This document shows, piece by piece, positions 1 through 33,992 of a DNA stretch of 33,992 nucleotides. The DNA comes from a virus. A program made the position numbers and the translations under genes. The stretch is from positions 1 to 33,992 of the IMG/VR virus record IMGVR_UViG_3300025162_000119; one strand, written 5' to 3'. Numbering within the stretch: position 1 is the stretch's first letter; the number at the start of each line of letters is the position of its first letter. The notes beneath the pieces were generated by a model that saw only the letters and a list, made by a program, of their open reading frames with translations, was not told the origin of the DNA and did not search any database.

Positions 1-597
1 TCCTCCGCCATCTATGTAATCAGAGTTGAAGAGGTCGAAAGCTGTGATCTTCCCGGAAAAGACCTTGCTCAATGCCACCGTTGAACGCCCGGCTCCGCAC
101 CCCGCATCCAGTACGCGGGCATTGTCATCCTTGTACAGGTTCACCCATGGCAGCGTCAGGTAACGCGTATGTTTTGCTGAACGAACAACCAGGTTTGCAA
201 TGAAAAAGTTAAGGGATAAGAGGAATAAGAGAAATGCAAGGAGCTGAAGTGCCTGGAAAGTGAAATAAATATGAACTGCAGCAGCAAGGAAAACAACCGA
301 AACAACCCAGAAGCCATTCAGCCAGCCTATGCTCCAGCCGGCATTGAAAGTTTGTTTGTCCTCGTTTTTATGGACAAACTCCTGTAGCCTGAGCTTTATC
401 TTATCCGGCAGAACCACAACAACAGACAATGATAACACAAGCAAAATTGCAATATGAATCAGCACAACGCCGATTGTAAATCCTGCAATCCATTTTGATC
501 CCGGCATAAGCACCAGGATGAGAACTGAAATAACAATACCAGCGATCGCAACGATTTTGGTATGACCCATAACAGCAAGCCAACGACGATTTTTCAT
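1..597 (-). CDS. Membrane-anchored class I SAM-dependent methyltransferase, C-terminus cut by window edge
   Basis: 199 codons are visible on the minus strand, starting at the ATG at 597 behind a good GGAGGA ribosome site, and the frame is still open at base 1. The first ~140 residues hold about four hydrophobic segments separated by a short charged stretch. A soluble part follows with the SAM-binding glycine motif VLDAGCGAGRST near residue 165. This is the class I methyltransferase nucleotide-binding loop; the substrate is not deducible. The gene looks like host chromosome rather than phage: it lies outside the repressor and is oriented away from the phage genes. The catalytic C-terminal half is missing from the window. 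Confidence 0.8.
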   Translation of the reverse strand, partial: MKNRRWLAVMGHTKIVAIAGIVISVLILVLMPGSKWIAGFTIGVVLIHIAILLVLSLSVVVVLPDKIKLRLQEFVHKNEDKQTFNAGWSIGWLNGFWVVSVVFLAAAVHIYFTFQALQLLAFLLFLLSLNFFIANLVVRSAKHTRYLTLPWVNLYKDDNARVLDAGCGAGRSTVALSKVFSGKITAFDLFNSDYIDGGG

Positions 598-668
598 TTG
601 TAAATCCTCCATTTTAACTTTGGTTTCCCCTTTAAGTTGTTCAAAGGGTGAACTGACCATGGAAAAAA

Positions 669-1616
669 TCAGGCAGGTTTGACAGGAATGAATATCTGGC
701 GGTTAATACTTTCGTAGGGCATTTTAGCAGGATTTTCATCATACAGTTCAAAGCCGGTGATCTCTGCGATCTGGTACCCCGAAGGATCGAGCCAGCCGTG
801 GCGAAAGGCCACAAGGCTTCTGAAGACACTCATGACTGAGCCTTTATACCAATACGAGGCGTACCTGCCGTCGGGGATTTTCATCAGGCCGATCTCCTTT
901 GGAACCGTGATACCATCTGGTACCGTGAGGCACGCCCTGAACCTGCATCTTTCGAATTCGGTAAAAAAAGGCATATCCAGCAGCACACAGAGATACTGAG
1001 TTTTCATCGTGATCAAATCCCTTGGTTCAGCCCAGCGGTTAAGTACTTTAAAGGCATTCGGGATGGCATCTTCATCCCCGTGATGGGACTCTACGAAAGC
1101 AACATTCAAAGAACGAACCGGTTTAACCCTGACATCCAAAGCTGAAGGAAATCCTGGAGCCTCTTCCCTGGTCAGATTCATGCTCCAAAATTCAGCAGGA
1201 TTGAGGTCAAATGATTTGCCCTTTTTGGGTTTCAATGTGCCAATCTTGCTGATCTCATCCAGTGAAAGTTTCCGAAAGGCTTCAGGAGTGGTCCCATAAA
1301 ACTTCTTAAAAGCCCGTATAAAGGTTGAGGGCGATGAAAAACCACATTGGAAGGAAGCGTCACTGACGCTAAGATAAGGATAAAGCTTCAGGTAATGAGC
1401 AATGCGTTCCAGGCGTAAACGCATGATGTATTGTTTTGGAGATTCCCCGACATAATGAGAGAAGATCTTCTGAAAATGAAATGGTGAAAAGAATGCTATC
1501 CCGGCAAGCCCTTCAAGTGAAAGTTCCTCCGACAGATTCTCCTGGATATATACCAGAACCTTCCGGATTCTTGAAACATTTTCTTTTTCCCGGAAATTGT
1601 CTGTTGGCAGGTGCAT
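669..1616 (-). CDS. AraC-family transcriptional regulator with GyrI-like effector domain
   Basis: A 315-residue protein. Residues ~15-112 form an AraC-type double helix-turn-helix, with the characteristic FSPFHFQKIFSHYVGESP and CGFSSPSTFIRAFKKFYGTTP segments. Residues ~155-312 look like a GyrI-like small-molecule binding domain (a VAFVESHHGDE-like start and a FELYDENP-like end). In this family the N-terminal domain binds DNA and the C-terminal domain senses hydrophobic or drug-like ligands, often controlling export or stress genes. It lies downstream of its neighbours on the minus strand and is most likely a host gene at the prophage edge. The ligand and regulon are unknown. Confidence 0.88.
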   Translation of the reverse strand: MHLPTDNFREKENVSRIRKVLVYIQENLSEELSLEGLAGIAFFSPFHFQKIFSHYVGESPKQYIMRLRLERIAHYLKLYPYLSVSDASFQCGFSSPSTFIRAFKKFYGTTPEAFRKLSLDEISKIGTLKPKKGKSFDLNPAEFWSMNLTREEAPGFPSALDVRVKPVRSLNVAFVESHHGDEDAIPNAFKVLNRWAEPRDLITMKTQYLCVLLDMPFFTEFERCRFRACLTVPDGITVPKEIGLMKIPDGRYASYWYKGSVMSVFRSLVAFRHGWLDPSGYQIAEITGFELYDENPAKMPYESINRQIFIPVKPA

Positions 1617-1685
1617 GCTTGTTTTTTACGGTTCCTGACCTGTAAAGATACAGTCAAAAGTGAAAGGTGTATTATTCAAAAAGAA

Positions 1686-1726
1686 AAGTGCAAGGTGCAA
1701 ATTTTTACACTTTGCACTTTGCACTT
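1686..1726. repeat. Imperfect inverted repeat built from AAGTGCAAAGTGC-like units
   Basis: The left arm 1686-1701 and right arm 1711-1726 pair at 15 of 16 positions around a 9-nt loop that contains a T-run. Each arm is itself a short tandem of a TTTGCAC-like unit. It sits between the regulator at 669-1616 and the phage repressor, so it could be a terminator for the repressor transcript or a dispersed host intergenic repeat. The remaining bases of the 1617-1861 gap show no gene. Confidence 0.5.
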
Positions 1727-1834
1727 CAGACTTGTCCTTTGTAGCGGGGAGAGGACTGGATTTTTATCTGATTTTTCTTGAAAATCAATCTGTTAGTTTT
1801 TTATAATGCTCGTATTTCTGCTGTTTTTCGGCCA

Positions 1835-1858
1835 TTATGTCTCAGTTTATGTCTCAGT
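1835..1858. repeat. Perfect tandem 12-bp repeat at the presumed phage edge
   Basis: TTATGTCTCAGT occurs twice back to back (1835-1846 and 1847-1858), ending 3 bases before the stop codon of the repressor gene. It lies where bacterial-looking genes give way to phage genes, so it may mark a recombinase binding or attachment region. No second copy was found in the window and no integrase is present, so this is only positional inference. Confidence 0.35.
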
Positions 1859-1861
1859 CAA

Positions 1862-2290
1862 TCATTCGCTTTTCTTACTGGTGTCAAGTTTTTTCGACAA
1901 TTTATTTGACAGTGTTTCTCTCAAAGAGAATAAAACAATAAACTTGTCCCCTATTATTTTCCTGTGATCCTGGATCTCATTTTCAATAATGGTAATCATC
2001 TTCTCTAAATCCTCCCCTGAGTATTCACTCTTGGGCTCCAAAGGACCATCTGTGATTTCATCACCCGTTAACAACGGATGACCCACTCCATTCCTGAGAT
2101 AGGAGGGATTAACCTCTGGCAGAGCGGCAAGGATCAACTCGATCGAATTCAAGGAAACATCATGTTTCATTCTTAAATACAGACTGATCGTCGATTTTGT
2201 TAATCCAGTTTTTCGAGCTAATTCTGATTGGGAGAGTTTTAGGAGTTGGATGATCTTCGCAAGCCTTTCATTTACTTGACTTTTCACCAT
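1862..2290 (-). CDS. XRE-type helix-turn-helix repressor (CI-like)
   Basis: A 142-residue protein. The N-terminal helix-turn-helix covers residues ~8-60 (AKIIQLLKLSQSELARKTGLT, then STISLYLR), a classic XRE/lambda-repressor fold. The C-terminal ~50 residues are helical and charged and probably dimerise; there is no S24 peptidase domain, so induction would not use RecA-stimulated self-cleavage. The gene is divergent from the Cro-like gene at 2444, and palindromic operators lie between them. This is the standard lysogeny switch arrangement. Its low-Gly, Lys/Ser-rich tail ends at 1862, close to the presumed phage boundary. Confidence 0.82.
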   Translation of the reverse strand: MVKSQVNERLAKIIQLLKLSQSELARKTGLTKSTISLYLRMKHDVSLNSIELILAALPEVNPSYLRNGVGHPLLTGDEITDGPLEPKSEYSGEDLEKMITIIENEIQDHRKIIGDKFIVLFSLRETLSNKLSKKLDTSKKSE

Positions 2291-2327
2291 TACTGTTAAT
2301 TAAGACCAGATTCATATTAGGGGTGTG

Positions 2328-2382
2328 TCGAAAAGTATTCGACGAATTGCTTGATTTCGGCAAATCAATTTAACTATCTTTG
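2328..2382. promoter_or_regulatory. Divergent switch region: two operator palindromes and a rightward promoter
   Basis: The 153-nt gap between repressor and Cro-like gene contains TCGAA-5-TTCGA (2328-2342) and a perfect TTGATTT-CGGC-AAATCAA inverted repeat (2351-2368). A Bacteroidota-type -7 element TATCTTTG lies at 2375-2382, and the TTG of the second palindrome is 20 bases upstream, at the -33 position. Repressor bound to that palindrome would therefore cover the early rightward promoter. The first palindrome overlaps a TACTTTTC on the minus strand that could be the -7 box of the repressor's own promoter. Confidence 0.6.
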
Positions 2383-2443
2383 ACCGCAAATTACACGCAA
2401 TATTACAACAAATCACCCGCAAAATCAATACCCTCTTATTGCC

Positions 2444-2695
2444 ATGGCCTTGACAAGTGTTGAACTGAAAGAATTGAGAATGAAACTACCGCGTGGCAGC
2501 GCCCGGAAAATAAACCGGATACTGATGCGAAAGGAAAAGAAAGGTTATTCTACCAATTATATCAACCAGGTATTGGACGCTAAAGACAGCAGATATAATG
2601 AGAAAATAATCAAAGCCGCCCTTAAACTCGCAATTCAACTTAAAAACAGTGCATTGATTGAAAAAGGACAACTCCAAAGTATCCTTGCAAAATAA
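2444..2695 (+). CDS. Small Cro-like DNA-binding protein
   Basis: An 83-residue basic protein, first gene of the rightward early operon. The pattern LPRGSARKINRIL, then STNYINQVLDAKDSRYNEKIIKAALKLA, resembles the short helix-turn-helix regulators of Bacteroidota phages, in which a recognition helix follows a Gly/Ser-rich turn. By position it is the counterpart of the repressor at 1862-2290 and may shut off repressor transcription. The helix-turn-helix call is based on pattern only. The next gene starts 22 bases after its stop. Confidence 0.6.
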   Translation: MALTSVELKELRMKLPRGSARKINRILMRKEKKGYSTNYINQVLDAKDSRYNEKIIKAALKLAIQLKNSALIEKGQLQSILAK

Positions 2696-2717
2696 TGTTT
2701 CACCAAAACAATTGTTT

Positions 2718-3272
2718 ATGAACGCTGACACAACACCCCCCGGGATCCATGGATCTGAAATCGAATTCTTCGTTATGGATGGAGAATTGAAATTCTTAAA
2801 AGGTGGCAAGATCTTCCCCTGGAGTGAAGTCACGCTCGATGTATTGGTTCTCATCCGAATGAACCTTGAACAGGATCCCAAAGCATTGGATGGTCTCGAA
2901 GCAATGGGTATCATTAACCCTGCCGATCAACTCAAACAATATGTTTATTGTCAGTTCGGCGACTTTGATAAAAAAGCCGACATCACAGCCGATGGCATCG
3001 TCGTTCGAGAATATTGGGATTGCGGACATCGTCCGTGTCCAGGTGATGGAAAGGTCTGCAAGTTCCCTGATGTGTTGAACGGGAAGCTTACCCCTCATGA
3101 GGCCTACATCATCCGACTTATCTGCCGGGATATCCCAAACAAACAGATCGCCCAGATTATGGGCATATCTACACAGACTGTAAACAAGGAATGTAAAACC
3201 ATCGCCCGCAAGCTGGGCTGTTACACAAAAATCGGTATCGCACGATTTGCCGGAGAAAACGGCATCCTTTAA
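2718..3272 (+). CDS. LuxR/GerE-type helix-turn-helix protein
   Basis: 184 residues from the ATG at 2718; a longer frame with a TTG start reaches 2658 inside the preceding gene but is less likely. The N-terminal ~120 residues are unrecognised and carry a Cys/His-containing stretch (YWDCGHRPCPGDGKVCKF) that could hold a metal. The C-terminal ~60 residues are a LuxR-type DNA-binding domain: LTPHEAYIIRLICRDIPNKQ, then IAQIMGISTQTVNKECKTIARKLG. Without a receiver or acyl-homoserine-lactone domain, it is probably a phage early transcription regulator. Confidence 0.68.
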   Translation: MNADTTPPGIHGSEIEFFVMDGELKFLKGGKIFPWSEVTLDVLVLIRMNLEQDPKALDGLEAMGIINPADQLKQYVYCQFGDFDKKADITADGIVVREYWDCGHRPCPGDGKVCKFPDVLNGKLTPHEAYIIRLICRDIPNKQIAQIMGISTQTVNKECKTIARKLGCYTKIGIARFAGENGIL

Positions 3273-3282
3273 ATATCACGCC

Positions 3283-3573
3283 ATGATTCCTAACGCTACG
3301 CAGGCACCCGAGCCTGCACAAACCGATCTCTTCAATTCATCACCCATCGATGGGCATCTCGGGGATGATAACGGAAGTGATCAGCATCAAGAGGTCACTG
3401 AACCTCAGTCCAGATCACCCACCATGAAAGAATCTGAAAATGATCGAACGGTGTTTTTAATGAACGATGCCCAAAAAAACGCTGCAAGGGTCCTGCGAGA
3501 AAAAAGCAGGGCCCTCAGCCAAAAATTCTTCCAATTGCAAAGCCAGCCCCCCGGCACAGAAAATTCGATATGA
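3283..3573 (+). CDS. Uncharacterised small early protein
   Basis: 96 residues from the ATG at 3283; an in-frame TTG/ATG extension upstream would overlap the LuxR-type gene. The first ~55 residues are Pro/Ser/Gln-rich and look disordered. The rest (FLMNDAQKNAARVLREKSRALSQK region) is a predicted amphipathic helix. No family is recognised. The stop overlaps the start of the next gene by 4 bases, indicating translational coupling in the early operon. Confidence 0.5.
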   Translation: MIPNATQAPEPAQTDLFNSSPIDGHLGDDNGSDQHQEVTEPQSRSPTMKESENDRTVFLMNDAQKNAARVLREKSRALSQKFFQLQSQPPGTENSI

Positions 3574-3776
3574 CAACATTCTCTCAAATGAGCCTTCCAA
3601 TTCTGATAATAACCCGCAGGGCCTACCTGCTTAGGTTAATAGATCTGTGCCAGGCAATGTCTAAGACTGATGAATCCTCTACCTGGGAGAAAATCTATAA
3701 AGAAATATTATTCCAGAGTGAACTCCTTCACCAGGTTGATGTACAAATTATCACGCTTAAAGACGAAAATTCATGA
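3570..3776 (+). CDS. Uncharacterised small early protein
   Basis: 68 residues, starting in an ATGA overlap with the gene before and ending in a 4-base overlap with the gene after. Mostly helical, with a hydrophobic N-terminal third (LPILIITRRAYLLRLIDLC) that is probably too interrupted by charge to be a membrane anchor. No family recognised. The double overlap is the main support for it being a real gene. Confidence 0.5.
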   Translation: MTTFSQMSLPILIITRRAYLLRLIDLCQAMSKTDESSTWEKIYKEILFQSELLHQVDVQIITLKDENS

Positions 3777-4213
3777 AAAAAGAACTTGGCCTCTGTGGCC
3801 CTCAAACGGCAGCGATCCTAAAACGCACCGGCGTAAAATTAAAAACCGCCTTTTATTGGAAATCCTTAGGGAAAGGACATTATACCCTGGTGGAACAGAG
3901 TGATAAAAGAAGGTTTTTTGGCATTGACCTGATACCCGCCTATGGTATCGCCGAGCTTGGTCTGATGATCCCCTGGGGATATTTCCAAAAATCAATGGTT
4001 CACAAAATGCCTGGAGGAGTATGGCAGGTTCAACTCATCGATGGTCATTACCATAGTTTCGCGACCGAAGTAGAGGCCCGGGCATCCTACCTCATTGACC
4101 TTATACTTAACAATGTTATCGCGATTGATGAAATCAACCATCCCGAAAAATATGAGGTCGTACTCTCCAGTGGGAAAATAGCCCCGGTACGAAAATCAGA
4201 CGAATCAGAATAA
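3773..4213 (+). CDS. Uncharacterised early phage protein
   Basis: 146 residues, translationally coupled to the preceding gene. It looks like a mixed alpha/beta globular protein, with a central aromatic segment (LGLMIPWGYFQKSMVH) and a repeat of the idea of 'HYHSF' around residue 95. No catalytic motif or known family is recognised. It ends 7 bases before the tRNA gene, so the tRNA is probably processed from the same transcript. Confidence 0.55.
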   Translation: MKKELGLCGPQTAAILKRTGVKLKTAFYWKSLGKGHYTLVEQSDKRRFFGIDLIPAYGIAELGLMIPWGYFQKSMVHKMPGGVWQVQLIDGHYHSFATEVEARASYLIDLILNNVIAIDEINHPEKYEVVLSSGKIAPVRKSDESE

Positions 4214-4220
4214 ACAATAC

Positions 4221-4294
4221 CGCGCAGTAGAGAAGTTGGTCATCTCATGGGTCTCATAATCCCAAGGTCGGCAGTTCGAGTCTGCCCTGCGCTA
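4221..4294 (+). tRNA. tRNA with CAT anticodon (Met or Ile2), initiator-like features
   Basis: A cloverleaf can be drawn by hand. The acceptor arms are 4221-4227 and 4287-4293 with the first pair mismatched (C1, T72). The D stem is GAGA/TCTC, and the anticodon stem is TGGGT/TCCCA with a T-T at the loop end. The loop CTCATAA (4253-4259) carries anticodon CAT at 4255-4257. The variable loop has 5 nt, the T stem GGCAG/CTGCC is perfect, and the T loop is TTCGAGT. CCA is not encoded. The unpaired 1-72 position and A11:U24 are features of bacterial initiator tRNA, but the G:C triplet of the anticodon stem is shifted by one pair. A lysidine-modified Ile2 tRNA cannot be excluded. Confidence 0.85.
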
Positions 4295-4331
4295 CTCAGT
4301 TCGCTCCTTATACAGGGGAAAACCAAATCTT

Positions 4332-4583
4332 ATGATTGAGAAAATTGACCAATTCGGTAAAACCTATTATGATCAGCTCCCTGATGGATATCGCATTGCT
4401 TCAATCGATGACTTCCATCATAACCGCAGAAAGAAAATAGGCATGCGCTACCTGATCAAGTGGATTGTCAAGGAAAATTATTACCAGATCATGACTGTTA
4501 ATGAGGCTACAACAGCCACATACCTTCTCCCTTTTATCCATGAATCCCGAGTCTTCGTTCAAATAAACCCCATACTGCTGTGA
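4332..4583 (+). CDS. Uncharacterised small protein upstream of primase
   Basis: 83 residues, beginning 37 bases after the tRNA and overlapping the primase gene start by 4 bases, so the two are probably co-translated. The sequence has an N-terminal FGKTYYDQLPDGYRIASIDDF segment and a beta-rich C-terminus. No known family recognised. Position suggests an early replication-associated role, but nothing in the sequence proves it. Confidence 0.5.
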   Translation: MIEKIDQFGKTYYDQLPDGYRIASIDDFHHNRRKKIGMRYLIKWIVKENYYQIMTVNEATTATYLLPFIHESRVFVQINPILL

Positions 4584-7500
4584 TATCGAATATTGATGAG
4601 ATAAAAGGCGCAATACAGATCACCGATATCCTTGGTGATTTTTTATCCCTTAAAGCCCGGGGAACCAATTTCATTGCATGCTGTCCTTTCCATAATGAGA
4701 AGACTCCAAGCTTCATTGTAAATCCCTCCAGGGGAACATTCAAATGCTTTGGTTGCGGCAAGAGCGGAGATGCGATCGAGTTTTTGCGCGAGAATGAAGG
4801 GATGAGTTATGTTGAAGCCCTCCAGTATATCGCCGACCGTTACAAGATTACGGTAGCCCAGGACGGATCAGTTGAAGTATCGGAAGATGATAAGCGCAAA
4901 GAAGCGCTGTTTGTTGTCCTCAAATGGGCAAAAGAGCATTTTCAATCTAACCTGAAAAAGAACAAACAGGCGATAGCCTATATCAAAGAACGTAAACACG
5001 AGAAGGCTGTCAAGTTATTTGAAATCGGATATGCTGAGAGTGGCAACGACCTTTTATCATCTGCAGCTGCTGTCGGATTCTCAACTGACCTTCTCGCACA
5101 GGCCGGACTTGTTAAGAAAAACGACAACGGCCATTTTTATGATGCGTTCTCACGCCGTATCATCTATCCGTTCTTTGACCGATCAGGAAGAGTGATCGGG
5201 TTCACCGGCCGGCTGCTCTCAGGAGAAGATGCCAAGGACCGCCCCAAGTATCTCAACAGTCCCACCACTGAGCTTTTTAAAAAGGATAAGGTTTTCTATG
5301 GAATCTACCAATCCAAGAAGCAAATCATTAAACGATCGGAGACCATCCTGGTCGAAGGTCAGACGGATCTGATATCGCTTCATCTGGCCGGGATCGGGAA
5401 TGTACTGGCTGGATCCGGTACCGCCCTGAGCGAAGACCAGGTAAAGATCATCCGATCCATGTCCGGACGGCTTACCTATGTATATGACAACGACCCGGCC
5501 GGGATCGCAGCTGCTGTGAAAAATATAAAGATTCCCCTGCAGCTGGGTCTCGAAGTATATATCCTGGTATTGCCAACGGGAGAGGATCCTGATTCGATGG
5601 TTAAGAAGATCGGCGGGGAGGCAATGAAAGCCTACATCGAGACCAACAGTATAAACATTGTTACTTTCCGTGTCGATCTGATCAAGGAAGAAGTCGCTAA
5701 GGATCCGCTGAAGAAAGCTCACCTGGTGAAGGACCTTACTTCGCAGATCTGTCTGATCCCTGATGAACAGTTTCGCGATATCCTCCTTGGTGAGATGATT
5801 CGCCTACTGGAACTTAATCGGGATGATCTTTTGAAGCATGTAAAAAAACAGCTTCCTGATCCGGATAAAAAACAGGAAAAAGGGTTCTATGGCTTAGATG
5901 TAAGTAAGGCCGCGATCAAAGAACAAGATTGCGTAGTTATCCTCAAGGATCCTAAGGTGGTATTTGCCCGTCATGTGGATGGAAAAGAAAATGTGATCGC
6001 AATACCTGATGGCCCTTTACGCATGGATGATATCCGGGAACTCTCGACGCTGACTAAAAATGTGATGATCGAGAATATGGACTTAGTCATCGATGATGAG
6101 GACAAAGAAACCCCGCTGGCCACCGTTGGACGGATGCTGGCAGAGAAAGGCTTATCGGTACAGGTCAGTGTCGGACATGAAGAATATCCCGATTCAATAG
6201 ATGACTTCCTGGATTACTATGTGAAGGGGTTATGTTATCGTTTGGCTATCTCTCCGGATAGTAAAAGATCTAAGCTTTTCGTTGAAATGGTGGCCGAATT
6301 CTTATCCAAGCTGGATAATACGATCATCACAATCAAAACCAACGACATCGCCAAGAAGTTCGGATTTACCGCCACAGCTTTCGGCAAGATACTTCGCCCT
6401 TTTACTGAGAAACTCAAGAGTATCGCCATTCAGCAAAAGGAACACTTTTCGATCGATGACCAACAGTACGTATTCGACATCGCCCATCTACCTGATTATG
6501 TAGACCAGGCATTCTTTCAGCGCTATGGTTTCTTTCCTGCGCAGAATAAAACAGCGCAGAAGATCTTTTATGTTTTCCGCACCCTGGACAATACCCTGCA
6601 GAAGGTTGGAAACTTCTACCTGGAACCTTTGTTTCATATCCACGATGAAGATCCGGCCAAGAACAAGCGCATCGTTAAGCTCTTTCACTCGGAACTCAAT
6701 AAAGAGGAATATTTTGAATTCAAGAGCTCGGATATGATAGAACTGGCCTTATTCAAGAAGTTCCTCTGGAATAAAGGTCCGTACATGTTCAACAATGGCA
6801 AACAGTTTCATCATGAGAAGATCCTTGAGAGCATCGCCCTGGAATTGCCAAAATGCAAGGAGTTTCAGTATTTTGGATGGCAAAAGGAAGGTGAATTCTT
6901 TGCCTTCAGCAATGGAATTGTTGCTGATAGCGCATTTACACCGGTTGATGAGCTTGGCCTGATTCGTTATAAAAAGGAGACATATTACTCGCCGGCATTC
7001 AGTGTGATCTATCGGGATCTGAGTTCGGATAATGACAAGTACGAATATGACCGATATCTCTCTTACAACCCTTCGTGTGAAACCTCCTGGGGTGAGTGGA
7101 TAAAACTCATGAAGGACTCTTACACCTATAATGACAATGGCATGTGGGCAATCTTATTTACCATGCTCAGTGCGCACCGGTCGATGATTTTCCAGATCGA
7201 GCGGTACTTCACCAGCCTGTTCTTTATTGGCCCCACAGAATCAGGGAAATCACGTATTGCCGAAAGTATCCGGGCTCCCTTTATGTATGGCGCCCCTTTG
7301 TTCAACCTGAACTCGGGGACCGACGCTGCATTCTTTACCATGCTGGAACGATTCATGGACATCCCGGTGATCGCCGAAGAGTATAACGACACTCAGATAT
7401 CGGATACCAAGTTCCAGGGACTGAAAGCCGCCATCTATGACAACGAGGGCAAGCAGAAGCGTAAGGATGCAACATCTAAGGATATCCATATTTCAAAAAT

Positions 7501-8476
7501 CAATGGCTCACTGATAGTCCTTGGTCAGGAAGCTCCTGAGCGTGATGATGGCGCTCTGGGTAACCGGGTTGTACTGTTACCGGTTCCAAAGAAAGATGAC
7601 TGGACGGATCAGGAGGTGGTCATCCATCGCGAGCTGAAGGACCGCGAAAAAGCCGGGTTAAGCAATATTGCGGTGGAGATCATTAACCGGCGTAAAGTTA
7701 TCCAGCTGCATTTTGCAAAATACATGTACGAATATCAGAAAAAGGTAAAGGAGGATATTCGCAAAGAAGGTGGATCCTACCAGACGCGTATAATTAATAC
7801 CGTTACCCTTTTTATTGCCATGGCCAAGGTCTGGGAGGATCATGTTCGTGAACTGCCGATGCCCTTCACCTTTGATCAGTTCTATCAGGTTGCCAAACGT
7901 CAGATCATTCGCCAGAGCGAAGAGCTCTCATCCACCAACCGTCTTTCTGCATTCTTCAATACGGTGGCCATGCTGTATTCGAAAGGTCAGATTGTATCCG
8001 GGCGTGAATTTTCGATTGAAACTGAATCAAACGTCACGGTGCAGATATCCAAGAGCGAAACCGACAACATTCACTGGGAAGGAGAATACCGCAGGGTATT
8101 ATACTTACTGGTGAATGACCTGATCATGGAGTATCAGAAGTTCCACGGCACTGAATCCCTGAAAATAAATTCCCTGAGGATATTTATGAAGGATCATCCG
8201 GCATTCATCGGGCAGGTTAAAAGCCATCGCTTTGAATGGGAATATGAAGAATGGGCGGAAGACAATTTTTCCGGAAGTGTAAAAAAGGTGATCAGTAAAG
8301 GAGAGCGAAATACATCGTGCATCGCATTCGATTATGAAAAGATAGCGGCCATGGGAATCGATCTCGTAAAAAAGAAAACGGATTCCTTCGCCGAAAAGAT
8401 ACCTGCATCACAAGATCTGTTTGCTGATCAAAAAAAAGAAGTTCTGTTGGAACCATCCGTGCCGGATGAATTTTAA
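4580..8476 (+). CDS. Bifunctional DNA primase-helicase (CHC2 zinc finger, TOPRIM, P-loop NTPase)
   Basis: A 1298-residue protein starting at a GTG that overlaps the previous stop. Residues 34-70 are a DnaG-type CHC2 zinc finger (Cys35, His38, Cys56, Cys59 in CPFHNEKTPSF and CFGCGKSGDAIEF). Residues ~255-345 are a TOPRIM catalytic domain: VEGQTD supplies the glutamate near 259, YVYDNDPAG the DxD near 302. The C-terminal half has a Walker A GPTESGKS near residue 883, a Walker B-like PVIAEEYND near 930 and a downstream LIVLGQEAPERDDGALGNRV segment, as in DUF927/SF3-like phage helicases. It would lay primers and unwind DNA at the phage fork. The iteron cluster starts inside its last codons. Confidence 0.92.
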   Translation: MISNIDEIKGAIQITDILGDFLSLKARGTNFIACCPFHNEKTPSFIVNPSRGTFKCFGCGKSGDAIEFLRENEGMSYVEALQYIADRYKITVAQDGSVEVSEDDKRKEALFVVLKWAKEHFQSNLKKNKQAIAYIKERKHEKAVKLFEIGYAESGNDLLSSAAAVGFSTDLLAQAGLVKKNDNGHFYDAFSRRIIYPFFDRSGRVIGFTGRLLSGEDAKDRPKYLNSPTTELFKKDKVFYGIYQSKKQIIKRSETILVEGQTDLISLHLAGIGNVLAGSGTALSEDQVKIIRSMSGRLTYVYDNDPAGIAAAVKNIKIPLQLGLEVYILVLPTGEDPDSMVKKIGGEAMKAYIETNSINIVTFRVDLIKEEVAKDPLKKAHLVKDLTSQICLIPDEQFRDILLGEMIRLLELNRDDLLKHVKKQLPDPDKKQEKGFYGLDVSKAAIKEQDCVVILKDPKVVFARHVDGKENVIAIPDGPLRMDDIRELSTLTKNVMIENMDLVIDDEDKETPLATVGRMLAEKGLSVQVSVGHEEYPDSIDDFLDYYVKGLCYRLAISPDSKRSKLFVEMVAEFLSKLDNTIITIKTNDIAKKFGFTATAFGKILRPFTEKLKSIAIQQKEHFSIDDQQYVFDIAHLPDYVDQAFFQRYGFFPAQNKTAQKIFYVFRTLDNTLQKVGNFYLEPLFHIHDEDPAKNKRIVKLFHSELNKEEYFEFKSSDMIELALFKKFLWNKGPYMFNNGKQFHHEKILESIALELPKCKEFQYFGWQKEGEFFAFSNGIVADSAFTPVDELGLIRYKKETYYSPAFSVIYRDLSSDNDKYEYDRYLSYNPSCETSWGEWIKLMKDSYTYNDNGMWAILFTMLSAHRSMIFQIERYFTSLFFIGPTESGKSRIAESIRAPFMYGAPLFNLNSGTDAAFFTMLERFMDIPVIAEEYNDTQISDTKFQGLKAAIYDNEGKQKRKDATSKDIHISKINGSLIVLGQEAPERDDGALGNRVVLLPVPKKDDWTDQEVVIHRELKDREKAGLSNIAVEIINRRKVIQLHFAKYMYEYQKKVKEDIRKEGGSYQTRIINTVTLFIAMAKVWEDHVRELPMPFTFDQFYQVAKRQIIRQSEELSSTNRLSAFFNTVAMLYSKGQIVSGREFSIETESNVTVQISKSETDNIHWEGEYRRVLYLLVNDLIMEYQKFHGTESLKINSLRIFMKDHPAFIGQVKSHRFEWEYEEWAEDNFSGSVKKVISKGERNTSCIAFDYEKIAAMGIDLVKKKTDSFAEKIPASQDLFADQKKEVLLEPSVPDEF

Positions 8477-8817
8477 GGTTCCGGATCGGTTTTTTAAAAA
8501 TAACGAGAAATAAGGGCTTAAAAAAAATGAAAATTTCCACGGCAAAATATGGTTCCTACGTTCCAACGTTCCAACAGAAAAAAAATACAAGTACTAAGTA
8601 TATAAAAATCAATATTATGTATTTTATTATTTCTGTTGGAACCTTGCATTTCTGTTGGAACCTGTTGGAACCATTTTTTTTGAAATCTGTTTTCTGTTGG
8701 AACCAAAAAAGCGTTCCAACGGGATTTATGCCGTTCCAAGGAATCATTAGTTTGTTGATATTATGATTAATAACCCCTAAATGGGGGTGTCTGTTGGAAC
8801 GTTGGAACGTAGGAACC
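8443..8817. repeat. Iteron cluster within a perfect 28-bp inverted repeat: probable replication origin
   Basis: TCTGTTGGAACC or a one-base variant occurs at 8443-8454 (inside the primase gene), 8632-8643, 8651-8662, 8661-8672 and 8693-8704. Inverted partial copies lie at 8712-8721 and 8732-8741. The block is bounded by a perfect inverted repeat, 8551-8578 and 8790-8817, each arm holding two more copies of the TTCCAAC/GTTGGAA core. The interval 8579-8632 is almost pure A/T, like an unwinding element, and a small ACCCC/GGGGT hairpin lies at 8773-8788. The position directly after the primase-helicase fits an origin. A MITE is the alternative, but no target duplication is visible. Confidence 0.6.
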
Positions 8818-8866
8818 TAAAATGACAGTCACCAAAACGAAAATTAAAATTTATGATCAATTATAA

Positions 8867-10441
8867 ATGCATTTAATGAAAAACAGCTATATCACGGTCA
8901 CGGATCAGTTCTGCGGAGCTGGAGGATCTTCCCAGGGAGTTCGTAATATTTCTAAAATGAATGGTGGCGGTGCTGAAGTTAAGCTGGCGCTTAATCATTG
9001 GAAACTTGCTATTGAAACTCATAATACGAACTTCCCTGAAACAATACATGATTGTACGGATATAAGTGCAGCTGATCCACGTCGGTATCCTTCAACGGAT
9101 ATCCTTATAACCTCACCTGAATGCACAAATCATACCCTTGCTAAGGGTTTAAAGAGAGTCAAGTCACAGATTGATCTTTTCTCATCAGGCAAACTTGACC
9201 CGGCTGCGGATAGATCTCGTGCAACAATGTGGGATGTTCCCCGATTCGCTGAGTATCATAATTATAATATAATCATTGTTGAAAATGTTGTGGATGCCAG
9301 GGAATGGTCTCTTTTTCCTGCATGGTTACAGGCCATGCATCTTCTGGGATATAACCATAAGTGCGTATACCTCAATTCCATGTTTTGTCATCCTACACCC
9401 CAAAGCAGGGATAGGATGTATGTTGTTTTCTGGAAAAAAGGTAATCGGGAACCTGATCTTGATTTCCGGCCAGCTGCCCGGTGTCCGAAATGTGAAATTG
9501 ACATAAAGGCTATTCAGCGCTGGAAGCATCCGGATAAGCAATCTGGAAAATTCAGCAAACAGTATATCTATGTTTGTCCCAAATGCGCATGCGATGTGAA
9601 ACCTTATTATTATGCTGCCTTCAATTGTATCGATTGGACTGATATCGGAACCCGGATTGGAGATCGTAAAAAACCTTTGAATGAAAATACAACCAGACGG
9701 ATCGAATATGGATTTAAAAAACATGGTAACCGGCCATTAATGGTAGTCAATTATTCACCCGGTTATTCCAGGCCATTATCCCACCAATTTGGAACTATCA
9801 CAACCGATGATCATCATTCAATAGTGACTCCATTCATAATTAATGATCAGCAAAGTACCGGTGTTGGATTTCGGGTTAACGGAATTGACGAAGTAATACC
9901 AACAGTCAGCACTAATCCTGGATTTAAATTGGTGATGCCATTCGTAATAAAAGAAGAACACTCACAAAATATTGAGATTATCAGACCGGTTTCAGGATCA
10001 CTCCAAACCCAAACCACACGTCAGAGCATGGCCTTAGTAACTCCATTTATGGTTGAAATGAAAAAGACCTCCAATTCCCGTGCTATATCTGATCCATTAT
10101 CTACGATGACTTCCGTCGCTTATCATGGCTTAGTAACTGATGAATCATGGAAATCATTCATCAGTTATTTCTATGGCCAATCACAGTCATCAGGGATTAA
10201 TGATCCATTGGGAACCGTATCCACAAAAGATCGGTTTGCAGTTGTGAATTATCAGGAACCACGGATTGAAGATTGCTATTTCCGGATGTTAAAACCGCAT
10301 GAAATAAAACTGGCCATGGCTTTCAATCAGGAATATGTTGTTTTAGGATCACAAAAAGACCAGGTCAAACAACTTGGTAACGCCGTAACGCCACCGGCTA
10401 TGCAGTGGCTCGTTGAACGAGGAATTGAATCATTACAATAG
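8867..10441 (+). CDS. DNA (cytosine-5) methyltransferase, phage orphan type
   Basis: A 524-residue C5-methyltransferase. Motif I is DQFCGAGGSS (residues 13-22). Motif IV is TSPECTNHTLAKG with catalytic Cys86; the usual PPCQ is replaced by SPEC, as I recall for many phage enzymes. Motif VI is VENVV (residues 138-142), motif VIII QSRDR (179-183) and motif X GNAVTPP near the C-terminus. A four-cysteine zinc ribbon (Cys206, 209, 237, 240) follows motif VIII. The target-recognition region contains about four degenerate repeats of the form 'PhxTxTTxxxHxhVxPF'. No restriction endonuclease neighbours it, so it probably protects phage DNA. An alternative start is 8876. It is more AT-rich than the structural genes. 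Confidence 0.92.
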   Translation: MHLMKNSYITVTDQFCGAGGSSQGVRNISKMNGGGAEVKLALNHWKLAIETHNTNFPETIHDCTDISAADPRRYPSTDILITSPECTNHTLAKGLKRVKSQIDLFSSGKLDPAADRSRATMWDVPRFAEYHNYNIIIVENVVDAREWSLFPAWLQAMHLLGYNHKCVYLNSMFCHPTPQSRDRMYVVFWKKGNREPDLDFRPAARCPKCEIDIKAIQRWKHPDKQSGKFSKQYIYVCPKCACDVKPYYYAAFNCIDWTDIGTRIGDRKKPLNENTTRRIEYGFKKHGNRPLMVVNYSPGYSRPLSHQFGTITTDDHHSIVTPFIINDQQSTGVGFRVNGIDEVIPTVSTNPGFKLVMPFVIKEEHSQNIEIIRPVSGSLQTQTTRQSMALVTPFMVEMKKTSNSRAISDPLSTMTSVAYHGLVTDESWKSFISYFYGQSQSSGINDPLGTVSTKDRFAVVNYQEPRIEDCYFRMLKPHEIKLAMAFNQEYVVLGSQKDQVKQLGNAVTPPAMQWLVERGIESLQ

Positions 10442-10463
10442 TGTCTCACCAAATAAAAAGATC

Positions 10464-10943
10464 ATGAACAATCACTTAAAAGCAAAGATGATGGTGGATC
10501 AGCTTCCGCCATTAACAGGTAAATCATTCAAGAATGGTTTTTACCAGGGAGTCATTATGGCTCTCAACGAAGAAAATAAACAAAAACCTAAGTTTGACTG
10601 GAAGTCAATCAACACCCTGGAGGATGCACTGGCTTATACAGGAAAGAGGCCGGAAGATGTTTACAATGTTTCGGACCCGGTGCGTCGTCAAGCTCTCGAT
10701 ATCCTTGAATTTGTCATTGAATTAATCGGAGAAGGATTCGTCGCTGATTATACAAACCCTGATCAGAAGAAATGGGTTCCATTGTTTAATCTTTCGTCCG
10801 GGTTCGTTTTTTCGTACTCGCTTTACAGCTATTCGGACGCGGGTGCGGGGTGCGGTTCTCGCCTTTGCTCAGAAAACGAAGAAAAGAGTAATCATATCGG
10901 AATAAAATTCCAGTCTTACTGGATGGATTTAATTACCAAATAA
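10464..10943 (+). CDS. DGR target protein 1 (variable protein)
   Basis: 159 residues from the ATG at 10464; the frame is open further upstream but only with a TTG inside the methyltransferase gene. The N-terminal part (FDWKSINTLEDALAYTGKRP region) is shared with the next gene. Residues ~108-136 are the variable segment: KWVPLFNLSSGFVFS, six diversified positions, then CGSRLC. The C-terminus ends in a short helix (IGIKFQSYWMDLI). The protein is too short for a complete C-type lectin. From memory it resembles small proteins of gut Bacteroidales phages that end in a GSRLC-type motif. It overlaps the following gene in a TAATG junction. Function is presumably binding of a changing ligand. Confidence 0.78.
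   Translation: MNNHLKAKMMVDQLPPLTGKSFKNGFYQGVIMALNEENKQKPKFDWKSINTLEDALAYTGKRPEDVYNVSDPVRRQALDILEFVIELIGEGFVADYTNPDQKKWVPLFNLSSGFVFSYSLYSYSDAGAGCGSRLCSENEEKSNHIGIKFQSYWMDLITK
10791..10868 (+). other. DGR variable repeat 1 (VR1)
   Basis: Aligned by eye with the template repeat at 11372-11450. In the 36-nt core (10815-10850 against 11397-11432), 10 of 15 template adenines are changed. The codon changes include AAC to TAC, AAT to CTT, AAC to AGC, AAC to GAC and AAT to GGT. Only one of 21 non-adenine positions differs: a T to G makes the last codon GGG. Flanks match closely: 24 bases before with one A to G, and 10 identical bases after. Confidence 0.9.
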
Positions 10944-11335
10944 TGATCATTATGAAAACTGAAAAAAAAGAAAAAACAAAAGATGCATTCGACTTCAGAT
11001 CAGTTGAATCATTTGAAAAAGAACTTGCAAAACAAGGCAAGAAAGCAGAGGATGTCTATCATCCTTCAGACGCTCCGCACATTGTCGCTCAAAAGAAAAT
11101 TGAGTTCCTCTATGACGTGATGAGAAATGGAGTGATCATGGATCATGCTAACCCCAACCAGAGGAAATGGCTCCCGGTATTTAATCTTTCGTCCGGGTTC
11201 GTTTTTTCGAGCTCGGATTACCTCTATTCGTTCACGTGTGCGTATTGCGGTTCTCGCCTTTGCCTTTTTGAAGAGGAAATGTCGGACTATGGCGCAAATC
11301 AATTTATCGATTTGTGGGAAACGCTGATCAGATAA
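10943..11335 (+). CDS. DGR target protein 2 (variable protein)
   Basis: 130 residues, paralogous to the preceding gene along its whole length (FDFRSVESFEKELAKQGKKA and EDVYHPSD against FDWKSINTLEDALAYTGKRP and EDVYNVSD). It starts in the TAATG overlap at 10943; ATG 10952 is an alternative. The variable segment is again framed by KWLPVFNLSSGFVFS and CGSRLC and followed by a YGANQFIDLWETLI helix. Identity between the two genes is only moderate outside the VR but nearly complete at the non-adenine VR positions. This suggests that VRs are homogenised by retrohoming from the shared template. No signal peptide or membrane segment is seen. Confidence 0.8.
   Translation: MIIMKTEKKEKTKDAFDFRSVESFEKELAKQGKKAEDVYHPSDAPHIVAQKKIEFLYDVMRNGVIMDHANPNQRKWLPVFNLSSGFVFSSSDYLYSFTCAYCGSRLCLFEEEMSDYGANQFIDLWETLIR
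11186..11263 (+). other. DGR variable repeat 2 (VR2)
   Basis: Against the template, 9 of 15 adenines in the 36-nt core (11210-11245) are substituted and none of the 21 other positions. Changes include AAC to AGC, AAT to GAT, AAC to CTC, AAC to TTC, AAT to TGT and AAT to TAT; the ACG, TAC and TAT codons are unchanged. The same fixed flank differences from TR occur as in VR1: A to G at template 11382 and 11443, and GA to TT at 11446-11447. These probably mark the limits of transferred sequence. Confidence 0.92.
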
Positions 11336-11371
11336 ATTAAACCGAAGGTTGTATGCTGCATGGCCGTCAGT

Positions 11372-11450
11372 TCTTTCGTCCAGGTTCGTTTTTTCGAACT
11401 CGAATTACAACTATTCGAACACGAATGCGAATTGCGGTTCTCACCGATGC
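11372..11450 (+). other. DGR template repeat (TR), non-coding
   Basis: It lies in the 193-nt gap between target gene 2 and the reverse transcriptase. If read in the VR frame, the core 11397-11432 has six AAC/AAT codons plus TAC, TAT and ACG. This is the usual DGR design: adenine changes in AAY codons give many amino acids and can never create a stop. Fifteen adenines are exposed. The 3' flank TGCGGTTCTC (11433-11442) is identical in both VRs and is the likely initiation-of-mutagenic-homing segment. The RNA made from this region would be the cDNA template. Confidence 0.9.
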
Positions 11451-11528
11451 GATAAACCGCGGCATAAACCCTGCCAACAGTTGCAAAAAATGACATTTTA
11501 AAATGGATCATTGGTACCGAAAGAGAAA

Positions 11529-12503
11529 ATGATCTTTGATAAGCAAAGCATGAAAAGGATAGGTAATTTATACACACAGATCTGCAGTATTGAAAACTTA
11601 CGACTGGCCGATTCAATTGCCCGAAAAGGCAAGGCAAAGCAGCCCGGAATCATCGCACATGACAAAGAAAGAGAGGATAACATTGAACGACTTCATAAAT
11701 CACTCATGAATAAAACGTACCGGACCTCTGAGTATACCACCTTTACGATCCATGAGCCAAAGGAACGACTGATATTTCGTCTGCCGTATTATCCTGACAG
11801 AATCACTCATCATGCCGTGATGAACGTCCTGGAGCCATTGTTCGTTTCCACCTTCACCGCAGATACATACAGTTGCATAAAGGGACGCGGGATCCATGGA
11901 GCAGTCCGGGCGGTTAAAATGGCACTCCGGGATAAACAGGGCACTGCATACTGCCTTAAACTTGATGTGCGTAAGTTCTACCCGAACGTGGATCATAATG
12001 TGTTAAAAGAACTCCTGCGCAGAAAAATAAAGGATCAGGATCTGCTCTGGCTTCTTGATGAGATTATCGATTCCACCGACGGCCTGCCGATCGGCAACTA
12101 TCTCAGCCAGTATTTCGCAAATTTCTACCTCACTTATTTTGATCACTGGCTCAAGGAGCAAATGAACGTGAAGTATTACTTCAGGTATGCCGATGACATG
12201 GTAATCCTCGCTGCCGGCAAACCGGAGCTTCATCAGCTTATGAGTGAAATAAGGAATTATCTCGAGACAAATTTAAAATTGTGTGTAAAGGATAACTACC
12301 AGGTATTCCCGGTGGATGCCCGTGGGATTGACTTCGTTGGTTATGTTTTCTTTCATTCTCATACACTCCTTCGTAAAAGCATCAAACAAAACTTTGCCCG
12401 CATGATAGCACGTCGCCGGAATCCGGCTTCCATCGCATCATATAACGGCTGGGCAAAACACGCGAACTGTAAAAATCTACTTAAAAAACTACTCGATGAA
12501 TAG
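11529..12503 (+). CDS. DGR reverse transcriptase
   Basis: 324 residues from the ATG at 11529; an in-frame TTG at 11511 and an ATG at 11550 are alternatives. Palm motifs are LKLDVRKFYPN (catalytic Asp146) and FRYADDMVIL (YADD at 220-223). Motif 4 is GLPIGNYLSQYFANFYL, where the SQ pair separates DGR and related enzymes from group II intron enzymes, which have PQG and SP. There is no maturase or endonuclease domain, and the length fits the DGR family. It copies TR RNA into cDNA while misincorporating opposite adenines. The TR and two VRs directly upstream make the DGR assignment firm. Confidence 0.93.
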   Translation: MIFDKQSMKRIGNLYTQICSIENLRLADSIARKGKAKQPGIIAHDKEREDNIERLHKSLMNKTYRTSEYTTFTIHEPKERLIFRLPYYPDRITHHAVMNVLEPLFVSTFTADTYSCIKGRGIHGAVRAVKMALRDKQGTAYCLKLDVRKFYPNVDHNVLKELLRRKIKDQDLLWLLDEIIDSTDGLPIGNYLSQYFANFYLTYFDHWLKEQMNVKYYFRYADDMVILAAGKPELHQLMSEIRNYLETNLKLCVKDNYQVFPVDARGIDFVGYVFFHSHTLLRKSIKQNFARMIARRRNPASIASYNGWAKHANCKNLLKKLLDE

Positions 12504-12561
12504 ATTCGGCGAATTCAATATTAAAGTCAAACGGAAGGTTTTTGTTGGAGGAAAGATCAAT

Positions 12562-12801
12562 ATGGCGAAGATACTGGGTAAGGAGATTATTATTCTTGAC
12601 TTCAAAATAGAAGAATCAAAGTGTTTCAAACAGAAGGGATCCGGAATGTGTCTTTGCCTTCAAATCTCAATTGAAAGTGAAAAACATATCGTTTTCACCT
12701 CGTCAAGTTATCTCATCGAGATGATCGAGCAGGTCCCGTCAGCAAGTTTTCCGTTTGCCACCATTATCGTTGAAGAAAATAAAGGATTCAAATTCACTTG
12801 A
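12562..12801 (+). CDS. Uncharacterised small protein downstream of the RT
   Basis: 79 residues from the ATG at 12562, which has a strong GGAGGA site 9 bases upstream. A longer frame starts at 12496 and overlaps the RT by 8 bases, but its extra 22 residues are basic and unsupported. The protein alternates beta strands: ILGKEIIILDFKIEES, CLCLQISIE, then HIVFTSSSYLIEMIEQVP and FPFATIIVEEN. I recall comparable small conserved proteins in Bacteroidales phages but cannot name the family. It may be co-transcribed with the DGR. Confidence 0.6.
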   Translation: MAKILGKEIIILDFKIEESKCFKQKGSGMCLCLQISIESEKHIVFTSSSYLIEMIEQVPSASFPFATIIVEENKGFKFT

Positions 12802-12803
12802 TC

Positions 12804-13112
12804 ATGGGAAAAATATCTTCATATAAAAAATTAAAACTTCAAAATCTTGAACTCATTCGCGATTTACGATTAATCGTCATGAATGATAAATCCGTTGATG
12901 CTACTTTATCATTGTGTAAGTGGAGAATAAAATTTGAACAGGAAAATCGATTTGTATTTGGTAATCAAATTGGTAAAACTCTGTGCAAATGCAAGGTAGT
13001 ACCCGTGGATAGTTGTGGACTGTTTCCTATGTGTAATGGATGTTCAGAGAAACCAATTCAGAAGAATGAATCAAAGTCTGACAGACTTTTCAAAAATTCA
13101 TACATAAAATAA
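12804..13112 (+). CDS. Small cysteine-cluster protein
   Basis: 102 residues from the ATG at 12804, just after the previous stop. The N-terminal half is helical and basic (KLKLQNLELIRDLRLIV). The C-terminal half has six cysteines in the order CxC, C, C, CxxC plus one from 'SLCKW' (LCKCKVV, DSCGLF, MCNGCSEKP), suggesting a small zinc-binding fold. No known family recognised. The gene is AT-rich like its neighbours. Confidence 0.5.
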   Translation: MGKISSYKKLKLQNLELIRDLRLIVMNDKSVDATLSLCKWRIKFEQENRFVFGNQIGKTLCKCKVVPVDSCGLFPMCNGCSEKPIQKNESKSDRLFKNSYIK

Positions 13113-13140
13113 CGTAATGGATGCCAAATAATAAAACTGT

Positions 13141-13368
13141 ATGAGAGAAGCTGAAGTTCGTGGGTACCTTCTTGGATTAACTCCGGATACAAGATCCAGA
13201 TTAAAAAAACATTATGTGAAACTTATTGCAGTTAATACTGGCAACCTCATTGAATACAATAGAAAAGGTAAACCCATTAATCAAAAGTTGATGTGGTGGA
13301 TGGTGCCAGCATGGGAAATGGGCCTAAAAGAATTAAATGATATAATGAAAGAGTTGAATGAAGAATGA
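13141..13368 (+). CDS. Uncharacterised 75-residue protein
   Basis: A short basic protein (REAEVRGYLLGLTPDTRSRL at the start, MWWMVPAWEMGLKELNDIMK near the end), mainly helical. No family recognised. It lies 28 bases after the previous gene, on the same strand and with similar AT-rich composition, so it belongs to the same small-gene run. It is not an obvious Avd: it is too short for the usual four-helix Avd protein. Confidence 0.5.
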   Translation: MREAEVRGYLLGLTPDTRSRLKKHYVKLIAVNTGNLIEYNRKGKPINQKLMWWMVPAWEMGLKELNDIMKELNEE

Positions 13369-13405
13369 CCTTTAAATAAGTACTAATCCAAACTAACTTT
13401 AACCT

Positions 13406-13885
13406 ATGCCTGGAGAAATTATTAACATCCAATGTGAGCAGCGCCTTGTGAGATTTCTGGAATCGTATTTCAAGTCATCACCAGTCAGGTTCCCTCGTGG
13501 TCATCACTTCAACAATATCCTGGAGATATTGCTTGACTTCCCCCCTCTTGATTACCGCCCCGTCGATCACCAGGAGAATACCCTGAGTATCGAGATTCCA
13601 TCTTTCGAGCTGAAGGATCCCCGATCTTACAATTATCTATCACCAGTAAAACAACGTGTTTTCGAAAATCACATCAGGAAATTCTTTTACATGGATTTTC
13701 GCTCTGAAATTTCCGACATGATCTTAAAAGGCCTCGATCGGAAAGAGGCCATTGAGATCTATATCGAAAAACACAATCTTTCTTTTGATTGCTGGGACGC
13801 TCTGGAGAAAGACTTTGGACGCTTCAAAGCCATCAGAAGGCGCAGAAAACATAAGCTTCGCAAAAAATCTGTAGTTGAAAATTGA
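13406..13885 (+). CDS. Uncharacterised phage protein with helical, very basic C-terminus
   Basis: 159 residues. The middle carries a DYRPVDHQENTLSIEIPSFE segment. The C-terminal ~90 residues form several helices ending in FKAIRRRRKHKLRKK, consistent with nucleic-acid contact. The YIEKHNLSFDCWDALEKDF region could be a helix-turn-helix. It is the last gene before the structural operon and faces the phased-repeat array, so a role as late-gene regulator is an attractive but unproven guess. No family is recognised with certainty. Confidence 0.55.
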   Translation: MPGEIINIQCEQRLVRFLESYFKSSPVRFPRGHHFNNILEILLDFPPLDYRPVDHQENTLSIEIPSFELKDPRSYNYLSPVKQRVFENHIRKFFYMDFRSEISDMILKGLDRKEAIEIYIEKHNLSFDCWDALEKDFGRFKAIRRRRKHKLRKKSVVEN

Positions 13886-13950
13886 GGCTTATCTGTAATT
13901 ATTACAAATTATCGGGTTCAGCGCCCAATTTTATCGTACAGGAACATGCT

Positions 13951-14010
13951 GTAACACGGGGTAACGCAAGGTAACAGTAGGTCACAACGGGTAACGCATG
14001 GTACCACTAA
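13951..14010. repeat. Six tandem 10-bp units (GTAAC....G), helically phased
   Basis: Six units start at 13951, 13961, 13971, 13981, 13991 and 14001. Four begin GTAAC, one GTCAC and one GTACC, and most end in G, so the shared block is GGTAAC. The period of exactly one helical turn would put every copy on the same DNA face. The array fills most of the 137-nt gap before the structural operon and ends 12 bases before its first ATG. It looks like a multi-site activator or repressor platform for late transcription. Confidence 0.65.
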
Positions 14011-14022
14011 ATTAAAAATGAA

Positions 14023-14502
14023 ATGAGTATTCAAAAAAATGCCAATCTCCTTAATCCGGTTTGCCGGATTCTCTTCCTTCCGACATCCATGGTTCAGATG
14101 CTTCCAGGATCCGATCCTTTTCACAAAAAAGTAGTGCCGTTGAATAACACTCCCTGGAAAGAGATCTATTTCACCAGGGGAACTGCCGAACTTGAGGAAA
14201 AGGACAAGGATGACCCGGCCGGGGATCGTATTGAACAATCATTAAAGATATTCTTTCCGGGCGAAGACACTTCCAATACCCTGAACCTGGAGGAAATGAA
14301 AAAACCATCGGTTTATCTGCTTCAGCATTCCGTTGGTGGGCAGTTTAAAATCATGGGATCACCGGATAATGGCGCAAGAATAGAAAAGTCGCTTAAGAAC
14401 GCATCCAAGGTCACCGGATCCGACATCATCATCACCTGCTCGTCATCAGAACCATGCTGGTGGTTTGAAATTTCACAGCAAGGACCTCCAATTTCAGACT
14501 GA
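14023..14502 (+). CDS. Uncharacterised protein heading the structural operon
   Basis: 159 residues, first gene after the phased repeats. It has no signal peptide or membrane segment. Recognisable features are an acidic middle (ELEEKDKDDPAGDRIEQSLK) and a C-terminal SVYLLQHSVGGQFKIMGSPD, then CSSSEPCWWFEI. In arrangement it resembles small virion or assembly proteins of Bacteroidales phages known to me only as hypothetical. A head-assembly role is inferred from the next genes (protease, capsid). Confidence 0.55.
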   Translation: MSIQKNANLLNPVCRILFLPTSMVQMLPGSDPFHKKVVPLNNTPWKEIYFTRGTAELEEKDKDDPAGDRIEQSLKIFFPGEDTSNTLNLEEMKKPSVYLLQHSVGGQFKIMGSPDNGARIEKSLKNASKVTGSDIIITCSSSEPCWWFEISQQGPPISD

Positions 14503-14549
14503 TTTTTACTAAATACCTACTTTTTAAGTCCTTTATAAAGGTCCAACGC

Positions 14550-14581
14550 ACAATTAATATTGCCCCATCAATATTAATTGT
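14550..14581. promoter_or_regulatory. Perfect 13-bp inverted repeat abutting a start codon
   Basis: ACAATTAATATTG at 14550-14562 is exactly complementary to 14569-14581 around a 6-nt loop (CCCCAT), and the ATG of the protease gene begins at the next base. In RNA this would be an AT-rich hairpin over the ribosome-binding region; in DNA it could be a repressor operator. There is no downstream T-run, so it is not a terminator. Confidence 0.6.
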
Positions 14582-15460
14582 ATGTTGGATCGAATTTTTA
14601 AACTCCTCTCTTCAGACTGGTTAATCCATCAGGATACAGCGATATCTTATTTACCGGTATTGATATCCTTTCTCAATGGACAGAAGTTGGATGTTGTGGC
14701 CGGCTCCCTAAAACCACCTCAGCGAATTTCCGGGTTCCGCAGTGATGCAGATCCTGAATGGGTTGATCAGGATAACCTTTCCGACATATCAATTCCTGAA
14801 AACTCAATTGCCGTCATCCCGATCCAGGATACTATCCTATCATGGAAAACTCAAAGAATGGTAGGCCAGATCAAGCAGGCCGATGCTAACCCGCAGATCT
14901 GCGCCATTCTGTTTTTGGTATCATCTCCCGGGGGCATGGTTTCTCAGCTTGATATTGCGGCTTCTGCCATTAAGAATTGTAGCAAACCAACAGTGGTTGT
15001 TATTTCACAGATGGCTGCATCAGCCGCAATGTGGCTTTCTTCCGCAGCAAATTATCGGATCGCCACCTCCCCTATTGATGCGATAGGATCCATCGGTACA
15101 AAGACCTCCTTCATGGATATCAATGGCTTCTTGAAAGAGAAGCTGAATATCTCCGTGTATGAGATCTATGCAACATTATCGACCAAGAAGGAAGAGGAGA
15201 TCCGTGAGCTTCTTAAGGGCAACGACAAACCCATTGTTGCGAAACTCGACTTCATCAATGCAATTTTTCACAAAACCATTCAGGATAACCTGGGAATTCC
15301 TGAAGGATCTGAAGTCTTTACCGGTGCGATCTATTTTGCTGAACAGGCCAAGAGCCTTGGGCTGATCAATGAGATCAACACCATTGATTATGCGGTCAAT
15401 TTCACTTATGAGCTCGGACTAGCTAATAAAATCAAGTCAAACCCAATATTTAACAACTAA
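14582..15460 (+). CDS. S49/SppA-type prohead protease
   Basis: 292 residues with the S49 serine-peptidase core: ICAILFLVSSPGGMV (the SPGG turn), then VVVISQMAASAAMWLSSAAN with the nucleophile serine in the ASAAMW turn, then IDAIGSIGTKTSF. The C-terminal EVFTGAIYFAEQAKSLGLIN closes the fold as in SppA and ClpP-like phage proteases. Such enzymes mature the prohead by cutting scaffold and capsid N-terminus. That matches its place immediately before a capsid gene carrying an N-terminal scaffold-like segment. The start follows the 13-bp inverted repeat directly. Confidence 0.85.
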   Translation: MLDRIFKLLSSDWLIHQDTAISYLPVLISFLNGQKLDVVAGSLKPPQRISGFRSDADPEWVDQDNLSDISIPENSIAVIPIQDTILSWKTQRMVGQIKQADANPQICAILFLVSSPGGMVSQLDIAASAIKNCSKPTVVVISQMAASAAMWLSSAANYRIATSPIDAIGSIGTKTSFMDINGFLKEKLNISVYEIYATLSTKKEEEIRELLKGNDKPIVAKLDFINAIFHKTIQDNLGIPEGSEVFTGAIYFAEQAKSLGLINEINTIDYAVNFTYELGLANKIKSNPIFNN

Positions 15461-15473
15461 ATTTTAAAAAATC

Positions 15474-17615
15474 ATGAAAAGAGTAATTGCAATGTTCTAT
15501 GCGCTTCTCAGTATTGAGGCCTTCACAAAGGGCCCGGATGGAAACATCTGCTTCACTGACGAGCAAAAGGCAAAGCTGGAGGCTGCAGGGCTTGGAGATG
15601 ATATCCAGGCCAAGTTCATTGCCGCCTTCGCAAAGGATGCTGAAAAAGAGACACCGGAGTCACAGGTTCTGGTGGATACCATTACGGCAAGCATGCAGGA
15701 AAAACTGACAGCATCCATTGCTGAGCAGGGTCGCCTGAATGTATTGCTGACGGCTGAGAAGTCAGCCAAAGAAAAAGCAGAGGCCGCGGTGACTGAACAG
15801 AAGCTCATCATTGCACGGCTACAGAAAAAACCGGAAGACGATCCGCCTTCCAATTTAAATGACCCAACCATGAAAGACAAACCGTGGATTCCAAAATCCG
15901 GGGCAACCCATCTTTTCGCCGTAGCTGAGCCTTTCTTTGCTGTGGACGATGCACACCCTTATAACCAGCGCGCCATGGCTGCCATTTCTGCGCGTCATGG
16001 TGTGTCGATTGCCGCACCGATGCACATCAATGCCGCAATTGATTATTCTTCTCTGAGCGCTGATCTTGGCGATTTCTATCGCACAAGAAAACAGGACAGG
16101 ATACAGAGTTTCCTGACTGATCTCCCGTCAATCACCAGCGTCTTCCCGACTGAAAGCGGTGTTCAGGATCAAACCGCACTGGTCAACATGTTCCTCACGG
16201 AATTCTCCCAGGCAGATAACACCTCATCTACCTTCGGTAATGTGGTAAAGGGCAGTTTCAAGTTCGAAGCCGAGATCATTACCATGTTCGATGTGATGTT
16301 CGCGCACAAGTTCACAGATCTCAAGAAACTTGAGAAACAGTGGATCGGGTACCTGAACAAGGAAGGTTCATCCACCATGAAATGGTCGTTTATCGAATTC
16401 ATCATGGTTGAAGTCGGCCGGCAGCTGAAAAACGAACAGGAAATGCGCTGGATCAACGGTATCCGCAAAAATCCGATTCAGAATGTTTCTGGAACGGCAA
16501 TGGGCGCTTCAAATGGTTTCCGCAAGTTCATTGCAAACCAGATTGCAGCTTTCAAAATCAAGCCATTTACCCTGGGAGAATGGACCGAATCCAATATTGT
16601 GAGCAATATTGAACTTGGTACATCCATGATTCCTGCTGCTATCCGTGATAGTGGGAGAGTTGTTCTTTACATGGCACCGGCTGCATTGACAGCGTACCAT
16701 AAGAACCTCGAAATCCTCACCGGTATTATGCCGACTTACAAGCCTGGACAGATGACCGTCAAGAATTACGATTCTGTCTCCATCGAGGTTGTCCCGAACA
16801 TGGGCGTTTCGAAAAGATTGGTTTGGTCGATCAAAGGAAACATTCACACCTTCGAGGATCAGCCGAATGAAATGCTGAATTTCTCATTCCAGCAGGAAGA
16901 CTGGGGATTGAAAGTCTGGTCAAACTGGAAAGAATCAGTATGGGCTTACCTGGTCGGTAAGAAATATGCCAGCGCTGCTGACATGCCGGATGATTACAGT
17001 ACCCAGATGATCTGGACCAACGACGTCGATCTGCCGGCAGGTTTCTATCTCCCGATGGATACTAACGACACATCTCCTTCCATTGCGAACCATACATCCC
17101 TGATCTCTGTTGAGAACAGTCAGGCTACAGCTATCACCGATTTCGATGATGCTGTGACGGGCCAGACAATCCGTGTTAAATGTGGACCGGGCGCCAACCC
17201 GATCACCATTGCCAAGGCAAACAAGTTTTCGCTGCTCTCGGCTGCATGGACTCCGGAACCGGGGAATGTTCTTGTGATCAAGAAGCGTTCCGATGGTAAA
17301 TGGATCGAACTGGAGCGTATCACTGAAGAAACAGATGCCATTGTGATCGCCGATGGCGATACCACTCCGGACGTTTCTAAGGGAACGAAGTTCATCACCA
17401 GCTCTAACACTGCAGCATGTGCCATCACAGCCCTTGACAATGCAATCTATGACACTGAGTACGTGATCATGGGTGGCAGTGGCAATCACTCCAGCACCAT
17501 TGCAAATGCGGGGAACTTCTCTCTCACGGCAGCAATGACTCTCGCCGCAGGTACATTCATCAAGCTCCAGAAGAGCAGGGTGGACGATAAACTTTGGGAA
17601 ATTGATCGCGGATAG
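15474..17615 (+). CDS. Major capsid protein with N-terminal scaffold and C-terminal repeat domains
   Basis: 713 residues, long for a capsid protein. Residues ~20-120 are Ala/Glu/Lys-rich coiled coil, scaffold-like (delta domain). A low-complexity linker (KKPEDDPPSNLNDP) follows, then the likely HK97-fold coat at ~130-500 (DLPSITSVFPTESGVQDQ, GKKYAS near the end). Residues ~541-615 and ~638-712 are two copies of a domain with the pattern 'AIT, D, A, TIA-A--FSL--A-T---G----L-K---D-KW-E--R', probably a surface decoration. The upstream S49 protease would remove the scaffold part. Identification rests on size, position and abundance-like codon use rather than a diagnostic motif. Confidence 0.8.
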   Translation: MKRVIAMFYALLSIEAFTKGPDGNICFTDEQKAKLEAAGLGDDIQAKFIAAFAKDAEKETPESQVLVDTITASMQEKLTASIAEQGRLNVLLTAEKSAKEKAEAAVTEQKLIIARLQKKPEDDPPSNLNDPTMKDKPWIPKSGATHLFAVAEPFFAVDDAHPYNQRAMAAISARHGVSIAAPMHINAAIDYSSLSADLGDFYRTRKQDRIQSFLTDLPSITSVFPTESGVQDQTALVNMFLTEFSQADNTSSTFGNVVKGSFKFEAEIITMFDVMFAHKFTDLKKLEKQWIGYLNKEGSSTMKWSFIEFIMVEVGRQLKNEQEMRWINGIRKNPIQNVSGTAMGASNGFRKFIANQIAAFKIKPFTLGEWTESNIVSNIELGTSMIPAAIRDSGRVVLYMAPAALTAYHKNLEILTGIMPTYKPGQMTVKNYDSVSIEVVPNMGVSKRLVWSIKGNIHTFEDQPNEMLNFSFQQEDWGLKVWSNWKESVWAYLVGKKYASAADMPDDYSTQMIWTNDVDLPAGFYLPMDTNDTSPSIANHTSLISVENSQATAITDFDDAVTGQTIRVKCGPGANPITIAKANKFSLLSAAWTPEPGNVLVIKKRSDGKWIELERITEETDAIVIADGDTTPDVSKGTKFITSSNTAACAITALDNAIYDTEYVIMGGSGNHSSTIANAGNFSLTAAMTLAAGTFIKLQKSRVDDKLWEIDRG

Positions 17616-17627
17616 GATCCATCGAAT

Positions 17628-17659
17628 GGGGCGGCCAGTATGGCCGCTCCTTCTTTAAT
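17628..17659 (+). terminator. Hairpin after the capsid gene, weak terminator
   Basis: GGGGCGGCCA (17628-17637) pairs with TGGCCGCTCC (17641-17650), one G-T wobble, around a 3-nt loop, and TTCTTTAATT follows. The T-run is interrupted, so partial termination is likely, lowering transcription beyond the highly expressed capsid gene. Confidence 0.6.
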
Positions 17660-17690
17660 TCTTAAGTCTTAACCATAAAAAAACAGCGAA

Positions 17691-18503
17691 ATGTATACGA
17701 AAGTTGATGTTCTCAAGCCGGGCGACAATAAAGGCGTTGGCGGGGACAAGAAAGATAAACTCATCATCTTTGATTGGGATGATGTATTGACTATGCCGCA
17801 AAGGGATAGCAAAGGTATTGTGATCACCGGAAACATTGTTTTCAAGCCCAATACCTACCAGACTAAACTTTATGTAACCCAGAGCACGATCAAGGCCGGA
17901 GCTGACAGTGAAGGCGATCCTGATGCCAAGGGTATCACCCAGACTGTTGAAGGTTCGCACCCTGGAGATTCGGTTGAAATCAGGGAATTCCGTGCAAATT
18001 GGATGAACAAAAACATCGGGATCATCATTGAAAAATGTGGAACGCAGCGGAAGAATCTCTATGGAACACCCTGCGCGCCCTTACAAATGGTCTTTAAAGC
18101 CGAAGACGATAAGGACAAGAACAATACCACGTTCACCTTCAAGTCAATTCAGAAAGGCCCAGACGTAGCCGATTACCAGGGAACATTCACGTTCGATGCT
18201 CCGATTGCTACAGTGCCGGCAGCTATGGAAACGATTAATGTAGCAGCTGGTGAAGGACGTTATCAGTTAACCTCTGGAGTTGCTGGATGCAGAATCATGG
18301 GTCTTACAGGCGGTGTCGAAGGTGGTGTATACACCCTTGTAGGTAGCGGTGGCGCCCATCCTCCTGACATCAGTACGGATGAAGGTGAAATCATCCTTGA
18401 ACATGGGATTAACTGGGTTGCGTTGGAAGGATCTGAGATCACACTCAGGGCTTACCCGATTGCAAACAATACGTTGACGTACTACGAACAAAGCAGGAAA
18501 TAA
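17691..18503 (+). CDS. Probable virion protein (tail-tube-like or capsid-associated)
   Basis: 270 residues, alone between two hairpins directly after the capsid gene, as expected for a highly expressed virion protein. Residues 1-175 are beta-rich (FKPNTYQTKLYVTQSTI, then NNTTFTFKSIQKGPDVADYQ, GTFTF), which resembles a tail-tube beta barrel. Residues ~180-262 (YQLTSGVAGCRIMGLTGG to EGSEITLRAYP) resemble the C-terminal repeat domains of the capsid protein. The same small surface domain may therefore occur on both proteins. The tail-tube call is tentative; a decoration protein is equally possible. Confidence 0.5.
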   Translation: MYTKVDVLKPGDNKGVGGDKKDKLIIFDWDDVLTMPQRDSKGIVITGNIVFKPNTYQTKLYVTQSTIKAGADSEGDPDAKGITQTVEGSHPGDSVEIREFRANWMNKNIGIIIEKCGTQRKNLYGTPCAPLQMVFKAEDDKDKNNTTFTFKSIQKGPDVADYQGTFTFDAPIATVPAAMETINVAAGEGRYQLTSGVAGCRIMGLTGGVEGGVYTLVGSGGAHPPDISTDEGEIILEHGINWVALEGSEITLRAYPIANNTLTYYEQSRK

Positions 18504-18525
18504 GTCCAGTTTCCAGCAGGATATG

Positions 18526-18554
18526 AAAAGCCCGGCCATGTTGCCGGGCTTTTT
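18526..18554 (+). terminator. Strong rho-independent terminator
   Basis: AAAAGCCCGGC (18526-18536) and GCCGGGCTTTT (18543-18553) form a perfect 11-bp stem with loop CATGTT, followed by more T. It closes the unit holding the gene at 17691-18503. Confidence 0.9.
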
Positions 18555-18620
18555 GTCCTTTACCAGGTCTGAGCATCTTGATATGTTTGAACTTGATTAA
18601 TCACTACTAAATTCATTGCA

Positions 18621-19028
18621 ATGAAAAACACGATCATAAATTTTTTTCGACACGACCGGACATTCAAATCTGCCGTAAAGCTCTATCATGAGCATGGGAA
18701 TAAAATTTCCCTTAAAAAGAGATTGAATGTGGAAAATGAAAATGAATTCCTCAAAGGAGTCCTCTTTGAAGAGTTACGCGCAATGGCCGGCATCCATCCG
18801 CAAATTTTCAGTACCATGATTTCAAACCAGGTTGTTCCCGAAACAAAGTCAATGGCTGTCAACGAAATCAAGGCACCGGTTGACTTAAAGAAAGCCAGAA
18901 AACCGGCAGTTAAGAAGGATGCAAAGCCAGCCGCCAAGAAAGAAGCGAAACCTTCCATCAAGAAGGATTCAAAACCGGCGAAAGAAACAAAACCAAAAGG
19001 TGGCATCGGGGATTCCCCAAAAAAATAG
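18621..19028 (+). CDS. Structural-operon protein with Lys/Ala/Pro tail, upstream partner of a -1 frameshift
   Basis: 135 residues. Residues 1-~85 are a folded-looking domain (FFRHDRTFKSAVKLYHEHGN, FLKGVLFEELRAMAGIHPQIF). Residues ~90-135 are a disordered KPAVKKDAKPAAKKEAKP-type tail. The last codons CCA AAA AAA before TAG form an A AAA AAA slippery heptamer. After a -1 shift, translation enters the frame of the next gene, which has no good start of its own. By position and mechanism the pair recalls tail-assembly chaperones G and GT, but no tape-measure gene follows, so that role is not proven. Confidence 0.65.
   Translation: MKNTIINFFRHDRTFKSAVKLYHEHGNKISLKKRLNVENENEFLKGVLFEELRAMAGIHPQIFSTMISNQVVPETKSMAVNEIKAPVDLKKARKPAVKKDAKPAAKKEAKPSIKKDSKPAKETKPKGGIGDSPKK
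19019..19025 (+). promoter_or_regulatory. Candidate -1 programmed ribosomal frameshift site
   Basis: A AAA AAA followed immediately by TAG in the zero frame matches the X XXY YYZ slippery pattern. After slipping back one base the next codons are ATA GCC GTC, and the frame runs without stop to 19510. Small hairpins follow at 19043-19054 (4-bp stem) and 19068-19083 (6-bp stem), somewhat farther downstream than the usual stimulators. Confidence 0.5.
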
Positions 19029-19114
19029 CCGTCAGTTCTGTACCTGCCTTCAGGATCAGGGATGAATTCCCTTTCCTAAGGGAGAAAACCTGCCCTCCAG
19101 AGCTGAAGATCCTT

Positions 19115-19510
19115 GTGGCAGATATGTTGACCGCACATGAGGCTTACCAGAGCGCTCATGTGTGGTTATTTTCGTGCTCCACACAACCGGAACTATTTCA
19201 GACGTCAAAAACTATCGTCGAAAACTATCTGGAGAACCGCAGGATCTGGGATGAACTGAATTTCTACAAAATCAACGGATCCCTGCTTGGCAAACATCCC
19301 ATTTTCGAATCCTTACAGCGTAATGAGTTCATTCGCGGCTTGAAAACCGGAGAATTGGTCCAGCTCAAGATCCGGTTGGAAAACAACCTGGTACGCAACC
19401 GGTCTGCCCTTAAAAGGGACCCTCATTCCAAGGAGGCTGCCGCCCGAATCGAGCGGATTGAAAAAATGGAGACAGAATTACTTGAAGTAAACCGTTTACT
19501 CAATATTTAG
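19115..19510 (+). CDS. Uncharacterised phage protein, probably expressed by -1 frameshift from the preceding gene
   Basis: The first conventional start in this frame is the GTG at 19115 (131 residues). Protein-like sequence, however, extends back at least to 19028: AVSSVPAFRIRDEFPFLREK, TCPPELKILVAD. No ATG, GTG or TTG lies between the stop at 18911 and 19115. The natural product is therefore probably the fusion of 18621-19025 with this frame, about 297 residues. The C-terminal part is helical with GKHPIFESLQRNEFIRGLK and a coiled coil ending in LEVNRLLNI. No family name is known to me. The stop overlaps the next start by one base. Confidence 0.6.
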   Translation: MADMLTAHEAYQSAHVWLFSCSTQPELFQTSKTIVENYLENRRIWDELNFYKINGSLLGKHPIFESLQRNEFIRGLKTGELVQLKIRLENNLVRNRSALKRDPHSKEAAARIERIEKMETELLEVNRLLNI

Positions 19511-20109
19511 TGGATCATCATAAGTTCTTTGATATAAACCATATTAGTTCTGAGATCAAGGGAAAGGGACCGGTTCAACAATCAGGCATCCATGTAGAAA
19601 AGTTTCTTCAGGTCCATGTTGAGAAGGTCGAAAGCATCAAGAATTTGGGCGGCAGATTCCCCAGGGATGGAGAGATCTACTTCCTGTGGACTGTAAAAAG
19701 CTTTAACGCTTTCACATTCATTCCCTATATCATCCATGAATGCGGATATATTGATGAGCTGATTCTTTCGACCTATTCCATCAACATCCGGATCATCGAT
19801 GCGCTGATCCGCCTGGTTGATCTTAAAAAAATTGGTTCAGTAGAGATTTTTATCAGTGACTCGATCCGAAGCCGGTTGCCAAAAGTTAATGATCACCTCT
19901 CTGCCCTGGTTAAGAACTACCCGGTTCGCGTCACATATTGCTGGAATCATTCCAAAATTACATTGATCCGCACCGGAAGTAATTATTTCTGTGCTGAAGG
20001 ATCCGGCAACTGGGGTGAGAACGCACAACATGAACAATATATTTATCTGAATTCAAAGACTGTTTTTGAATTCCGCAAAAATGAAATACTCAATGTTACT
20101 AAAAGCTGA
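19510..20109 (+). CDS. Phospholipase D-like (single HKD half-domain) protein
   Basis: 199 residues from a GTG overlapping the previous stop. The C-terminal half has the PLD hallmarks NHSKITLI (His147, Lys149) followed by AEGSGNWGENAQHEQYIYLN (Ser165, Asn167, Glu175). The N-terminal half (IPYIIHECGYIDELILSTYS) has the Rossmann-like strands but no second HxK, so an active enzyme would need a dimer. The family includes nucleases and phosphodiesterases. Its place in the head operon just before terminase is unusual. A DNA-end processing or structural role is possible; the substrate is unknown. Confidence 0.72.
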   Translation: MDHHKFFDINHISSEIKGKGPVQQSGIHVEKFLQVHVEKVESIKNLGGRFPRDGEIYFLWTVKSFNAFTFIPYIIHECGYIDELILSTYSINIRIIDALIRLVDLKKIGSVEIFISDSIRSRLPKVNDHLSALVKNYPVRVTYCWNHSKITLIRTGSNYFCAEGSGNWGENAQHEQYIYLNSKTVFEFRKNEILNVTKS

Positions 20110-20980
20110 ACAATTAGACGAAATATCCAAACTAGCGGGTATCAATTACTCGATAGAGGAGATTGCCATGTACCTGGATGTGGATCCGGATGAACTCGAA
20201 CGGGAATATAACCTGGAAGATTCCGAGGTCAGATATCATTATAACCGGGGCCGGCTGGTTAACCAGGCACAAATCGATATGGCCAATATGGACCGGGCTA
20301 AGGATGGAAACCTTACATCCATTGAACAGTGGAAAAAGGACGCCAAAGCTAAGAAACTGGAGAATTTCAAAAGGCAGCTGCTCTTCGATAAAGAACGCAA
20401 GGAGTATGAATCAATTCAGGCCTTGGTTGAGAAAGGAGAAACCCGAAACCTTCCAGAAAAGCTTGTTCAGTACTTTGAACAGATCGATTATATCCGTTGT
20501 GTAATTGGAAAATTTAAATCAAAAACCCAGGTCATCAACATGGTGGCTTTAAAATGGCCACAGCTCTCCAAATACGTGATCACAAACCTCTATTATGAGA
20601 GTATCAATTTCTTTAACCTGGATAATGAGGTAAAGCCGCTTGCCTGGGCAAACTTCTATGCGGATAAATTGGATAACATGTCGCTCATTGCCCTGGAAAT
20701 GGGTTTGATGGAAGAGGCCAGACGCTGTCTCAAGGATGCTGCTGAGATGCGCGGTGTTGGAAAAGATAAGCCGTTCCAGATCCCGCCGGAATTACTTGAG
20801 CGTAAACCGATACTTTATACAATCAAATTACAAGATTTAGGTATCGAGCCGATAAGTCGGAATGTTCTGTCAGGCTGGATCGAGAATCTTCCTATAACAT
20901 CTATCGAAAAAAGGAAGGCAAAACAGGATGCCATGATTGAAGATGTAACCTTTGAACTGCTGGACCATGAAGAAAATTAA
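20081..20980 (+). CDS. Probable small terminase subunit (TerS-like)
   Basis: 299 residues from the ATG at 20081, overlapping the previous gene by 29 bases. An N-terminal helix-turn-helix-like region (QLDEISKLAGINYSIEEIAM, YLDVDPDELER) is followed by a long helical, Lys-rich segment (AKKLENFKRQLLFDKERKEY) and a helical C-terminal domain. DNA-recognising small terminases have this layout, and the gene overlaps the large terminase by 14 bases. It would bind the packaging start site on phage DNA and present it to the motor. It is long for a TerS, so the call relies mainly on position. Confidence 0.65.
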   Translation: MKYSMLLKAEQLDEISKLAGINYSIEEIAMYLDVDPDELEREYNLEDSEVRYHYNRGRLVNQAQIDMANMDRAKDGNLTSIEQWKKDAKAKKLENFKRQLLFDKERKEYESIQALVEKGETRNLPEKLVQYFEQIDYIRCVIGKFKSKTQVINMVALKWPQLSKYVITNLYYESINFFNLDNEVKPLAWANFYADKLDNMSLIALEMGLMEEARRCLKDAAEMRGVGKDKPFQIPPELLERKPILYTIKLQDLGIEPISRNVLSGWIENLPITSIEKRKAKQDAMIEDVTFELLDHEEN

Positions 20981-22652
20981 ACTAACGGCTGAAGATGCCG
21001 ACTTGAGATATTCAAATTGGATTGCTACGCTGATTGACCTGATCAAACCGGCCAATCTTTACCTGATTGGTGGCCGTGGAACCGCAAAAAGTACCGATAT
21101 TCTTGCAAAGAGGACCATCGATGTGATCTATGACATGCCCAGGGCCAGCTTTGCGTTCGTTTCAGACACCTACGTCAACCTTATGACGAATATTATCCCG
21201 GCCATTCTGCTGGGATGGGAGAACCGGCAGGAGTTTTTTGAGAAGTATCATTTTGTTGTGGATGAACCGCCCCCTGATTGGTACGCAAAACCATACATTA
21301 AGACATTTTCTTTCAAACATACCATTTCAACCTTCAATGGTTGTAAATTCTTCCTGACATCATTGGACCGGCCAAGCTCCAATGCCGGGATCTCTGTTGT
21401 GCATCATTTTGGCGACGAGGCGAAGTATCTGCAGGAACAGAAACTTCGAAAGTTATTCCCCACCCTCAGGGGTGACTATGCGCTCTATGGCCATTCACAC
21501 TATTTCATGGGGCAGACTTTCTGCTCAGATATGGCAGATCCCAGCGTGGGAGAAGATGACTGGATGTTGCGTATGGCTAAGAATATGGACAAGGAACAGA
21601 TTCACATGATCCTTCAGGCAGCCATTGTTGTCAATGAAATTAACTGGGAATTATATGAGGCAGAGCAGGAAGGGAATCAAAAAAAAATTGCCCTGGTTAA
21701 GAATAAGCAATCCAGATGGATGGAAAAACTCAAGAAGGTTCGCTATAACAGTACCTTCTTCTATGTGGTCAGCTCATTCGCAAATGCCGATATCCTTACC
21801 CTTAAATATTTTGAGAACCTGCTGGCAACACTCACCTTCGAGGAATTCAAAACTGCCGTGCTATCAATCCGTAAATCCCTGGAGAAGGGTATGCGCTTCT
21901 ATGCCGAGCTGGGTGATCGACACTTCTATGAAGATGGGTACAACTATGACTACTATGACCACTTTGGAATTAGAGATAGTGTAAGCCAGACATCTGAAGG
22001 GTTGAAGTATATCCAGAAGGACCAGCCACTGGAGGGTGGATTTGATGCGGGGAACATGATGAGCCTGGTCATTGGTCAGGAACAGGGCAATACGATGCGC
22101 ATCTTGAAAGGCATGCATACGATCAGTCCTGAGTGGATAAGGGAGTTAGGTGATAAGTTCATCACATTCTTTGCACCCCATAAGAAGAAGATCCTAACCC
22201 TGTATCATGACCGATCCACCAATCAGTATCGTAAGGTTGGTAAGGACTTCGCATCGCAACTGAAGCATGACATTGAGTATGATAAGGCAGGCAAACGAAC
22301 AGGGTGGATGGTAAATCTTATGAACGTTGGTCAGGGTGATATCACCCACGCTGAAGAGTTCAACCTGATGAATGTTATCCTGGGGGAGAAGGATAAGCGC
22401 CTGCCTCATGTTGCAATTGATAAGTTCGAATGCAAGGAACTTAAGAGCCAACTCGAGATAACGCCTGTAACCAAGGGTTCAAAGGGTCAAATACAAAAGG
22501 TCAAGAAGGGAGACAAACTTCCACCCTCTCGTCTGGCTTATGAGTCAACCAACTATACGGATGCATTCAAGTATCTCATGTGTAGACCCAAGTGGTTGTC
22601 TATTGCTAAGCAAAAGCAAAGTCTAACCTTTTCCTCGATAAGTTTGAGATAG
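20967..22652 (+). CDS. Terminase large subunit (packaging ATPase-nuclease)
   Basis: 561 residues from the ATG at 20967. Walker A is GGRGTAKST (residues 35-43), and the Walker B/catalytic carboxylate is HHFGDEAKYL (Asp150, Glu151), as in phage terminases. The C-terminal part contains GGFDAGNMMSLVIG and LYHDRSTNQ, acidic motifs expected of the RNase H-like nuclease. It pumps DNA into the prohead through the portal and cuts it. Unusually, it lies after the capsid gene and is separated from the portal by a 3.2-kb non-structural island. Confidence 0.9.
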   Translation: MKKIKLTAEDADLRYSNWIATLIDLIKPANLYLIGGRGTAKSTDILAKRTIDVIYDMPRASFAFVSDTYVNLMTNIIPAILLGWENRQEFFEKYHFVVDEPPPDWYAKPYIKTFSFKHTISTFNGCKFFLTSLDRPSSNAGISVVHHFGDEAKYLQEQKLRKLFPTLRGDYALYGHSHYFMGQTFCSDMADPSVGEDDWMLRMAKNMDKEQIHMILQAAIVVNEINWELYEAEQEGNQKKIALVKNKQSRWMEKLKKVRYNSTFFYVVSSFANADILTLKYFENLLATLTFEEFKTAVLSIRKSLEKGMRFYAELGDRHFYEDGYNYDYYDHFGIRDSVSQTSEGLKYIQKDQPLEGGFDAGNMMSLVIGQEQGNTMRILKGMHTISPEWIRELGDKFITFFAPHKKKILTLYHDRSTNQYRKVGKDFASQLKHDIEYDKAGKRTGWMVNLMNVGQGDITHAEEFNLMNVILGEKDKRLPHVAIDKFECKELKSQLEITPVTKGSKGQIQKVKKGDKLPPSRLAYESTNYTDAFKYLMCRPKWLSIAKQKQSLTFSSISLR

Positions 22653-22668
22653 TTCGCCTAAGTGAAGG

Positions 22669-22695
22669 ATCCTGCCATCTGGTGGGATTTTTTTT
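22669..22695 (+). terminator. Rho-independent terminator after terminase
   Basis: ATCCTGCC (22669-22676) pairs with GGTGGGAT (22681-22688), including G-T wobbles, with loop ATCT and an eight-T run. It ends the head operon. Confidence 0.82.
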
Positions 22696-23216
22696 GCGCA
22701 TTGCCCGCCCCGTGTGGGATTCACTCATATGTCCACCGGCGGCGAGGGGTGCACGTGCGCCGGCGCGGCTGAGCGGGTCGTGTAGAATCGTGAGATTTGT
22801 TTTTAAAAATGAATCGAAATTTTCGCAAAAATCGAAATTCCAGATATTTACGGTTTTTGCGTTTAAAAAAAAGGGGCAAAGTTGCCCGTTCTCAACACAA
22901 AGTTGAATATTTGACTTCCTTTTTCTTTGATTATTGCCTGCAAAGAAAGAGGAAGCGAAAAAGAATACAGCTCATCCCACCCACACTATTACTCGAAATT
23001 TATAACAAAGCTACCGTAGGGAAACCCCTCGTCGCTTCGCTCCTTTTGAAATAGTAAAGGGCGATCTCCTGAAGGATCATATCGCTTTCAGTGTATTCAG
23101 TCCGATTGCTATCGGAATAGACCTACACCCTTGACTTTATTCAGTTTCCCCGGTGTGTTGCTTCGCAATTAAAATTTCTTGTTCAATCGCGGCCACGCTG
23201 CACAAAACTCAACCTT
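22696..23216. other. 521-nt gap with GC-rich patch and hairpins, no convincing gene
   Basis: 22696-22790 is strikingly GC-rich against its AT-rich surroundings and holds the palindrome GCGCCGGCGC at 22757-22766. 22800-22900 is A/T-rich with repeated TCGAAATT. 23056-23088 can fold AAA-GG-GCGAT against ATCGC-TTT, and 23101-23116 is a clean TCCGAT-TGCT-ATCGGA hairpin. Open frames here encode only low-complexity basic peptides and were rejected. The 3' part (about 23165-23216) resembles the leader of radC (AAATTTC, then GGCCAC and AAAACT before TTATGAAA), so a promoter for the small gene at 23217 is likely. Confidence 0.5.
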
Positions 23217-23390
23217 ATGAAAGCCACTACAAACACTAAAGAACAGAACTTAGTTGACATTCTCGCTGCTGAATTAGATGAAATCTATTATCCAGGCTAT
23301 TCTGAAGAGATCATGAACTCTGATCCTCTGAAGTTCCAATTTGAACTTGATGAGTTCAAAGGCCAGTTGGCCGAAGAAATTAAAAAGTAA
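23217..23390 (+). CDS. Small acidic protein, 57 residues
   Basis: ATG at 23217 and TAA at 23390, with a strong terminator right behind. The product is acidic and helical (NLVDILAAELDEIYYPGYSE, FQFELDEFKGQLAEEIKK). It has no known family. A dedicated terminator and a leader resembling that of radC support it as a real single-gene unit. Small acidic phage proteins are sometimes DNA mimics or inhibitors of host enzymes; that is speculation here. Confidence 0.65.
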   Translation: MKATTNTKEQNLVDILAAELDEIYYPGYSEEIMNSDPLKFQFELDEFKGQLAEEIKK

Positions 23391-23399
23391 GAAGTACGG

Positions 23400-23426
23400 C
23401 GGCAGTCATAGACTGCCGTTTTTTTT
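23400..23426 (+). terminator. Rho-independent terminator
   Basis: CGGCAGTC (23400-23407) and GACTGCCG (23411-23418) with loop ATA and an eight-T tail, ten bases after the stop of the 57-residue gene. Confidence 0.92.
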
Positions 23427-23565
23427 ATGCTCGTCCTGCTCGCAAGTTTAAATGCGTTGGCAAATCCAGGGCCATGGAGAGCGATGAGAATTTACAAAGT
23501 TATGCCATGGGAAAATATTTTTCGCTAAGCGTGACCGCCTAAAGGCATTGTCACCTTTCAGGATC

Positions 23566-23689
23566 ATTCAAATTCACTGCCGCGAATTATGACCTGATCA
23601 CTTGCTTAAAATTTTCTCCGAGGCATGCTGGTACTGGTAAATTTCATTTACTCACCATCGGCCACACAGCTGATTAAAACTATCAGATT
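23566..23689 (+). promoter_or_regulatory. Leader element of radC, copy 1 of a repeated motif
   Basis: ATTCAAATTC, then GAATTATGACCTGA (23566-23597), is followed by AAAATTTTC and TGGTAAATTTCA. Nearly the same order occurs at 25233-25330 before another island gene (GAATTGTGACCTGA, AGAATTTTC, TGGCATAAATTT). The final part (AAATTTC, ATCGGCCAC, AAAACT, TTATGAAA) matches the leader of the gene at 23217. A hairpin GTGAC/GTCAC lies just before, at 23531-23554. The rest of the 23427-23689 gap shows nothing else. Confidence 0.5.
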
Positions 23690-24391
23690 ATGAAAACTAC
23701 TTATTCGAACACCATCCCGATGAGATCCTGGTCAGAAGATGATCTCCCATCTGAAAAATTACTACTCAAGGGCAAAGCAAGCCTTTCAGATGCTGAGCTC
23801 CTGAGCCTGATCATAGGGTCCGGAATCCAGGGGAATAACTCACTTGATATCGCTAAAAAGGTACTGGCATCATCGGCAAATAACCTATCTGATCTCTGGC
23901 GTCGCTCCTTCACAGACCTGCGGCAGATAGAAGGCATTGGCAAAGGGAAGGCTGTTCAGATCCTTGCCATGATGGAGCTGGGGCGCAGACGCTCTGAAAG
24001 TGAGGTATTCGCCAAGGCAAAGATTTCAACATCCAGGGATGCCTACGATATTCTTCATGCAGTACTGGGGGATCTACCATATGAAGAATTCTGGATGCTG
24101 ATCCTTAACAAGGCAAACAAAGTGATCCGCAAAATAAAGATATCTGAAGGCGGTATCTCCGGAACGGTCGTAGATCCAAAGAAGATCTTTAAGATATCAC
24201 TCGATTTTCACGCCTCCAGTATTATTCTCGGGCACAATCATCCAAGCGGAAACCTTCAGCCCAGTGAAGCGGATATCAAGATCACGAAAAAGCTCAAGGA
24301 TTCGGGAATTCTTCTCGACATATCAGTACTGGATCATCTGATCATCGGAGATGACCGATACTATTCATTTGCAGATGAAGGGGCGATTTAA
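23690..24391 (+). CDS. radC: RadC-family JAB/MPN domain protein
   Basis: A full-length 233-residue RadC. The N-terminal helix-hairpin-helix part is LPSEKLLLKGKASLSDAELL and IEGIGKGKAVQILAMMELGR. The C-terminal JAB domain has the metal motif GHNHPSGNLQPSEAD (His182, His184, Asp195). Despite the name, a direct role in recombination repair is not established for the family; phage and mobile-element copies are thought to help DNA transactions or counter defence. It has its own leader and terminator inside the terminase-portal island, which suggests gene-by-gene control or acquisition. Confidence 0.92.
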   Translation: MKTTYSNTIPMRSWSEDDLPSEKLLLKGKASLSDAELLSLIIGSGIQGNNSLDIAKKVLASSANNLSDLWRRSFTDLRQIEGIGKGKAVQILAMMELGRRRSESEVFAKAKISTSRDAYDILHAVLGDLPYEEFWMLILNKANKVIRKIKISEGGISGTVVDPKKIFKISLDFHASSIILGHNHPSGNLQPSEADIKITKKLKDSGILLDISVLDHLIIGDDRYYSFADEGAI

Positions 24392-24421
24392 CCCATTGCT
24401 ACCCGGTAATTCTGATTCTTT

Positions 24422-24451
24422 AAGCTGCTGTGTAACCCACAGCAGCTTTTT
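24422..24451 (+). terminator. Rho-independent terminator after radC
   Basis: AAGCTGCTGTG (24422-24432) and CACAGCAGCTT (24438-24448) make a perfect 11-bp stem with loop TAACC followed by T residues. Confidence 0.92.
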
Positions 24452-24769
24452 CTTTTTAAAAAATTGTAAAGTCATTATTTCAGCTAATTACACTTGTAAA
24501 TGGCTTCCATTTGTGAAACATTTGAGCACCTTCAAATTGAACTTATTGCCTTCGTGTTACTTGATCCTGATGCAGCTTTAAAATTTAATGGCAGTAATTT
24601 TTGTGCAATTCCTATGCTAAGCTATTATCCCATTCCTGGGTAAAAGTGATACTCATTCAAGAATTTTCCCGGCATATCCTGCATGTATTCGGTATTCCAG
24701 TTCCTTCTTGAGTGCCCTTACATGGTCTTAATTACACTTGCATATAAATTTCACTTAAAAATCACAGCC
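24452..24769. other. 318-nt non-coding gap before the SSB-tailed gene
   Basis: AT-rich, with no gene that I can support. 24654-24690 (CATTCAAGAATTTTCCCGGC) weakly echoes the leader motif seen at 23566 and 25233. TATAAATTTCAC about 30 bases before the next ATG may include a promoter -7 region. Confidence 0.4.
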
Positions 24770-25081
24770 ATGAAAAAATTTGTAAAAAACTACATCGGAA
24801 AAGGAAAGAAAGTTGAAGGACTTGAAATCATTAAGATCAATTTTAAAGTTGAAGATCTCGTGAAGTTCTCTCACAAATACAAAGGGGAAGACTACATCTC
24901 AATTGAAATTGCGAAGCTCAAGAGCCCGGACCAATTCGGACATAACTATACTGCTTATGTAAACCGCCTTGAAGAATCTAAAGAGAATGACCAGGTATCG
25001 AAAAGTGAAAATCCGAAAAAGAAAGGATCTGCTTCAAAGAAAGTATCAAAGAAGGTATCATCCGAGGATTTTCCATTCTGA
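24770..25081 (+). CDS. Small phage protein with SSB-like acidic C-terminal tip
   Basis: 103 residues from the ATG at 24770; an open frame upstream to 24683 lacks protein character. The folded part is YIGKGKKVEGLEIIKINFKV, then IEIAKLKSPDQFGHNYTAYV, a short beta-rich domain. A Lys/Ser-rich linker follows, and the last residues are SSEDFPF. The acidic-aromatic ending resembles the DDIPF-type tip of single-stranded DNA-binding proteins, which recruits host replication and repair partners. I recall similar proteins in Bacteroidales phages. An ssDNA-related role is inferred; the OB fold is not evident. Confidence 0.62.
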   Translation: MKKFVKNYIGKGKKVEGLEIIKINFKVEDLVKFSHKYKGEDYISIEIAKLKSPDQFGHNYTAYVNRLEESKENDQVSKSENPKKKGSASKKVSKKVSSEDFPF

Positions 25082-25101
25082 TCCCAAATAGAATGTCTGA
25101 G

Positions 25102-25131
25102 AAAGACCGCCCTTCGGGACGGTCTTTTTTT
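25102..25131 (+). terminator. Rho-independent terminator
   Basis: AAAGACCG (25102-25109) and CGGTCTTT (25120-25127) enclose an inner CCC-TTC-GGG, then the T-run continues to 25131. Confidence 0.92.
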
Positions 25132-25232
25132 ATTTGGCCTATCACTACTCAAAATTTAAGGCAAAGTTAGCCTCATGAAAATATCATGTCACTAAATGCA
25201 ACCTCCTGCAGGATCCGTTGCCCGTTGGGTTC

Positions 25233-25368
25233 ATTCAAATTCCCGGGACCGGGAATTGTGACCTGAACGTTTGTGCCAGAATTTTCATTCCGGCTGTGGA
25301 TGATGGCATAAATTTTAACCAGGCGGGCCAGATGCCGACATAAGTCTCCAGGGCAGGAGCAAAACATT
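25233..25368 (+). promoter_or_regulatory. Leader element copy 2 with perfect 9-bp inverted repeat
   Basis: ATTCAAATTC at 25233 is followed by AATTCCCGG-GA-CCGGGAATT (25238-25257), then GTGACCTGAACG, AGAATTTTC and CATAAATTTT, in the same order as before radC at 23566. The equivalent radC site has the shorter AATTC/GAATT pair. The conserved order across two otherwise unrelated island genes suggests a common regulator or promoter. The gap before it (25132-25232) shows nothing else. Confidence 0.5.
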
Positions 25369-25794
25369 ATGACAAAGATTACATCACCTGTACAGCAGCC
25401 GACAAACGGGAAGGCTGCATCTTCGGATGTAAAAAAGATTGCCGATACGGCAAACACAATCCTCTCTAATCCATCTGTCGAAGAAAAGAAGATTGTTGTT
25501 CCCGTTGCACTGCTTTCGGAGCCCAGGAAGGAAATGACTCTCCAGGAGAAGATCATGAAAATTGAGAACCTGCAGCTGGTGGTTGGTAAACGCGAAAAAT
25601 TGGTTGCCACCCGCTCTGAACTCGACCGCTTCCAGATCTCCTCCAATGATTTCAATTGCACCATGAGATTGAATGACTCAGACGGGAATGTGTTTTCTAC
25701 CAATTTCACTCCCGGGATCAAGAAAGTCATTGAGTTCCTTAAAGGATCATTTGATGCAAGTATCGCTGAGGTTGAGAAAAAGATAAATTTCTAG
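25369..25794 (+). CDS. Uncharacterised island protein with coiled-coil centre
   Basis: 141 residues from the ATG at 25369, preceded by GGAGC. The first ~50 residues are Ser/Ala/Lys-rich and probably flexible. Residues ~58-95 are a coiled coil (MTLQEKIMKIENLQLVVGKR), followed by a beta-hairpin-like NCTMRLNDSDGNVFSTNF and a C-terminal helix. No family is recognised. It has its own leader and terminator, as do the other genes of the island. Confidence 0.58.
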   Translation: MTKITSPVQQPTNGKAASSDVKKIADTANTILSNPSVEEKKIVVPVALLSEPRKEMTLQEKIMKIENLQLVVGKREKLVATRSELDRFQISSNDFNCTMRLNDSDGNVFSTNFTPGIKKVIEFLKGSFDASIAEVEKKINF

Positions 25795-25812
25795 CTGTCT
25801 TTGCTTAGTTCG

Positions 25813-25845
25813 GGAGTTCCGTAAAAAAACGGAACTCCTTTTTTT
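25813..25845 (+). terminator. Rho-independent terminator
   Basis: GGAGTTCCGT (25813-25822) and ACGGAACTCC (25829-25838), loop of six A, seven-T tail. It closes the non-structural island before the portal operon. Confidence 0.92.
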
Positions 25846-25906
25846 ATGTTCGTAGCCGGCAATTCCTTGTCCTTTAAAAAATTTCCTGGTCAAAGTATGT
25901 TTGCTT

Positions 25907-26197
25907 ATGCCCGATCAGGAAACCATCGACCTATATGAAGCAATCCGTCAAATGAGGAAACTTACCTCCGAAGGAAAGTTCTTTTCGTTCGTCCATTCAA
26001 CCTACAACCGGGATACGCAGACGACCAACGGCATAAGGGCCGTGAATAAGGCGCATCTGAGACCTCAGGCGAAAGGAGATGACGTTTTAAACAGCGATTT
26101 CAAGTTGTTCTATATCGATGACGTACTAGACAAGCCCCGCACGTGCTGGCAAATGCTCATACTTTTCTTTAATGACAAAAAGGTCATTCTCAACTAG
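25907..26197 (+). CDS. Conserved-looking small phage protein upstream of portal
   Basis: 96 residues from the ATG at 25907; a TTG at 25901 is also in frame. The core IRQMRKLTSEGKFFSFVHST, YNRDTQTTNGIRAVNKAHLR, ending RTCWQMLILFFNDKKVILN, is a pattern I remember from Bacteroidales phages, where it also sits next to the portal gene. It lies 6 bases before the portal start, so it is in the same operon. The function is unknown, perhaps a head-assembly or connector component. Confidence 0.65.
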   Translation: MPDQETIDLYEAIRQMRKLTSEGKFFSFVHSTYNRDTQTTNGIRAVNKAHLRPQAKGDDVLNSDFKLFYIDDVLDKPRTCWQMLILFFNDKKVILN

Positions 26198-26203
26198 GAT
26201 GAA

Positions 26204-27622
26204 ATGAAAAATAAAGATCAAAAACCGTCAGATGTAAAGGTCATCAGAGAAGGGAATGTCGCCTTCGGATTCAGTCCTGTTGGTGTTTATGCCTTCAGCG
26301 TGGCCGGTTCACAGCAGTTTGCAAGCCCTTCTGTCCTTCCTTTCTACACCCATTCAAGGGCATTACTGCCCACGATCATTGGAGACTTCCGTATTGTTCC
26401 CATGGGAATGGAAAATAATTATCCGGAAGAGATCCGGATGATTATTGATGAGGATAACTTCCTGCCTCAGGGACTGAAGAAGGATTTCGGTCTGATCTGG
26501 GGTCAAGGGCCTGAACTTTACAAAATAAGATTCCAGGACGGAAAGAGATTTAAGGAATTCGTTACCGACTCCAAGATTCAGGCATGGCTAGATAGCTGGG
26601 ATTACAAAGAATATTTACTCCGTGCAACCACGGATTATACCACAATCAACGGTCATTTTACGAAGTTTTATCGAAATCGCGGTGTGCGGGTTGGTGCCGC
26701 CCCGATGATCGTGAACCTGGAACACGTTTCCAATACGTTTGCCCGCCTGGAATGGCCGGATCCCAATTATGTAGTCCACAATATCATTGTAGGAGATTAC
26801 CGGCAACCATGGAAGTATGGATTACGGGCCTACCCGGTGTATGATCCTTCGGATCCGTTTGCCTACCCGGTAGCAATGAGTTATAGTAACCTGTATAACT
26901 TCTCTCTCGATCATGAGTATTCCCGGGCTCCATTCCATGGGGCATTGAACTGGATCAAGCTGGCCAGCTCCATTCCCAAATTGCTTTCAAACTTCAATGC
27001 AAATTCAGCGGCGATAAAGTATCATATCGAATCGCCTCAGGAATACTGGGCATCGGAGAAACTTAAACTTGAGCAAAAATGTATTGAGGAAGGCAAACCG
27101 TATACTGAAAAAGTATTCGAAGATTTTAAAGACAAGGTCTTTGAAAGAATAACGGCCGGTCTCAGTGGAATTGAAAAAGTTGGCAAAATCATTACCACCG
27201 AATCGTTTTTCTCGGAGATAAGCCGCAATGGGGACCTCACCGGATGGAAGATTACCGTACTGGACCAGAAAGTGAAAGATTTCATCGATGCACAGATCGG
27301 GATTGCCCGCGAAGCATCTTTCCAAGTATCTGCCGGCATCGGGTTACATCCTGCCCTGTCCAATCTTTCTAAAGACGGGAACCTGCCCAGCGGCTCTGAG
27401 CAGCTCTATGCATTCAAACTTTACCTGATGACTTCCATTGATATCCCGGAACTGATCATCATGAAGGCTATCAATGCTGCCATTCGTGCCAATTTCCCCG
27501 GCACAGATCTTTACCTTGGATTTTATCACAACGCGGTACTTACAGAAGAGGCCACGAATCCCAATGACCGGGTAAAACAAGCAGATACCGGGATCCCTCC
27601 CAAATCTGTACCGGTTCAATAA
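26204..27622 (+). CDS. Probable portal protein
   Basis: 472 residues, the usual portal size. It carries a long helical region around residues 270-340 (EYWASEKLKLEQKCIEEGKP to AGLSGIEKVGKI) and a conserved-looking SAGIGLHPALSNLSKDGNLP, SGSEQLYAFKLYL segment that in tailed-phage portals lies in the wing/stem part. The portal forms the dodecameric gate for terminase-driven DNA entry. It is the first large gene of the second morphogenesis operon, preceding head-completion and tail-assembly candidates. No catalytic motif is expected; the call is by pattern, size and position. Confidence 0.72.
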   Translation: MKNKDQKPSDVKVIREGNVAFGFSPVGVYAFSVAGSQQFASPSVLPFYTHSRALLPTIIGDFRIVPMGMENNYPEEIRMIIDEDNFLPQGLKKDFGLIWGQGPELYKIRFQDGKRFKEFVTDSKIQAWLDSWDYKEYLLRATTDYTTINGHFTKFYRNRGVRVGAAPMIVNLEHVSNTFARLEWPDPNYVVHNIIVGDYRQPWKYGLRAYPVYDPSDPFAYPVAMSYSNLYNFSLDHEYSRAPFHGALNWIKLASSIPKLLSNFNANSAAIKYHIESPQEYWASEKLKLEQKCIEEGKPYTEKVFEDFKDKVFERITAGLSGIEKVGKIITTESFFSEISRNGDLTGWKITVLDQKVKDFIDAQIGIAREASFQVSAGIGLHPALSNLSKDGNLPSGSEQLYAFKLYLMTSIDIPELIIMKAINAAIRANFPGTDLYLGFYHNAVLTEEATNPNDRVKQADTGIPPKSVPVQ

Positions 27623-27639
27623 TGTAAAAAATCAAGAAG

Positions 27640-28710
27640 ATGATATTCAATAAAAACAGCAACGGGTCAACCGAATTAAAGGATCTCATTGGATTCATTT
27701 ATAAATCCATCAGGTTCGAGAACCTTACAACCTATATCGGGTTTTCCGAAGAAGGAATCCAGGATATCATCGGGAAAGATGTTTTTAAAACCGCGCTCGA
27801 CCATTATAACAGCGAACATTATAAGGCAGAATCGCAGAATACTCACCCGGCTTACCGTATTCTCGACGAGCTCGTCCGCCTGATCCAGTTCCCTGTGGCC
27901 ATGAACGCCTATCGTAATTATGTTCCCTCACTGGATGTCCAGCATACGGATAAAGGCCGGAAGATCATCGTTACAGAAGAGGAAAAACCTGCCTTTGAAT
28001 GGCAGACCGAAAAAGACAATCTGAACCTGGTTGAGCTTGAAAACCGTGGAATCGATCTCCTTTTAAAATTCCTTGACGAGAAGATAGATCTGATGGCCCC
28101 TAACTCCTGGGCTGACAATGAATCATGGAAAGATAATTCTTCATGGGAGGACAATTCGGACGAACCGCTGATTCCCTGGGGGACCTCAAAGGAGTACGAG
28201 GCCACGAAGGATCTGCTCATTAATAAGGTTTCTGAGTTCGATAAGGTTTTCGTGATCAAATCCCGCAGGACCTTCCTTGGATTGGTCCCGTTTATCCGCT
28301 ACGTCCAAGACAACATGATCCGCAGCGCATTTTTGAAGGCAAAGTTTGACGAGATCCTTGATCAGATTAAAGATGGTGATCTGACAATTGAAAACGAGCT
28401 TATTGTATCCATTGCCAGCCAGTCCCTCGCGCTCCTTGCGCTGAGCATGGCCATACGCCGTCTTTCTGTGGAAGTACTGCCCGATGGCATCTTTACCCCT
28501 CTGGTGTCGAACGTGATCAAGAGTAAGTCTTCAACCACCAAGGTAGACCGCAATGAGGTTTCATCTTACCTGGAGAAAGATGGCGCTGCACAATTCCGGG
28601 TGCTGCAGGAGCATCTACGCAAATTGGATCTGCAAAAGGCCGGCCTGATCTATGCCGGAGAGGATTCAACAGAGCGTATGAAACCTGATGAAAAATTCAT
28701 ACGCTTATGA
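27640..28710 (+). CDS. Probable head-completion / connector protein (DUF6712-like)
   Basis: 356 residues, beginning 17 bases after the portal. The N-terminal part recalls a helical head-completion fold. The middle has an acidic tandem of SWxDN units (SWADNESWKDNSSWEDNSDE, residues ~157-176). The C-terminal half is helical with NELIVSIASQSLALLALSMA. From memory it matches proteins labelled DUF6712 next to portals in Bacteroidales phages. The likely role is at the head-tail junction. It overlaps the next gene by 4 bases. Confidence 0.6.
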   Translation: MIFNKNSNGSTELKDLIGFIYKSIRFENLTTYIGFSEEGIQDIIGKDVFKTALDHYNSEHYKAESQNTHPAYRILDELVRLIQFPVAMNAYRNYVPSLDVQHTDKGRKIIVTEEEKPAFEWQTEKDNLNLVELENRGIDLLLKFLDEKIDLMAPNSWADNESWKDNSSWEDNSDEPLIPWGTSKEYEATKDLLINKVSEFDKVFVIKSRRTFLGLVPFIRYVQDNMIRSAFLKAKFDEILDQIKDGDLTIENELIVSIASQSLALLALSMAIRRLSVEVLPDGIFTPLVSNVIKSKSSTTKVDRNEVSSYLEKDGAAQFRVLQEHLRKLDLQKAGLIYAGEDSTERMKPDEKFIRL

Positions 28711-29627
28711 ACAGGCTGGATATCCCGGAGAGAAACATCACCATCGAATTTCCTTCACAAATCGATGAGTTGAATGAAAAACAGTTCGTCTTCTTTGTCG
28801 AACAGCTTCTCAGTTGTACTGCCGGCGATATCACCCTTCCGGAATTCAAGATCCGGATGACTGCACGTTTTTTAGATCTCAAACTGGGATGGGCATGGCA
28901 TCGGATGCCTGAACAGGATAAACTTGATGCCATGAGCGAACTAACCCGCCTTTCTAATCTCATGGATGGCTTCTTTACCACTGAAATAAGGAATAATCAG
29001 CCTGTATCTGTCTTTAAACTCGATTTTATACGGAATTTCATCCCCAAAATATGCGGGAAATACTACGGCCCGGCGGATGCACTGACCGATATCACCTTCT
29101 GCGAATACCGGCAGGCCCATAATTACTTCAATGCATACCAGAATTCCGGATCGGATGACGACCTGAATCACCTTATTGCGATACTTTACCGCCCGAAAAA
29201 GAAGTTCCTATGGCTGATCAAGCGCCTTCCATGGTTTGATGGACGAGAAAAAATCACGTTTTCTTCCAAATCTAACCCGCTTTTCCTCGAAAAAAGGACG
29301 AAAAAGATCGCAAAAATGCCACTTCCCATCAGATATGGCATTTATCTGTTCTTTTCAGGATGTGAGCAGTTTCTTGCCACCGGCACACCAACTATCGACG
29401 GGATCCCAATCCGTCTGTCTGTTTTGTACGAGAAATCAGAAGGATCTTCATCGGATCCGGGTACCGGCTTGTATGGCATCCTTTGCACCCTTTCAGAATC
29501 TAAGGTTTTCGGCTCATTAATGGAGACCGATAACCAGGGACTGTACGATATCCTGCTCAGACTTTACCAGGTGGTGATGCAGATGAAACAAATGAACGAA
29601 AAAACAAAGAACAATGGTGCCAGTTAG
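28707..29627 (+). CDS. Possible tail-assembly chaperone or minor virion protein
   Basis: 306 residues, translationally coupled on both sides (4-base overlap before, 14-base overlap after). Mostly helical, with FCEYRQAHNYFNAYQNSGSD, DDLNHLIAILYRPKKKFLWL and a Met/Lys/Gln-rich end. The segment around the 'LNHLIAILYRP' motif is like proteins annotated as tail chaperones in Bacteroidales phages. No frameshift signal was seen at its end. The true assignment remains open. Confidence 0.5.
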   Translation: MNRLDIPERNITIEFPSQIDELNEKQFVFFVEQLLSCTAGDITLPEFKIRMTARFLDLKLGWAWHRMPEQDKLDAMSELTRLSNLMDGFFTTEIRNNQPVSVFKLDFIRNFIPKICGKYYGPADALTDITFCEYRQAHNYFNAYQNSGSDDDLNHLIAILYRPKKKFLWLIKRLPWFDGREKITFSSKSNPLFLEKRTKKIAKMPLPIRYGIYLFFSGCEQFLATGTPTIDGIPIRLSVLYEKSEGSSSDPGTGLYGILCTLSESKVFGSLMETDNQGLYDILLRLYQVVMQMKQMNEKTKNNGAS

Positions 29628-30093
29628 AACATACCGAACATTCTGGGAACACATGAAGACGCTGGTTCCCCAGGTTAATACCGTTTATCTGTTTGCGACG
29701 GAGAAGGAGTTGACCAAGTACATCGCTGAGGTCACAACCAATGACATCCTGCTTCTGGCGCTCATCCCTTCTTCTGATACTAAGGCCGCCAATATTGACA
29801 ACCTTACTGAGGTGGCTCCCTGCGTGATCTTTATTCTTCGCAAAACAACGGACGGAGATCTTTCTCCGGAGCAATTATTTGAGGACCGGGAGATCACCCA
29901 GGGGGTCATGAATGCTGTCAAGCAGAAAATGTGGGACATGGCCGGTGACTTCGATCACCAGGACGCCAATACCCGGCTTATGCGCCGGCTTATTCTTAAC
30001 GGGATGCACACAGATCCCGAGTACAATTATCTTGGTTGTAACGGCTGGTCCCTCGCCTTCGGACTGGACACAAAAGGAATTTTCAATGAATAG
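29614..30093 (+). CDS. Uncharacterised morphogenesis-operon protein
   Basis: 159 residues, ATG inside the end of the previous gene. Alpha/beta composition: VNTVYLFATEKELTKYIAEV, NDILLLALIPSSD, VAPCVIFILRKT, then a helical part and YNYLGCNGWSLAFGLDT. Tail-completion or terminator-like proteins have this size and position, but no family motif is recognised. It overlaps the next gene by 8 bases. Confidence 0.5.
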   Translation: MVPVRTYRTFWEHMKTLVPQVNTVYLFATEKELTKYIAEVTTNDILLLALIPSSDTKAANIDNLTEVAPCVIFILRKTTDGDLSPEQLFEDREITQGVMNAVKQKMWDMAGDFDHQDANTRLMRRLILNGMHTDPEYNYLGCNGWSLAFGLDTKGIFNE

Positions 30094-30484
30094 CATCATA
30101 GTGTACATCGTAATCGGGCTTTGCCTGCTGATTTCAGCAGCTTCAAAGGCCGTCATGGATCAAATCCATTCATGCATCTGTAATACGATATTTTGGAAGC
30201 TGGAAGGCAACCGGTGGGTGGATCCTGCCGTCTCCTGGATGAATAAGTATAAGGGCAACGATCCTAAAAAGGGTGAAAAGTTCTTTCTTTCAACAACGAT
30301 TCTGGTATTCACAACTGATCTATGGCACTTCGCTCAATTCATCTTCCTGCGGACCTTCTTTGCCGTGCCGATCATTTATTCATTTTGCCATCCGATAGTA
30401 TCCTGGTGGGCAGACTACCTGATCATGTCAGTATTCTTCGGAATCTCTTTTGAACTCACTTATAAACTCGTCGGCAAAAAATGA
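30086..30484 (+). CDS. Small membrane protein at the start of the lysis cassette
   Basis: 132 residues from the ATG at 30086; the same frame is open back to 29912 but that part lies inside the previous gene. The N-terminus IIVYIVIGLCLLISAASKAV is a transmembrane helix. At least two more hydrophobic segments follow (FLRTFFAVPIIYSFCHPI and YLIMSVFFGISFELTYKL). Three membrane segments and the 4-base overlap with the holin gene suggest a lysis accessory, perhaps a second holin or antiholin. Confidence 0.6.
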   Translation: MNSIIVYIVIGLCLLISAASKAVMDQIHSCICNTIFWKLEGNRWVDPAVSWMNKYKGNDPKKGEKFFLSTTILVFTTDLWHFAQFIFLRTFFAVPIIYSFCHPIVSWWADYLIMSVFFGISFELTYKLVGKK

Positions 30485-30942
30485 TGACAAGATGGATTAC
30501 TTACCTGGAGACATCTGGGATACTTGCTAAAATAGGCATTGCCTTTGTTGCCTACTTCACTCCTATTGCTCCAATTGCGCATACAATGGTCATGTTTCTA
30601 TTCGCAGATACTGTCTCCGGGGTCTGGGCTGCAAGGAAGAGCGGGATCCCAATTGAGAGCCGGAAGCTCCGGAAGGCCGTTTACAAATTCATCTGGTACA
30701 CCGTCGCCATGCTGGCCAGCTACCGTATGGAAGTTACATTCCATCTCTGCTGGACGAACTTATCCAGTGTAATTGGAGGTTTCATCTGCTTTGTTGAGCT
30801 CAAATCAATCTTTGAGAATATAACGAAGATTACCAATGAGCCGGTATTCATGAGAATACTGAAGATATTCAAAAAGAAATCCACTGAAACCATCAATGAA
30901 GTAATGGATGGTGTTGATGATGAAAAGGAGACAAAATCATGA
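30481..30942 (+). CDS. Holin
   Basis: 153 residues in an ATGA overlap. Three hydrophobic segments: IGIAFVAYFTPIAPIAHTMV continuing to MFLFADTVSG, then VYKFIWYTVAMLASYR and SSVIGGFICFVEL. The pattern 'FADTVSGVWAARKSG, KLRKAVYKFIWY' followed by 'ELKSIFENI' is that of the phage holin family found with peptidoglycan hydrolases in Bacteroidota and Firmicutes phages. It makes inner-membrane lesions that release the endolysin. The endolysin gene overlaps it by 4 bases. Confidence 0.8.
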   Translation: MMTRWITYLETSGILAKIGIAFVAYFTPIAPIAHTMVMFLFADTVSGVWAARKSGIPIESRKLRKAVYKFIWYTVAMLASYRMEVTFHLCWTNLSSVIGGFICFVELKSIFENITKITNEPVFMRILKIFKKKSTETINEVMDGVDDEKETKS

Positions 30943-31367
30943 TGATCAGCAAAAATTACGATGTCCGGGAACTTGTACCCCCAGAGATCTGGGCCGCCTT
31001 CGGCGAAAAATCAATACGCTTCGGGCGTACGAACGTCGTTGAATTCCTGGAATGGCTTTCTGACTATCTGAATGTTCACGTCGTTGTAAACGACTGGCAT
31101 AAAGGAGGCCATTATAAGAACTCAGGTTTCCGGCTTCCGGATTGTCTGGAGGGCGCCAAGCTCTCTCAGCATAAATTCATGAATGCTATAGACTGCAAAG
31201 CTGAGGGCTTTGATGCAGAAACTCTGCGAGGTATCATCCGCGAGAACTTTCAGGCGCTGCATGATCGCTTCGGCGTCACCACCATCGAAGAGGATACCCC
31301 CGGATGGTTGCACGTTGATTTCCGTTGGACTGGGATGAGTATTCTTCTCGAGGTCCCTTTCAAATAA
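30939..31367 (+). CDS. M15-family peptidase endolysin
   Basis: 142 residues. Zinc ligands are in SQHKFMNAID (His78, Asp85) and GWLHVDFRW (His125), with acidic residues Glu118/119 before it, as in D-Ala-D-Ala carboxypeptidase/L-Ala-D-Glu endopeptidase (M15) lysins. There is no signal peptide, so it needs the holin encoded immediately before. It would cut peptide cross-links of peptidoglycan at the end of infection. Confidence 0.85.
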   Translation: MMISKNYDVRELVPPEIWAAFGEKSIRFGRTNVVEFLEWLSDYLNVHVVVNDWHKGGHYKNSGFRLPDCLEGAKLSQHKFMNAIDCKAEGFDAETLRGIIRENFQALHDRFGVTTIEEDTPGWLHVDFRWTGMSILLEVPFK

Positions 31368-31393
31368 ATGTCAAATCCTTAAAATCAAAAAAC

Positions 31394-31963
31394 ATGAAAA
31401 AGTTGATCTTAATGCTCTGCCTGGCGGCCATATCGGTCGCCGCTACTGCTCAATACTCTGTGAGCGGTTATGTTTATTATTTCGGGACGAACAAACCGGT
31501 TCCGAAAACTTACGTTCAGGCCCTGGATAAGAATGCAGATTTCAAAACTGCTGCAGGTGATGATGCTTCATCTGTCGGGTTCTACCAGATGAACAAACTC
31601 TTGCCTTCAACCTACTTGTTTCTTCCTTACGAGAACTCTCAGACGTTAACCTGGTCAAAACCTGACTCTATAGATGTTCGGATAATGCAGGATATCGTTT
31701 CCGGCAAACTATCTCAGCCGACAGATCCACTGGTACTGGCAGCGCTGACTCGATCCGGAAGAGGAAAAGTTATAACAAAGGATGATGTGGCGTTTGTGCA
31801 GGAACTTATGAATATGCCAGCAGACCAACTTAGGGGGATCATCGATATGCATCAGAATTATAAGTTCAGCCAGCAGACTATTGAGGTAGTGAATAAGAAT
31901 GTGACCGGCCTGGTGATCAAGGCACTCCGTGTGGGGGATGCTAAATCGGTTTATAAATACTGA
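31394..31963 (+). CDS. Exported beta-sandwich protein within the lysis cassette
   Basis: 189 residues from the ATG at 31394. A signal peptide (KKLILMLCLAAISVAATAQ) is followed by YSVSGYVYYFGTNKPVPKTY and GFYQMNKLLPSTYLFLPYE, the pattern of a carboxypeptidase-regulatory/SpaA-like beta-sandwich. A DSIDVRIMQDIVSG segment recalls a dockerin-like calcium loop. A secreted adhesin-like domain between endolysin and spanin is unexpected. It may assist lysis at the outer membrane or change the surface of the lysogen. The rest of the C-terminus is helical. Confidence 0.6.
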   Translation: MKKLILMLCLAAISVAATAQYSVSGYVYYFGTNKPVPKTYVQALDKNADFKTAAGDDASSVGFYQMNKLLPSTYLFLPYENSQTLTWSKPDSIDVRIMQDIVSGKLSQPTDPLVLAALTRSGRGKVITKDDVAFVQELMNMPADQLRGIIDMHQNYKFSQQTIEVVNKNVTGLVIKALRVGDAKSVYKY

Positions 31964-31968
31964 CCGCC

Positions 31969-32664
31969 ATGAATGATAAATCTAATATCAGGATCCCGAA
32001 TCCACCGGATCCACCTCAGGATCGGGAGATCTATGATAGCACCACTGTAACAATCGGATGCGGATTTCCTATCATGATCTTGTTTTTTCTGATCTCTTTC
32101 TTTCTATTTGTCTCCTGCAGTACGACCAGAACGGTCAACTCAGCTTCACAGGAAACAAAAATGAGTCTGAACACAGAAGATCATTCACATGCCACTGGGT
32201 CTACGGAAACAAAAACGGACACTCATTCTACTTCGGATATAACGACCACCCGCAAGGGTGATACGATTATCCATGATCCGGGAGGAAATATCGGATCGAG
32301 CTTTCAGGGATCCGACCTGATCACCGGCCGGCACCATCGGTCAGAGTCTGGAAATATGATCCTGGATATTTACCTGGATAGCTCTGGTACGGTACATGGT
32401 ATCGCTATCGAAAAGCCTTCGGATAATCATGTCAATATTAATCAGACCACGACTGAACATAAGAACGTTGATCAGACGGGTACTCAGAAACAAAATACCA
32501 CGGCGGATGCGGACAAGAAGTCAAAGGCAACTACCGATGATAATACCATGTCTAAAAACAAGGAAATAATTCACCCAGGGATCCCTACCTGGGGTATTTT
32601 ACTAATGATTTTAGCAACGGTTATCGGGATTGCCGTGTTGCTGTGGCGGTTAAAGGTATTTTAG
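31969..32664 (+). CDS. Candidate unimolecular spanin (lipobox plus C-terminal membrane segment)
   Basis: 231 residues. IMILFFLISFFLFVSCSTT gives a hydrophobic stretch ending in a lipobox-like FVSC (Cys50). If translation began at the internal Met36, this would be a standard lipoprotein signal. The middle (55-200) is very rich in Thr, Ser, Asp, Asn and His, and the C-terminus is a transmembrane helix (WGILLMILATVIGIAVLLW). An outer-membrane lipid anchor joined to an inner-membrane helix is the plan of u-spanins, which fuse the two membranes in the last lysis step. Its place after the endolysin fits. Confidence 0.6.
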   Translation: MNDKSNIRIPNPPDPPQDREIYDSTTVTIGCGFPIMILFFLISFFLFVSCSTTRTVNSASQETKMSLNTEDHSHATGSTETKTDTHSTSDITTTRKGDTIIHDPGGNIGSSFQGSDLITGRHHRSESGNMILDIYLDSSGTVHGIAIEKPSDNHVNINQTTTEHKNVDQTGTQKQNTTADADKKSKATTDDNTMSKNKEIIHPGIPTWGILLMILATVIGIAVLLWRLKVF

Positions 32665-32679
32665 TCTCGTAATTGAAAA

Positions 32680-32715
32680 AAAGAAAAAGCCGGTTAAATG
32701 ACCGGCTTTTTCTTT
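32680..32715. terminator. Bidirectional terminator between converging operons
   Basis: AAAGAAAAAGCCGGT (32680-32694) and ACCGGCTTTTTCTTT (32701-32715) are perfectly complementary around TAAATG, with T-rich arms on both strands. It ends the lysis operon on the plus strand. The minus-strand stop codon of the RHH gene lies inside it, so it ends that operon as well. Confidence 0.92.
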
Positions 32716-32837
32716 AACTCTTTCTCAAGAATATGGATTATAAGGTTCCCTACCGTTCGCCCCTCTTCAGCGGCTTCCCCCTTCAGCTTATCCATTAATA
32801 CCTCAGGGATACGTATTGAGAATGGTGCCGGCTTCAT
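32694..32837 (-). CDS. Ribbon-helix-helix (Arc/MetJ-type) DNA-binding protein
   Basis: 47 residues, ATG at 32837, stop TAA at 32694. The sequence APFSIRIPEVLMDKLKGEAA, EEGRTVGNLIIHILEKELKK is a textbook ribbon-helix-helix: an alternating N-terminal strand for the DNA groove, then two helices. Such proteins act as repressors or antitoxins. It overlaps the upstream 64-residue gene by 4 bases, and tandem repeats lie in the promoter region, suggesting autoregulation of the pair. Confidence 0.75.
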   Translation of the reverse strand: MKPAPFSIRIPEVLMDKLKGEAAEEGRTVGNLIIHILEKELKKKPVI

Positions 32838-33028
32838 TTTTCTTCAAAAAAAAGGTTCTCCAACTTCTTACATGCGGCATCATACCCTGAATCCTCTTCA
32901 TCCATTATGGCATCAACCATCATGCTATCGGTTGAGTGAAGTGATTGTTTCCCGTTGCTAATCGTGTACTGACCATATCCAGCAGGATTGATCGTGTAGG
33001 TTACATTGTTGATTGTTATTTTTTTCAT
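32834..33028 (-). CDS. Small protein paired with the RHH regulator
   Basis: 64 residues from the ATG at 33028 (an extension to 33085 is open but starts weakly). The N-terminus KKITINNVTYTINPAGYGQY is beta-rich; the C-terminus is acidic and helical (DSGYDAACKKLENLFFEEK). No toxin family is recognised. The ATGA overlap with the ribbon-helix-helix gene and its opposite orientation to the late operon suggest an independent unit expressed in the lysogen. It could be a toxin or a partner modulator. Confidence 0.6.
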   Translation of the reverse strand: MKKITINNVTYTINPAGYGQYTISNGKQSLHSTDSMMVDAIMDEEDSGYDAACKKLENLFFEEK

Positions 33029-33065
33029 GGCCTTGGGTTTAAGTGTTATTGTTTGATGAAGTAAA

Positions 33066-33084
33066 TGTAATACATTGTAATACA
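33066..33084. promoter_or_regulatory. Two direct 9-bp repeats, candidate operator of the RHH operon
   Basis: TGTAATACA at 33066-33074 and 33076-33084, a 10-bp period. They lie 38-56 bases upstream of the minus-strand start at 33028, on the promoter side, next to a TTTG (33085-33089 on the minus strand) that could be a -33 element. Ribbon-helix-helix repressors typically bind such tandem sites on one helix face. Confidence 0.55.
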
Positions 33085-33188
33085 CAAAGCAAGTATTTTA
33101 CTGTTATTTTTGAACAGCTAACATCTTTTATTCGGTATGGCGATTCCGGGGGATTTTTTATATTTGGGGAAACTTTAAACTATACATC

Positions 33189-33743
33189 ATGAAAAAGATT
33201 CTACTCGTAATTCTCATTGTAACCTCTGGGATGAGGTTATTCTCTCAATCGGCTGATACATCAAAATCTAAAATTTATGATGGATTTGCGCTTGGTATGT
33301 CCTATCAATCACAAATTGGAGTTGAATTTATTGGTGTGGGATTGTATCTTCATAAATGTATTAGTGTGGTTGGACTTTATGGTAATTTAACTGGTTTTCA
33401 CCAATTTAATCCTGATACAAGTAAAATTCAGTGGGATATAAAATGCGGTGGATTAACATTTGAAACAGCACCGGGAACATTCATTTATGCCGGATTTAGT
33501 TGGGGCGTAAAAAGACTTTTAGATGGTTCAGTCGAAAATCATCCGGGTGCAGATATTGGAATGATTTATTATCCCGGTTCTCGACAGGGTAGAGTGGGAA
33601 TGCAACTTGGATTTAATACAAGTACATTAACTGTCACTGCAGGACTCCATATAGGTATTTTCTTCGAAAAGCAGAAACCACTGCCTAAAACAGAAGAATC
33701 CACTCCTTATCCAGTTTGGCACGGAACTGAGCAATCAAAATAA
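33189..33743 (+). CDS. Exported, probably outer-membrane beta-barrel-like protein
   Basis: 184 residues. It begins with a signal peptide (MKKILLVILIVTSGMRLFSQ), then alternating aromatic/Gly strands: FALGMSYQSQIGVEFIGVGL, TFIYAGFSWGVKRLL, MQLGFNTSTLTVTAGLHIGI. This is consistent with a small barrel or a periplasmic beta protein. A TATATTTG -7 box lies at 33159-33166, close to the ATG. The gene is AT-rich and separate from the late operon, which fits a lysogenic-conversion 'moron' gene altering the host surface. No specific family is known to me. Confidence 0.6.
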   Translation: MKKILLVILIVTSGMRLFSQSADTSKSKIYDGFALGMSYQSQIGVEFIGVGLYLHKCISVVGLYGNLTGFHQFNPDTSKIQWDIKCGGLTFETAPGTFIYAGFSWGVKRLLDGSVENHPGADIGMIYYPGSRQGRVGMQLGFNTSTLTVTAGLHIGIFFEKQKPLPKTEESTPYPVWHGTEQSK

Positions 33744-33761
33744 CCCTCCAATAAAAGGGTA

Positions 33762-33791
33762 TTGACTTTCTCAATGGAAGATGTATATTTG
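33762..33791 (+). promoter_or_regulatory. Bacteroidota-type promoter for the leader RNA
   Basis: TTGAC at 33762-33766 and TATATTTG at 33784-33791 are separated by 17 bases, matching the -33/-7 arrangement. Transcription would start near 33798, about 145 bases before the next ATG. Confidence 0.7.
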
Positions 33792-33834
33792 TCGTGTTCT
33801 AATACGAGTAAAATTGTTTACACATCTTCTAAAT

Positions 33835-33911
33835 AGGGGAAACCCTCAAGTCTTCCGCTTCCGTAAGGAGCGGACGGTTCTCGTAACCGGAACAAGGCTT
33901 GGGGGTTTTTT
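33835..33911 (+). ncRNA. Structured leader RNA ending in an intrinsic terminator (candidate attenuator)
   Basis: A 12-bp stem (33843-33854 with 33894-33905, two wobbles) encloses two hairpins: CCGCTTCC-GTAA-GGAGCGG (33855-33873) and CGGTT-CTCGT-AACCG. Six T residues follow the closing stem, so the three-way junction itself is a terminator. AGGG-GAAA-CCCT (33835-33846) uses the 5' side of that stem and could compete with it. The promoter is at 33762 and the next gene starts 31 bases after the T-run, so a riboswitch-like attenuator or a stand-alone small RNA are the two options. Confidence 0.65.
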
Positions 33912-33942
33912 CGGTTCTTTATCACTTTGAGTGGGTAGCATA

Positions 33943-33992
33943 ATGAGGATTGATTTTAGAAAAGTCGAGTTTTCCGGTGAGCAGATATATAA
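33943..33992 (+). CDS. Start of an unidentified gene cut by the window end
   Basis: ATG at 33943 opens a frame of 16 codons (MRIDFRKVEFSGEQIY) to the last base. It is too short for a family call. It follows the leader RNA and terminator, so it may be the regulated gene. Confidence 0.45.
   Translation, partial: MRIDFRKVEFSGEQIY

Follow-up and report, generated by a model that had tools for sequence, protein, structure and literature searches.

Is a compact group of repeats and small genes in a virus record (IMG/VR record IMGVR_UViG_3300025162_000119, all 33,992 bases of which are called the window here) a working diversity-generating retroelement (DGR), and if so, what kind of protein would it diversify? 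Phage DGRs have been described mainly as tail diversifiers that act on C-type lectin domains: most of their known targets belong to the tail or serve attachment, and the VR regions described otherwise are C-type lectins (PMC8144416). More than 31,000 DGRs have been catalogued from metagenomes (PMC8144416), and loci of the present type are probably already included in such large catalogues. In the mainly open-access literature, we found no description of the target family phrog_11581, of its pairing, or of the accessory gene and RNA element considered below.

The cassette in the window

The cassette, which lies entirely on the plus strand, begins with two target genes, T1 (10464–10943; 159 amino acids) and T2 (10943–11335; 130 amino acids from the ATG at 10943, or 127 from that at 10952), the T2 start overlapping the T1 stop. 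VR1 (10790–10863, variable core 10815–10850) lies inside T1, about 30 residues of which follow it, and VR2 (11185–11258, variable core 11210–11245) lies inside T2; the template, TR (11372–11445, core 11397–11432), comes next and has an IMH*-like 3′ end. On recount, the VR1 core departs from the TR core at 10 of 15 adenines and 1 of 21 other bases, and the VR2 core at 9 of 15 and 0 of 21. The initial annotation had given exactly these figures, and it was also correct in counting six AAC/AAT codons in the TR core and no adenine codon able to become a stop. Homology between TR and the VRs is detectable over ~74 bases, well past the 36-base cores. Over 66 bases, the match at non-A positions of TR is 0.98–1.00 for VR1 and VR2 and only 0.56 for the next best site in the window, which excludes a chance origin of the repeats; a scan of both strands of the window revealed no third copy. 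That this cassette is a DGR is beyond reasonable doubt.

The reverse transcriptase (RT) gene (11550–12503) encodes 317 amino acids from a conserved ATG, which family alignment favors over the mechanically assigned TTG at 11511. Its product matches RVT_1 (E = 2.9e-18) and phrog_1423 (E = 3e-126), and direct reading locates an SQ-type GLPIGNYLSQ motif and YADD; the SQ-type, YADD-bearing RT that had been reported to follow the repeats is genuine. In pairwise similarity, it is nearer to the DGR RTs of crAss-like phages, with identity of up to 58%, than to the Bordetella phage type. Assignment to the defense RTs (DRT/UG) was considered and rejected: the top PADLOC model is a general RT, the DRT models score lower, and a TR/VR system is present. 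Several related RTs have peculiarities of their own. Those of the crAss-like cr115_1 and cr52_1 (loci L085 and L086) have TAG codons within the reading frame, as would be expected if TAG is recoded; the phage contig of L035 holds a second, distant RT (G006:C1:3760-4659; 29% identity); and the RT of phage BI-TP1 (L219, 4716–6268) is apparently split over two ORFs through a frameshift, decay or a sequencing error.

The initial annotation, sound on the repeats and the RT, overlooked two further components. One is D1 (12496–12801; 101 amino acids), a candidate DGR accessory gene that overlaps the RT stop. Its relatives, ~99 amino acids long, form phrog_19665, which is matched by 62 of 62 members, and D1 is present in 165 of the 172 loci with RT, target and enough sequence; no separate D1 was found near solitary targets. 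In Bacteroides phage BT-TP2, the D1 domain makes up the C terminus of the RT (E = 1.8e-10; phrog_19665, E = 7.8e-7), and in BI-TP1 the second RT ORF carries both the RT C-terminal match and a D1 match (E = 2.9e-6). Beside the RTs of cr52_1 and cr115_1, D1 was not found, and sequence searches of PDB and Pfam gave no match to it. We tried and rejected Avd as a component of the cassette: BPP-1 Avd, the positive control, matches bAvd (PF22296), the cassette proteins do not, and no alignment of D1 with Avd was obtained. Judged by its distribution and its junctions with the RT, D1 is probably a new RT accessory protein and not Avd.

The other overlooked component is an RNA stem in the TR-RT spacer (11459–11535), which is conserved and covaries in an alignment of 34 relatives. 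Its pairing comprises a main helix (11505–11511/11529–11535), an inner helix (11517–11518/11523–11524) and an upstream helix (11459–11462/11471–11474). Across the 34 sequences, 94.6% of helix cells are paired; shuffling gives 83.7%, and sliding the helices along the alignment gives no more than 38.2%. Compensatory changes occupy 57 cells, where shuffling yields 17.2. We infer that this stem is part of the template RNA; alternatively, it could act on RT translation. An Rfam search of the window matched only a tRNA, and a scan for promoters and terminators gave counts close to those in shuffled sequence.

The limits of the mutable segment emerge from 255 TR/VR pairs aligned on the GSRL motif, which place the mutable core at ~40 bases. 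Flanking this core on either side, TR adenines at positions −55, −48, 0 and +7 are changed in 99–100% of these pairs, almost always to G; they represent fixed marks of the IMH*/IMH type, not random mutations. In the window, A11443 of TR, just outside the core, is G in both VR1 and VR2, and some of the TR-A/VR-G differences flanking the core are of the fixed type, being present in 100% of relatives. The VR does not reach the C-terminal end of the target; because ~30 conserved residues come after it, the IMH falls within coding sequence.

Activity in related cassettes

A scan with the RT recovered 80 viral loci at 65–100% identity, and a scan with the target alignment recovered 53 loci in bacterial genomes in addition to 80 viral ones. 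The bacterial loci are nearly all from Bacteroidota, with some from Ignavibacteria, and place the cassette in prophages of cultured Flavobacterium, Elizabethkingia, Chryseobacterium, Muricauda and Apibacter. Among 146 de-duplicated RT loci, exactly two VRs are found in 112 and three or four in 12, and the nearest TR-VR spacing has a median of 189 bases. Within these 146 loci, 3487 of 5106 TR-A positions (68%) are changed, as against 39 of 9854 other positions (0.4%); the search accepted no pair with more than three non-A mismatches, which puts a ceiling on the latter count, yet the contrast far exceeds what this ceiling could produce. Adenines are most frequently replaced by G, then by T, then by C, and only 35 of 5,100 TR codons in the relatives are stop-capable. 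At one locus (L083, on a 362-kb contig), genes of the target family flank the RT on both sides and no D1 is detectable.

Comparison with relatives, the check proposed in the initial annotation, bears out its expectation, in that close pairs differ mostly at TR-adenine sites while TR is unchanged. Between L027 and L032, 6,861 bases hold 13 differences, and 12 of these fall on TR-A sites of the T2 VR, whereas the 13 differences between L027 and L029 (5,997 bases) all lie within the T1 VR, 10 at TR-A sites. Nine of the 12 differences that separate L026 from L029 (4,705 bases) are TR-A sites of a middle VR. In two more pairs it is VR1 that has changed, at 9 TR-A sites between L023 and L024 (with 11 further differences near the alignment end) and at 11 between L076 and L077 (with 14 differences elsewhere). 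TR is identical within each of the five pairs. We therefore conclude that each VR of this cassette type is rewritten independently.

These observations bear on two accounts in which the window would hold no working DGR. Random divergence after an ordinary duplication or gene conversion would explain why T1 and T2 are paralogous and have the sequence around the VR in common, but the differences fall almost exclusively on TR adenines, in the window as in the 146 loci; this base specificity refutes such an account and leaves it a negligible probability. The cassette could instead have decayed, leaving the VRs as relics of past activity in the window's phage: the sole contig nearly identical to the window, that of locus L004 (IMG/VR contig 3300009175_000062), matches it without a difference over 8,751 bases, both VRs included. 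The window and L004 may, however, come from one population or sample. In addition, the RT is intact with its catalytic YADD, T1, T2 and D1 are open, the IMH and RNA elements are retained, and VR1 has acquired a single non-A change and VR2 none, all of which makes decay very improbable. The cassette was correctly read as a seemingly complete DGR in which one template serves two targets, and related cassettes are active on every VR; the accompanying claim that both proteins are actively diversified holds for each VR in relatives and may hold in the window's own population, although the VRs of L004 are identical.

Target proteins and their genomic setting

T1 and T2 are paralogues of the phrog_11581 family, which has no assigned function and is matched by 77 of 78 members; T2 matches it with E = 1.7e-11 and T1, in which an N-terminal extension precedes the domain, with E = 8.2e-10. 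A Pfam search with the 78 members gave no consistent match and recognized no C-type lectin, and no similarity of T1 or T2 to Mtd was found. AlphaFold models of two targets (pLDDT 82 for T2 and 84.5 for the other; pTM 0.73 and 0.80) are both helical with one hairpin, which corresponds to the VR and is modeled with low confidence (about 47–60). Foldseek comparison of the two models with PDB produced nothing credible (best E values, 1.6 and 4.0), and the matches among viral models are uncharacterized phage proteins only. At AAY codons, the VR residues include Tyr (15%), Asp (14%), Gly (13%) and very little Pro (0.4%), a make-up that suits a binding loop but is in part a product of the A-to-G bias.

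In a quick tree, T1 and T2 lineages separate by position, with 21 and 17 label changes against ~52 in shuffles, and the window's T1 is orthologous by position to that of relatives; the window's own T1 and T2 cluster together in this tree, apart from other T1s and T2s, on long branches. Fusion of T1 and T2 into one polypeptide was seen twice (L130, 7488–8348; L224, 15323–16300). Together, the separate lineages and the fusions suggest that T1 and T2 form a functional pair, possibly a heteromer. On the contig of L224, the fused gene lies ~40 kb from the RT and contains two VRs of the same TR.

The families most often found within three genes of the cassette are primase, HNH endonuclease, terminase subunits, MBL-type hydrolase, RecT, exonuclease, C5 methyltransferase and helicase, and no tail family occurs among the 25 commonest neighbor families on either side. 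These lists, which comprise the commonest families only, are suggestive of a DNA-handling rather than a tail neighborhood. The immediate upstream neighbor of T1 in the window (8867–10441) encodes a C5 cytosine DNA methyltransferase, and a head maturation protease is encoded downstream of the cassette, at 14582. Methyltransferase genes lie near phrog_11581 targets in other phages too, a suggestive proximity. In 11 near-complete contigs (47–72 kb), TR matches T1/T2-type genes only, and a scan of these contigs for an overlooked tail VR found none; the set excludes L077, which lacks an extracted TR. One of the 11, that of L014, carries two further VRs in a fused T1-T2 gene at a distance. Four genomes of cultured strains contain just two family members each, both within the cassette.

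In certain Bacteroides and crAss-like phages, members of the family are distal targets of a DGR that also serves a gene beside the RT. Phage Versailles keeps RT and TR together at about 53.8 kb, with a first VR in the adjacent tail gene; the second VR, which has 0 non-A mismatches to TR over 45 bases, is in a 193-amino-acid family member at 10.6 kb that sits between recombination and replication genes. Similarity between the Versailles tail target and this family member is limited to a 38-residue VR segment, and nothing aligns outside the VR. In BI-TP1 (LoVEphage type), a single TR likewise serves a tail gene by the RT and a family gene that lies about 56 kb away and has a methyltransferase gene nearby; in cr52_1, one TR serves a tail gene beside the RT and a T1/T2 relative at a distance of about 57 kb. 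In BT-TP2, one TR has two targets across the record ends, and the RT-side gene encodes a large hypothetical protein; the RT-side gene is a tail gene in three of the four phages with a distal family target.

In four gut temperate phage species, a second VR has been described far from the RT, near a DNA methyltransferase and other counter-defense genes (PMC12629997), and the layout given in the relevant passage of that paper is the one seen here in BI-TP1, Versailles and cr52_1. That passage names no family for the distal gene, whereas here the family is named and occurs as a tandem pair that, in many other phages, is the sole target found; this supplies a family and a name for the second, distant targets reported from gut phages in 2025. 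When the window's T2 was used as a query against named phages, no match was obtained; a more typical family member did match. Gut Bacteroidales genomes also contain solitary, longer family genes with no RT within 8 kb (L131–L144). The cases of Versailles and BI-TP1 suggest that a DGR in another part of the prophage may diversify these genes from a distance. One of them, L136, is a Bacteroidales-type member on a contig titled uncultured Ruminococcus, possibly mis-binned.

Proposed mechanism and possible functions

Drawing on the repeats and their adenine-specific change, the RT, the activity in relatives, the D1 association, the covarying RNA and the gene context, we posit that retrohoming in the window's phage would proceed as follows. 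The RT would copy the TR RNA, probably together with its structured 3′ spacer, and place random bases opposite adenines; the cDNA would replace VR1 in T1 or VR2 in T2, within limits set by the fixed IMH/IMH* differences. D1 probably helps the RT in Avd's stead. T1 and T2 would be small co-evolving sister proteins with one randomized loop each, and the repertoire would stem from about 15 randomized bases per VR. As a whole, a Bacteroidota-type phage DGR that rewrites VR1 and VR2 with the aid of D1, its products acting as paired loop proteins, is very probably the best explanation of the cassette.

The cassette shares with the mtd/avd/TR/brt system of BPP-1 the adenine-specific transfer from TR to VR, an SQ-type RT and the IMH/IMH* logic, and the label "Bordetella phage type" that it had been given is apt for the mutation chemistry. 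In other respects it departs from that type: it has no Avd and a different accessory candidate, its small tandem targets lack both similarity to Mtd and a recognized lectin fold, its VRs are internal, and it sits outside the tail module, with no adjoining tail genes. The crAss-like DGRs (crAssphage LMMB, cr52_1 and cr115_1), already noted for their RTs, share the order target-VR-TR-RT and, like the window cassette, have no avd (PMC7290462); they differ in adjoining a tail gene and in having the VR at the gene end, and the RTs of cr52_1 and cr115_1 come without D1. Two targets are found in about 13% of DGRs (two-target DGRs include those of the tentaclins nd4 and nd12, PMC10743442, and of Bacuni phages, PMC8143477). 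There, too, one TR serves two target genes, but the tentaclin and Bacuni targets are larger C-type lectin adhesins, whereas those of the window are small paralogues with no recognized lectin domain.

What would T1 and T2 do? Our leading guess, tentatively held, is that they bind variable host factors inside the cell in the service of counter-defense or host takeover. They may also be virion proteins, such as small receptor-binding or decoration subunits, and mediate classical tropism switching on an unusual scaffold. Such a role would agree with the tail or attachment targets that predominate among known phage DGRs (PMC8144416), with the annotated tail genes that the TRs of Versailles, BI-TP1 and cr52_1 also serve, and with the head genes that come after the cassette in the window; yet the commonest neighbors include no tail family, the Versailles and BI-TP1 members sit among recombination, replication or methyltransferase genes, and a tail target fails to align with a family member beyond the VR, so we rate it as possible but somewhat doubtful. 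A function of neither kind seems unlikely. The scaffold, in turn, would not be new if the target domain were a C-type lectin that has diverged or been strongly reduced, lectins being the fold otherwise described for VR regions (PMC8144416). The VR of the family is interchangeable with that of a tail target, VR ends are similar (GSRL, GFRL), and the models place a hairpin there, albeit at low confidence; the same two models are helical and have no credible PDB counterpart, and the 78 family members lack a consistent Pfam match. The low confidence at the VR keeps these observations from being decisive, but descent from a lectin appears rather unlikely to us.

If T1 and T2 do act inside the cell, the window might exemplify a class of phage DGRs in which an RT with the accessory D1 diversifies paired small non-lectin binders as a repertoire for counter-defense or host takeover, a generalization that we regard as doubtful in its full form. 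The cassette type itself, found at well over a hundred Bacteroidota-phage loci, points away from tails and toward small sister targets among DNA-handling genes, and the question of whether phages randomize intracellular proteins becomes directly testable. Elsewhere in the window, an AraC-like regulator is encoded at the left end (669–1616, minus strand), possibly in host DNA at a prophage border, and is followed by a repressor-like HTH gene (1862–2290). A tRNA-Met gene (4221–4295) lies immediately ahead of the primase gene, and a RadC-like gene (23690–24391; PF04002, E = 1.3e-42) stands in an ORF-poor stretch.
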